Positions 1 to 64,000 of a stretch of 64,000 bases of DNA are shown here, piece by piece. Numbering within the stretch: position 1 is the stretch's first letter; the number at the start of each line of letters is the position of its first letter. A program made the translations under genes and the position numbers. The stretch covers positions 186,001 to 250,000 of the forward strand of contig SAXG01000016.1 of assembly GCA_012932865.1 (NCBI GenBank), written 5' to 3'. The DNA is from Amylostereum areolatum (taxonomy: Eukaryota; Basidiomycota; Agaricomycetes; Russulales; Stereaceae). Under the pieces are notes generated by a model. That model was given only the letters and a program-made list of their open reading frames with translations, did not search any database and was not told the DNA's origin.

Positions 1-605
1 TGCCAACGACGCGAGCGATGCCCCCGTGCTTCCCCGTCGTGCACCCTCCTAGATCACAGCATGAACGACGAGAACCCCCACTCGTTCACTCATATCCCTG
101 TCGCACAATGCGCCCTGCCGTGACTCGAGACCCCCACTCCCCCCATGAACTCCGCGTGTCCCTTGCCAACTTGCTATTCACTTAAAACCCATACTCGTCG
201 TCGAACTCGACGACGACGTCCGCCCCACACGCGTTCGACCCTCTCCTACTTAACTATATCATACAAAATTCTCATCGTTACCCTAAAAGCCCCTCACCGA
301 GTTGATAGATCTACAACTTTCGACGTAGTGAGCTCGTCTCGACCACGGAGGGGCTCCGGCTGTTTCTTGTAGTAGGGACCGCACCGTGTTATTTATCTAC
401 GCGACATCCGTTCATATCCGTAGACTGAACTATCGGAAAACCGTAAACGCAGGTCCGCAAGAGAGGAGAGAATATAACCAAGATGCGATGATTATAGCAT
501 ATCCTACACCACCACGATACATGCACCTCCCCCCCTCCGACCCCTCCCCACCTCCACCCTCGCTCCACCCTCGACTCTCCGCGATCACACTCACACAACA
601 CAACC
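1..605. other. no gene recognised at left edge
   Basis: I see no open frame with family resemblance or plausible splice structure here. The last 70 bases are pyrimidine-rich and lie just downstream of the DNAJC3-like stop codon, so this stretch probably holds that gene's 3' UTR and the flank of a gene outside the window. Confidence 0.5.
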
Positions 606-2678
606 TCAATGGAACCCGGGTCCCGAGAAGTGGAAGTTGAACCCATTGCCCTGCTGGAACTGGAACCCGCCGCCGCCACCGCTCTGCTGGAAGAAATGCG
701 CGAACGGATTCGGTCCTCCCCCACCCCCAGGCTGTCCGCTGGTCGGGTCGTTCGGGTCGTCCCCGTTGTCGAAGCGCTGCCGGAGCTCGGGCTTCGAGAG
801 GACCTCGTACGCCTCGTTCACGGTGGCCATCTTGGCTTCGCTGCCGCCCTTGTCGGGGTGGGCGGACATGACGGCGCGACGGCTGGAGCGATAGTGTTAA
901 AGCAAGGTGGGAGGGAGGGGGGAAGAAGACGACGCACTAAGCCTTCTTGATCGTCTTGTCGTCTGCGTCGCGGGATACGCCGAGGACCTTGTAATAATCC
1001 TTCTGTCGCGACTGCTTCAGGAGCCGCTGCGCCTTGGTCAGTCTTGCATGGATCTATCCCAAGCGTCAGCCAGGGCCAAGCAAACGAATAAATAAAGACG
1101 TTTACCTCGCGGTTGCCGCCGCCGCTCGCATCCCACGCACGCTCGAACGTCCGCACGGCCTCCTCCCACTCCTCGTTCACGAGCAACGCCTCGCCCTTGC
1201 CCAGCAGCGCGTCGATATCCCGGTCGTTCCCCTCCATCCGCAGCAGCTCGTCGCACCACCGCTCGCCCAGCCTCGCCTGCTTCGACTGCACGTGCGCACG
1301 GCACAGCGCGCGCAGGATCTCCGCCCGTCGGGGGCTGCCCACGCGCGGCGGGGGGATGCTGATGCCCGGAGGCAGATCGAGCATCGCCGGGCTGATGTGC
1401 TGGCCCGCCGCGTCCTCGAACGTCGCGAAGAAACCGTCGCCGGGGCCGCTCGGCGTCGCGTCCTTGGCCTTGGAGCCGAGCAGGAAGGCGATGATCCCGC
1501 GCCAGTCTTCCGCGTTCATGAGCTGGTCGAGCTTCGAGAAGGCCTTGTCCATCTTTTTGACCGTTCGGTGGGCGGTGAGACAGGGCTTGGAGTCGGGGTC
1601 GTAGTGCAGGCACTGTTTGAGGGCGGACATGGCGGGGGATTGGCTTGAGCTGGAGGCGGAAGGGAGGTAGAAGTAGGCGATGCGGAAGATGCGCATGAAC
1701 GCCGATGTCGAGGGCGAGCTGATGTGCGTGAGACGCCTGTGAAAACACGCGCCGTTAGAGGACATACGAGACGAACAAGAGAAACCACCGACGTCAAGTC
1801 TCCGAGCGCTTGCTCGTACTCTCCGCCCCCCAGCTCGCAGTTCGCCCGTTGCTGCCTGATGCTGACCGAATGCGACGCCGTCCGGAGCGCCTGCGACGCC
1901 GCCTCCTGACACGCCGTCCAGAGCTTGGCCTTCTGCGCCTGCGTCGCCTTCTTCGCCGCCGCCTCCGCATCCGACAGCTCGAGCAAAAAGTCCATCGCGG
2001 CCTTGTCCGTCTTGACCTTCGACTGGTAGGTCTTGAGCGCGTCGCGCGCCTCCGCCCACCGCGCCTCCCGCGCGTGTATGCGCGCCCGCATGAAGTGGGC
2101 CTTGTCGAAGGAGTCGTTGGTGAGCGTGAGGACCTGGTCGAAGTCGGCCAGCGCGTTGGCGTGGCGGTTGGAGGAGAAGTACGCGGTGGCGCGCTTGTAG
2201 AAGAGAGCGGGATCCGCGGGTGATTGCTCTGTAGAAGAGGAGAACACATGTCAGACAGTAGGCACGATACTGACGTGTACGACGGGAGCGCAATCGACGT
2301 GTGTGAGCCCACTACCGTGTGTGCGAAGCGCCTCATGCGCGTACGCATGCGTATTCCTTGCGCGTGCAGCAGAAGAATGGCCCATACAACACCCAGCGCA
2401 CGCGTCTCTCGTCGACTGCGCGAACCATGTCCGTCCTTCCTCCCAGCCAGCCGTACCCAGCCCACCACGATCAGGGTATAAAAAAGCTCACCTATCGCTT
2501 CTGAATACGCATTCGCCGCCTCTTGAAACTGGCCCGAGGACAGCAGTACATTTGCGCGGTTAATCAAGGGCAGCAAGCCTGGTGGGTACAACCCTCCAGC
2601 GCTTGCGTCGGCGACGGCGGGTGCGGGGAGAGCAAGCAAGAGCACGCAGATACCGCAAAGCAGTACTGGTGAGCGCAT
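606..2678 (-). CDS. DNAJC3/P58IPK-like ER co-chaperone (TPR repeats plus C-terminal J domain)
   Basis: Five-exon model: 2492-2678, 1793-2228, 1106-1736, 938-1032, 606-882 (541 aa). The start was chosen because the first ~25 residues form a signal peptide (basic N-terminus, a leucine-rich core, then an Ala-rich cleavage zone), as expected for an ER-lumen protein. Exons 1-3 encode TPR-like helices (for example PADPALFYKRATAYF). Exon 4 encodes the J-domain start with KAQRLLKQSRQKDYYKVLGV. A 55-nt intron splits the J domain just after IKKAY, and exon 5 resumes with RRAV and the intact HPD motif that stimulates Hsp70 ATPase. The C-terminal ~60 residues are Gly/Phe/Gln-rich. The domain order and the KAQRLLKQS linker match DNAJC3/P58IPK, which delivers unfolded clients to BiP and dampens eIF2-alpha kinases in animals; that role is inferred here. 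The first intron is long (263 nt), the others 55-73 nt. Confidence 0.9.
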
Positions 2679-2952
2679 AGTGGAAGCGCGTTCGTGTGGT
2701 GGTGGTGGTGGTGGTGGAAGGAGAAAGAGGAGAAGTGGAGTATTTGGGGAGGAAGCAGTCCGAAAGCGCGTCGCTTGCAAAGTCGAACTGACACGTTGTC
2801 GTTGGCTCCCTTTGGAGAGTTCTTCCCATCACGTGGGTCTCGGCACGACTGCACGGGGAGCATTCGCGCGGCGTTTCTCCTCCTGGTCAGAGACTCAGAG
2901 CGATCGTCAATGGGTATATTCTCGTGGGTAGGTGTACATGGTTACAATTTAT

Positions 2953-4890
2953 TTACAGCTCTGAGAAGAGGATCTCGTTCGCCGCGCGAATGACCTCAGC
3001 TTCTCCGTGCGTGCTCCCCGCCGGAACCTCAAACTTTTCAAAGCCCAGAAGACGACGGCCGGCGACGCCGTGGGCATCGGCGGCGCTGCCACGGTTCACA
3101 AAGGTGGACTCTCCGACGCCCCCAGGAAAATCACTTCATAATATATTGGCGGATGAGCGGTGAAGAGATAGGCGGGAGACGTACGGGGAAGGCAGTCCTG
3201 CGACAAAGTTGGCGCGCTGATCTCTCAGGTACTCGGCGCTGAGAGTAGAGACGATGAGCACTTCTCTAGGAGAGAACTATAGGAGCACGAACTTGTTCAC
3301 CGTCAATGGAATTGCAGGGATGTAAAGGACCGACGAGTCTTCTTTTCCAGCGTGTTCGCTTTCCACGGCGTGGATGGTATCGCAGTGCCCTATATACGAC
3401 CCTTCGTCAGCTGGAACGCATTACGCAACACGTCAGTCGTCGACAAACGCACAGTAAATCTGGCTTCCCGGCTCCACCTTCGGGGCTGAAACCATCGTCT
3501 CGTCGAGCCGCAAGTGCGGGTGCGTCTTCTCGTTCAACTCCAGAGCCGAACCCATCGTGCATCCAGGGAAGCCTGTCCCGTCGAGATCGAGCACCCAGTC
3601 GTTCAAGCCGTACCCATGTCCCGTACGCGGACGGAAGAAAGGACGAAGCATCGCGTAGGCGGTGGCCAGTGGGAGCATGGGGCATACACGGAGGGTACCC
3701 TCGGACGGCCCGGTCGTCGAGAGGGAAGTCCATCCTTGCCACGGCCTGAACACGGAGCACGCACTCCTGCACAAAAGATGACATACGCGGAAATATACGG
3801 ATAACTTATGGGTGTACGCACGCTCCCTGGTAGAGATCCATCTTCGCTCCGATCCGCGGGGACGCGTCCCATGGGTCATGCTCCCTCCACCTCCCCTCAA
3901 AGATCGCCTTGAAGCACTGGCGGTACTGCGGATCTTCCCAGCGCTCCAGAGAGCCCCCGTCCACGTGTGGACCAAGGGTAAATGCTTTATCGCCCGGCAG
4001 ACGCATGCGAAGGCGGTCATAGTACGAGATCGGGGTGTTGAGGCTGATAGGCGTCGACGGGTCCGATGCGTGCCACAGCTTGAGCAGCTCGCTCTGCGTT
4101 GCGACCAGCGCCGGGTGGGTGCGCGCGCGCGTCTGGGAGACGGAGTTGTACAGCTCGAAGACCTGCAGGTTGTCTTCAGGGAAACCTGTGGGGAGGGAGG
4201 TGCGACCCAGACAAGTCAGGACTGGTCTTACATATCTCGGAGACTCGGAGTCGTTGGATGATCGCAAAGTGAGCCACGGACTAACCTCGGACTTTCTCAT
4301 TATTCGCTGTGATGTATTCCTTCAGCATCTGCTTCCACCCAAGGGCTTCCTGGATCGCGAGGAGGTCATACGACGAGCACGGTGAGATAATCATGGAGGT
4401 AAGAGAGGGAGATGTACCTCTTTCGAGACGCCGCCGTCGATGATGACGATCCCGCGTGTCTTGATAGCGTTCTTCTGCTCGTCCGTGAGGCCGTTCTGTA
4501 TATCGGAGAACGGTATCCTAGGCAAAACCTGCATATGTGCGGTGAGCTCGCGGGAAACGGGTCTTGTCGACAACGGGAACGCACCTTCGCGCCTTCATTC
4601 ACGACCTGTTCGGTCGCAACCTCCAGCTCTTTCAACACCTCGTTCCAGGATTGCACTAATGCGTCCGAGAAAATCTCCTTCTTGAGGTCGGAGAAACGCG
4701 GGGGTAGGGGAGGGACCTCGATGCCAGACAGCGATGGGAACACGCTCGCGATCGATCCCTCCGCCTTTGGCTTGCGAGAGGGCGCTACTTGAGCCTGCGC
4801 GGCGACGGCCAACCCGCGCACAGGGCTGCGAGCACGGACGAGAAGGTCAGCAGCTCTGCGGGAGAAGATTTTGGTAGAGCCGTGATGCAT
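2953..4890 (-). CDS. DUF1479 (YbiU-like) Fe(II)/2-oxoglutarate oxygenase-type protein
   Basis: Eight-exon model: 4585-4890, 4418-4528, 4286-4349, 3822-4185, 3453-3766, 3293-3389, 3185-3238, 2953-3133 (496 aa, in frame throughout). Family markers appear in order: RIPFSDIQNGL, RGIVIIDGG, EALGWKQMLKEYI, FPEDNLQVFELYNS, LGPHVDGGSLERW (an HxD-type metal-binding segment), WQGWTSLSTTGPSEGTLRV, ELNEKTHPHL, QIYWHCDTIHAVE (the distal His) and NNAEYLRDQRANFVAGLP. Together these are typical of DUF1479, a fungal and bacterial family in the 2OG-oxygenase fold whose substrate I do not know. The first ~35 residues are basic and Ser/Arg/Ala-rich with no acidic residue, which could be a mitochondrial presequence (inference). 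Two junctions decide the frame: the donor at 3821 must be phase 2, and TGG of QIYWHCD is split across an intron. Confidence 0.88.
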
Positions 4891-5255
4891 GAAGAGAGAT
4901 AGTCGCGCGATTCCCAGTCGTGTGCGAGCCCGGGGGGGTCTGAAGGGGGGATACTTATAGGTCCAAGTGTCTCTTCATGACATAAGTTGCCTAGAGTTTT
5001 CGCCAGCAGGGTCGCCTAGGCCTGTAAAAGCCAACGCCGCGGAAGATATTAAGCGAAGGAGTCATCTAGAAGCAAACCCAGGCATATATGTGAGGGCATC
5101 TTGCTGAGCTCACGGAGGTTCGAGTTGGCGGTTTCATGACCTGGGTGTCGGGGTATCCTCGGATCTTCCCTTCACGTGATGTCCACCGGTTATCTTATCT
5201 TATCTGTGATCTACGTGGCCAGCGACTGGCTGGCTTCCTGGCATCGACCAACGAC

Positions 5256-6082
5256 ATGTCCGCAAAGCCGTACGTCCAATCAGGAGAGCCTCTCCACGAA
5301 TTCCTTCGTTCGTTCTGGCAGCGTCAGGTCGATGTCGCAGAACAGGAAACCCCCGACTACCGCCACCCTCCCCTTCCTCTGGCCAGGATCAAAAAAGTCA
5401 TGAAGAACGACCCGGACGTCAAGGTGCGCTGCCCTACCCAGTTATCCACCATCGGACCCCGCGAACTCATTCCGCGAAGCAGATGATCGCGGCGGACGGT
5501 GCGTGTTTCCCGGCGGATTCGTGCGTGTACGCTCTCCCAACTCTCGTGCAGCACCCGTCGTCTTTTGCAAGGCGTGTGAGAGTGCGTTGGTTTCCCTGTC
5601 CGGAGCGTCGTCGATGCTCACCTGCTCGTAGTCTTTATAGCAGAAATCACCGCGCGCGCTTTCATCGTCGCCGACTCGAACAAGCGCCGCACTCTCTCCC
5701 GGCAGGACATCGCCAAAGCCCTCAGCAAATCGGACCAGTTCGACTTCCTCATCGACATCGTGCCTCGCGAGGAACCCTTCTCGGTCGCAGGCAAGTCGGC
5801 AAAGAAGGCGGCGGGACCTTCGGGGTCGAAGGCGGGTCGGAACCAGGTGAGGATTCGCCGTTACGAATGGCGGTGAGGGGTGCTCGCTCTTCAGCGTTAT
5901 CGAAGCCTGCGATGTCCGGCATTCTGGTCTGGAGTTTACAGTGTTTCCCGTACTGACTATGGGCACGACAGAAACAGGCCAACGAAGCAGCCTCAGGCCC
6001 TCCTTCCGAATCTGCCGACAGCTCTCCCGCTGTCGTAGAACAGGTCCGTGCGGCCACTGCTAATCATCTCCATCACCTTTGA
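5256..6082 (+). CDS. HAP5: NF-YC / HAP5-like histone-fold subunit of the CCAAT-binding factor
   Basis: Exons 5256-5423, 5483-5498, 5552-5581, 5632-5846, 5972-6082 (179 aa). The histone fold is continuous across four introns: [66 protein letters not shown], then [20 protein letters not shown]. This is the NF-YC order, including the FWQ segment before the fold and the [11 protein letters not shown] end. HAP5 dimerises with HAP3 and recruits HAP2 to CCAAT boxes. Two internal exons are very short (16 and 30 nt), so gene finders may miss them. The C-terminal ~60 residues are Ser/Ala/Gly-rich. The last exon may instead be spliced further at the GTCCGT at 6044; I ended at the first in-frame stop. 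Confidence 0.87.
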
Positions 6083-6659
6083 CCGGTCCGCGCCAGCTGC
6101 ACTCGTTGCTCAGCTCTCCTGCTCTCGATCAGCCGCCGCAATGAATTCAAGCCCGGAATGAAAGGTTTCGACCAAGCGCAAGCCTGCTCCATCTGGTCTC
6201 GTCCTCGCTTCACCGGACACCTGCGGCTCTGGACGTACTGTATCCACGGGTCAACCGCCCGCGCCATCGTGCTCCTTACGAACTCGAAGTCACCTCTGTG
6301 CACCCTTTCGTATTTTTGCTTGTATCCGCCCGAGGCATGTTGCATCATTCGCATGGCGTTGAGCACCGCCGAATCGGTACTGCTCATGCATAACATGATT
6401 TACGCATTCTTACTCATGCTATGGGTAACAGTACCGTGCAATGTACTCCATATACCTTCTTTCTAGCTGTACATCTCGAAAATTTGGATAGTACTTCCTT
6501 GAGCCGCGACTCGCGAGCGTGTGACTCCAGAATCAGATGCCGTCGGAACGCGTCTTGGGAAGATTCAAGCTGCCGACTTTATGAACCCCCACCACGCTCG
6601 ACCTCTTCTCCGCACCGTCTCGTCCGCCTTCGCCCGTCGTCTGTCCTTCTGAGCATCCC
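6083..6659. other. intergenic, no gene recognised
   Basis: It lies between the NF-YC stop and the MGST3-like start on the same strand. A 107-codon open frame on the minus strand has no family resemblance, so I treat it as chance. This interval should hold the NF-YC 3' UTR and the MGST3-like promoter. Confidence 0.5.
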
Positions 6660-7455
6660 ATGTCCACCGGAGTGTCCCACCCCACAGGGTGCGTCGTGTC
6701 GTCCCTTCAGCCTCGAAAAGTTAAAACTGACCTAACGTCTTCCTGATCAGTTTCGGCTGGGTCGCCGCCTCGCTGCTCTCGATCGCCGTCGTGCTCCAAT
6801 GGCAGTCCGTCGTCGTCGCCAAGGCCCGCAAGAGCGCCGCGATCGAGTACCCACGACGTGCGTCGCGCCCCCCTGCCCTTGATTTTTTTTGTTGACGCGA
6901 CTCCCGCGAGCCAGTGTACGCTGACAAGGCGGAGATGGCCACCTCGAACGCGGCGGTGGTCTTCAACTGCAAACAACGTGAGTCGCATCCTGTCCCCCGA
7001 GCGCACGCGCCGACGTCTTTTCGCGCAACCAGGCGCGCACCAGAACACGCTGGAGAACATGCCGACGCTCCTCATCGCGTGCGTACCCCATCTTTCGTCT
7101 GCGCGAGCGCTCTTCTGACGCTCGTCGCAGGACCTTGATCGCCGCCATTCGCTACCCCAGACTCGCCGCCGCCGCCTGCGGTACGTGGTCGCTCGGTCGC
7201 ATCCTCTACACCATCGGCTACTCGTCGGGCGTGCCGGCCAAGGTGCGTCGCGTTACGTCCTCTCCCTTGCTTTTCTCCCTGACGGTCCTATGGCTCGTAG
7301 CGCGTGCCAGGTTCGCGTGTGAGCGGCATTTCGCTTCTTGGTGCGTCCAGCTCCCGCCCGCATGCTTTAATTACTCGCCACGCTTACCCATCCTCTCAGT
7401 CCTGTTGGGCGCGTCGGCCAAGGTGGTGTGCCACCTCGTGAAGGCCGAGCTGTGA
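6660..7455 (+). CDS. MAPEG-family microsomal glutathione S-transferase (MGST3-like)
   Basis: Seven exons: 6660-6688, 6751-6857, 6915-6977, 7033-7078, 7131-7242, 7301-7340, 7400-7455 (150 aa, the usual length for MGST3). Diagnostic stretches are YPRLYADKAE, then FNCKQRAHQNTLENMP, which spans two junctions and carries the FNC.QRAHQN signature of MAPEG proteins, and RYPRLAAAACGTWSLGRILY and YTIGYSSG. Four hydrophobic segments fit the four-helix membrane topology. The family conjugates glutathione to, or reduces, lipid hydroperoxides in the ER or mitochondrial outer membrane. A cytosolic GST gene follows 320 bp downstream on the same strand, so two glutathione enzymes are neighbours, each with its own promoter. 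Confidence 0.92.
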
Positions 7456-7776
7456 GCCCTGTACGCCTGTCCATACATTGTGGATCGCCCGTTTGCCATG
7501 TCGCTCGCTTTGCATTTTTGATGGTAATTGTTCCGTGTGAATGTCAATGACAACAGTGCCAGTCAGCCGTTGGGAGCCGCTCAGATTCTTAGAAGGCATC
7601 CCTCGCACTCTGAAATCGCGTGCCGACGGCTCTCCTAAGTTTACGGACGCGTTACTCAGCACTGACGAACAACTGACTGGTCTCGCCGCTCGACACACAG
7701 ATGGCGTCATCCCTTGGGTATATAAGCCCTGCTTGACTTCCCCACACCCTACACCCCGCCATCCCACAGCTCAACC

Positions 7777-8727
7777 ATGTCCGTCGCTCAACTCACACTC
7801 TACACCGCCAGAGTACGTCTCCCCCTCCGCGTTTGATCGCCAACCGCTGACGATCCACTTCGACAGGTCTGCCCGTTCGCGCAACGCGTAACTCGTTCAC
7901 CGCTTTGGGATCGCACGCGAGCATGACTGATCCCCGGGCCCTTCGCAGGTCGAGCTCGCCCTGGCCGAAGCGGGCGCGAAGGTGACCAAATACCAGATCG
8001 ATCTCGCGAACAAGCCCGAGTGGTACGCGCCGCAGGTCAACCCGGCCAGCAAGGTCCCGTCCGCCTCCCTTCCCCGATCCCCACCCTCCGCTCACCCCCC
8101 GTCTCCTCTCCACAGGTGCCGGCCGTCGCCTACGGCGGGCCCGACGTCCCGCCCGACCAACCCTCGCCCGACTCCGCCAAGATCGCCGAGTCGCTCGTCC
8201 TCCTCGAGTTCGTCGCCGACCTCTTCCCCAAGTCCGACCTCCTCCCCACCGACCCCGTCGCGCGCGCGCGCGTGCGCTTCTTCATCGACGCCGTCGCGAC
8301 CAAGTTCGCCCCCGCCTACGTCGGCTTCACCGTCCTGGGCACGCAGAGCGCGGACAAGCTCTACGACGGGCTGGAGGACATCCAGAAGCTGCTCCCGCCC
8401 GTGGGCTTCGCGGCCGGGCCCCGGTTCTCGAACGCGGACGCGGCGCTGGCGCCGTTCTTGGGCCGGCTGGAGCTGTTCCTGCGCAACGACGTGGGCAAGT
8501 TCGCGGTGGGGGAGGGGAAGAAGGCGCACGAGACCATCTTTGGGACGCCCCGGTTCGAGCGGCTGCAGCGGTACTTCGAGGACGTGACGAGCAGGGAGAG
8601 CTGGAAGTCGACCTTTGAAGCGGTGCGTTCTTCCTCGTGGTTGCGCGGTGCGGGCGGGGCTGACGGGTCTGTCGTCTAGGACCTCCTCCTCGAGCACCTG
8701 ACTCGCCGCCTCGGTGCCCGAGCGTAG
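7777..8727 (+). CDS. omega-type glutathione S-transferase (GSTO-like)
   Basis: Exons 7777-7812, 7867-7887, 7949-8053, 8116-8622, 8680-8727 (238 aa). The N-terminal thioredoxin fold begins LTLYTARVCPFAQRV; the CPFA motif supplies the catalytic cysteine typical of omega-class enzymes. The exon carrying most of that motif is only 21 nt. NPASKVPAVAYGG is the cis-proline region, and AKIAESLVLLEF the Glu-Ser motif that binds the gamma-glutamyl part of glutathione. The all-helical C-terminal domain includes PRFERLQRYFEDV, which is echoed by a broken copy near 50.1 kb. Omega GSTs act as thioltransferases and dehydroascorbate reductases in the cytosol. A TATA-like TATATAAG lies about 50 bp upstream of the start. 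Confidence 0.92.
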
Positions 8728-8887
8728 TTGCGCAGTGAAGTAGGTCTGAGTAGTTGGACCATTGTAATGCTATCTTCGTTTTCATGCATCCACTGGCCGA
8801 GGCGGTTGAGTTACTGGCTGAATTTGCTGGCCAAAGTGACGAGGCAGCCGACATTGACGTTTCCACTTACCAGAGCCCAGTCACTAA

Positions 8888-8957
8888 GGCCGATCTCCCG
8901 GCCGCGATGCTGTATGGATGTCTGACTTCGGGAAAGGCTTGCTGGCCCAGTGAACGG
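8888..8957 (+). pseudogene. short remnant of a short-chain dehydrogenase C-terminus
   Basis: One plus-strand frame reads DLPAAMLYGCLTSGKACW, which aligns with ELPAATMLYLTSGRADW of the intact short-chain dehydrogenase at 62.5-63.7 kb apart from one small length change. No catalytic part is present and the frame is not continued on either side. I read it as a relic of a duplicated dehydrogenase, marking the left edge of the rearranged region. The match is short, so chance cannot be excluded. Confidence 0.5.
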
Positions 8958-9366
8958 TCAGGGCTCCAGCCTCGCTTCTTGCTAGAAAGATTATCATGAA
9001 GGGCCGGACGACAGCTACGCATCGTCAAACTGGAATATGGGCGAGGCTAGAAGGACTCGAAGGGCGAGGCGACTCGAAGGACAAAGTGACTTAAAGAAGG
9101 GGTCGAGAAGGATGCTTTCATGAGCAAGCTTCACGTGAAGGAAGTCATGAATTCCTTGATCATACGTACGGTCTCGAATGCTGTCTATTTGGCTCTCCCA
9201 ACACACGCATTATCTCCTTACGGTAGCTTGTATGAATACATTGCTGCATTTACTGTTTACATTCCGTCGTGCCATTTTCTGCGTCATTGACACATAATCC
9301 AACACGTCGTTTAAGCATGAACCGAGTGATACCCGTCCCCTGCCCGCCCCGCACACAACGCGCATC
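8958..9366. other. intergenic, no gene recognised
   Basis: Nothing beyond a short purine-rich repeat of GAAGG/GAGGCGAC units near 9050-9110. The interval separates the dehydrogenase remnant from the 3' end of GTPase A1. Confidence 0.45.
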
Positions 9367-11546
9367 TCAAGTCGTAGCCGTCCCCGAAAGTGCATCGGGA
9401 GTCAACCACATCTCGTCCGTGGCCTGCTTCTCCCCGCGCGTGTGCCCCTCTGGCTTGAATCGATGCTCTGCGATAAGCTCCCTGATCTTCTCGATCGCGG
9501 CGTCTGACTGTAGACGCTTCCAGATCCCCTGTGCATGGACCCACGTCCGGATGCTGAAGTGAATGTGATCCTTAAGCTTCCGATCGTTGTACAGCATCAG
9601 GGCGGTGTTGAGGGACTTGCGGGTGAGCGGTTCAGCTGGGTCTTGCTGTGTGAGCCAGAAGACCGTGTCCATAATAAGCGTGAGGTCGACGATGAGGCCC
9701 ATGAGGCAACGGAGCGATTTGTCGCTAAGGTCAGAGGTTCTCTGTCAAAATTCTACGCCGGCACTTGAGGGATGCTTACCTGTTCCCTAACTTTTCGTTG
9801 AACCACTCGCCGAGGAAACGTACCGCTGGATTGAGGTAACACTCTGCGACCGCCTGGAGGAAATTCTTGTTGAAGCTGGAAGATCTGAAAAAAGCATAAT
9901 GTTTGCGTCACATATATATCATTGACAATGGACGATATGCGGACTCACTCTTCCGTGGCGGAGTCGTAGAGATCTCGGATGATGACAAAAACCAAGGCGG
10001 AGAACTCGGGGGAACGAAGGTGCTACGACAGACGAAAGGTCAGGCGCGATAATAATGAACAAGAGGTTGGTATACGTTGTGAGGGTCGTACATGTTCCAC
10101 GTGCATAGAATGTCCTTGCAAAGAACATCCAGATATTTCAACATTGAGACACCGATAAAATCGGAACTAGGACCAGGCCAATATCCTGTAGAACGTCATC
10201 AAAAACGGACAAGAGGCTTTTTTTCAAGAAAAACGGACCTCTCCTTCCAACTCTAAACGCGGCTCAGACGTCAGTCAAGAATTCGTAGCGATGTCATGTT
10301 GGAAACACGCACTCAATCGACGCCTCGATGTTCGCGCTGGCGCTGGCGCGCTGTGCCATGGCCCACGTGAACCAGACTTTCTTAGGCAGGTGTTCGAGAA
10401 CTTTCGAGACCAGGGCTTCGATTGTTGCCGTGTAGCCGTCCTTAGCTGTCGGCACGAGTGCAAGACGTCAGAAGACCGCACTGAGAGCGCCCGTAAGAAA
10501 TCCGGTACGCACTTGACACCATCGCCACATACTCCTCCGCGTTGCGGAGCGACGCATCGGAAGCTGCTACTGACGCGCGCGCAGGCGGTGGAAGGTTTGT
10601 GACACCAGGTCGCGACGACGTATACCCCGTCGAAGGAGCTGCTCCCAGCTTCTGCGACAAATCATTGCGCAGCTGATCAATTTTCTTCTTCGCAGAGCGG
10701 GAGACAATTGCGTTGAATTCCTCTGGGAGCATAGATTCCGCCTTCTCGTCCTCCTCGAGTAAGTCGCCTTCAATTCGCCCATAGAGGAGGTCGAGCTTGG
10801 TAAAAACCACGAATATCGGGACTAACGGGCGCGGGCGCAAGGCAGTATAAGCATCGCAGAACTGCTGAGTAGGATGGTCCATACTTTTTCCGAGGACTTC
10901 TCGCAAGAGTTCTTCGTCACCTGTCTCGAACATCCTTTGGCCTGCGAAGGGTATTTCTATACATAGCCTATCGGAGCATTTATGAGGTGTGCCGACAACG
11001 AGGACCATACAACGTACCAGATAGCATGAAGCCGGTCGTGGAGCGCGAGCATTTCGGATCGCCTCTTGATGAAAGCAAGGACTGTGTTCAGGTTCTCCTC
11101 CTCTCCGCTTTCAAAGCCTTTGGAGTCGTGCAGAACAAAACCATGGTTTTTATCCGACTTAAGCTCCTTATCGATATCATGATCGCCCGGAGTGCGGGAC
11201 TCGGGATCATGAGCCTAGCAGGGCGACGCGTTGGTACGTGTCGATGGTGGATAGAGAGATCGCTCACAGTGACGTCGACACCGAAAACATGGTTGATCAG
11301 TTTGGATTTCCCAGCACCTGTCTGTTCGAGCTCGTCGATCGTGAAGTAGGATAACGAGAGATGATGGCAGTTACCTTGCCTAGGACCAAGATTCGAAGTC
11401 TACAGGGACACGAGATAACAGTGTCAGGCGGCAGCTTGGAATCTGGCATACACCTGAACCGAGGACTCTACATACCTCGGACACTGACGGAGGAGCTCAA
11501 CGGTGGTGGGGACGAGCTCGGTTGGTATCTGCGAGGGGAGAGACAT
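9367..11546 (-). CDS. P-loop GTPase, family A, copy 1 (A1)
   Basis: Twelve exons: 11476-11546, 11375-11399, 11268-11321, 11018-11214, 10885-10967, 10513-10821, 10313-10445, 10239-10252, 10076-10185, 9949-10022, 9780-9884, 9367-9724 (510 aa, in frame). The G1/P-loop GKTGAGKS sits at residues 31-38 and is split by an intron after GK. G3 is HDSKGFESGEEENL, followed by LHDRLHAIW and LCIEIPFAGQRMFETGDEEL; G4 is FTKLD. This resembles the fungal G-domain (HSR1/AIG1-like) family expanded in Agaricomycetes. The rest is helical and includes TWAMAQRAS and LCKDILCTWNMYDP. I do not know its cellular role. It is divergent from GTPase B1 and has paralogues A2 and A3 with the same exon pattern. Its 14-nt exon 8 is matched by micro-exons in A2 and A3. 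Confidence 0.85.
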
Positions 11547-13238
11547 GGATACCGCGAGGAGGCGATATCGCGAAAGACCCGTTGATAAAGGGTCTTCGAA
11601 TCCATTCCGTACACCACCAGCAGTTGCCTCAGCATGACTCTATGCGGGGCCATTCGGATGAGTCTGATGGCGTGACCAAGGGTTCACGCTAGCATCGTGT
11701 CAGCTTCAATCCAACCCCCTCAATCTCGGCGCCATTCCGATTATCCGTTGCGAGAAAGTCGGCTTCGCGCCCAAGTCAGCGTGAGTACAGGTTGTCCTCT
11801 CAGTTTCAATCCCCACAGAGTCCTCGATGGACGGCGACGAGCGCGGGTTATGTAAGCAGTATTCATTTTCGTCGTCGCGCCAAGTCATCCTCGACTCCTT
11901 GTTTCCTCTCACCACGTCCTTCTCTTCTCCCCGTCCTTCACCTGGCCATAACCCCTCATCTGTAATGGGCGACTCCGACGTACCGAGATTTGGACGGCGC
12001 GTCAGGGTTTCCGTGGATGTACGAAGGGTTGGGTATGGACTCTCCCTTCGACACTCTCATGTGGGCATCATCCAGAGTCTGGACCATGGTGCGTGTTCTA
12101 TTCACTTACCGCCCACCTGCCCTCGCGACAGCATTCAGGATTTGCACATGCTCCGGCGCCCCTCTTGTTGTCGCTGGCAGTCGTCCTCACCTTCGCTCGC
12201 GGCCTTGAACTTTACTCCTGGTCTTGAACTTTGCTCGTGGTCTTGAACTTTACTCTCGGTCTCTCGATTTTTGCTTGCGGTCTTGGTCCTCGCTCGTGAT
12301 CTTGGTCCCGCTCGCGCTCCTCTCTGGTCCTGGCTCTCTGTCCCCTGGCTCACTGGGTTCCCTGGTCTTATCTCGGTCTCCGTCTGGTCCACCTGCTTTG
12401 TTGGCATCCCAGGTAACCCTCTCTCACCTGTCATCCCTCTCCATATATCCCGTAGCAGCCCCCATATACTCTGTAGTTATCAAATGAAAATATCATGATT
12501 TTCTTCCTTCTACATCAGGATAAGATCGCAATAAGCACGATTTAAGCCAGCAACCCGCCGAGCGATTCTTGATGAGCTTAGTAAGATTATTGGATTGAAT
12601 CCAAAGAACCTCAGCTTCGGGCCCAAGGGAATTCGTTGAGCGTGATATCCGCTTGACATTTTTGGATTCCATCCATCGGCACACCAACTTCAAACTCAGG
12701 GGCGTGATATCGGAATGAAGCTGAGGGATCGCCTGGTGGTGTAGCATCGCCGAACGAAATGCCACTGAGGGCGCAGAGCGACAGAGCTGTCACAGGAGCA
12801 CTCTTCGATCCAAGGACAGTAAACCGACTCCTCGGAGAGACTCGGAAGAGGCGCCGGCGTGTTCGTCCCAGGCCACCTGGCCGGCTGGCCCTCCCCAGGC
12901 TGCTCTACTACTATCCTGAGCCTCTGAGTCCGCAAGGCCATCCTGCCCCAGTGTGTTATATATCTCATGATTCTTCAAGTTGTAGTGTCCTACATCCCTT
13001 CGATTTCCCGTCGAGTCGCCGGGTCGGACGTGCTGGAGCCCGACCCAGTGGGCTGGGATGTCGCAACAAGATGCGTGGGAGGATGTCAGGGAAGGAGAAA
13101 GAGTGGCCACTGGGCCGATAAGCGGAGATGGAACTCTAACTCAGTGGCTCTCGAACGAGTCGCTCTCGATAACTTATATGGCTGTCCCGAGCGGCTCGCC
13201 GCTCTTTTATCCATATCTTCCCCCCCCCTCACTCTACC
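11547..13238. other. divergent intergenic region between A1 and B1, with an extra ~1.2 kb
   Basis: In copies 2 and 3 the two start codons are only ~440 bp apart; here they are 1.69 kb apart. The extra DNA runs from about 11.6 to 12.76 kb and is not shared. It contains a degenerate pyrimidine-rich tract at about 12190-12380 with repeats of TGAACTTT and CTTGGTC-like words. I see no gene in it. The remaining ~470 bp next to B1 resembles the short promoters of the other copies. Confidence 0.55.
12767..12814. promoter_or_regulatory. conserved block in the shared A/B promoter (copy 1)
   Basis: This block starts GAGGGCGCAGAG and ends with CACTCTTCGATCCAAG. It recurs at 43118-43163 and 52772-52815, always between a divergent A and B start. 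It is the best conserved non-coding segment of the cassette, which suggests a binding site controlling one or both GTPase genes. Function is inferred from position and conservation only. Confidence 0.5.
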
Positions 13239-16200
13239 ATGGACGACGCCAAGGTCGTCCCAGTTTCCGATGACGCGACAAAAGAGTGGGCCCCTGACGA
13301 CATACTCGACCCCGGAGTGCCCTTTCGCGTTCTCATTCTGGGTCGAGCCAACGCCGGAAAGACGACTGTCCTCGAAAGGCTCTGTAAAGGCTCTGTCGAA
13401 GACGCTAGGATATACCGGTACGGTGAACTGGTTTGTATGCATCTGCCGTGAGCTCGATCTATGTCTCATCGTGAACGTTAGACCGATCAGCGGATGATGA
13501 AGGGAGAGCAAGGGGTATGTCAACCCACACATCTCCCTCTCCATGTTTGATAGACTGAAGCTAATCTGTCTAGCGCGGAGAGCATGAAATCGACGATGAA
13601 ATTGTTTTCCCGTCTTTGCCTGGATTCGTCTTTCATGATTCACGCGGCATTGAAGCGGGCTCGGTCAATGAGTTGACTATGGTTCAGGAGTTCGTAAGTT
13701 ATCGCTCCGAGTCGGTGAAGGACAAGAAAAGTCAACTGCACGCCATCTGGTAAGTCTGCGCTACTCTTGCGTCTGGAAGTTGATCCGATTCGGTCGTGCA
13801 CCGGAATCGAACAGGATATGCCTACCAATCGACACCGACAGGCCGCTCTTACCACCCGAGAAGGACCTATGTAAACTCAAATCGAACGGAAGTCAGTCCC
13901 AACATCTCAGTCACGGCGTGCGATGCACTGATGTATAGCATACTTGGAGTTCCTATCATCGCGATCTTCACGAAAGCTGATGCCAGACGCACGAAAATTG
14001 CTGTGGGACTCAAAGATGGTTCTGGACCTCAGGCGGTGAAGAAGGCCAAAGTGGAAGCAGCAAAACATGTCGACCGGTTGATACAAGATCTCCGCGAGCA
14101 GCTGCCCCCAGCCGGGGAAAATCGCGACTACGAAACGGCGCCAGGTAAGTTTACGGGTCTCGCACCGCGGAGCACATCCCCATGCACATGATTGCGCAGA
14201 TCTACAAAAAAAAGACGACAAGAAGTGCGAGGAATTTTGCCAGAAGCTGATATCGAAGACGCAGGCCCTCTTACCCTCGTCGAAGATGCAAGCGCTGCTA
14301 GTAACAGTCTGGAGAAATAACATTTCAGAACGCAGTCTCTGGGTTTTCCGCAGGCGAGTTTCTACGTCATGACGCAGTCTCGACGCTAACCGTCACGTCA
14401 CGCGTCACGTTTCAAACAGTTTGTTAAGGGAATTTTGTCTGTTCTCTTCTTCACTGTGTCTAGACTGCTCAGCACTCACGTACTAGCATCCAGACCGCGG
14501 GAGTCTTACTGAAAAAACGACTGTCGCACGAATTGTGGCTCTCTTTCTCTCAGTACGTCTTTTTAGTACGAACAGGTGTTAATGGAATGGGTCTGATATG
14601 CATGATCGAAATGAAGATCTCGTACCACGAAGTCAGTGGACTCACACATGTATCTCCACGCGGGGCTGATCACAAGTATCGTCAAACGCGGGGAAATCTA
14701 GTATGTAAGCAAGTTTCCGCAAACCTCGCAGTATGAATCAGGAGCTGACGACAGCGACATCGAACACCCGGACATTCAGGATGTGGATGTGAGTCTCCCC
14801 ATGACCATCGCGGGGGTCAAGTGCTGACGACGGCAACATCCGACGCGCGGCCGTCCAGACTGTGAGTTGGCCGAGACCTTTGCGGGGGTCGAGCGCTGAC
14901 GACAACGACATCGCACGCGCGGCCGTCCAGCTTGTGAGTCTGCCCGTGGCCTTTGCGGGGTCGAACACTGACGACAACGACATCGCACGTGCGGCCGTCC
15001 AGCATGTGAGTCTGCCCGTGGTCTTTGCGGGGATCGAGCACTGACGACAACGACATCGCACCCGCGGCCGTCCAGCTCGTGAGTCTGCCCGTGGCCTTTG
15101 CGGGGTCGAGCGCTGACGACAACGACATCGCACCCGCGGCCGTCCAGCTTGTGAGTCTGCCCGTGGCCTTTGCGGGGGTCGAACGCTGACGACAACGACA
15201 TCGCACGCGCGGCCGTCCAGCTTGTGAGTCTGCCCGTGGCATTTGCGGGGTCGAACACTGACGACAACGACATCGCACGTGCGGCCGTCCAGCATGTGAG
15301 TCTGCCCGTGGTCTTTGCGGGGATCGAACACTGACGACAACGACATCGCACGTGCGGCCGTCCAGCATGTGAGTCTGCCCGTGGCCATCGCGGGGATCGA
15401 GCACTGACGACAACGACATCGCACGTGCGGCCGTCCAGCATGTGAGTCTGCCCGTGGCCATCGCGGGGATCGAGCACTGACGACAACGACATCGCACGTG
15501 CGGCCGTCCAGCGAGTGAGTCTGCCCGTGGTCTTTGCGGGGTCGAGCACTGACGACAACGACATCGCACCCGCGGCCGTCCAGCGAGTGAGTCTGCCCGT
15601 GGCCTTTGCGGGGTCGAGCACTGACGACAACGACATCGCACGCGCGGCCGTCTAGGATGTGAGTCTGCCCGTGGCCTTTGCGGGGTCGAGCACTGACGAC
15701 AACGACATCGCACGCGCGGCCGTCTAGGCTGTGAGTCTGCCCGTGGCCTTTGCGGGGGTCGAGCGCTGATGACACTGACATCGCACGCGCGGCCGTCCAG
15801 CTCGTGAGTTTGCCCGTGGCCTTTGCGGGGGTCGAGCGCTGACGACAATGACATCGCACGCGCGGCCGTCTAGGATGTGAGTCTGCCCGTGGCCTTTGCG
15901 GGATCGAGCGCTGACGACAACGACATCGCACGCGCGGCCGTCTAGGATGTGAGTCTGCCCGTGGCCTTTGCGGGGGTCGAGCGCTGACGACAACGACATC
16001 GCACGCGCGGCCGTCTAGGATGTGAGTCTGCCCGTGGCCTTTGCGGGGTCGAGCACTGACGACAACGACATCGCACGCGCGGCCGTCTAGGCTGTGAGTC
16101 TGCCCGTGGCCTTTGCGGGGGTCGAGCGCTGACGACACTGACATCGCACGCGCGGCCGTCCAGCTCGTGAGTTTGCCCGTGGCCTTTGCGGGATCGAGCG

Positions 16201-19111
16201 CTGACGACACTGACATCGCACGCGCGGCCGTCCAGCTCGTGAGTTTGCCCGTGGCCTTTGCGGGATCGAGCGCTGACGACAACGACATCGCACGCGCGGC
16301 CGTCTAGGATGTGAGTCTGCCCGTGGCCTTTGCGGGGGTCGAGCGCTGACGACAACGACATCGCACCCGCGGCCGTCCAGCTCGTGAGTCTGCCCGTGGC
16401 CTTTGCGGGGTCGAACACTGACGACAACGACATCGCACGTGCGGCCGTCCAGCATGTGAGTCTGCCCGTGGTCTTTGCGGGGGTCGAGCGCTGACGACAA
16501 CGACATCGCACGCGCGGCCGTCTAGGATGTGAGTCTGCCCGTGGCCTTTGCGGGGTCGAGCACTGACGACAACGACATCGCACGCGCGGCCGTCTAGGCT
16601 GTGAGTCTGCCCGTGGCCTTTGCGGGGGTCGAGCGCTGACGACACTGACATCGCACGCGCGGCCGTCCAGCTCGTGAGTTTGCCCGTGGCCTTTGCGGGA
16701 TCGAGCGCTGACGACACTGACATCGCACGCGCGGCCGTCCAGCTCGTGAGTTTGCCCGTGGCCTTTGCGGGATCGAGCGCTGACGACAACGACATCGCAC
16801 GCGCGGCCGTCTAGGATGTGAGTCTGCCCGTGGTCTTTGCGGGGGTCGAGCGCTGACGACAACGACATCGCACCTGCGGCCGTCTAGGATGTGAGTCTGC
16901 CCGTGGCCTTTGCGGGGATCGAGCACTGACGACAACGACATCGCACGCGCGGCCGTCTAGGCTGTGAGTCTGCCCGTGGCCTTTGCGGGGGTCGAGCGCT
17001 GACGACAACGACATCGCACCTGCGGCCGTCTAGGATGTGAGTCTGCCCGTGGCCTTTGCGGGGATCGAGCACTGACGACACTGACATCGCACGCGCGGCC
17101 GTCCAGCTCGTGAGTTTGCCCGTGGCCTTTGCGGGATCGAGCGCTGACGACACTGACATCGCACGCGCGGCCGTCCAGCTCGTGAGTTTGCCCGTGGCCT
17201 TTGCGGGATCGAGCGCTGACGACAACGACATCGCACGCGCGGCCGTCTAGGATGTGAGTCTGCCCGTGGTCTTTGCGGGGGTCGAGCGCTGACGACAACG
17301 ACATCGCACCTGCGGCCGTCTAGGATGTGAGTCTGCCCGTGGCCTTTGCGGGGATCGAGCACTGACGACAACGACATCGCACGCGCGGCCGTCTAGGCTG
17401 TGAGTCTGCCCGTGGCCTTTGCGGGGATCGAGCGCTGACGACACCGACATTGCACCCGCGGCCGTCCAGCGAGTGAGTCTGCCCGTGGCCTTTGCGGGGG
17501 TCGAGCGCTGACGACAACGACATCGCACCCGCGGCCGTCCAGCATGTGAGTTTGCCCGTGGCCTTTGCGGGGGTCGAGCGCTGACGACACTGACATCGCA
17601 CCCGCGGCCGTCTAGGCAGTGAGTCTGCTCGAGGTCTTTGCGGGGGTCGAGCGCTGACGACACCGACATCGCACGCGCGGCCGTCCAGTATGTGAGTCTG
17701 CTCGAGGTCTTTGCGGGGGTCGAGCGCTGACGCCACCGACATCGCACGCGCGGCCGTCCAGGATGTGAGTCTGCCCGTGGCCTTTGCGGGATCGAGCGCT
17801 GACGACAACGACATCGCACGCGCGGCCGTCCAGTATGTGAGTCTGCTCGAGGTCTTTGCGGGGGTCGAGCGCTGACGACACCGACATCGCACGCGCGGCC
17901 GTCCAGGATGTGAGTCTGCCCGTGGCCTTTGCGGGATCGAGCGCTGACGACAACGACATCGCATGCGCGGCCGTTCAGCATGTGAGTCTGCCCGTGGCCT
18001 TTGCGGGGGTCGAGCGCTGACGACAACGACATCGCATGCGCGGACGTTCAGCATGTGAGTCTGCCCGTGGCCATCGCGGTGGTCGAGCACTGACGACAAC
18101 GACATCGCACGCGCGGCCGTCCAGCATGTGAGTCTGCCCGTGGCCTTTGCGGGGGTCGAGCACTGACGACAACGACATCGCACGCGCGGCCGTCTAGGCA
18201 GTGAGTTTGCCCGTGGCCTTTGCGGGGTCGAGCACTGACGACACCGACATCGTACGCGCGGCCGTCCAGGCCGTGAGTCTTCCCGTGGCCTTTGCGGGGT
18301 TGAGCACTGACGACAGCGACATCGCACGCGCGGCCGTCCAGAAAGTGGGTCTGCGCTACACAGCATCCATGGTGTAGAACTGATCGTACTGTCGCATGGT
18401 TGGCGTTTAGCTAGTACGTGGTGAAAATGCCTCATATCGCCGTGTTTATTCTGATGGATATGCTCCTGCGACAGGCTGTAAGTTTTACCGTTCCTCACCG
18501 GCTGACCGTTCGCCTACTTTTGTTACCCTCGCGTGGAACACGAAATCCCGGTTTTCCCGTTTTCACTGATCATTGCGGTTTAGGATTTCCTTGTCGAGCA
18601 CTGTGCACCCGTTTTTGATCCCACTGACTCGGTGAGTTTTTCGTCGCTGTATGGCCGTGTGCTTTGTTCTAACGGAAAACATTTCCCTCAGTCCGAGTTG
18701 TCTCGCGAGAGGGCCGTGATCTTCGCTGCTTGTATAACCTCTCCGTCGTCGCCCTTCTTCTAATCGTCTCATTTTATGATCGCATTCTAGTCCTTGTCGT
18801 CATTCAACGCAAAGTCCTCGTTGCAATAAAGATGGGGAAAAGGTCAGCCTACGAAACGGAGCTGAAGAAGGTTGTGCGCCATTCTGCCGTCAAGAATATA
18901 CTATCCTCGCTCGAGCAGCAGATCATGGAGAGTTATGGCCCCACAGGGAAAGACGGAAACTTCGACAAATTCAAAGCGGACGATGTCAATCCCATGGCAG
19001 AGAAGTTGAAGAAGATTGTTGAGGACAATCTGCTTGACGAGTTAAATGGTAAGTTGAACCAAGCAAGCAACTTCTCCTCAAATTGATGCTCATTTAGCAG
19101 CAGAGGAATAG
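13239..19111 (+). CDS. P-loop GTPase, family B, copy 1 (B1), with single-codon micro-exon array
   Basis: The G-domain exons are confident: 13239-13430, 13482-13514, 13574-13749, 13815-13891, 13950-14144, 14200-14357 (277 codons). They carry G1 GRANAGKT (residues 35-42), G3 HDSRGIEAGS, SQLHAIW and G4 FTKAD, and end at SERSLWVFRRR. Linker exons (about 14420-14631) are uncertain; the last ends in codons MKISYHE before a GTCAGT donor. Then come micro-exons TAT (14702-14704), a 9-nt exon (14780-14788), 49 triplets ending AAA (18342-18344), CTA (18411-18413) and GCT (18475-18477). The tail exons are 18584-18631, 18692-18731, 18791-19048 and 19098-19111; they encode a charged helical module (YETELKKVV, IVEDNLLDELN) shared with B2 and B3. 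One possible linker reading meets TGA at 14510-14512. The function of the family is unknown to me; the array is described separately. Confidence 0.78.
14702..18477 (+). repeat. 72-73 bp tandem array of intron plus 3-nt exon units (B1)
   Basis: Each unit starts GTGAGT (a consensus 5' splice site), has GCTGACGAC or ACTGACGAC (branch site CTGAC) about 30 bases before the end, and ends GGCCGTCCAG or GGCCGTCTAG, a 3' splice site. Exactly three bases then precede the next GTGAGT. I count 49 such triplets from ACT at 14859 to AAA at 18342: GAT 13, CAT 9, CTC 9, GCT 5, CTT 3, CGA 3, GCA 2, TAT 2, and ACT, GCC, AAA once each. None is a stop codon. The intron part is 69-70 nt and nearly invariant; the triplet varies. 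Blocks of 6-7 units recur almost identically (16113, 16620, 17056), so the array has expanded recently. Array ends are inside the B1 transcript, in phase 0. Confidence 0.93.
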
Positions 19112-20179
19112 AGATGGAGGAGTGGGCGATATCATGCTATGCACATTGGAGAAAGCACCGCACGATGTCAGCGAGCGACCCAGAATAGGCGGGTATGTGG
19201 AAGACAAGTATGCTCGATGGTCCTGGCGAAGAATGTATATGGGAGCTGGAATGTACGATAGGAAGGCGACGAGTGCGATAAATGCTGAAGTTATCTCGAC
19301 AATGTACACTACTATGGGCACCTCCGACCTCGTATCGATTAATGGTCGTTTACCATAGTGCAGGGCCTCGCTCTTTCGATGAGGCCTGCGAAGCGAGTCC
19401 ACTCTTCCGGAAATACAACATGCATCAATTGTGTGAAGTGGTTGGGAAAGAAAGGAAGAGATAGGATGGGCATCGTCTAGTAATGTCCAGATTACTGCGC
19501 CCGGGGCGAAGGAAACAGGAGGACAGACACACAGCTTCACAGCGACCGACATATCTGCGCTGTCCCTGTGCATGTACACTCCTCATTATCAACAACGTGA
19601 ACAACATCCCCCCCTCCCACCCCCTCCCACCCTCTCCCACCCTCTCCCACCCCACCCAAAAATATCCACGAAGCGATTTATCCCTGGCGTCCCCCCTCAC
19701 GATCCCCCTGTATACTCTCTAAGTCTCTCCTCGTCATCGACCATCCCCCATCACGTTCCCAAACCCCACCACTCGGGCACCATACGCTCTCCACACGACA
19801 CACACGGATTGACTCCCCTTGCATTTCTTTCAAAACGCACCCTGCGGTGCATTCGCAGCGCATACGCCTTTGTCGCAGCATCGACCGCGCCGCCGTCCAA
19901 CGTCCCGATCGACAATGCTCTATATATCGTCCACGGACATGATCTCGCGTAAACCCACCACAAACGGTGATCGCGAACGAGAGTGGGTCGACGATTGATC
20001 AATGAAAACGAGAATGAAAAGAAGATCAACCAAGGGAGGAGTCGAGGGAGCCCGGAAAACACCAGGTGTGACCGAGCACGGCGGAGAGGGGAGGGGGACT
20101 AAGCACCGAACGGACGACGCAGGCCATAGACTTCTCCCATGTTTCCGTTCCTTCTTCCCTCCGCCTTCGACGACACCAC
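19112..20179. other. intergenic, low complexity
   Basis: B1 3' flank. It includes a C-rich stretch with CCCTCCCACC repeats at about 19607-19655. A similar 3' flank (GAATGTACGATAGGA words near 19250) is found after B2 near 46370, so duplication homology extends past the stop codon. No gene recognised. Confidence 0.5.
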
Positions 20180-21790
20180 TTCGTCCCCAGCGTCAACGCG
20201 CGTATGTTTTCCTCCAACGCCGCCGAAAGCGAGAACTCCTGCTTGCACGCATGGGCACAGGCGCGGCGGTGCGCGAGGACAACTTGGAGTGGTGCTCGTC
20301 GACGTCGACGACGCGATGGCTTGGACGCACACACACCCGACCCCGGACCCCGACCCGGAGAACGCGTCCAAGAACTTGGAGCCGAGCTTCTGGAGGAGCG
20401 TCTGCGAGGCCATGACTGCCAGCAGCGCGTGCTGTGGGTCGACGTCCTTGTGGGAGGGTAATGATGCCGAGGAGGCCTTGGACGAGGTTGAGGGCGTCGG
20501 GTTGGCGCCGTGTAAGAAGACGGGGGCGAATAGGAAGACGAAGTAGCGGGGAGAAAGTGTTTTCTTGAGGGAAGGGTTGACCGGAGCCCCTGTTCTTGGA
20601 GGTGAAGGAGTGAGGGCGGAGGTTCGAGGCACGACCGGTGACGGGAGCGCACGGTTGTTAGACGAAGGGTGAGGGTGAGGATGGATGGCGTTCTTGTAGC
20701 TGTTGGCGCGTTTGCTGAGCCATCCGAGCCCATAGTTGCATACGATACCTAAAAGTCCGATCAATCGCGCCAGTCCACGGCAAAGAAACGAAACGATGAG
20801 CACATACTCATTGAGCATCGTCATCGTGAGCGGGTTGTTCTCCGTCGGTTTCTGTCCGAACGGAGTCGTAGGTGCACCTGTTGTGCGGCCGATGGGCTTG
20901 ACGCTGGCGAGAGGGCGTGCGAAGCTCTCGGGGATTATGGTCATGTTGCGCGTTTGATCCAGCCGGAAACCAGGGTGCTACCACCCCAAGACGCCTTGAT
21001 CGACATCGCGGGAGAAGAAGGAAAGTCCTTGTATACATTCGGCATGAGGAGGAGGAAGACATGCGGGCGGAGGTGGACGCCGCGGCGGCGGAGGTGGGGA
21101 GGGGATGGGACCGGGAGAAGGCAGGACGAGCGCGTTGTCCGTGTTGAGGAGCGCCTTCTTGAGCACCGTGGTCTCCTGGCAGACGATGCGGACGGCGTCG
21201 AAGAGATGGTTGCGCTCGGCGATGTCGCCTTCGGGTGTGTTGACGTACTCTATAATGATGATGGGTGAGCGGGGTGCATCGAGACGGAAATGAAGGCGGA
21301 GAGTCAAAGGTGGGATGAAGAAGGATGGCAATATGAACGAAGAGGGTGAAAGAGGAAATCGAAGAAAGAGGACGAGTGGCCAGACGGATGATATAGAAGA
21401 GCTATGTGGTGAGCGGAACGATGCGGACTTGGGATTCTGCGTGACCGAGCGGTCGTCCTTGGGACATGGGCAGAATCCCTTTTCACGTAGCTGGACTCGA
21501 GGTCACCAGGGTTGGAGGTACAATGGACAACCTCTCGATAGCCCACCACAGCGCTCCTTCCTTGCCTACCGTCCTAACAGCTCCGTGAGGAAAAAGATGA
21601 AATGAACGACGACTTACACCGGCGTACGCAAATATTGCGCGCTATACTGAAGGCTGATTCATGAGTCTCCCTTTCTTCTCATCTTGGTATTCATCGAGGG
21701 ACGGACGCCAGTCGTCGACATGGTCCGACTTGTCCTCGTCCAGGTCGTCCTAATCCTGGGACGGGGAGATGGGGGATGCTTGTCGTCCGA
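20180..21790 (-). pseudogene. broken bZIP gene, copy 1 (R1)
   Basis: Read on the minus strand, pieces of the bZIP protein at 57.6-60.2 kb appear in order but in different frames: DDWRPSLDEY near 21700, a zipper fragment GDIAERNHLFDAV near 21200, NTDNALVLPSPGPIPS near 21130, TIIPESFARPLASVKPI near 20930, then DVDPQHALLAVMASQTLLQKLG and FSGSGSGVG near 20430-20340. The basic DNA-binding segment is missing or scrambled between 21.3 and 21.7 kb, with stops and frameshifts throughout. It keeps its position on the far side of a B gene, as in the intact cassette. Confidence 0.8.
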
Positions 21791-22482
21791 GAGAGAATCG
21801 AAGACAGTTCGAGTTGTGGCGGGGGGCACATAAGATGTGTATCGATGGAGAAAGGTCAGATAGGTGAGACGGGGAGACGGTCGTGGGAGGCAAGACTCGT
21901 TGGTGCGTCCTTTTGGCGATAAGTAAAATGTAGTGATGCCATATCACCGAAAACCAGACGCGCAGCGTTGACGTTGCTCCGTCGCACAACTTTGAACTTT
22001 TACCTCCCCCCTCGAATCTGCTATGTATACTTCAATATCTTTCACGGGCGTTACCGGACAATAATAGGACTTATCGGTGACGTTCGCCGTGATCACGGGG
22101 GTTCACTCGCGTTCACGGGGGATCACGCGTGTTCACGCCCGTTTCACGCGTGTTCACGCCCGTTCACTTTTCTTCATGCGCCTTCCTGAGCTGCAGACGG
22201 TCTTCCTCCCTGGTCCTCAGCACTCACTGGGTTGTCCTCCGCTGGCTTAGGATGCCTCGGGCGTTGGACAATATGATCTGGACTAAACTCTAGGGGTTTT
22301 TTTGCGCGGCGCTCGGATTGCGCTCCGGACACTCTCTGGCAGGGTTTTTCTGGCAAGAAGAGTGACGCGTCTTGGCCATGAATAGCCATGAACGCTCTCC
22401 ATGGGGGCGCCTGTGCTTCGGGATGGACCGGGTCAAATTTTGCCTCGTCTTGCGGGCATCCACCTCTCTCCCCTTCACACCC
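21791..22482. other. left edge of the inserted island, with a short GTTCACG repeat
   Basis: Between the broken bZIP copy and the integrase gene. A tandem set of GTTCACG(C/G)(C/G) words lies at about 22085-22165 and could mark a junction. I found no clear terminal inverted repeat for the integrase element. Confidence 0.4.
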
Positions 22483-24276
22483 ATGGCGACTCCTGTCGAA
22501 AACATCTTCGCTGCGTTCGACGTTCTCAGCGGACGTGTAAGCACCTCCGTTCAAACACAAGTTGGAGACGCGGCACGCCTTGAGCCCGTTCGCACCGACA
22601 TATTGCGGCTTTCGGGTGCCGTTGACCAGGTATGTCAGGGAAGGCCTGTCTGGTGGTCGTGTTACTGATATTTCTCAAGCATGCGGCGTCTTTCGAGAGC
22701 GAAGAGTTGGCCTGGATTCGCGAGAACTTGACGGCCATGCTCGAAGATGTTGACCAAGCGGCGTCGGCATCTGCTGATCCTCCTGACTCCGTGCCGCATG
22801 TCGTTCGCCGTGTCCATACCGGGCGCCCTGGTCGCCCGCGCGTCGAGATCGACCCCAACTTCCTCGAGTTTGGCCTGGACGTCAGTACGGGCACACGCGT
22901 GGCGGCACTTCTCAACGTGAACCCTCGCACCGTTCGTCGTCGGGCTCTGGAAGCCGGACTCGCGCAGCCTGGCGCACCCGTGCGACTGGAGGTGACTGAT
23001 GCTGACGGACACACCACGGTGCACCACACATCGTCCTCCGCACCAGTGTCTACAATGGCCGACGAGCAGCTGGATGCGTTGATTGCGTCTGCTCTGGAGA
23101 CGTTTCCCAACATGGGTCGATCCATGCTGGACGGCCACCTCCGCGCACAAGGGCATCGCGTTCCCCGCGATCGCGTCCAAGCATCATACCTTCGCGTCCA
23201 TGGAGCTCCTGGCGTGTTCTCGGGGCGCCGCATCGAACGTCGCAGCTACAAGGTTGCGGGCCCCAACTCTCTGGCCCATCACGACGGTCAGCATGGTACG
23301 TGCCTCCTTCGCATCAATATAGGTGACCACTTACCCTCTTCGACAGGCCTCATCCGATACAAGATCGTCATACACTGCTTCATCGACGGATATTCGCGCT
23401 ACGTGACAGGAATCCGTGCCAGCAACAATAGCAGGGCGGAGACCGTGCTGCAGCTCTTCATGGAGGTCGTCGAGAACCATGGAGTGCCGAGCCGCGTTCG
23501 GGGAGACCATGGGACGGAGAACGTTGCGGTTGCCTTGTGGATGGAGCAGAATAAGGGTGTCGGGCGCGGGTCGTACATATGGGGTCGGCAAGTTCGCTCT
23601 CAATTGTAATGAATTGCTACGGTCTAAATCAATATGTAGAAGTGTACATAACACTCGGATCGAACGGCTCTGGTACGATGTAACCAAGGACTTCGGCCGC
23701 AAATGGAAGACGTTCTTCCTCGCCCTCGAGCTCCATCACGGGTTAAACCCCTCTCTACCGGCGCATATCTGGCTGTTGCATTTTCTCTTCCTGGACTGCA
23801 TCAATGAGGATGCCACGGAGTGGGCGGAGGTATGGAACGCGCACCGCATGGAGCTTCCTGACGAGTCGCGGAAAAGCCCTCGCGAGCTTTTCCTGTTTGG
23901 AATGGTGCGCGAGGGCGCGCGGGGGGTGCCCGACGCGGGTGAGCCAGTTGAGGACGGCCTTGAGGACGGCCTTGACGAGTACGGCGTGGACTGGGAGGCA
24001 ATGGAGGACAACGCGGTGATGGAACACCTTCTGGAGCATAACCCGCAAGAGGAGATCGCCCCCAACCCTTTTTCACCTAATCCTACGCCAGATCGCCTCT
24101 CCCACGTCCCTTGCGATGCACCTGATTCTCCGCTAACCCCTCAGCAGATCACTTCATTGACTGCCTTCCTTGACGCACGCGCCGACCGCACCTCCAGAAA
24201 CATGCACGCCCGTCGGACGGTTTGGGATGAGGCTTTGTGGTTCTGCGAGCAGTTGTTTTCAGGGGATAATGAGTAG
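22483..24276 (+). CDS. DDE integrase core-domain protein of a DNA transposon
   Basis: Exons 22483-22629, 22680-23295, 23347-23587, 23640-24276 (546 aa, in frame). After an N-terminal helical part and HTGRPGRPRVEID there is a helix-turn-helix-like segment (VAALLNVNPRTVRRRALEAG). The catalytic core follows: FIDGYSRYVTGIRASN holds the first Asp, RGDHGTEN the second, and SVHNTRIERLWYDVT the Glu. This layout is the retroviral-type integrase core seen in many basidiomycete proteins, often from domesticated or mobile DNA elements. The frame closes only if intron 3 uses a GC donor (GCAAGT at 23588), which joins YIWGR to SVHNTRIERL exactly. All three acidic residues are present, so the protein may be active; element ends were not found. 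Confidence 0.83.
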
Positions 24277-25557
24277 ATTGCATTGTGATATATCAAACTG
24301 TAGTATATTAGGCTGGGTGGATGGACATTGAGCTTGTACGCTAAGGTGCAGAGCCCTGTCCCCAACCTCGCTCCAGAACCGGCCTGCCGCGGGCGCAAAA
24401 TTGACGGCTGGAAGAGACATTTGTTGGGGCTCAGGCATCCGCAGCAAGTGGTTCGTTCTGCTCGTCTTGAGCGCGACGACGATCCGTGGCGTTGGGAGCG
24501 GATTGCTGTGGAGCCGCGTGTATGTGTGCGATCTGCGATCGCGTTCAGTTCCCGCACTTTGCTGGCAAAGAGAAGTATTCTTACATATTTTTCTCTTTTC
24601 CAACTCATTTGACACGCATGTCGACGTCTCCTGCGATGAACATGACCGATGCCATCGCCGTGTTCAATGCACGCATGCACGTCGTCGGCCGCTTGCACCG
24701 CCAGGATGGGAGATGTTGGGAAGCGGGGTATGTTCAATGCAGGGACTCGGGCCGCGTGGTGTCGCGGACAGAAATGTCAGTCTGCGAATCTTGGTAACTT
24801 GATGCGCCTGCGTGGAAGTAAAAGGTACTTACTTGCACTTGTCTAGGTTCAGAGCGCACACAAGGGGCATCGTCATCGGCGGGGACATGCGTGTTGGATG
24901 AGCAGTGGCGCGCGAGAGGCACTTGCCTTTGTAAGGACATGTCTTCCCCGCGCTGAACACGAGCTGAACACGACCGCCATCGATTCGTCGCCCCGAGCCA
25001 CGCATGAGCGTACCCTGGCATGCGCGTAGTGCACGAGAGGGAGATGCCAGGAGGGTAGGAGCGGCGGGGTGCAGGAGTCCAATGTCGTGAGGACATTGGA
25101 CATGTTGACCGGGGGTGTGCAGGTGAGTTAGCGTCTTCCTCGAGAAGGACGGACAGCTGACCTTCTTCCCTTGGTGTTCACGTCTTCCGCCATCGCCGTC
25201 GCCCTCGATACGAATCCCGCAAGGGCGCGTCTCGCGTGGCCGACAGCGTGCGGCGGTCGTGACGTGACGAGGCTGGCGTCGATGCGGGAATCTCGCCCTC
25301 GCCCTCGATCACAATGTAGTATTCACGCGAGCGAGGAAGGGGGCGGTAAGCATATTCCAGGTTGTTAGAAGGTGTCAAGACTTGTCTCGTACTGCCGCCT
25401 CCAATGTCATGCAGATTTCTTCCAAGACTTACTGACGGCTCGGACCCGCTGCACTCGCCGATAAAGTTTTCTCAGAGAAACCCGTTGAAATCGCTCGGTA
25501 CGCAATTTCAGTTGAATGTTCGTTGTAAGCTTTAGGATGTGAATTACATGGTTGATA
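24277..25557. other. intergenic, no gene recognised
   Basis: Several overlapping open frames of 60-130 codons occur on both strands, but none has family resemblance or convincing splice structure. A short frame from 24618 (MSTSPAMNMTDAIAVF) is the best candidate for a small unknown protein and is weak. Confidence 0.4.
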
Positions 25558-27302
25558 TCATAAATCATATGCACCGCCTAACACCTTGATATTTACCCCT
25601 ATGGATTTTGCGATCTTCTCGACTTCTTTTGACAGAGGGAGTGACGACGCAGACAAGGCTGGGTCTGTTGAACCGTCTCTGACATCGGGACCTAACGCAT
25701 GATCGACCAGCCTCTCAAGAGATCTATACGCCTGAGAAACGGACAGGTCTCGTAAGGCCGACTGGTTATGTTTGACATATTGGACCAAGGCTAGCCACTG
25801 CTTGCACTGGCATATGTAGATAGATCAGTTTTTCTCTCGACATAACTAGGAGAAGACTCACACGGGTGCGTTTATTGCCAAAAGAACCTGAGTTATGACC
25901 GGTCGCCCAGTGGATAATATCTTCTGGCCCGATTTGCAAGAGAGATCCAGGCAACTGCAACCTTGCTGAACGGTTGGAATGGCGCAGCCCGAGTTGTGTG
26001 AAGATGCGGTGGACGTGGATGCACTGGACCAGATCCGTCCAGGCGTGGCGGTGCATGACGGCTTGAGCTGCGAGCGGGAGTCGGCGGGCGGGATACTGGG
26101 TGTCGTTCGCGATGCGGATATCCATGAGTAACGATGCAGACGTCGGAGCAACATCCATCAGGTATTCGTGGAGGAAGGCATGCTGCCGAGAGATGCCTAG
26201 AATGACAGGGTCCACATCCGGAGGACTTTGGATGGGGGGTGGGGATGGAGAAACACCGGCAGACCCGTCCGTCGCTGAACTTATCGATGCACTGACAGGG
26301 GGTATGATGGAGGATGAAGCGGCACCGATAACGACGTCGGTGAAGCCTGGAGGACTAAGTCGTGATGGGGTTATGCCCAAGAGGGCAGGAGTTGGTGGTG
26401 GACGTTGGTCTTGCGTTTGACTGTATGGCTGACAGTGAGTGGAAGATTGGCGTTGCGTAATTGGAAACTGAACGAACGGGAACGGGATGTCACGATGCAC
26501 AACCATGGACGAGAGCACAGCTGCCTCCTCCACTATGGGCACTTCGATGATAGTCGGAATTGGCAGCGTTGTAGAGTCTTCTCGCGGGGCTGAAGACTTG
26601 GCAGGAATGAGGACAATTATCAGCAACAAAGAAAGGAAACGTACCCATCGTGCATATAGTGCCGCACCCCATGCTGGCATCACAAAGGGTTGTGATAATA
26701 CATCTGCGACCTGCTCGGAGCGTGTAGAATCCTCAGAGGCGTCATTCTCGGGCGTTGGAAGCGCATGCGGGTGGGGCTCGGGGCTACGAGTGGTGGGAAG
26801 GAAGAGCGGGGGATGCAGAGCTTCAGTCGCTACCGTCGCCATCGCCGCCGCCATCGTTGAGAATGACCCGGGTGCTATCGCTTGAAATAAGGTGTTATGC
26901 ATCATCCGAGGAGTGAAGGGGTGACTTACCCAGAGGGGATAAGGCAGGTATTTCCACGCCGTGGGCATCCAAGTCGTCATGCCCGTCAAGGGACGCAGAG
27001 CCTGAGGACACTACTCCGAACTTTAAAGATGATGTTGGAAGGCACTTTTTAAATCAGCACTTACCACTTGTCAAAGGAGAAGGAGGTGGAGATGGGTTGG
27101 GCACACTCCGAGCAGGGATGGACGAGCCACTTGACGGGCGGCCTCTACCCCGCCGGGCCCTTCCTCCTGCACGCCCGCGCCCACGGTTGGTTGTGTCGTT
27201 ATCGCGAATACGGTTTCGATGGGCAGCACGCTCTGCTCGAGATAAAACTAAGGGTGCAGGCTGTGAGCTACCCCGTGTACTCGTCCGGCCGTGTTCTGGC
27301 AT
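25558..27302 (-). CDS. hypothetical Pro/Ser-rich protein of the inserted island
   Basis: Five exons: 27065-27302, 26930-27001, 26645-26880, 25862-26596, 25558-25806 (509 aa, in frame with canonical splice sites). The N-terminus is Arg/Gly-rich (GRGRAGGRARRGRGRP), which suggests nucleic-acid binding. The middle is long, Pro/Ser/Thr-rich and probably disordered. The C-terminal third looks folded, with RQHAFLHEYLMDVAP, HAWTDLVQCIHVHRIFTQLG, IIHWATGHNSGSFGNKRTR, then KQWLALVQYVKHNQSALRDL. I do not recognise the family. It stands between the integrase and the damaged DNAJC8-like gene and may belong to a mobile element. Confidence 0.6.
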
Positions 27303-27721
27303 CGGGAGGGGAGAACAGAGAACAGAGCCAAGATTTGACTCGCTCCTATCTCATGCACGTGCAAACTCGCGTCGCGTCTGGATCCCGCGCGTATGATATG
27401 AGCGCTCTCACAGTCGATGGACCCCCGACTCTCGCCTTCCACTCATCCCCATATCCACAATGTCGAAGTCCCTGAGTGGATGGGCTGGTTCGCCAATATG
27501 CTGTAAGGTGAGATCAGCATCGACTTCGCGCTCGCTACGATTCCGTCCTCTCGCTCGCCTCTCCGCTCTCCTACTATTCTGACACATTCGCTTACCTGAC
27601 TGGTCCAAACCGATCAAGTGTCACCTTCAAGTGCTGATGGTCCGCATCTGCCTGACGGTATTTCCACCAGGACTTTTGCGTTTGTTCGGCGTTCTGAAGG
27701 ATATCTGCGATAACAGGATTC

Positions 27722-28418
27722 GGTGCGTTCTCGGTGTGCAGTTATCCATCCTGACGAGGCCCCCCATCCGCGTGCTCCAGAGGCTGTTCAATATCCTTAA
27801 GAAGGTGTATTCCTCGCCTCTTCTGCCCCTTATCAGTGCTCATGCCATACGGCGGGTGTGTTGTAGGCGGAGTCGGAGCTCAACCTCCAGGCGAAGCCCG
27901 AGGAGCTCGATGCTGGGATCAACCAAGCCCGCAGTCTCATCCTGCGCAAACTTGGCCTGCCGACTACGATACCCTTGGACCACCCGAAGGTGGCCGAGCT
28001 TAAGCCGCCGTTCAAAGAACACCTGCGGGCGAAGGCGAGGGAGGTGCTCATCGAAGAAGATGCCCAAGGCGCAAGTGCGTGTTTCTTTCGCCTTTCACCA
28101 TTCAACTCGGGGAGTTTGGTTTGAGAGGCTGACGGGGGCGGCGGGGCGTTGCCGAGGAACATGGCAAATGAAGCGGTCGACACGAGGAAGAAGGAGGAGG
28201 AGGTCACCGCGCGGAAACGCAAGGCGGAGGAAGACACCAATTGGGAGGGTACGTTTCTTTTGGTTTCTCGTTCTCGTTCTCGTTCTTTCTTTTTGACGAC
28301 CAACACGGACACATAAATGGCGAGCCGCAAACAGCGCATCGACAGCTGGAGAAGCTTTGCCAATACTTTGTCCAAGAAGAAAAAGACCAGGGTCGCCTCA
28401 GATGAGCGCAAGCCCTAG
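27722..28418 (+). pseudogene. DNAJC8/Spf31-like spliceosomal J-protein, 5'-truncated and frameshifted
   Basis: Reading from an HPD motif at 27747-27755 gives IHPDEAPHPRAPEA, then NILKK after a one-base frame change near 27775. The exon from 27867 gives AESELNLQAKPEELDAGI, LRKLGLPTTIPLDHPKV, KPPFKEHLRAKAREVLIEED. After an intron come NMANEAVDTRKKEEEVTARK, then KQRIDSWRSFANTLSKKKK and the stop at 28416-28418. This order, ending in an R-x-DSWR-F segment and a Lys-rich tail, matches DNAJC8, a spliceosome-associated J-protein. Helices I and II of the J domain are not found upstream, and the intron near 28078 also leaves the frame one base off. It therefore looks like a damaged copy; sequencing indels are the alternative. 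Confidence 0.6.
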
Positions 28419-28632
28419 TTTCATGATATTTCTGGTTCCCCGTTATCGTTTATCATCGCTGTGTCCAGCCGCTTCTGCCTGTACATACATGTCCCTCTGC
28501 AACTGCGTCTAGATTGAAACATTCAATTCGAAATGGTGCGAAAGCAAACAACATGGTACAAAGATAGCAAAATATGGCGCAAGACGCAGAAACATTTACT
28601 AGTTTACTGTTCAATGGTACTGACTATAACTA

Positions 28633-29163
28633 TTAGTCGGAGTCGACCACGATCACGTCGTCGTCGCCGGCCGTGTTCCACCGCCGTTGTGGGAGAGGCG
28701 CGTTCTCCTTTTCAGCCTCGTCGCTGTCGTCGTCAATCTTGATCCCATCATTCGCGTCCACCACCATCCGCGCCTGCGTTTGTGTTTGTGTTTGTGTTTG
28801 TGTTTGCGTTTGCGTCCGAGTCTGAGTCTGCCTCTGCGTGAACCTCCCCGCTTGTGCCGCCCTATTGCCCCCGCTCCCCGACGCACCAGGCGTGCTGATG
28901 CTATTCTGCACTTGACTGGTCGGCGTGCTACCGCTCTCCCGCCGCTCGACCTCGACCATCTCTTGGCAAAGGGATGGGTTCAGATCGTTGTCGTCCCCGA
29001 AGTCGTAGTCCGAGCTCGCCTCGTGTGCGGGAGGGAAACTGTCCGCCATCGGGTCGTCGTCCATGGGGTTGTCCATATGAATGAACGCGGCCGTCGTACG
29101 CGTTGCGGGGAGGGAAAGGAGGGGCTGGGTGCTGGAGGCCGGTTTCGTCGCGTTGGTGGCCAT
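28633..29163 (-). CDS. hypothetical acidic protein with a Gln-Thr repeat
   Basis: A single open frame on the minus strand, read from the first ATG in frame at 29163 (176 aa); the frame stays open further upstream without an ATG, so an upstream exon is possible. It contains acidic stretches (MDDDPMADS, DYDFGDDNDLNPSL), a TQTQTQTQTQ repeat encoded by a GTTTGT-type hexamer near 28776-28815, and an acidic C-terminus ending DDDVIVVDSD. I do not recognise it. The composition suggests a disordered nuclear protein. Its reality as a gene rests on frame length and ordered composition only. Confidence 0.45.
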   Translation of the reverse strand: MATNATKPASSTQPLLSLPATRTTAAFIHMDNPMDDDPMADSFPPAHEASSDYDFGDDNDLNPSLCQEMVEVERRESGSTPTSQVQNSISTPGASGSGGNRAAQAGRFTQRQTQTRTQTQTQTQTQTQTQARMVVDANDGIKIDDDSDEAEKENAPLPQRRWNTAGDDDVIVVDSD

Positions 29164-29470
29164 CGTGGAGAAATAATGAGATGTAGTGGGTTTGGGTGTG
29201 GTTGAAGGAGGTTTGGTTGATATTGACAGTTTCGTCGCGGTAGAGGGAGGTTTCGCCACGGTCGAAGGCGGCTTAGCTGAGGTACGCTGTGCGGGGCAGT
29301 TCTTTCCATCATCAGCATCTCAATCTTTCAATAAAGTCCATCTGCATAGATATAGTGTTACTAGAAAGATGCATGGTATTGGGTGTAGCTAAGTAGTATG
29401 AACATTAAGAAGGGATATACAAATTAAAGGATTGGGTAGGATTGTATGGGAGGAAGTGAAAGTCTCTTTT

Positions 29471-31120
29471 CTACTGGGAATGAACATTGGGGGTGCCCTT
29501 GCTGACCATCTTCTGCAGGTGCTTGCGAACCTGCTTGTGGGTGGTGTAAACCCAGGAGACACGACCAGGGGTGAAGCGGTCCTTGGGAAGCATGTCCAAG
29601 GGGTGCCAGGTGCTAATGTAGTGATAAATGCAGTCCGATCGCAAAAGGACAAAGTCTCCTGGCTTGTATCTGGGAATATATAAGTAAGTGTTATGCACAA
29701 GTATAAAGAAGGAAATACCTGATAACAATACCCAGTTGAGGAATGTATAGCAATCCACCTCCTGGACGCCACCTGCCCGCAGGAGTAATGGCACACCAGT
29801 CATCATCATGGAGATCAACATGCACGTCCACATTCATCTTCCACAGGGTGACAACACCCAGGAAGCAGGAGCTCTTGAGATTTGGAATGACGTTGCCAGC
29901 TGTGTATGATTGCTTATACCTCTGGTATTCCTGAGGAAGAACAGCTTGCATGCACTGCTCCAGGAGACCGGTGTGGGCCTCACAGTCCTTGATGTACTGG
30001 CGAGCAAGCTCCACATTTGTGACCGAGTTATGCACTACCAAGTCAGCAGAAGCATGAGGGGTTTTTCCATTGGCTGCCTCATGGAGAACAATCAGGCCAT
30101 ATATGAGAAGATAGAGCATTGACAAACTGTATCTCCCTGTGTGTACCAGGCTTGGAAATCATGCCGCACACCAATGGCCTCGTTGCACTCCTGGCATGTA
30201 TTGTCATTTGCCAGACACTCTGGATCCAGGCCAGCCTTTGCATCTAGAGAATCTTCAGTGAGAAAATCAAGTAGGTGACTGAGATGGTGAACCCACCACA
30301 TGGACACAAAATATGTGGATTAGAGATGTGATTGTAGGTCATGAAGGGTACCTGAGCTGAGGAATTGTGACGCTGATCGCCACCAAGAGGAGGACACCTA
30401 GGAGGGAAGACTTGAAAGATTTTCTGGGCCTTGTCCTGCATGAAGTCTTGCTCCTCTTTCTGCAACATGGTGAGTGCCAGATCCAAGCAGTGATAAGATG
30501 GCATACCAGAAATCCATCGCGCACATGGTTACCCTGATATGTATGCTGGGAAGCATAAAATAAAAGGGGGATTCCCTCCGCATCCTTCCAGACATGGCTG
30601 TCCTCCTGGATGCAGATGTTTCCACTGGCAACTGAAGTCTCCAGTTCATCACCTCTTTTACGAGCTTGATCATGAGTCAATTGTATGCCGGCGGCAGCTT
30701 GTAGACCTTCCAGATGAATGTCAGAAAGAATAGTGCAGCCTGTAAAGGAAGTGTGTAAGGTATAGTATTAGAGAGCACATAGACAGAACTTGAAACCTAC
30801 TCTCAGGGAGATCCAGGTGTGCTTTCCAACGGAGAGCGCGCTGGCGCCATTTCTGCTTGCGTTTACCGTTGTTACCCTCTAATGTCTTGGGACGTTCCAC
30901 TGCTGAGCCTCCAGGAAGGGGGACAGACATCACCCGTTTCGCAGGATGAGGAAGCTGGCCGCTCCGTGTGCTGTGTATCCGCGCAGAGGAATCCTTACGG
31001 CTCTGCATGCAGTGAGTGGTATTGGAGTCAGTGTTCAACGCACCTGTGCCTTTGGAGCTGTTGGAGGAAAAAATAACCACTCACATCTTCCTTTGATTTC
31101 TTTTTGGCCTTTTTTGCCAT
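29471..31120 (-). CDS. TET/JBP-type 2-oxoglutarate/Fe(II) dioxygenase
   Basis: Seven exons: 31085-31120, 30801-31002, 30507-30739, 30297-30459, 30128-30252, 29719-30077, 29471-29669 (438 aa, in frame). The N-terminus is Lys-rich (MAKKAKKKSKED), a likely nuclear signal. A Cys cluster follows (HILCPC, PECLANDNTCQEC). The C-terminal double-stranded beta-helix has VDVHVDLHDDDW, where the HxD and following residues bind iron, GGGLLYIPQLGIVIR, and YKPGDFVLLRSDCIYHYIS with the distal His and the Arg that holds 2-oxoglutarate. This matches the TET/JBP-like oxygenases abundant in Agaricomycetes, which oxidise 5-methylcytosine and are often linked to DNA transposons. All catalytic residues I can identify are present. 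AT content is higher than in neighbouring genes, consistent with a transferred or element-borne gene. Confidence 0.8.
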
Positions 31121-32089
31121 AGAATCAGAGAGATAAGCCGGAGGGAGACGGAGGCAACAGCGCAAGGGCTGGCGCTGAGCTGGCGGCTGGCAAGACGCGA
31201 CCGACTCGACTCGACTCAACCAGTCACATGACCGTTTGCGGCTCGGTATAGTCGCGAACTCAAGTACTCTGCTCTACAGCTCGACGAGCACTCATCGCTT
31301 GGGGTGAGCACACCGAGGCATAGGACGCGCATGTAAGGGCCCCCATTAGTGAGCCCTATGCCACCCGGAGACTCATTTACACGAGGTAATGAGTCGACGA
31401 TGGGTGGCTTGCCATTCCGCCGAGCAGGTGTCGCTTGCCTCGAACGACGAGGGCGAGTCCGACTCTCGCCGTCATCACTCCACCCTTCCTCTTTTCGCCG
31501 CCAGCCCCCATCCCAGGCCCCGCTCCATCCAACATGATGCCCACCGCTTTAACACTGGCGGCTGCCGCTCGCTCGGGAACGGCGAGGACCAGCTCGGCAA
31601 GCGTCAGGCCATGGTCATCGAAGACGAGCCCGACCTTCAACTCCTTTCCCTCGCCCAGTCCCCCTCAACAACAGCAGAACCCGCGCCATCACTGCCTGCT
31701 CGAGCACATGTACACTGCCATACACGCGGTCCAGTTGGTAAACATGTCACGGTTGTCCCTGCTCGCGCGCTCGCTCCGTCTCTACTTAAATGGTGCGTCC
31801 TTGCATCTCGACCTGTTCATTCCACGCCGTATCCTCACACCCGTTCCTTTCCAGGCGTCTGAACCCATGTCCCGATCATGTTGATCACCCCCCCTCGCGC
31901 CCGTCCGACATCTCCCAGTCGAATGCGGAAGATTGCAGCTCCGGCGGGGGCACGCCCCGACCCGAGGCAGACCCGTGGTGAATCCCCGACATCCCCTCCT
32001 CGAACACCACCACCACCACCACCACCACGAGAAACGGCACGCCCCCAAGGCATCGATCGCGGTTCACGTCGCGGCGGCACTCGCTCGAG
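31121..32089. other. no intact gene; possible remnant sequence
   Basis: Contains the probable promoter of the TET/JBP gene and GC-rich sequence with long open frames in several phases. A (CAC)n tract at about 32003-32030 would encode poly-His or poly-Thr. Nothing here can be assigned. Confidence 0.4.
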
Positions 32090-32420
32090 ACAAAACCGTG
32101 TTTGTTGGCCAACTTCAACGGTGTCGTCTCCCACGACGACGAGGTTCGCTGAGCTTGCTTGTCCCCCACACCCAAATCGTCGCCACTGCCGTCGGCGTGC
32201 CCATCCTGTCAGAGATCGCGCCCTCCCTCGCCAATGGCCTCAAGGAGCGCCGTGCGCAAAACTGCGGGCCAATCAACATCGTCACCTGCGAGAACATGGC
32301 TCACCAAACGGATGCCCTTGCAGGACGTCCGCTCCCGCCTCTCCGACGAAGAACGCGCATTCAGGTTGCCGCACGGCGATCTGGGCGTCCCGTCCAAGCT
32401 CTGCAGTCCAAGATCTGGAT
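32090..32420 (+). pseudogene. mannitol-1-phosphate 5-dehydrogenase-like fragment
   Basis: Plus-strand frames give NFNGVVSHDDEV near 32115, then after a small gap QIVATAVGVPILSEIAPSLA, then INIVTCENMAHQTDAL and a shifted LSDEERAFRLPHG. This matches the middle of NAD-dependent mannitol-1-phosphate dehydrogenase (the TTAVG...APxIAxGL...ENM segment). The Rossmann N-terminus and the catalytic C-terminus are not recognisable, and frames change at least twice, so I call it a relic. The enzyme links mannitol storage to fructose-6-phosphate in fungi. Confidence 0.55.
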
Positions 32421-34971
32421 TCACTCGCAATAGCGTCGACGCTCCTGCGCTGTCGCATGCCAGGACCGTCTCCTCTACAGACATCCGGCCTTAATACATA
32501 TATCTGATACCCTTCGTGCTCACGCAAGACTTGTGCTCCGACCTACAACCGTGGTCGTCCCCCGCCCCTCCAGCTTCTCCGTCATGACGGTTTCAGGGCC
32601 TTCTCCAGACCCTCCAAGACCCTTCCAGCTTGCAGCGTTGCTATCTCCTTGGAAAAGCTCCCCGTACACGCTCTCCAGACCGTAATGCGACGGGTCAGAG
32701 CGAGAGCCCTCCCTCGATCGCGTCCTTTGTGAGTCACCTCTCTCGCCCTATCATATGCCCTCCTTATCCTCATCCCTCCACCCAGACCTTGCCACGTTCC
32801 CGCGCGCCGCTGCCATAGCCACGCTCTGATATCAAAAATTGGTGCGTGCGGATCCTTTCTTCTCGTCTTGCTTATGAACTTACCAGTCTTCGTTCTCTGG
32901 AATTCGCTTCTCGCCGCCTTCGACCGTGCACGTCTCCGCAAAACTGAACCCACCGAGGCATCCCTCAAGATCGCCCTCGCTCCGCCACAGCTTTCGCCTT
33001 TATTTTCAGCTGGGATCGTTGCATACATCGTGCTGGCGCCACGCTGTCGTTGGTGGCTCCAACCCGCAGGCCCACCTCAAGCTCGACATTCCCGCGGCGG
33101 AAAACATAGGCAGGCTTGCGGACAGCCATGGAGAATATCGACCCGGCCGACGTGACATTGGCCTCGACATACGAGTTTCCAAGTACCCTGGCGTGAAGAT
33201 AATCCACAGCAGACGACCGAATCCTTTGGGCCCAGCACGTCGATGGAAACCACCCCTTTCGAAGGTCTACGCGCGCCGCCTTCATCATGTCCTATTCCAA
33301 TTGTCATACCCATCTTCGTCACGAAGCTCTCCATCTCCTCTCATATTACCAAGGGTCACGACCGGTGCCCTTCTGACGGTCCTTCTCGTGTTCCTCGATC
33401 TCCTCGGGGACAAAACCCCTGCATCCTTTCACCTCCCTTTTTCCTGGCTACGCATCGACCTTGCAAAAGTCAAGCGGCCGTCCCTCGAGCGCACCGACCT
33501 CCAGTCGCGCATTTGATCGTGCAAAGCGTGAGCGTGCCGATGTCGCTCCCTTCGAACGCCATGACTCGCCTCAGAACGACGTCGTCCGCGACCTTCGCCT
33601 TGTGGAACATGAGACCTGAAGGCGCGAGGAGCTCACCAATGTCCACTCCCTTGCGTTCCTTGCGTTGGACCTCACTGGTAGTGTTCCCTCTACAAGATTG
33701 ACCCTTCGCGCGCCGTGTCCATCAGGCGGTGTCCTTTTCGAGGTCGCGTATGCAATATCGACGATTTCCACCGCCAACCCCGTTGCCTCGTTCCCGATCA
33801 ACCAGCTCGACACCTCAAATGCGAAGATGCTACCCGCTCCCAGGGGCGGCGCAGGAGCTTGGCGTCGTCGCGTACCATGGCGAGGCGTCAATGCTGTTAA
33901 GGGACCTCGTCCGAGGGGTTTTGGGAACGTCGGCTGGTCCTCCAGTCCAACCATGCCCACGACATACAGGATCCATGGCTCCGCGTGGGCAACCACACGT
34001 TCATGTTCACCGACGACGAGGACTAGGCGATCTCAGGACCTAAGTCGACAATCCTTTTTGCGACCTATCGTAGCTTGGGTGGCAGGAATAGAGGTAAGTT
34101 TTCCGGTGATCATTGATTCCTCCGTTGATTTCTCTCCAGAACTTTGAAACCAGAATTCCGTGGCTGGTCGATTGTAATCCCTATCACGTCTCGCGCGTTT
34201 TTTCTACGACCGGTTTGCATGCTCAATGAACTGGGAGGCAACTATACTTTGTTCTATGCCACGGCCTTTGGCTCGTCTCGCCAACCACATAAGTACGGTA
34301 CATCTCGTTCCTCCATCTCCGACTCCACGACACGAACTGGGTAATCTTATCATATCAGTTCTGCCGAGGGACCCTCATGCCGACATGTACGCGCGTCGCG
34401 ACTTGTATTGCGTGGTCTATTCTGAACGATGTTATGTCTTCGACCTTTCCAAATCGAAGTGGGATTCGAAACGACAACATCCATGCACCTTCAATTCAGT
34501 GACACACAGGGGGTCCCGTCTCCCCATGCGTCATTGGTGTCCAATCGATGAGAAAAGTCTTCTCGCAGGCAGCATACATAGCTTCCGCAGCACAGTCAGA
34601 TGCCTGTACTTATACATTCTACACGGCCGCCTGACTCGCTGCTCATTCGACGCCGACTCAAGAGGAGAAAAGGGATCAGTACGCAGTCCAACTAGAAATT
34701 TTCACCTCTCCCAACTTACCGAAAGTAAGGATCACCGCCGGGTTAGTAACTGTGAGCACCATGCATGGGAAACATCACCGATCAAGACCACAATCCAAGA
34801 GCGTGATAACATAGACATATTTCGACTGGTACAAATGTCAGGGTGAAGTCTGGACTCGTGCCCCCTGTGTAGCGAAAGTCGTTGGACGATCCTCAAGAGC
34901 TTCAAAAAAGAAACATAACCAAAACGAAGCCGATGGTCAGCGCGTCCCGGGGTCACGCCAAATAATGTTAC
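32421..34971. other. unassigned, partly duplicated at 48.9-49.9 kb
   Basis: No intact gene. Segments around 32440-32740, 33070-33110 and 33320-33360 resemble 48865-49140, 49495-49525 and 49740-49780 respectively (shared words such as CACGCAAGACTTGTGC and AGCTCTTCATCTCC/AGCTCTCCATCTCC). The two regions therefore derive from one duplicated sequence, probably a decayed gene I cannot name. Open frames near 34144-34850 have no family resemblance. Confidence 0.4.
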
Positions 34972-35899
34972 TCACTCTATGCCCCATACGTCCTTCAGGA
35001 TGATTTGGAGACGTTCATCGTCTTGAAACTCGCCGGGTGGGAGAATCGTCGTCCGGCATTGAACACACCGAAGTGTGAGGACCTTGCAATCGCTGCCGCA
35101 GTCCTGACACTTGGCACCGTGCCATCCCCTAACCCATCTCTCCCGGGCCGTTGCAACCTTCGAAGCCAGGCTTCCAGACATCATATCAAATTCCTGAGAG
35201 GTGAGTTCTTCGGCCCGTCGAACAATGGCACGAAGTACGTTCGGTATGTTCGAGAATGAGATGTCATATCGTTCTGCTGCTGCGAGCAACGGGACAACTT
35301 CGGCATCTGATGCCGCTGAGAGCAGGTTTTGAGTCACGCGTTGATAGATAGAATGGAGTTCGAAACGGTGTGCGATGGAGAGGACGGCGATCCATTCGGC
35401 TTGCGAAAGCTGAAAACCAGGATTCTGGCTGCTCAGAAGACACCCAGCCAAGGAGTCCTATCAGCGCACTGAAGCTCAGATCGAACGCATGAGTAAAACA
35501 CACCTATGATAGAACACTTTCATAAGACTCTCAAACTCTAAGGCCGTGACCCCGGATAGACATATAGGATGTTCGTCCGAGTCGCCTTCGGATTCCCCAC
35601 TCGAAGTTAAGGAGACGGGGAGTGCAAACATATCGCGGAAGACGGATGAATGCTTGGAAAGGAAGTGGTGATGGATTTTGTAGAGCTTGTTTTCGACCTG
35701 TGATGCACATACCAAGGATGAGATGCAACAAGACTTGGAGCGACATAGCCTGAGGAGAAACAGATGCGCACCTGAAAGACGGACAGTCGGTCTGAGTAAT
35801 AGAACTCCTCATGGCGTGTTCTCCCGCCAAAACCCGGTTCGTTCTAGTCGTATGAGTAGATAGAACATTAGTACTACAGTAGATGGTACATACATTCAT
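34972..35899 (-). CDS. BTB/POZ-domain protein
   Basis: Exons 35894-35899 (uncertain first exon, codons MN), 35772-35843, 35504-35697, 34972-35428 (242 aa, in frame). The BTB fold is clear: HEEFYYSDRLSVFQ, VENKLYKIHHHFLSKHSSVF, RDMFALP, an acidic loop, PICLSGVTALEFESLMKVFY, then WIAVLSIAHRFELHSIYQRV. The C-terminus has a CxxC...CxxC pair (CQDCGSDCKVLTLRCVQC), a possible zinc site. This single-BTB type is strongly expanded in Agaricomycetes, with proposed roles as ubiquitin-ligase adaptors; the partner is unknown. Placing the acceptor at 35429 is needed to restore frame after KVFYH. Confidence 0.8.
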
Positions 35900-36799
35900 T
35901 CGCTGGTATTCCCGATCTGGACTGCATGGCTACCGAGGATCTGCTTGACAGTAGGGAGGAGGGACTGCGAGTCGGTGGCCTTCCAGGATGATTAGCACAA
36001 TTGAAGGCCTCAAATACTGAAGGGAGTCAGGACCAGGCCCAGGCGGCGACTCCGTCCGAAGTATATCAAGCACCATCGGTTGAATGAGTAGAAGATCAGG
36101 CTACGCCCCCAGCTGAGAAGCTCAAAATTGTCCTTATCGTCGCACTTACTATTCGTCGAGGGAGTATCGCAATGCTTCCCATGACACTGTCTTTCCTGGG
36201 TATTTGTGGATCTTTACTTCCAGTCATCATGCCCGTGTGCGCAGCACGGGCGCTGCGTTGACCTGCCTCGATCCTTCGGTTCCTATTCAATCTGCGAACC
36301 CACATGGCCATGTTCAAGAGTTGAGCCTTGTTGAAACCGCTCCCGTTAACAGGGTTCAAGACGCCGCGGCCGTCATTGGAGCTTGGAGACGAGCGCCGAA
36401 CGTATATCGGGAAAGACTGCGGCTTCCTTGAACGCACACATCCCGCACGAGAAACTTGGGTTTCTCGTGCGGGATGGTGATACACCAAGCACAGCCGTAC
36501 ACCGCGACCGTTAACGAGATGCCACCACACAATATATTGAAGGAGCGGGGGAGGGGGGGGGGGGGTCGGTATCAATAACTGGATGCGGAGCGCGATGACG
36601 CGTCAGGACGACGAGAAGCGGGGGACGTAAGGAGAGGGAGGGGATATGCAGATTGACTTGGGAAACGTAGAGTACGGAGACCTCTATGGCACAGCGATCA
36701 CGAACAAGAGGGGGTGGATGATCCAACGAAACTGAGAATGAAACCGAGACGATCGAAGGGGGAGAGCTGAAGGGGAGTGCAAAGCCCATCTCCCCACCG
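35900..36799. other. intergenic, no gene recognised
   Basis: Contains a short inverted repeat near 36445-36470 (CCCGCACGAGAAACTTGGGTTTCTCGTGCGGG), which could form a hairpin of 14 bp, and a run of G residues at about 36548-36564. No coding frame can be supported. Confidence 0.45.
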
Positions 36800-38600
36800 C
36801 TTTTTCTCTCCCCAACGTCAACGCCCGCATGCTCTCCTCGAGCGAGGCTGAAAGCGAGCACTCTCGCTCGCGCGTCAAGACGGGTGCAGGCGCCGCGATG
36901 CGCGTGGACAGCTTGGGGCGGTCAGTGTCAATATCGACGACGCAAACGGCGGTTTTGCCTTCGAGAACGCGACAGATCTTGCCAACGTCCCATTTTGGAC
37001 TCGCCTGCATACCCGTGCCCGCACTCGCACCGGATCCCGACCGGGACAACGCGAGGACAACGTTTCCCGGAAGTCGGAGCCGAACTTCTGGACGAAGGTC
37101 TGGGAAGCCCTTTGAAGGAGAGAGAGGAGGGTGATGATGCCGCGGAGGTTTTGGGCGAGGTTGGGGACGTTGGGTAGGAAGATGCGGGAGAGGAGAAAGA
37201 GGAGGAAGAAGCGGATGAGAAGGGAGTCCCAAAGAGAAGAGCAGAGGTCGTTGGTCTTGGCGGTGAAGTAGTGAAACATGATGCTTGAGGCTTGAGGCAA
37301 GACCGGTGATGGGGGCGTGCAGTTGGAACGAAGGGTGAGGGTGAGGATGGTCGGTATGATTGTGGTTGCTGTCCATGCTGAAAACACGTCTGTAGGGGCA
37401 TCCGAGCCTAAAGTTGCATACGATACCTAACAGTCCAATCAATTGCGTCAGTCCACTGCAGATAAACGAGACGATCAATACATACTCGTCAGGCATCAAC
37501 ATCTGTTCTCCGCGAACATGTCGAACCCAGGCTAGACCGGCTACTGGTCCATGTCGAATGGAGTCTTCTGTGCACCCGGTTTTGAGGGACGGGGTCGATC
37601 GAAGCTTGCGAGAGGGCGCGCGAGACTCCCGGAAATGATGGTCGTGTGCACGGGTGCTATCCCGCCGAAGCCTATTGCGTCGCCGCCCCAGAATGCCTCG
37701 TTTTCCATCACGAGGGACGATGGTAGGTCCTTGCGTACGACGTGAGCAGGGAGAATGAAGACGGGCGGGAGTGAGTCGGCGCCGCGGCGGCGGGGGAGGG
37801 CGAGGGCGATGGGGCCGGGGTCGGGGGAGGGATGAAGTAGAACACCCATGTTGAGGAGGTCCTTCTTGATCACATCGGAGAGCAGCGGTCTCACGCTCGG
37901 CGATTCAACCTTCGAGGCCCGATGTGCTGTGAGATGACGGGTGAGTTCCGATGAGTGAAGGCCGAGAGTGAGAGGCGGGATGAGGAAGAGGTGGCAATGC
38001 GTACAGTCGAAGAAATAGGGTATTTGGATAGGCGTATGATATCGAAGAGCGACTTGGGGAGCGGGACGACATCAATAAGGACCTGGGATTCTGCGTGACC
38101 GAGCCGTCGTCCTTAGGACATGGGCATACCCTCCCGCCCACATAACTGGGCCCGGGGTCACCAGAGTTGGGTACAACGGAAAACCCCTCGATAGCCCACC
38201 ACAATGTTCCTCCTTTGCCCACCGCCATACCGCTCCGTAAGAGGGGAGAAAGATAAAGTGAATACTAACTCACCTTGGCGTACGCGGAGATTGTGCGCTG
38301 GTACGAAGCCCGACTCATAAGCTCTCCTTTCTTCTCATCTTCTTGCATTTGCCGAGGGACGAACACCAGGTGTCGACGTGGTCCTTGTCTTTGCCCTGAT
38401 CCAGGGAGGGAGTGCTTGTCGTCCCAGCGAGATCGAAAGCAGATTGAGTAAGTTGTAGGCTGGGCTGGGCGTACACGAGATGTGTGTCGACGGGGAAAGG
38501 GGAGATACGATAGGTCAGACGAGGAGATGGTCGCAGGAGAAGGTTAGGTTCGGTTCTCATCACGTGAGATCGGGACACGCCCGAGATGACCGAGCAGACG
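36800..38600 (-). pseudogene. broken bZIP gene, isolated copy (R2)
   Basis: Minus-strand fragments match the C-terminal half of the intact bZIP: HAPITGLASSLKHH near 37300, KICRVLEGKTAVCVVDIDTD near 36970-36920, ECSLSASLEESMRALTLG near 36860-36810. An earlier FWGGDAIGFGGIAPVHTTII lies near 37690-37630. The zipper is barely recognisable and frames shift repeatedly. No A or B GTPase flanks it, so either these were lost or only the bZIP was copied. Confidence 0.75.
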
Positions 38601-39035
38601 CGAATAACTTGAAGTACATACGGCTTTTTCGAAAGCCTGATGACTTCACCTGCCTATAACCTCAGCCTGCGTACTCCATCCAGCGAGGACATCTCAACAA
38701 CGGCTTCATTATCACCACGTCTCAACTTGCGCGCCATGCTCTTCAGGCCTCAGGGACGACTTGGACATCTGTCACCCTGCCGGCCACGCTGCGTCCTCGT
38801 GGGCGAGAGCCGCTCTGTAAGTAACAAGTACACCCCAGTCAGGCATATCATTGCTACTTTGCGGCGTAGATAAATCCCTCTCTCGGGAGAGTATGCGCTG
38901 TCCGGGGGTCGTTGCAATGTGGGACATCTCCTCGTGCCCACCGCACGCCTCCTTTCACCAGTACCCCCATCTTGACCCCATCATCGCACTGTAACATCTC
39001 TCGCAGTATCCCTCAGGCTCTTCTCGAAACCACAG
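38601..39035. other. intergenic, probable promoter of the membrane protein gene
   Basis: No gene seen. The stretch just upstream of 39036 is pyrimidine-rich (CATCTCTCGCAG), typical of fungal core promoters or of a 5' UTR intron acceptor. Confidence 0.4.
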
Positions 39036-40069
39036 ATGTCCTGCATAGGCTCCCTACAACCAAACCACGACATCAGCGGCATCGGTGTCCGCGTCGCATT
39101 TTACGCCCAAGCGTCTCTGAGCAGTGCAGTGCTTTTCTGCTTCTATATGATCATCTCTCTCACCCGTGTGCGTCGAATCACAGTATTGCTTGCACAATGC
39201 GGTGTTGACAGAGATGCGTCCTTCTGGACCATGGCCGTCACCACATTTGCCCTCTTCATCTCAGCCTTCGTCCTTTACGGAAAAGGCGAGCTCATCCTAT
39301 ACGATGCCATCATCGTCTCCATCCTTCTGTACATGCACGCAAACGCCGCTGCTTGGTCCCACGTGTCCAACGACTCTTCACAACCCAGGACAAAGCCAGT
39401 CGCGGACGCGGACTACAACGCCATACAGAAGGACAAAGACGCAGAGCCTCCGACGAGCAATGGCGCGAGGCACGCCCAGTCTCTGAAGGAACTGTGCTAC
39501 TGGGTCCCCGGATTCGTCCTTGCAATTATTTTCGGGTTTTTCGTTTGGGCGCGAGTGTCGAAGTTTGGATACAACCCAGTCTGCAATGCGCAGACCGTGT
39601 TCGTCATTTTCGGTGCACATACGAAGGCCACCCACACCGGCCGTACGGCCGCCCTCGCCGTCAACGCGGTGTACACGGCCTTCGTGGTCATCGGGATACT
39701 CCTATGCACTATCCCTACACCTACAGCCTGGCGAGGCGAGGACGGTGCGAATACCGATCCGGCCTCGGCTTCTCGAACTCCCACCACGATTTACAACTAC
39801 AAGCTTCCTGCCATGGTGGTCATACCTGGCATATTCGCGGCCATCATCGAGCCAACCATCATCGCTAATCGGTCACTGTTCGACGAGAGCGCGACAGAGC
39901 AGACATGGACGATGGGTCAAGTACGGACGTCCTCATCTTCTTGGTGCTTACATGTTGGCTGATTGGAGAGCTGCAGATCTTTCCGCTCGTCATGCTTGCG
40001 ATGCCCGTTACATCCTTGGTCAAACATCTTTGGACCAGGCCCTCAAGCCTGGTACCCCATAGGAGATGA
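39036..40069 (+). CDS. polytopic membrane protein of unknown function
   Basis: Two exons, 39036-39920 and 39971-40069 (327 aa). The intron is placed because it replaces a hydrophilic read-through with a hydrophobic end (QIFPLVMLAMPVTSLV). Hydrophobic segments occur at FYAQASLSSAVLFCFYMIIS, TMAVTTFALFISAFVLY, ILYDAIIVSILLYMHA, YWVPGFVLAIIFGFFVWA, ALAVNAVYTAFVVIGILLC and MVVIPGIFAAIIEPTII, about seven in all. The layout resembles lineage-specific Agaricomycete membrane proteins, but I cannot name a family. No targeting signal is evident. It is not part of the GTPase/bZIP cassette, as it has no counterpart beside copies 1 and 3. Confidence 0.68.
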
Positions 40070-40669
40070 TGGATGAGGTAGATTTGAACGAGCAGGCCGC
40101 CTAGAACTCACTTCGACTTTGCTTCCGCCGCTACCTTTGTACCGTCTCGCTTCCTCGTCGCCCATAGTAGCTTGACGTACTCATACTCTTCGCTTCGACC
40201 CTGTCCCTATTCATATCTTGTTTTGGCTCGCTGCTCATACACGATCTTGCTGCATCTTGTGCATCTACCGTCAGTGACACCTTACGTCTTCGTTCAAATT
40301 GGATTGTTTTTTTTCGTGACTCGCCCTTCGAGTGCGAGATTGAGAATAGCGACGCAAGGCGTTCAACCCTATACTACAAACGGGAGACTGCATAATTATT
40401 TGACGGGTAAAAAGAGCTAAAGCACATCGTTCCGTTGGGTGAGAATCATGAATATCATGTGTAGGTACGTGAGCAGGATGGCATAATTGAGTATTTCAGC
40501 TCGAAGATGGTGAAAAGATGTTCTGCGAAGAGCGATCCGTACTTACTCGCCGATGCTCTTCGCAGGAGTCGCTATGAGATGGTGTGGGGGCGTATCAGCG
40601 ATTCTGTTTGCCCCCGCATGGGTAGATCAACTCACCTGTGCGCGACCGTCTCCAAAAGCCTTGCGGGGA
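40070..40669. other. intergenic between two converging genes
   Basis: The 3' ends of the membrane protein gene and GTPase A2 face each other here. AT-rich stretches (about 40295-40320 and 40390-40520) may hold poly(A) signals. No gene recognised. Confidence 0.45.
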
Positions 40670-43044
40670 CTACTTCTCGTCCGTGTCTTGCCCCACCTCG
40701 TGTGTGTTCATATCTGGCGTGAATCGGTGCTGGGCGATAAGCCTTTCGATCTCCTTGATCATGTCGTCCGACAACCGATGCTCGAAGGATGCCTGCTTGT
40801 GAACCCACGCCCGGATGCTATTGTGAATGTCGTGCTTCTGACTGTTATACGTCCCGAGGGTGGTTTCAAGTAGCCCGATGTTGAGTGGTTTAGACGGATC
40901 GTGCCGGGTAAGCCAGAAGAGCGTGTCCACTGTGAGCATGAGATCGACGATAAAGCCCATCAGAACACGCAGAAATCGTTCGTTGCTTAAGATTAAAAAT
41001 TATCGGTCAGCGCCTACGCATAGTGCAAGGAACTCGAAGGATGCTTACGAGTCCTTCTTCCATTTCGCGAGCGTCTCGCTGATCCCTACCACGGCAAGCG
41101 CGGGTACGTTGTAAATCACTGTCGTCGGATTGGCTATCATGTCATGCAAAATAAGTTTTGATTGTTTGTAGTACATCAGGAAAAACCTCCCTTACTAAAA
41201 ATCTACTAATTAGAGGGGGACCTTCCTAATTCCCTGTTCCCGCTGCCAACCTGCAAGGCACTACGTCAACGTAGGTCCCTGTCACCCTTCTGGCCTCAAC
41301 TATGTATTTGAAGTGCAAATATGAGGTCAATGTCGACGACGGTGCATCGAAATGTGTACGGGGTTTTGTGAGAATAGAGCCTGTTAGTTCACTTTAGGAA
41401 GGTCCCCCTCTAACTAGCGCTAATTTGCTGGATTTGTTGATTTTAGTAAGGGAGGTTTTTCCTGATGTAACTGGGGAAAACCAAAATTCTGCGTTACTGG
41501 GGTGTCGAAGATGGACGACGGGCAGACTTACTCTTTACCGGGTCTGGTGTCGTGGAGGTCCTCTACGATGGTATAAACCGAATGGAAAAAATCGGGGGCG
41601 AAAAGATACTGCATGGTATGTCGGTACGAAAGCAGCGCCCGGTGACGGGTCTACATACCTCGTTAGGGTCATTCATGTTCCACGTACATAGTATGTCCTT
41701 GCAAAGGACCTCCAGATATTTGTTCATCGCGGAACGGTCAAAAAGGGTGGAAAGAGCTCCAGGCCAGTACTCTGTGGGAACGTCGTCGGAAACAGAAGCG
41801 CAGAAGATGACAGAAATACGTACCCTTCTTTCCGACCCTAGACACATGAAGCGCTAGATGTCAGTCACGAAGCTTGTGGTGCGCATGCGAATACACGCAC
41901 ATGATGGACTGCCTTGATGTTCTCGTCCGCGTTGGCGCGCTGAGCGACGGCCCAGGTGAGCCACACATCCTTCGTCAGTTGTCCCAAAACTTTCGAAACG
42001 AAGCCCTCAATGGTTTTCTTTTTCTCGAGGAGCGGCATCACTGCAGTGAACAACGCGTGGGGTACAGATAGTAAAAACATCAGAAGAGTGCATCCGATGA
42101 GCTTGCTTTCCAGGTACGTACCTGATACTGCTTCACATGGGTACTGCTGTTGTGGAGTGAGAGCGCGGAGGGGCGCAACGCAAAGCTCCTGAACCCTTTT
42201 TTGGGCAGCTGCGTCAACTATCTCGCTGAACATGTCCTCATCCAACTTTTCTTCAAGTCGCGAATAGAGCACGTCGAGCTGGGTGAATACCACGAAGATC
42301 GGGACTAAGAGACGCATGCGGATGAGTGAGTATGGCACAGAACGGCTAGGGAGACGCGTCGTACCCTTTCCTTTGTATTCTGTCAGAAGTTGTTCATCAG
42401 CTGTCTCGAACGTTCTTCCGCTCGCGAAGGGTATCTTGATGCATAGCCTATCGGAGCATTAGGAAAACTTGGAGTCGACAGCGAAATTATATAACGCACC
42501 AGATAGCATGGAGCTGGTCCCCGAGCGCGGACATTTTGGATCGCTTGTCGATGAAATTGAGGACCGTTTGGAGGTTTTTTTCCTCTCCGGTCTCGAAGCC
42601 ACGCGAATCGTGTAATATGAAACGATTGTTTCCAGGCCATTCGAACGGGGTGTCGATATTATGTTCGCCTCGTTTGGCGTGTGAGACGTCCTAGCGGAGC
42701 GAGTGAGTCGTCGGGACCACCAGCGTTGGATGCCAGGATTACTCACGGTGATCTTGATGCCGAAGACGCGGTTGATGAGCGCGGATTTCCCAACGCCGGA
42801 CTGTTTCAGCTCGTTAATCGCGAGGTCGAAGATCCCTGCGAAGAGCGAGAGGACTCGGAGGGCTCGTACATTGCCTATGACCAAGATTCGAAACCTGCGA
42901 AGACGCGGGAGAACAGAGTCAGACTACGGTGGATCTGACGGAACCAGACACGCCGTACTTGGGGCACAAACGGAGGAGCCCATCGGTGGTGGGGGCGAGC
43001 TCGGCTGGGGTTTCGGGTTGGGAGGGGGGTGAGGGGAGAGACAT
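40670..43044 (-). pseudogene. P-loop GTPase, family A, copy 2 (A2), interrupted by a MITE
   Basis: Same exon plan as A1. Readable parts: start near 43044 (MSLPSPPSQP), P-loop GNSGVGKS split by an intron, FILHDSRGFETGEEKNLQ, LQLHAIW-like GDQLHAIW, LCIKIPFASGRTFETADEQL, G4 variant FTQLD in place of FTKLD, LTWAVAQRANADENIK, EYWPGALS, LCKDILCTWNMNDPN, and a C-terminal exon starting VLMGFIVDLMLTVDTLFWL. Two faults suggest loss of function: a 294-bp inverted-repeat element lies inside the exon encoding YYKQSKLILHDM (about 41140-41470), and the exon ending near 41895 is one base longer than in A1 and A3, which shifts the frame. The G domain itself is intact. Confidence 0.72.
41172..41469. mobile_element. 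294-bp MITE with terminal inverted repeats and TA duplication
   Basis: Left end CATCAGGAAAAACCTCCCTT (from 41174) is the reverse complement of the right end (to 41467), and the inverted homology continues inward over AGAGGGGGACCTTCCTAA / TTAGGAAGGTCCCCCTCT. The element is flanked by TA on both sides (41172-41173 and 41468-41469), as expected for a Tc1/mariner-type target duplication. No coding capacity. Removing it with one TA leaves an acceptor followed by codons that line up with A1 and A3, so it landed in an exon of A2. Confidence 0.85.
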
Positions 43045-43117
43045 GGAGGCTACGACAAGGAGTTATCGCGAACGGTCCCGCAGATAAAGGACGCTGGGCC
43101 GGTTGTGAAGGGTTGTC

Positions 43118-43163
43118 GAGGGCGCAGAGCTGTCAGAGTCACAGGAGCACTCTTCGATCCAAG
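43118..43163. promoter_or_regulatory. conserved block in the shared A/B promoter (copy 2)
   Basis: Begins GAGGGCGCAGAGCTGTCA and ends CACTCTTCGATCCAAG, matching the block at 12767-12814. The A2 and B2 start codons are only 441 bp apart here, so one promoter region must serve both directions. Confidence 0.5.
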
Positions 43164-43484
43164 TATACGGGCCGTCCCCTCGGAGATATTGAGTCGAGCC
43201 CGGCGAGGAGCTAAGGAGCGTCCGTCTCGAGGCTATATGCACTTACATTCTCGAAATCTCAGCCAGGGCGGGTCTCCGAGTCCAAGTACCCTACATCTGT
43301 TTGAGTATAAGTCCCAGTAGAGACCGCGGTCAAACCGCGGTGTCGCATAAGTACCAGCGCTTGAGTGGGCGGAGTTTGAATCGCGGGTGAAACTCTAAGT
43401 ACATTGAGGGAGTGGCATTCAAAGTCGCGCGAACTTGCTAGTGACGTCCCCTTTATCGTCGCCCCACTTCCCTCCCGTCTCACC

Positions 43485-46229
43485 ATGAACAAAAAAAATG
43501 TCCCACCCCTTGCTCCCCTCTCCGAAAGGACCGAAGACGAACAACGTAGCCTAGCGAAGGAGGGGGCCCATGCCGAACCAGAGTCGACGCTCGAAGACAT
43601 AGTGGACGTCGGGGTGCCCTTTCGCGTTCTCATTCTCGGTCGAGCCAACGCCGGAAAGACGACCATCCTTGAGAGGCTCTGCAAAAGCTCTGTCAACGAA
43701 GCCAAGGTATACAGGAATGGCGAACTGGTGGGTTTGTCTCTGTCCTTAGCTCGCTCTATGCCTCACGTTCATACCGCCAGACCGATCAGCAGATGAAGAA
43801 GGGCGAGCGTGGGGTATGTACCTACTGCATCTCTCCCTACCTGTGTCATGGGCCGACGGTCATGCATGCAGCGCGGAGAACATGAGATCGAGGATGAAAT
43901 TCTTTTCCCGTCGTTGGCTGGGTTTGTCTTTCATGACTCGCGCGGCCTCGAGGCGGGTTCAGTGACGGAGGTGGCCACAATTGAGAACTTTGTGAAGAGG
44001 CGCTCAGAAGCGGTGCAGAATAAGGACGAGCAACTGCATGCGATTTGGTAAGCCTGCGCTTCTCGTTTCTGAAGAAGTCGATCTAACTCGTTCACCGGAC
44101 AGGGTATGCCTCCCACTTGACAACGCCCGACCGCTTATGGACGCAGAGGAAAAGCTCTGCAGGATAAATTCAAGCGGCGGTCAGTATCCTTCCTCTGAGC
44201 TTGTAATTTACTTCACCGCGACTGCAGTTCCTGTCGTTGCGATCTTCACGAAACGCGACGCGAGATACAGCGTAGACTACAACATGGCACGCCAGAGCAC
44301 CACGTCACGGGAGGAGGCCAAAGCAGCCGCTGAAAAGGGGGTCGAAAAGTGGATCGAAGACATCCGGGATAGGCTGAAAGGGGACCCCAGTCCATCCGGA
44401 TACATTACGGCTCCGGGTATATGCTTTTCTACTGCCTGCAGAACAGGTGCTTATACCAGCGCAGATCTACAGGAATACAGCTATGACGGCGAGACGTTCT
44501 GCAAAGGGCTGATATCAAAGACGCAGGATCTCCTACCCTCGTCGAAGATGAAAGCGCTACTCGTCACCGTCTGGAGAAACAATATTTCAGAGCGCAGTCT
44601 CTGGGTTTTCCGTAGGCGAGTTTACACATGTCCTGATGTCAGTCTCGAGGCCAATCCCCCCAATTAGTTTACTAGACAGAGTTTGTTCGTCCCATACCTT
44701 TTCAGACGCCTTGCTCAGCCCTCCTATTCCAGTATTTAGGCAGATCTCGTACAGGAACAACAACAAGGAAGACTATAGCAATGATTGTGCTTATCTTTCT
44801 TCGGGTACGTATTTGAAGAGCGGGGGTTCGATGACATTGCTCTGACGTGCAGGATCACAATGAAGCCCGACATCAATGTGGTCAGTCGACTGGACGTTAT
44901 ATATCAGAGGCATCGTATGATTTCATGTAAAGGAAACCGCGGGGATGGACATAGGATGTGAGTCTTTCCAGGATATCTAAAGCGATTGGGTACTAATCAT
45001 GAAACTATTGCTATACATCCGTCCAGCCAGAGGGTGAGTCCGCGGTAGTTGCATCACCGAGAGTGACAACGACGGTTCGCGCGCGCATCCAGTCTGATCC
45101 GCCGGTGAACTTGCATCGAGAGCTGACGACGACGGTTTCGCACGCGCGGACGTCCAGGACGTGAGTCCGCCGGTGAACCTTGCATCAAGAGCTGAACGAC
45201 GCTTGCGCGCGCGGGACATCCACGTGAGTCCGGCTTTGCGTTGCAGCGACGCTCGGACATACCAGACGCGTGAGTCCGCGCAACTGACCTCTTGCACATC
45301 AACGAGAGCTGACAACGACGGCTTCGCACCGCTGCGGACGTCCAGAGGAGTGGTCCGGCGCGTGTGGAACTTGCATCAACCGAGAGCTGACGATGAAGAC
45401 GGCTTCGCCCGCGCTGGGCGCGTCCGGACGTGAGTCCGCCGGTGAACCTTGCATCAACCGAGAGCTGACGATGACGGCTTCGCGCGCGCGGGCGTCCAGA
45501 TCGTGAGTCCGCCGGTGAACCTTGCATCAAACGAGAGCTGACAACGACGGCTTCGCACGCGCGGACGTCCAGATCGTGAGTCTGTGACGCTCGACTGTGT
45601 TGGTGGTGGAGAACTGATTGTACCGCGACATGTTGGTCTTTAGCGGGTACGTATTTGCAGTGCCATACATCGCTCACTAATAATTGCGGCTTAGGGTGTC
45701 CTTCTTGAGCAATCCGCAACTATCTTCGATCCCAATGACTCGGCGAGTTCATAGTCACTGTATGCCCGTGTACGTTGTTTTAACCGAAAACATTTTTTTC
45801 AGTCCGAGCTGTCTCGCGACAGGGCCGTGGTTTTGGTTGCATGTGCGCCAGATTATAAGCCATCATCTCCCTCCTTTTGTTGACTTGATTCTCGCATTTC
45901 AGTACTTGTTATAATCCAACGCAAAGTCATCATCGCAATAAACAAAAAAGGAGACAAATCACTGGCATCCTACGAAACGGAGCTGAAGAAGGTCGTGGGC
46001 CATCCCGCTGTCAAGGCCACTCTATCTTCGCTGGAGCGGCAGATCGCGGAGAATTTTGGTTCGAATGGGAAAGACGGAAACTTCGACGACTTCAAAGAGG
46101 ACGATATCAAACTCATGGCAAAGAAGTTGACGGAGATTGTTGAGGACAATCTGCTTGACGAGTCGGATGGTGAGTTCTACCAACCAAGCGACTTCTCAAA
46201 TTCATGCTAATCTAGCCGCAGCGGAATAA
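43485..46229 (+). pseudogene. P-loop GTPase, family B, copy 2 (B2), G domain intact, linker and array decayed
   Basis: G-domain exons 43485-43727, 43781-43813, 43872-44047, 44103-44179, 44228-44416, 44465-44619 are open (291 codons) with GRANAGKT, FVFHDSRGLEAGS, EQLHAIW, FTKRD and SERSLWVFRRR. Linker exons 44668-44680, 44706-44804 and 44853-44880 follow. The last is one base shorter than its B3 counterpart and meets a TGA, although its end (codons MKPDINV before GTCAGT) is back in the conserved register. Tail exons 45695-45742, 45803-45842, 45903-46169, 46216-46229 are in frame; the first tail intron has a GC donor (GCGAGT at 45743) where B1 has GTGAGT. Between linker and tail is a short, degenerate micro-exon array. 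A single sequencing indel could make it appear broken, so the pseudogene call is tentative. Confidence 0.65.
44955..45646 (+). repeat. degenerate intron/micro-exon array of B2
   Basis: About nine units of roughly 65-75 bp with the core GTGAGTCCGCCGGTGAACCT and AGAGCTGACGA. Some junctions keep the three-base spacing: TAG-GAT-GTGAGT (44955), CAG-AGG-GTGAGT (near 45032), CAG-GAC-GTGAGT (near 45160), two CAG-ATC-GTGAGT (near 45500 and 45573) and TAG-CGG-GTACGT (45644). Others are damaged: donor changed to GATCCG or GTGGTC, acceptor CAC or CCG, spacing of four. This contrasts with the clean arrays of B1 and B3. Confidence 0.8.
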
Positions 46230-46839
46230 GGACGGAGGAGTCGGTGACACTGTGCTATGCATGTCGGAGAAAGCAACACATGATGTCGGCGAACTACCCG
46301 AAATTGGAGGGTCGGTGGAAGACGAGCATTCTCAACGGTCTTGGGGAAGGATAAATATCGGAGCTGGAATGTACGATAGGAGGCGACGAGCGCGATCAAA
46401 GCTGAAGTTATCTAAGAATGTACAGTACTGTGGGCACCTCGTATTCATTATTGTTCGTGCATCATTCAACACATCCCCGCTCGAGAAACGAGCAATATCC
46501 TGGACGTTCTGCGCCAGCACGCCAACGCACCCTTCCCACCTGTATCCACCCCGGTTTACCATCACATGGTCTCGCTCGTTCGAAGGGTCTTGTGGAGTCC
46601 GAACCGACGATGCCTGGTGTGCTCCCAGAAGAGTGATGGTGATGTAGTTGTGGAGCGAAAGATGTAGGGTGAGCATCGTCTGCTAGTAGTCAGTATCATA
46701 GTATGAAAACGAGGCGAACGAAGGGAGGGATCGAGTGGGGGAGCGAGAGGCTCCACCGAGCACAAAGGAGATTGAGAGGGGAGGGTAACGCCACACAAAC
46801 GAACGACGGAGTCCATCCCTACAACCAGAACACCCAGGA

Positions 46840-48570
46840 TCAACGCCTGTATGCTTTCCTTCAATACCAGCCAAGCACCAGCACTCCTGCTTGCGCGCCG
46901 AGATGGGCAACACACGGGGGCGGGGCGGTCCTTGTCGACGTCGACGACGCAAATGGCGGCGTTGCCTTCGAGGACCCCGACCTGGCCCCCGATCCGGAGA
47001 ACGCGGCCCGGAATGCGAAACCAGGCTTCTCGAGGAACCCGAACGTCTGCGAGGCCATGGCTGCCAGCAGCGCGTGTTGCGGACTGACATCCTTGGAGGA
47101 GGAAGAGGTGATAGTATAGTGGGGATGCCGGAGAGGCTTGGGTGGGAAAGGAGGACGCGGGGGAGTATGACGAGGGCGAAGAGGGAGAGGAGGGGAAGTG
47201 TTTTCCGGAGAGAAACAGCGGGTGGTTCGCCGCTGGTCCTGGCGGTGTATGTTCAAGGCGAGACTGGTGATGGGGGCGTGAGGGAGGGGGAGGGTGAGGA
47301 TGGCTGCTATTCTTGTCGTGGTGGCGCGTCTGCTGGGCCATCCGAGTCCACATGTGCACACGATACCTATAAATCAAATCGAATGCGTCAGTTGTGGGTA
47401 CGTCTTTGCAAAATCGGCACGTACAAACTGAGCATCTTCACTGTGAACGGGATGCTCTCCGCGAACACGTCGAGCCCAGGTTTCGTTGCCTACTGTCCGC
47501 CTATGCCGAACGGAGTCGACGGGGCATCCGCGTTGAGCGACGGGTTCATGTTCCCTTCGAAGTCGGGGCTGCACTATCCGCCTATGGCCTTGACGCTTGC
47601 GAGCGGGCGCGCGAAGCTCTCGGGGATGATGGTCGTGTGCACAGGTGTGATCCCGCCGAAGCCCATCGTGTTGCCGCCCCAGAACACTTTATTTGCCATC
47701 GCGGGAGAAGAGGGCAGGTCCTTGTGTACATTTGAGGGAGAAGACGCATAAGCGGGGGTGGGCACCGCGGCGGGGGGGTGGGGTAGGGGATGGGGCCAAC
47801 AGGAGGCAGGATGGGCGTGTCGTCCATGTTGAGAGGCGCCATCTTGACCGCCGAAATCACCTAGCGAAGAGCAGCGTTCTCGGACGTTATGCTGCCGAAT
47901 TCGGTGCGGATAGCGTCGACGAAACGGACGCGTTCGGCACTGTCACCTTCGAAAGTGTTGCTGTACTCTAATATAACAACAAGTTAGTACAGTGAATCAA
48001 GGCGGGAATGAGTGCTGAGAGCGAAAGGGAGGGTGAAGGCATATGATGGGATGGGAGGGGACGAAAGGGGGGCGGAGAGAGCGTATAAAGTATGAATGGA
48101 TAAGAAGAGTGGCTTCGGGAGCAGGGCGTGGTGAAGCCGTCGTTCTCGAGCGGAGTCCAACGCAATATTTTCCCTCCTAAGCCCACCCACCATAGACTCA
48201 TACCGCTCCGTTGGTAGAAATGTCTAATGAAGATACATGGGACTTACCCTTCAGCGTACACGGAAGTTGCGCGCACTTTTCTTTCTTCCTCAGCTATACG
48301 CACGCCAGTCAGCGAGATCGTCCCTGCCCTCGTCGAGGAGTCCTGATCCCGGGGTGGGAATTGGAAGGTGAAGGAAGGCTTGTCGTCTAAGCTAAAGTCG
48401 GAGGCGGTAGCTTGGATTTTAGCGGGGGTGACCATGATATGTGAATTGACAGAGAGCGGGGAATATTCATAGATGGCTGAGAAGTCAGAGGAGAGAGTGA
48501 CTGGAGAGAGAGTTGAGGGAAGGAAGGTTGAAGCGAGAGAGCGCTTAGGGCTGACCGTAGTTCGGCGATA
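46840..48570 (-). pseudogene. broken bZIP gene, copy 2 (R3)
   Basis: Minus-strand pieces of the bZIP protein: DQDSSTRAGTIS near 48330, zipper-like EYSNTFEGDSAERVRFVDAI near 47960-47900 and SENAALR with a stop, MDDTPILPPVGPIPYPTP near 47820, MANKVFWGGNTMGFGGITPV near 47700, TTIIPESFARPLASVKAIGG near 47640-47580, then DVSPQHALLAAMASQTFGFL near 47080. The basic region is absent and frames shift at least four times. Its distance from B2 is the same as that of the intact gene from B3. Confidence 0.8.
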
Positions 48571-50029
48571 AATCACGGCACGTGATGCCGCAAGCGTGAC
48601 GCGTGTCGAACTCACGACCAGCTCACGACAAGTCTCCTTCGACTTTTCTCCCAGCTTCCTCCCTCAATCCTGCTATACTTACTTACCTCGCCATCCCATT
48701 GCGTGCCCGTGTTTTTATATTCCCCATGCCATCAAAGCACAACTCAGAATGGCGGCACTGAATTTCATGACGTCTTACTGGACACGACGTGAGTCCCATC
48801 GGCGCTCGTCCTCATTCCCAAGACTCAACCGCAACAGCATCGACCTTCCGGTGTCGTCGCATGCTATGACCGCATCTTCTACGAGAACCCGACCTCCATG
48901 AGCTTTGATACCCTTTCTGTGCCCACGCAAGACTTGTGCTTCGCTCTCCAACCATTGTCATCCCCCGCCCCTGGGCTTCCTTGTCACAACGGTTTCAGTG
49001 TCTTCTCTAGGCTCCCCCGAGCACCCTTACAGCGTTACTATCTTGCTCCACAAAACCTCCATCGTATTGGAAACCCGGGCGCATCACCAGAACAGGGAAG
49101 CGATGGGTTAGAGCGACGGCATTCCATCGCATGGAGTCTCGTGAGTTATTCTCTTGCATGTGCTCCTCGTCCTCATCCTCACCACTTCACCCAGGCCCTA
49201 TCACCCACACACGCCGCTTCTGGAGCCCCTTCGCCCGCCCAAGCTTCCGCCAATCTGTACGCGCCGCCTCTCCTCCCACCATATGCAGCTCACACGCATT
49301 AGCTTTCGGGGATTTACTTCCCGCCGACCTCGGTCGTGCTCACCTCCGTAGCGAACTGGCCTGCGATCTCATCATCTCCCCCACCCCCACCCCCTATTTT
49401 TCCTGTTGCAAGTGGTAGAGAAGACCCGGGCGAGTGGCCGGATCGGCACATACGATATATGCATATATGAGTGCAACTTTATCTCTGAGGATCGCAAGCT
49501 GCGGGCCCACGGAAAGCTCGATATTGCCCGGAAAATGTCGACAGGACACGGGCGATCGTGGAGCGTAGCAAGGCGATCGCCCTCGAGATCATATACCACC
49601 AGGCCGTTGGGTTTTCCCGACCTAGGATAACGTCCTCGGCTTCCTAAAGTCTATACTATGCGTCCCCCCCCCCCCTCTCATGATATATCGTGTTCCAAGG
49701 TCCCTCCCTCCCTACACACCCAACCTGTTCTATCCGTCATCAAGCTCTTCATCTCCTGGAGGTTTGCCAAGGTCACGACTAGCTTCTTTCTCCCTAGGCC
49801 CTCCTCAACGTACCCCCAACCTCGAAATTCCAAGCCCTTCCATCCATATCTCGTCGTGTCTCGCACCCGCGCGCGCCCCTTCATGCACCCTCCGGAGGTC
49901 AAAGCTAAAATCGCACAAAATCCCTTCATCATCATGGTGTCCCTCAAACAACATGGGGCCGAAGCTGCCGCTCATCATCATCGATCACCTCGCAGACGTG
50001 CAGGTGATGCTGTCATCCGAGCACGGATT
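48571..50029. other. unassigned, duplicate of part of 32.4-33.4 kb
   Basis: No intact gene. Around 48865-49140 the sequence resembles 32440-32740, and shorter patches resemble 33.07-33.36 kb. A poly-C run sits near 49666-49676. The stretch probably contains decayed coding sequence that preceded the GST remnant. Confidence 0.4.
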
Positions 50030-50236
50030 CGCGGTGGCGGAGACGTGGTCGATCGCTGATGTGGCGGTTTCTTGGGTGGATGGCGATGCTATTGAGGAGA
50101 GAGGCGGAACAGCCGGAGCAGGAGGCGCAGAAGGCGATGCATGGGGTTTCATACGAGATCGGGAGGTTCGAGAGGCTGTAGAAGTATCTCAAGGCGCTGG
50201 CATGCAGGGAGAGCCGGAAGACGCGGTTCCGTGAAG
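50030..50236 (+). pseudogene. remnant of an omega-type GST C-terminal domain
   Basis: Reads GFAVAETWSIADVAVSW, then after a one-base frame change AMLLRREAEQPEQEAQKAM and GVSYEIGRFERL, an in-frame TAG, KYLKALACRESRKTRFRE and a GTGAGT donor. SIADVAV is the N-capping box of GST C-terminal domains, and RFERL-KYLKALACRES matches RFERLQRYFEDVTSRES of the intact gene at 7.8-8.7 kb. One frameshift and one stop make it a pseudogene. It lies next to A3 much as the intact GST lies next to A1, so the GST may have been part of the duplicated unit. Confidence 0.72.
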
Positions 50237-50496
50237 TGAGTGTTCATTTATGTCCGTGGATATCGTGCATAGCTAATGCATGCAGAATGGTATAAAGGGG
50301 TATATCAAGAAGCTGCTTGATCAAAGCAAGTAGCAAGGTCTCGATCCGTGAAGGGTTTGTGGACGATGTAAAGATGTCGGTATCGGCCAGTCGAGATACA
50401 CACTTTGCGAGTTGCTCAAGGGTACTTGCTAACACGCTTCAGGAGCCGATGTGAGACGTCAGTATGTATCGAAATCGTCTGTGGTTGATTACACGC

Positions 50497-52671
50497 TCAG
50501 TGTGTCAAGCTTCGAGATTCACCGCTCAAAACCGGGGGCAGATTCCAAAGCTCCTCAGGATTCAACCACGCCTTGTCTATGGCCTGCTCCCCCTCGCGGG
50601 CGCTCCCCTCTGGATCGAAGCGGTGCTCATCGATAAGCCTCTCGATCTTCTCGATGGCATGGTCCGGCTCCAGGCGGTCCAAGGACCCCAGCTCGTCGAC
50701 CCACGTCTGGATGCTGACATGAATGGGGCGCTTCCGACGGTGGTGCATCCTCAGGGTGGCGTTCAGTGACTTGTGGGTGAGCGGCGCCCGCTGCGTGAGC
50801 CAGAAGACGGTGTCCATCGTGAGCGTGAGGTCGATGATGAAGCCCATCAGACACCGAAGAGAGTTTTTGCTGGGGGGTACGAGCGACTCGGTCATCGCGT
50901 TTAGGGAGACTTGAAAGATTCTCACCTCTTCTTGAACGTGTTACAGGCCCACTCAGCGAAGAAAATAACGGCGGCGGCGGGCGTGGCGTACACGATCGCC
51001 GCTGGGTGATTCTGTGCCGCCTGCAGAGCACGCATTGACCATTTGTAACTGAGAAGACCAACATATCTGCGTTTTAGATGTGTAGATGTGGAACATGCAT
51101 GTGCACTCACTCGGCGGGGCTGGTGTCATCGAGGTCTCTGACGACAATAGAAACCAATGCAGAAAATTCGGGGCCATGAAGATGCTATGCCAGATGAAGA
51201 GTGAGGCCTTGAAACGGCGAGCGACAGGTTTGCGTACTTACCCCCTCAGGATCGTTCATGTTCCATACGCGCAGGATGTCCTTGCAAAGAACGCCCAGGC
51301 ATTTCTTCATTGAGAATCCCACAAAGACATCGGAAAGAAGTCCACGCCAATATCCTACGGGAATATCGCTGAGAAGGCGATAGGATGCGAGGGAAAAGGG
51401 CCTACTTTTCTTTCCAACCCTGGGTGTGGAAACACCAGAAGTCAGTCAAGCTCGTGATGGCACATGAAAAAAAAACGCACACGATGGACACCTTGATGTT
51501 CTCGGTAGCGTTCGCGCGCTGCGCCGTGGCCCACGTGAGCCACACTTTGTCAGGCAGGTTGTCCTGAACGGTCGAGACCAGACCTTCGATCCTTTTCACG
51601 TACAGGTCATCGTCGGATTTGACTGCGCGGAACAGAGGTGGAACGTCAGAGGACCACGGTACTAAACACCCCAAAATTTGGAACTCACCAGACACTGCTG
51701 CCCACAGGTACTGCTCTGAGTGCTCTGCCTTCTCCACCTCCTGCTCCACCTGCCCCTCTAGTTGCGCCTGAAGAGCACGGAGTGGGGCGACGCAAAGCTG
51801 CTGCACCTTGTCGTCTATGGACTGCACGACGGCCGCGTCAAACTCCTCATCTGACATGGATTCTGCCTTCTCGTCCTCTTCGAGCTCCTGCAATGTTCGC
51901 GTGTAGAGAACATCGAGCTTGGTAAAAACCACAATGATAGGGACTGACAGGTGCGCGCACGCGAGTGAGTATGGCACATGATCGCTGTGAAGATGTCTCG
52001 TACCTTTTCGGTCGACGTTTTGCAGGAGTTCTTCGTCGCCTGTCTTGAATGTCCTTCCATTCGCGAATGGTATTTCTATACACAACCTACAGGAGTATGA
52101 GATGACGTCTATGGATAATGAAAATGTATGGCGCACCAGATAGCATGGAGTTGGTCGCGAAGCGCGGGCATATCGGATCGCCTCTTGATAAAGTCAAGGA
52201 CTATTTTCAGGTTGTCCTTCTCTCCGCTTTCAAACCCTTGGGAATCGTGCAGTATAAAGTGATCGTTGTCCTTGGACGTAAGCGCAGTGTCGATATCGTG
52301 GTGACCCGGTTTGTCGGACTTGACAGTCTAGTGTGGCGACGCGTCAGTACATAGTACTCCCGACGACGGATGCCAGTAATGCATAGTTCGCTCACGGTGA
52401 CATCGACGCCAAAAACACGGTTGATGAGCGCAGATTTTCCGGCACCGGTCTGTTTGAATTTGTTAATCACTGTGGAATTGGACAGGGATAGACGGATGTT
52501 ACCCTGCCTAGGACCAAGATTCGAAGTCTGAAGGGAGACAGGATGGAAATATCAGACTGCCACGGTAGCTTTGGCATAAAGCAGAGCACCCTACACATAC
52601 CTGGGACACTGACGGAGGAGCTCATCGGCGGTAGAGGCGAGCTCGGGGGGTGCTTGTGAGGGGGGAGACAT
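50497..52671 (-). CDS. P-loop GTPase, family A, copy 3 (A3)
   Basis: Same multi-exon plan as A1, apparently undamaged. Start codon at 52671 (MSPPSQAPPELA), P-loop GRTGAGKS with the intron after GR, FGVDVT, FILHDSQGFESGEKDNLK, RDQLHAIW, LCIEIPFANGRTFKTGDEEL, G4 FTKLD, a Glu/Gln-rich helix (LEGQVEQEVEKAEHSE), VWLTWATAQRANATENIK, a micro-exon adding VGKK, GYWRGLLSD, LCKDILRVWNMNDPEG, HLHGPEFSALVSIVVRDL, EYVGLLSYKWSMRALQAAQN, and a last exon LMGFIIDLTLTMDTVFWL ending SGESRSLTH. All junctions I checked keep frame. It is divergent from B3 over 427 bp. Role unknown; the conserved HAIW...GDEEL segment after G3 is a hallmark shared by all three copies. Confidence 0.8.
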
Positions 52672-52771
52672 GGATGCTGCGAGGACACTTTATCACGAAA
52701 GACGGTAGACCGTTGCTGGTAAAGGGCGTTTGTTCCGTGGCATCACCGAGCGAGTGATTGAATATTATATT

Positions 52772-52815
52772 GAGGGCGCAGGGCTGTCACGGGAGCACAG
52801 GCTCTTTGATCCAAG
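52772..52815. promoter_or_regulatory. conserved block in the shared A/B promoter (copy 3)
   Basis: Begins GAGGGCGCAGGGCTGTCAC and ends CTTTGATCCAAG, with a small insertion (ACAGG) relative to the other two copies. Position between the divergent A3 and B3 starts is conserved. Confidence 0.45.
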
Positions 52816-53098
52816 CATAACGACTCACGACTCCTGGACTTGGAGCATCTTGCCAGTGTACTTATACCTCAGGCAGGTACTGAATCACTCACAGTCGTGT
52901 TCAGATTCGGGCACAGGTCGCAGTGTGGGAGGAAGCCTCAGGAAGGTAGGGCCCAGCCACGGGCGGGTGCACAGTGCCGGTGGCATATTAGTATGGGCGC
53001 TGACGTAAGCGGAAATTGAATGGCAAGTGGCTGTAGAACCCTACTTTCAGTGGCCAGCTACTCGTCGCTTCCTTATCCCTAGCATCCTTCAACAATCG

Positions 53099-56000
53099 AT
53101 GAAAAACAAGATCCCACCCCCTGGTTCACCCTCCTCAATGACCGAGGATGAGCAGTATAAAATGGCAGGAGGCCGAGGACACCAATGAGTTGCCGTCTGA
53201 ATACACACTGGCGAACCCTGGAGTACGCTTCCGCGTTCTCATCCTCAGTAGAGCCAACCCCGGGAAGACTGACTATCCTTGAGAGGCTCTGTGAAAGCAC
53301 TATCGAGCAAGCTGAGGTGTACCGAAACGGCTCGCCGGTGTGTTTACATCTGCCTTCGATGAGCTCGTTTTTATTTAATACTTATGCCTTATCCGTCATC
53401 ACTGCGACAGACCAGCAGGCGAATGCAGAAGGGCGAGCGCGGGGTAAGCTAAGGCAACCCCATTTCCCTGAGTGCTTCACGAGCTTGACATACTTATATA
53501 GCATGGAGAGCATGACATAGAGGATGAAACGATATTCCCGTCTTTACCCGGGTTTGTCTTTCACGACTCAGCGCGGGATCGAGTCGGGCTCAGAGAACGA
53601 GGTGGTGACAATCGAGGCGTTTGTTAAGCGTCGTTCGCAGTCGGTGAAGAACAAGAGCGAGCAACTACACGCGATTTGGTAAGCCTGCACTTCTTTTTTT
53701 CACTGAAAGTCAGGTCTCATTCGTAGCGTACCACCATCTAACAGGATATGTCTGCCACTTGACGACGACAGACCGCTCATACAAGCAGGAGGAAAACCTC
53801 TTCAGAATCGACTCCGGCGACGGTCAGTAGTCTTAGTCTTGGCTGGGCGGTTCACTGAAAGAACGATCATCGTAGTTCCTGTCATCGTGATCTTCACGAA
53901 ATGCGATGCGAGATACACCAAATGTTTGAATGAGGAACTTGGCAACAGTGCAGGCCGCTCCAAACGTGAAATGATGAAAAAGGCGAAAGCGGCAGCTGAA
54001 GAGCGAGTCAAAAAATGGATAAACGACATCCGTGACAGGTTGTATCGAGTTGTTTCCCGTCTATCTTCCTACGAGGACCTGAAGGCTCCAGGTATGTGCA
54101 TGTCCCTTGCCTCACAACAACAACTGCTCATTTTGGTGCAGATCTACAGGAACCTAGCAAGGAGAGCGAGTCATTCTGCCAAAATTTGATATCACGTACG
54201 CAGAACCTCCTCCCGTCGTCGAAGATGCAAGCAGCTACTCGTCGCAGTATGGAGAAACAACATCTCAGAGCGCACTGTCTGGGTTTTTCACAGGCGAGTT
54301 TCTACGCCATACTCTGAAGTAGTCTCGCGGCTAACCCTTTCAACTAGTTTATTGGGTCAAATTCGTGCGTCCTCTGCCCCTCTAAACCTGCTAGGATCAG
54401 CTCTCAAATGCCGGCATCTAGACCACTCATCTCCGGTGAAAAAGATTACAAAGGAGGCGGTGGCAGAACATGCGACGGCCTATCTTCCGGTGTGTATTTG
54501 AAGAGCAGGTATCTAAGTCATTGCGCTGATGTACAGGCTGTGAAATGAAGGCTCTAGGCCTTTATAGAGTCAGTCAACTTACACGTATAACTAAAATCAG
54601 CACTGATTATCTGTAACACGAACGCACCGAATATCCAGTATGTGAGTGTGCCAGTGACTCTCTCGGCCATCGAGAGCTGATCACGGCGGTTTCGTATACC
54701 TGGACTTTCAGGCTGTAAGTGTACGCCAGAGACTCGACCGTCAAGAGCTGATGACTCCGAGTTCGTACGCGCGGATGTCCAGGAAGTGAGTGTACCAATG
54801 ACTCTCTCGACCGTCGTAAGCTGATCGCGGCGGTTTTGTACGCACGGCAATCCAGTATGTGAGTGTGCTAGTGACTCTCTCGGCCGTCGAAAGCTGATCA
54901 CGACGGTTCTATACGCGCGGACATCCAGCAAGTGAGTGTGCCATTGACCACATAGGCCGTCATAACGTCACACGCTGATCGCGTGATCGCGATCGTTTTG
55001 TACGCGCGTACATCTAGCTCGTGAGTGTGCCAGTGACTCTCGGCCGTTGAGAGCTGATCACGACCGTTCCGTACGCGCGAACATCCAGGATGTGAGTGTA
55101 CCATTGACCTCATAGGCCGTCATAACGTCACACGCTGATCGCGACGGTTTTGTACGCGCGTACATCCAGCAAGTGAGTGTGCCAGTGACTCTTGGCCGTC
55201 GAGAGCTGATCGTGGTGGTTTTATACGCGTGGATATCCAGCAAGTGAGTGGGCAATTGACCTCATATGGCCGTCGAAAGCTGATCACGACGGTTTTATAT
55301 GCGCGGACATCCAGCAAGTGAGCGTGCCATTGACTTCATGGGCCGTCATAGGCTGATCACGACGGTTTTGTACGCGCGGACATCCAGCAAGTGAGTGTGT
55401 CATTGGTCTCATAGGCCGTCAAGAGCTGATCACAACGGTTTCATACGCGTGGACATCCAGCAAGTGAGTGTGCCATTGACCTCATATGGCCATCGAGAGC
55501 TGATCACGATGGCTTCTTACACCCGGATTTCCAGTATGTGAGTGTGCTATTGACCTCATATGCCGTCGAGAGCGAATCAGGACGGTTTCGTACGCGCGGA
55601 CATCCAGCCTGTGAGTGTGCCAGTGACCCTCAGTCGTCGAGAGCTGATCACGATGCCATCGCACGTGCGGACATCCAGTATTTGAATAATGTGAGTGCGT
55701 TAGTGGCTCTCGGCTGTCGAGAGCTGATCATGGATGTTCCGCACCCACGGATAATGATACGTAGGAGGCAAGCCAGCCTTTGACTATGTCGACGGTAGAG
55801 AGCTGATTGCGTATTCACATGCGGATCCCCAGGTGGTATGTAGTGTCCGTGTCTCATGCGTTGCTATCTTTACTTTGACGACCGCATCCCTTCAACAGGC
55901 TGTAAGTTTAGTGGCGACCGTTCCTTCGTTTGTTTTGACTTGCGATTCGCTTAGGCTTTACTCCAGCATTGCGCATCAAAGCTCGATCCGAGTAACGCGG

Positions 56001-56530
56001 TGAGTCCGTTGTTGCTGTGCTAGGTATTCTATGCGATCTAATGAGAAGTGTCCCACCAGTCAGTGTCCCGTAGACGGGCCGTGGTTTTCGCTGCGTGTAT
56101 GATTTTTGTGTCGCCTGTATTGTGTAGCCTGATTTTGACATTGCATTTCAGTCCTCATTATCATCCAACGCAATGCTATCATCGCATCGAACAGGCTACA
56201 GGTGGACAGAGAGTTAAAGCCCTACGAAAATAGGCTGAAGAAGGTTGTGGACCATCCTGCTGTCAAAAATCTTTTGTCATCACTTGAACGGAATATCACG
56301 GAGAGCTATGGCTTGACCGGGAAAAACGGAAACATCTACAACTTCGCGGCGGCGGATATAGAGCCCATGGCGCGGAGGTTGACGGAGATTGTGGAAGAAA
56401 ACTTGCTTGACGAGTTGGATGGTACGTTTACATACTGGCTCTTGGTGTTTCTCCCTAATTCCATGCTCTGATTGAAGAAAAGAACCCACGCAACATCAAC
56501 GAGGGGGAAGACAGTATCCGAGGACAATGA
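53099..56530 (+). pseudogene. P-loop GTPase, family B, copy 3 (B3), frameshifted G domain but clean micro-exon array
   Basis: The G domain needs at least four single-base corrections: near 53165 (before EAEDTNELPSEY), at the P-loop near 53270 (SRANPGKT, also lacking the first Gly of GRANAGKT), near 53565 in the HDSRG segment, and near 53785. Later parts are open: VPVIVIFTKCDARY, KWINDIRDRL, linker exons ending with codons MKALGLYR (54537-54568, in phase with the array), then the array, then tail exons 55955-55999, 56060-56096, 56152-56421 and 56478-56530, which encode YENRLKKVVDHPAVKN and EENLLDELD plus a longer C-terminus than B1 or B2. Either B3 is a recent pseudogene or the indels are sequence errors. 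Confidence 0.7.
54639..55901 (+). repeat. 66-86 bp tandem array of intron plus 3-nt exon units (B3)
   Basis: About fourteen units with core GTGAGTGTGCCA(G/T)TGAC, GAGCTGATCACGACGG (branch site CTGAT) and CGGACATCCAG. The bases between acceptor and next donor are, in order, TAT, GCT, GAA, TAT, CAA, CTC, GAT, then five CAA, TAT, CCT, a 12-nt exon (55679-55690), and GTG and GCT in less regular final units; a GAG followed by a GCAAGC donor is possible near 55763. No stop codon occurs among them. Unit sequence is unlike that of B1 except at the splice signals. Intron length ranges from about 66 to 86 nt, not in steps of three, while the exon interval stays a multiple of three. Confidence 0.9.
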
Positions 56531-57580
56531 GCGTAGCCGATGACCTTTACGGACGAACGAAGGAAAGCGGGAGAGGGAGAAGGTTCAGAAATTCGACGGG
56601 TTCCGATGTACGACGTGGGCTATGCGAGACAGGTTGAGGTGACAGGAGAGATATATTTCTTCGCGAAACATCTTCACGACGGCAGCGCAGGGTATTACCA
56701 TTGGAACTTTCTCCGTCCACACCTGCAATCGGGCCAAGTTGCCGTTGACGTTGAGGTCTCGCCTGTTGAGATGAGTATGTACGAAAATTGACGCGAGCTT
56801 TACCAACGTCCTATTGCGCGAAAAACGCCACGCCGCTAACCACAACGAGCTTGCCCTTCGCGCAGTCATGATATAACTTATATTCGCCCAGCCCGCCGAA
56901 CGGAACAACCAGACGGCAAACCGCACGCAACGTGTAACGTACATCGAGACCCATTCCAGATTCACCACCATGCAATATATGTATGTAGTAACAGGAGAAA
57001 AAAAAGGAGTATCGAAGGAGCGGGGGAGTGTTTCGGTATTCGAGATCGATATCGGGATGCGAAGCGACGCGCGATGATGAGCAAAAGACGACGGTGAGAG
57101 GGCAAGGAGACGTAAGGAGAGGGAGGGAGGGAGGGAGGGAGGGAGGGGGATATGCAGATTAACTTAGGAGACGTAGGGTACGGAGAGAACTACTATGCAC
57201 AGCGATCGCGAACGAGAGTGGGGGGTGGATGATTTGAGTCAACGAAAACGAGAATGAAAACGAGACGAACGAAGGGAGGGGGGGCCGAGCGGGGAGCGAT
57301 GCTCCACCGACCATGGCATGAGAGATCGAGAGGGGAGAGGGGGGACTATGTACAACACTGCGCCCGCCCGCCCTTCCCTGTTCCAAGAAAAACGCGAGCC
57401 GAACGACCACGACACAGACCGATGCTGATGCTTACTGACGATAACGCTACACAAAACAACCGAAACGACGGCCGTCCATCCACGAACCCAACACCGCGAC
57501 CAAAACAGCACTTCTCACATGTTTTCCTTTCCAGTTCCTTTCCTTCTTTCCTTCTTTCTTTCTTTCTTCTCTGCCACTCT
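56531..57580. other. intergenic between B3 and the bZIP gene
   Basis: 3' flanks of two converging genes. A 83-codon frame at 56540-56791 is probably B3 3' flank homologous to the flanks of B1 and B2. No separate gene supported. Confidence 0.45.
57121..57149 (+). repeat. (GGGA)n simple repeat, G-quadruplex-prone
   Basis: Seven consecutive GGGA units followed by a further G run. Related but shorter purine tracts lie downstream of the broken bZIP copies (about 36630-36645). Four or more closely spaced GGG runs could fold as a G-quadruplex. Confidence 0.8.
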
Positions 57581-58167
57581 TCACTTCTTCCCCAACGTCA
57601 GCGCCCGCATGCTCTCCTCCAACGCCGCCGAAAGCGAGCACTCCCGCTCGCGCGCCGGGAGGGGCGCAGGCGCGGCGACGCGCGGGGGCGGGGGCGGCGA
57701 CGATTTGGGGCGGTCCTCGTCGACGTCGACGATGCGAACGACGGCCTTGCCCTCGAGCACGCGACGGACCTTGTCCGCGTCCCATCCCGGCCTCGCCGCA
57801 CCCGCACCCGAGCCCGATCCAGAAAACGCGTCCCAGAACGCGGAGCCGAGCTTCTGGAAGAGGGTCTGGGACGCCATGGCGGCCAGCAGCGCGTGTTGCG
57901 GGTTGACGTCCTTGGAGGAGGGTGCGGAGGAGGGTAATGATGCCGCGGAGGCTTTGGGCGAGGTTGGGGGCGTAGGGTAGGAGGAGGCGGGGGAGTAGGA
58001 AGAGGAGGAGGGGGTGGATGGGAAGTGTTTTCCGGAGAGGAGGGCGGAGAGGGGGCCGTTGGTCTTGGCGGTGAAGTAGTGAGGGCGGAGGTTGGAGGCG
58101 AGGCCCGTGATGGGAGCGTGGGGTTGTTGGACGAAAGGTGAGGGTGAGGAGGGTTGGTATGGTTGCT

Positions 58168-58198
<31 letters not shown>

Positions 58199-60172
58199 GC
58201 GCGTCTGTTGGGCCATCCGAGTCCAGAGTTGCATACGGTACCTAGTAAAGCCATCGCGTCAGTTCAACGTATATATCAGCAGAACAATCGACACCTACGC
58301 ATCGAGCATCTTCATCGTGAACGGGTTGTTCTCCGCGAACATGTCGAACCCAGGCTTGGTCGGCTGCTGTCCGCCCATGCCGAACGGAGTCGCCGGTGCA
58401 CCCGTGTTGAGGAACGGGTTGATGTTCTCCTGGAGCATGGGGCTGCGCCGTCCGCCGATGGGCTTGGCGCTCGCGAGCGGGCGGGCGAAGCTCTCGGGGA
58501 TGATGGTCGTGTGCACGGGCGTGATCCCGCCGAAGCCCATCGTGTTTCCGCCCCAGAACGCCTTGTTCGCCATCGCGGGGGACGAGGGCAGGTCCTTGTG
58601 CACGTTCGGCGTGAGCAGGGAGGAGGAAGACGCGCGGGCGGGGGTGGGCGCGGCGGCGGCGGGGGTGGGGGAGGGGATGGGGCCGGGGGGAGGCAGGATG
58701 GGCGCGTCGTCCGTGTTGAGGAGCGCCTTCTTGAGCGCCGAGATCTCCTGGCGGAGGGCAGCGTTCTCGGACTTTGTGCTGCCGAGCTCGGTGCGGATGG
58801 CGTCGATGAGACGGTCGCGCTCGGCGATGTCACCTTCGAGGGTGTTGATGTACTCTATAATAACGACAGGTTAGTACGGCACATCGAAACGGAGATGAAG
58901 ACTGAAAATGAGAGATGGGCTAGTGCCAGATGATGCCGGTGACGGAAGGGATGAAAGGGGACAGGCGGAGAAAGAGAATGGGATGAGAAGAGTGACTTGG
59001 AGAGCGGGGCCATGAGGGACAAGGACCGGGAAGAAGGCGCCACTGCCCAACTCAATCCCCCAAGGTTGGGCCAGCCATACCACCGCAAAAAAACAGCACG
59101 TCAAGGTGATGGGGTCGAGACATAGGTATAAGCGGCCGATACAGAATATAGGCGAGGGGGAGAGAAGAGATGAAAGGTCTGTGGATCCGGTGTGACTAAG
59201 TCGTCGTCCTCGGGACATGAGCGGAATCCAACGCGACCTTCTCCCTCCCCACAGCTGACCCCGGGGTCACCAGGGTTGAGGGTACCACGACCAGCTGTCC
59301 GGACAGCCACCACAGCGCTCCCCCCTTCCCCGCCGTCCCACCGCTCCGAAGGAAAAAAGATGAAAGGGAAAACAGGACTGACCCTTTCGTCGCACGCGGA
59401 AATTGCGCGCACTGATTTTGTTCCTCAACTGGCGCTTTTCCTTGCTGCTCATCTTCTTGTACTCCTCGGGGGATGGACGCCAGTCGTCGAGGTCGTCCCT
59501 GTCCTCGTCCTGCTCCTTGACTTTGACCACGGACGAGACGGCGGACTTCTTCGCGATGCCGCCGGACTGGACAGTGCCTTTGCGCGCCTTGCCTTTGCCG
59601 CCGACCTTGACGGGCGCAATCGACGCAGGCGACATCGCCTCTTCGTCTTCGTCTTCCTGATCCTGGTCCTGATCCCTAGACGGGGAGATGGGGGAATGCT
59701 TGTCGTCCGAGCCAAAGTCGGAGGCGGCCTGGGATGTGGCGGGGGTGTCCATGAGATGTGGATCGATGGAAAAGGGAGGAGACGGGTCGGAGGAGGAGGA
59801 GGACGAAGAGGCGGTGGCAGGGCTTTGTCCGGAGAGAACGCCGAAGAAGTCGAAGGGTGCGTCGTTGATGTTGACCGGGGGAACGACGAGCGGGTCGACC
59901 TTGGAGTACTCATCGTCAAAGGCGGAAAAGTTGAAAAAGTCGGAGGTGAAAGCGTTTGCGTCTAAAATGGCGGGGAGAAAGGGCTGAGGGGGGGTGGCGA
60001 GGGCGTCGGAGGGCGGGGGCGAGCGCGAACTTGCGCGCGAGGACGAGGAATGATTTGAGCTGGGGAAAGAGGACGCTGAGAAGAGATCCATGTTGAGGAA
60101 GTCGGACATGTCCGAGTTGAAGTCATTGGAGGTGCAGAAGGGGGAAGGCGTGAGTGGATGGTCGACTTGCAT
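57581..60172 (-). CDS. bZIP transcription factor (intact copy)
   Basis: Three exons: 59383-60172, 58299-58854, 57581-58241 (668 aa, in frame). The N-terminus is acidic and Ser/Pro-rich with DFLNMDLFSASSFPSS, a likely activation region. DDWRPSPEEYKKMSSKEKRQ leads into the basic region RNKISARNFRVRRK, which carries the N-x7-R bZIP signature. The exon boundary follows, then a leucine zipper EYINTLEGDIAERDRLIDAI...SENAALRQEISALKKALL. The rest is disordered, with a 12-residue Gln run (CAG/CTG repeat near 58163-58198) and a conserved C-terminus ending LEESMRALTLGKK. Intron 1 is unusually long (528 nt). A nuclear DNA-binding dimer is expected; target genes are unknown. Three broken copies of this gene occur elsewhere in the window. 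Confidence 0.88.
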
Positions 60173-61094
60173 TCTGTCTGAAAGTCGAGTGGAAGGGTGG
60201 ATGAGTGTGCTATGGAGAAGAGCTCGGTCGCAGACGCAAGCTTGCCGCTTTTCTTCGATCACGTAAGCATCCCACAGCCAATCGCAGCGCTCAGACGTAA
60301 GCATTCGTGCCGAGGCTGACTCTTCTTTCTCCGCCCCGCAGCCTCTCCCCATCATCCTTTCCTCCCGGTCCTCCTCCTTGTCGATGCCTTTCGTCCGCTC
60401 CCGCCCACCGAACAATCTCATCTGATTACCGCAACGTGTTTGCCTCGCTTCCGTCTTCTGGTCCCCCGCCTTGCTTTGTTCACCGCTTCCTCGACATGAC
60501 CCCAGCCGCACGCGCACGCCTTCGGCGCGCTTGTCTCACCTATCAGCCTTCTTACCAACCCTACTCCTCCCGATCTTTGTTTCAATTCCCTTCACTGCTT
60601 GCTGTCTCCGCAGCGGTGCCTACGACAGATAAACAATCCCGAGCGTGGGCAAAGGCGTCTCATCTCCGAGGGCGTAACTTTCTCCGCCGTCTGCGAGATT
60701 TTCCAGGTCGGCGGGGGTCCTCGTCTTCTCGAACGCGTGTATCGATGGCCTCTCGGCTGACGACAATCAGCCACCACAATCCTCCACAATCCGGATGCCG
60801 CGCTCACGTAGATGAAGGCACGTCCTCGAGGTCTCATCCACTCGGTCCAAACTCGCTCGATTAAGGTCTTTCTGCGCTTCTTCAACAAACTCAAACCGCC
60901 CCTTAAAGCCTCAAGGCCTCCTCGACATTGCCGACGCATTGGCGAAAGAGGGTGCAAAAGACGCCGGTGTGCTGTACGCTTCTTTGACATTCTCTCGTGT
61001 TCCAGCGAAAAGCCTTTTCAGAAGTTTTCTTCGCTGTCAGAACATCCCCCACGCCGCTGCTCAATCTTCAAAACCGTAACCGTACCTTGCGCAA
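60173..61094. other. bZIP promoter and unassigned sequence
   Basis: A plus-strand frame of about 45 codons near 60906-61045 (LLDIADALAKEGAKDAGVLY) looks protein-like and ends just before the tRNA; it could be a fragment of an RNase H-like or other domain, but I cannot assign it. Other frames here show no resemblance. Confidence 0.4.
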
Positions 61095-61191
61095 GGTGGT
61101 ATAGTGTAGTGGTCCATCACTCGGGATTTTGAAGACTTCCTTTGGGTGTTGGTGATTTCCCGGAACCCAGGTTCGAACCCTGGTACTACCT
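61095..61191 (+). tRNA. tRNA-Gln(UUG) with a 24-nt intron
   Basis: The acceptor stem GGTGGTA (61095-61101) pairs with TACTACC (61184-61190) with one G-U pair, and the discriminator is T. Anticodon stem CGGGA (61122-61126) pairs with TCCCG (61158-61162); the loop TTTTGA puts anticodon TTG at 61129-61131. The intron 61133-61156 lies one base 3' of the anticodon, the canonical position. The T arm is CCAGG-TTCGAAC-CCTGG. A T-rich stretch follows, suitable for Pol III termination. Confidence 0.93.
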
Positions 61192-62465
61192 GTTTCTTGG
61201 CGGCCTGGTACTTTTATATTTTAACTTATTTTTGCGCTCGCTGCTCAGCATTGACATGTTGACACTCAACGCCAAATGGTAATACTGTATACAAGTTTAC
61301 AATGCTAATTGCATTTGCTATTGCTCATTGAATGTGCCCACTACCCACAGTGACGGCATCATTCTCATATGTTTTCATTCCCCTCAGAAGATTTCAGTCT
61401 CCTTTAGACAAGCGGCCTCGGAAGATATCTTCGTTCCCGCGTCACCCACGTCACCCTGGTCCCCGAGCTACACCGTGAGCTTCTCTTCAGCCACCATCAT
61501 GCCGATGCGAAGCCAGTTTCCCTCCGGCCTCGCATGCATCAGCAGTGATCAGCCTTCAAAGACGGGAACTAACTATACGCACCCATTCACGGCCCTTACG
61601 TTTTCTCAGTTCGTGGGAACTAGGAACTGCAACCTCCCGAAGTAAGCCAAAATGGCCTCTGATCTCGGTACGGGTGCAACTCTCGGTCCAATCGACTTCT
61701 GACATTCCCAATCTTGCTCCGCTTTGGATCGCGTCCTGGGAACGCGGTCCTCGCGACGTACAAGCTCCCCGCCGTCCACAGCGCGATGACTATCTCGACT
61801 TGCCTGAGTTGTTGCCTGGCCCCGGTCGAGAGCCAGAACTGAGAATCTCGAATGGATTTTTCTCACTCGCAAATGAAGGCACCCTACTTATCTATGCAGC
61901 ATCGCACCTCGGTGCAAGTACTCTGGACGGCGACGACCCGATATGTTCATCGAGGATCCCCGTCGATCCAAATGCGTACCAGTAAATCGCCGTCTATACG
62001 GTACCGACGAAAGAGCGTGCGAGCCCGCGGTCAAAGCAAGTCCCACGCTCTCTCGCGTTCTGCGCTTGTCAGTGTCATGTCTCAGGTGATGTGGCATCTA
62101 CCTCCTCGTACCACCGCCCACCTTTGCAGATGTCCAACCAGATCACCGCTGGAACGTTGACAAAGGCACCGCCTGGATCGACCCACCCGAACCGGGCTCC
62201 CCATCTCGGCATTCACGCACACCGTCACGTCCGAGTCGCCGCGCGCCCAACAGAGCCCGGAAGGTCGAGGCGGCTCTCCAATCGTGTCTTCGTCCGTTGG
62301 GTAATTTCTGGAAAGAAAACCCCTCGTTCGGCCGTCGCACGGGTGGCGCGGTGTGAGTATCGGATGTGATCATACGCGAAGCCCCCGCGGCGCTATACAT
62401 ATACACAGTGCGCTCGCCCGCGGCTGATGCGCTCCTCATCCCCCTCTCACTTCTCCGTCGCGTCC
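61192..62465. other. no gene recognised; promoter of the SDR gene at its right end
   Basis: A plus-strand open frame (61545-61985) with GFFSLANEGTLLIYAA has no family resemblance I can name. A TATACATATA stretch near 62393 lies about 70 bp before the SDR start and may be its TATA element. Confidence 0.4.
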
Positions 62466-63740
62466 ATGGAAGTCAGGACGTACTTCAGCCATATCCAGGG
62501 CATCGACGAGGATCTGCCCGTCACCGTCCGTCGCCAGTGAGTCCTTCCGCTGGTAGTTGTCTCTTCTCCGTTGACTCGGACTGCACGGAGCGGGATGGCT
62601 CACGCTGCGGGCTTGCTAGTAACAGGATCTACCCGACCATCGATCCCCAGGCCCACTTCGACGCGAAGACGTTCCGGGGCAAGACCGTCCTCATCACCGG
62701 CGCATCCCGCGGCATCGGGCAGGAGACCGCGCTGTTCTACGCCCGCGCCGGCGCGTCGCTCGTACTCGTCGCGCGCCAGCAGGCGACGCTCGACCACACG
62801 CGGGATATCGTCCTGCAAGAAAATCCCGGTGCGCAGATCCTCACGATCCCCGTCGACGTCAAGGACTGGAAGGAATCCGAGGCCGCCGTGAACGCCGCCG
62901 TCGCACGCTTTGGAAGGCTCGACGTCGTGGTGGCGAACGCGGGCACGACGGCGCCGATGGATGTGCGTGAGTCTTTCCTCGCGTTCCCAGATATTCTTAC
63001 TCCACGAATGCCGCTGACGGGGTGCGATGGCCTGTATAGCTACGGGCGAGAAGGACCCCGTGCAGTGGTGGAACACGTTCGAAGTGAACCTGTACGGCGT
63101 CTTCAACTTCGTCCGGTCGGTCCATCCTTCCGTCCATGATGTAAATCCATTGCAGTCTGCTCACTCGTCGCATGCTTCCACCCAGGCCAGCCATTCCGCA
63201 CCTGCAGAAGACCGAAGGCTACATCGTCGCCGTCAGCTCCGGCGCGGCGCAATGCCGCATCCCCTTCGCGAGCGATTACTGCATCTCGAAGCACGCCCTC
63301 GGTCGCTTCGTGGAGCTCGTATCCATCGGTCAGTGCGCATCCAGGCGCATGCCTTCTCCAACTTGAAGCCTCGAGGCCCGTGACCGTTCTGATGTTCGTT
63401 CAACGCGCAGAATATCCCACCCTGAAAATCTTCTCCCTCCACCCGGGTGCCGTCAGCACGCAAATCTTCAAAGACGCCAAGGCGGAGTCGTGGCCGGTCC
63501 CGGACGCGATCGAGCTCCCCGCGGCGACGATGCTGTATCTGACCTCGGGCAGGGCGGACTGGTTGAGCGGAAGGTGAGGTCGTCCGCTGGGTTTCAGTTC
63601 AGCTTCGCTGTGACTCAAATAAACTCTGAATAAACAACAGATTCGTGTCGGCGAATTGGGATTTGGGCGAAGTGGAGAGGGAGTGGAAGGATAAGGTGGT
63701 GGAGAAGGGCGCGCTGGTTAGCAAACTACATATTCCCTGA
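62466..63740 (+). CDS. short-chain dehydrogenase/reductase (SDR)
   Basis: Six exons: 62466-62536, 62626-62966, 63040-63115, 63186-63328, 63411-63573, 63641-63740 (297 aa, in frame). The Rossmann cofactor loop is TGASRGIG, followed by LVARQ and PVDVKDWKESEA. VVANAGT is the NAG motif, FEVNLYGVFNFVR the helix with the structural Asn, IVAVSSGAAQ carries the catalytic Ser, and SDYCISKHAL the Tyr-x3-Lys pair. LHPGAVSTQIF is the usual loop after strand beta-6. All catalytic residues of classical SDRs are present. The substrate is unknown; the type is common in fungal secondary and lipid metabolism. The motif ELPAATMLYLTSGRADW near the end is echoed in the fragment at 8.9 kb. Confidence 0.9.
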
Positions 63741-64000
63741 CCCTCCCTGCGTAGGCTCGAATCGACGCGTTGCTTCCTTGGATCGCCTAAGGAGACCTCA
63801 CCGAATATCGTCCACCCATCCATCTGGTACGTATTACCGGTCAAACTATGTCCACTGGCAGTTGAAGCGAAACATTCCTTATGCATGCCATACGCTACAT
63901 ATGCATTCCAGTGCATTATGTATGGATCGTGAACATCTCTTGGCGTATGTACAAAGTTTGTGACGATATCAAGTACATAGGCTTTCAGCCATCCTCCGTT

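Follow-up and report, generated by a model that had tools for sequence, protein, structure and literature searches.

The closest described counterpart of the genes considered here is the NACHT-ANK (nank) family of the truffle Tuber melanosporum, for which "dozens of 3 bp mini-exons" and alternative splicing were reported (2012 study, as cited in PMC4986451, PMC3689799, PMC9815663 and PMC10197012). In the repeat regions of HNWD-type NLRs of Podospora, as described in PMC4986451, highly similar repeats are reshuffled by concerted evolution, contain hypervariable positions, and vary in number. Schistosome micro-exon genes, in the account given by PMC10526429, comprise 10 to 20 short exons (3–81 bp) with introns of 100 to almost 5000 bp, and encode secreted proteins with isoform diversity. 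Splicing of a single 3-nt microexon is described for homothorax of Drosophila (PMC7392893), and fungal introner-like elements are described as multiple similar introns inserted in different genes (PMC4457414).

Here we analyse a window of 64,000 nt of the Amylostereum areolatum genome (C66:186001–250000), with genome-wide scans covering the 57.1-Mb assembly of 182 contigs. The window contains a predicted GTPase gene, B1, in which a tandem array of single-codon exons follows the GTPase part. Like the nank genes in the papers citing them, B1 has tens to dozens of 3-bp exons and belongs to an expanded fungal gene family; the sequence-only reading from which we started had stated that no array of this kind was described, which overlooked the codon-sized microexon arrays reported for T. 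melanosporum. On the other hand, the nank genes as cited are ascomycete NLR genes with NACHT and ankyrin domains, whereas here the gene is a basidiomycete GTPase matched by neither: among the five Pfam families listed at E up to 1 for spliced B1, there is no NACHT or ankyrin family. Because of this the Amylostereum genes are placed outside the nank family. They work like the Tuber system without being members of it, and differ in phylum, in protein family and, as far as the citing passages describe the nank genes, by tandemly repeated introns, while the kind of array as such was already known. In nank genes, alternative splicing of microexons is reported to diversify the protein, whereas in the Amylostereum array it would be a possibility offered by the sequence.

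Many very short exons are also a feature of schistosome micro-exon genes as described, but in B1 the parsed introns are about 70 nt (61–106 nt), the exons are uniformly 3 nt, and the product starts with a GTPase domain. The homothorax case demonstrates that splicing of a 3-nt exon is feasible, although there it is one exon and here an array. Unlike the described introner-like elements, the Amylostereum copies are arranged in tandem in one gene family. The matches listed from a search of the open-access literature included no such array from a basidiomycete, and none for a GTPase gene. Provided that it is spliced as we read it, the B1 array would add a second case of one-codon exons in arrays, from a different fungal phylum and with an unrelated protein, and would suggest that genomes with short introns can build protein diversity residue by residue.

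Structure of the B1 gene

The predicted spliced coding sequence of B1 (plus strand) comprises 66 exons and 65 introns, and forms an open frame of 478 aa, with nine ordinary exons (13239–14631) followed by 53 tiny exons and four tail exons (18584–19111). The ordinary exons were placed by hand, the annotated Amylostereum chailletii (Russulales) protein P0001 serving as a guide, and GAG is the acceptor of one of them. The first eight (13239–14552) encode the GTPase part with the motif GRANAGKT; it is 99% identical to P0001, and the N-terminal part of the spliced product matches Pfam MMR_HSR1 (E 1.4e-4) at 22.3 bits, just above the cut-off of 21.9. The homology to Agaricomycete P-loop GTPases (MMR_HSR1-like) extends over the G domain, for which a search yielded 397 homologous proteins at E <= 1e-5, the named ones among the 120 listed being all fungal.

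One B1 intron is of the GC-AG type (donor GCGAGT at 14354), in agreement with annotated P0001. A GC-AG intron with the same donor follows the GTPase-domain exon in B1–B4; B5 has GTATGT at that place.

The last ordinary exon before the array (14617–14631, phase 0) had been read as MKISYHE. It probably encodes ISYHE only, with AAG as the acceptor, and the junction FLP|ISYHE is also present in annotated P0001. The first tail exon, DFLVEHCAPVFDPTDS (18584–18631, phase 0), lies exactly where it had been proposed; the other tail exons (18692–19111) run to the stop codon, and copies of the tail are found in seven places of the genome. Thus placed, both flanks of the array are in phase 0, as is the array itself. 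If the array is left out as a whole, the coding sequence is open too, consistent with the earlier statement that skipping keeps the frame. As this shortest transcript is also in frame, the frame alone cannot discriminate between the array and one big intron.

In the P0001 model, ISYHE runs into the last array unit and then stops, and the array peptide is absent from the annotated A. chailletii models; hence, more such genes may be hidden. P0001 reads through the last array units, and when it was compared there by eye with the window at 18319–18415, four residues differed within an intron, and no change was seen around the AAA triplet.

In four homologues from other fungi (P0058, P0076, P0072, P0043), the GTPase domain is followed by a low-complexity stretch rich in Y/H/E, E/R or D. 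Two of these, P0058 and P0076, with Y/H/E- or E/R-rich stretches, are located on short jgi contigs and look transcript-derived. For the tail, an alignment with Mycena-type proteins looked plausible, but the profile comparison gave a probability of 5.8 and we do not claim this homology; a database search with the tail only returned 98 candidates, none of them at E <= 1.

The array of tiny exons

The B1 array (14702–18477, plus strand) was delineated in three ways. Tandem Repeats Finder reports a 73-bp unit present in 49.2 copies at 14787–18354. A motif scan for an acceptor (YAG), three bases and a donor (at most one mismatch to GTRAGT) yields 52 sites at 14699–18472, spaced by 64–73 nt, except for one step of 157 nt that contains a 9-nt exon (14780–14788). 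Finally, a splice parse, in which exon length was free (1–60 nt) and the weights came from general knowledge and were not trained on the array, resolves the region into 54 introns and 53 exons. Of these exons, 52 are 3 nt long and the remaining one is the 9-nt exon; together they encode 55 residues, YDVDTLHLLLHHHRRDALDDDALLDLHDALLDDADLLDDARHAYDYDHHHAAKLA. The tandem arrangement of three-base units in the sequence-only reading thus stands, while its count of 49 units becomes 53 small exons and its peptide of about 50 residues becomes slightly longer. The signals it described are also present: the donor is GTGAGT in 49 of the 54 introns, the acceptor is CAG (n = 33) or TAG (n = 21), and 50 of 52 introns have a branch-type site 32 nt ahead of their end.

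The controls are far lower. The antisense parse gives 3-nt exons in 1 of 40 cases, and the mean over 20 shuffles is 0.55; hence, the B1 pattern is above chance and the array is real.

Paralogous arrays

The sequence-only reading dealt with one array, and the main evidence for single-codon exons inside a GTPase gene is that the same organisation recurs in several paralogues. By the free-length parse, 3-nt exons account for 52/53 of the exons in B1, 17/18 in B3, 26/29 in B4 and 25/26 in B5, while the antisense strand of the last three yields 0/10, 0/15 and 0/16, respectively, and the shuffle means of the four arrays are 0.20–0.65. Exon lengths are multiples of three in 53/53, 18/18, 29/29 and 25/26 cases in B1, B3, B4 and B5, respectively, compared to 11/40, 4/10, 3/15 and 7/16 on the antisense strand. 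With two ties set by hand, all 126 exons of these four arrays are multiples of three, and none of the 122 triplets is a stop codon; this count leaves out B2, which is degenerate, and B6, whose start motif was not found on contig C86. About 3.9 stops would be expected over 113 units and none is seen, which is only suggestive of stop avoidance; units within one array are related, and hence such counts are not independent. The first triplet is TAT in all four arrays, and exon number varies from 53 in B1 to 29 in B4, 26 in B5 and 18 in B3.

In B3, the last ordinary exon encodes ALGLYR (54551–54568, plus strand) and is followed by an array at 54639–55901 with 18 tiny exons, of which 17 have 3 nt and the other has 12 nt; both the parse and the motif scan find it. 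The B3 GTPase exons (53142–54250) are apparently frame-shifted relative to A. chailletii P0004, which reflects either a pseudogene or an assembly error. In B2, the last ordinary exon, PDINV (44866–44880, plus strand; PDVNV in P0003), precedes a degenerate array (44955–45646, plus strand; parse and motif scan) with 3-nt exons in 5 of the 10 parsed. Some of its units have lost acceptors or have exons of odd length, which reflects either decay of the array or consensus errors in the assembly; a single assembly is the source here, and the indels in B2 and B3 are apparent ones.

A sixth paralogue, B6, seems to be in two pieces on C66, with the 5' part and the array at positions 307834–310840 (plus strand) and a matching tail at 270296–270547 on the opposite strand (minus). 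On C86 (1–13328), a B6-like array and tail lie on one strand, about 300 bases apart, and the difference is due to either a haplotype inversion or misassembly. An 893-bp block of C86 differs from the B6 array on C66 by five substitutions and no gaps, a small sample; judged by eye from the printed contexts, none of the five falls on a triplet or a splice-site GT/AG.

Proposed mechanism

We consider it probable that in the B1 family a linker is encoded one codon per exon, and that this linker diversifies codon by codon with unit-wise splicing. B1 and its paralogues would be P-loop GTPase genes, in which such a linker joins the GTPase domain to a tail common to the paralogues. Each repeat unit of about 70 nt would constitute a spliceosomal intron, complete with donor, branch site and acceptor, and neighbouring units would leave exactly one in-frame codon between them. 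Sequence evolution in the paralogues strongly supports the predicted single-codon exons in phase 0.

Where introns are short and carry complete signals, recognition is expected to take place across the intron, and in this case exon size need not limit splicing. By such intron definition the spliceosome could remove the introns singly, one residue being added per unit; with 65 introns for 478 residues, B1 tests the reach of this mode of recognition. Tandem duplication of the units, together with recombination via their introns, would multiply and homogenise them, homogenised introns favouring unequal exchange, while the triplets are kept diverse. Since each unit could be gained or lost with no frameshift, linker length and sequence could change at no cost to the frame, and exon skipping may generate further isoforms.

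The architecture, its phase, the retention of splice signals in an array that has diverged, and the hypervariability of triplets in two arrays can be demonstrated at the level of DNA, while splicing unit by unit is what these signals predict. Diversifying selection may be the cause of the diversity, alternative inclusion of exons may add to it, and a role in recognition is suggested by the analogy with fungal NLR repeat regions. Going further, the introns could act as recombination handles, and the codons could be kept diverse by selection or by site-directed mutation, so that the array would be a generator of variable regions at codon resolution, multiplied by skipping, for GTPase-based self/non-self recognition that arose independently of truffle NLRs; this extended version is tentative, and we hold it to be possible but doubtful.

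Variability of triplets and introns

B1 and B4 show clear hypervariability of the triplets; in B3 and B5 it is weak. In B1 (n = 48 units), triplet diversity is 0.571 (pi) versus 0.069 for the introns, and none of the 69 intron columns reaches the triplet mean; likewise, in B4 (n = 23) the values are 0.589 and 0.146, with 0 of 70 columns at the triplet mean. In B3 (n = 13; 0.517 versus 0.233) and B5 (n = 21; 0.706 versus 0.494), the triplet mean is reached or exceeded by 8 and 6 of the 70 columns, respectively. The combination of near-identical repeats and hypervariable positions, evident in B1 and B4 and not clearly so in B3 and B5, resembles the Podospora HNWD regions as described, but there each WD repeat is coding, whereas here the repeat is an intron and the hypervariable part is the single codon in between. 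Near-identical introns beside hypervariable codons also provide an internal control for measuring selection on the codons.

Pairs of units with identical flanks are informative in this respect. Among B4 pairs with identical 70-nt flanks, triplets differ in 24 of 31, by 1.8 of the 3 bases on average; in B1, triplets differ in 8 of 38 pairs with identical flanks and in 26 of 28 at two flank differences. The p-distance between introns of the same array is 0.126 in B1, 0.160 in B4, 0.306 in B3 and 0.487 in B5, compared to 0.282–0.479 between arrays. Thus, introns are homogenised within the array in B1 and B4 only, while in B3 and B5 the distance among introns is about equal to that from the nearest other array, and in the intron tree the arrays are not clean clades. 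Such a pattern is consistent with turnover being recent in B1 and B4 and with units of the other arrays being older.

The excess of codon diversity in B1 and B4 speaks for selection in favour of differing residues, a local mutation process being less likely. There is, however, another possibility, that the units are spliced but not selected: intron-plus-codon units would multiply neutrally within a tolerated spacer, and triplet diversity would result from drift, old diversity and recombination. Added codons are harmless to the frame, the paralogues have arrays of very different length (53, 29, 26 and 18 exons), and the triplets of B3 and B5 exceed the most variable intron columns by little. 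Besides, overall variability at codon positions 1 and 2 is as high as at position 3, with the exception of position 2 in B3, which gives no hint of purifying selection on residues. Nevertheless, a neutral spacer does not explain why triplets in B4 and B1 are four to eight times as variable as the introns, nor the 24 of 31 B4 pairs with unrelated triplets between identical flanks, and the maintenance of all 26 junctions in B5 argues that losing a unit's splicing is costly. We therefore regard unselected multiplication as rather unlikely, and prefer the diversifying linker.

Conservation of splice signals

Array B5 is the most diverged one, with a diversity of 0.546 in intron interiors; among its aligned introns, 24 of 25 have a length other than 70 nt, and there are 42 indel events. 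Still, the parse spans the whole array with introns of 47–83 nt and no leftover units, and all 26 junctions (one was placed by hand) retain an acceptor (YAG or AAG), a 3-nt exon and a donor. In the raw parse, the 27 introns have acceptors CAG (n = 16), TAG (n = 10) and AAG (n = 1), and donors GT (n = 26) and GC (n = 1). The observed indel rate predicts about seven indels in the 12-nt junction cores. The chance of 26 intact GT..AG sets is about 1e-20, an order-of-magnitude value that assumes a star tree, comes from a parse that seeks such motifs, and is slightly generous given the one GC donor.

Between the branch site and the acceptor, the dinucleotide AG is found at 0/1025 positions in B1, 1/318 in B3, 0/525 in B4 and 10/518 in B5 (one B3 and one B5 intron with no branch-type site were dropped), compared to a frequency of 0.038–0.073 in the 5' part of the introns. 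In a unit type that is found twice in B4, the usual acceptor is lost, the parse takes one further upstream, and the resulting exon of 12 nt is in frame.

These observations bear on the possibility that the array is a non-coding minisatellite within one large intron extending from 14631 to 18584, in which the splice-like motif is passive. Intronic minisatellites are known, the coding sequence is open when all units are skipped, and the triplets are missing from the annotated A. chailletii models. A passive repeat, however, leaves unexplained that the interiors of B5 introns diverged while the splice dinucleotides and the 3-nt spacing did not, that AG is excluded ahead of the acceptors, that the 12-nt exons of B4 keep the frame, and that a version of the tandem pattern with four bases is absent from the genome. 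Hence, we consider one large intron to be very improbable compared to splicing of the units.

Distribution in the genome

We searched the assembly for the tandem pattern with k = 3 (donor, 42–72 nt, YAG, 3 nt, donor, 42–72 nt, YAG, 3 nt, donor) and observed 88 matches (64 forward, 24 reverse). All 88 are located either at 200–311 kb of C66 or on C86, a 13.3-kb contig that matches a part of this cluster. The same search yielded no matches for the reversed k = 3 pattern or for the k = 4 version. In 174 kb of C66, we counted sites with YAG positioned k bases before GTRAGT, using the nearest YAG and a preceding donor 45–95 nt away; there are 77 such sites on the plus strand and 24 on the minus strand for k = 3, versus 2 and 4, respectively, for other k up to 24.

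If the units were copies of a mobile intron-generating element accumulated by repeated insertion, near-identical introns in many copies would be accounted for, similarly to the described fungal introner-like elements (PMC4457414). But a 147-bp probe has at least 29 matches, all of them inside the B1 array and none elsewhere among the matches listed, so that dispersed copies in many genes were not encountered, and the tandem pattern is confined to the gene cluster and the short contig matching part of it; the probability of such an origin is minute. A repeat protein encoded on the opposite strand, suggested by frames of 521, 397 and 350 aa that are open across the array, can be practically dismissed, as these minus-strand frames shift from unit to unit because unit lengths mix 72 and 73 nt, overlap in several frames, and are accompanied by conservation of splice signals on the plus strand and by an antisense parse almost devoid of 3-nt exons.

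Downstream of B1, an integrase core domain (PF24764, E 3.6e-30) is situated at 22626–23606 (plus strand) and probably belongs to a transposable element.
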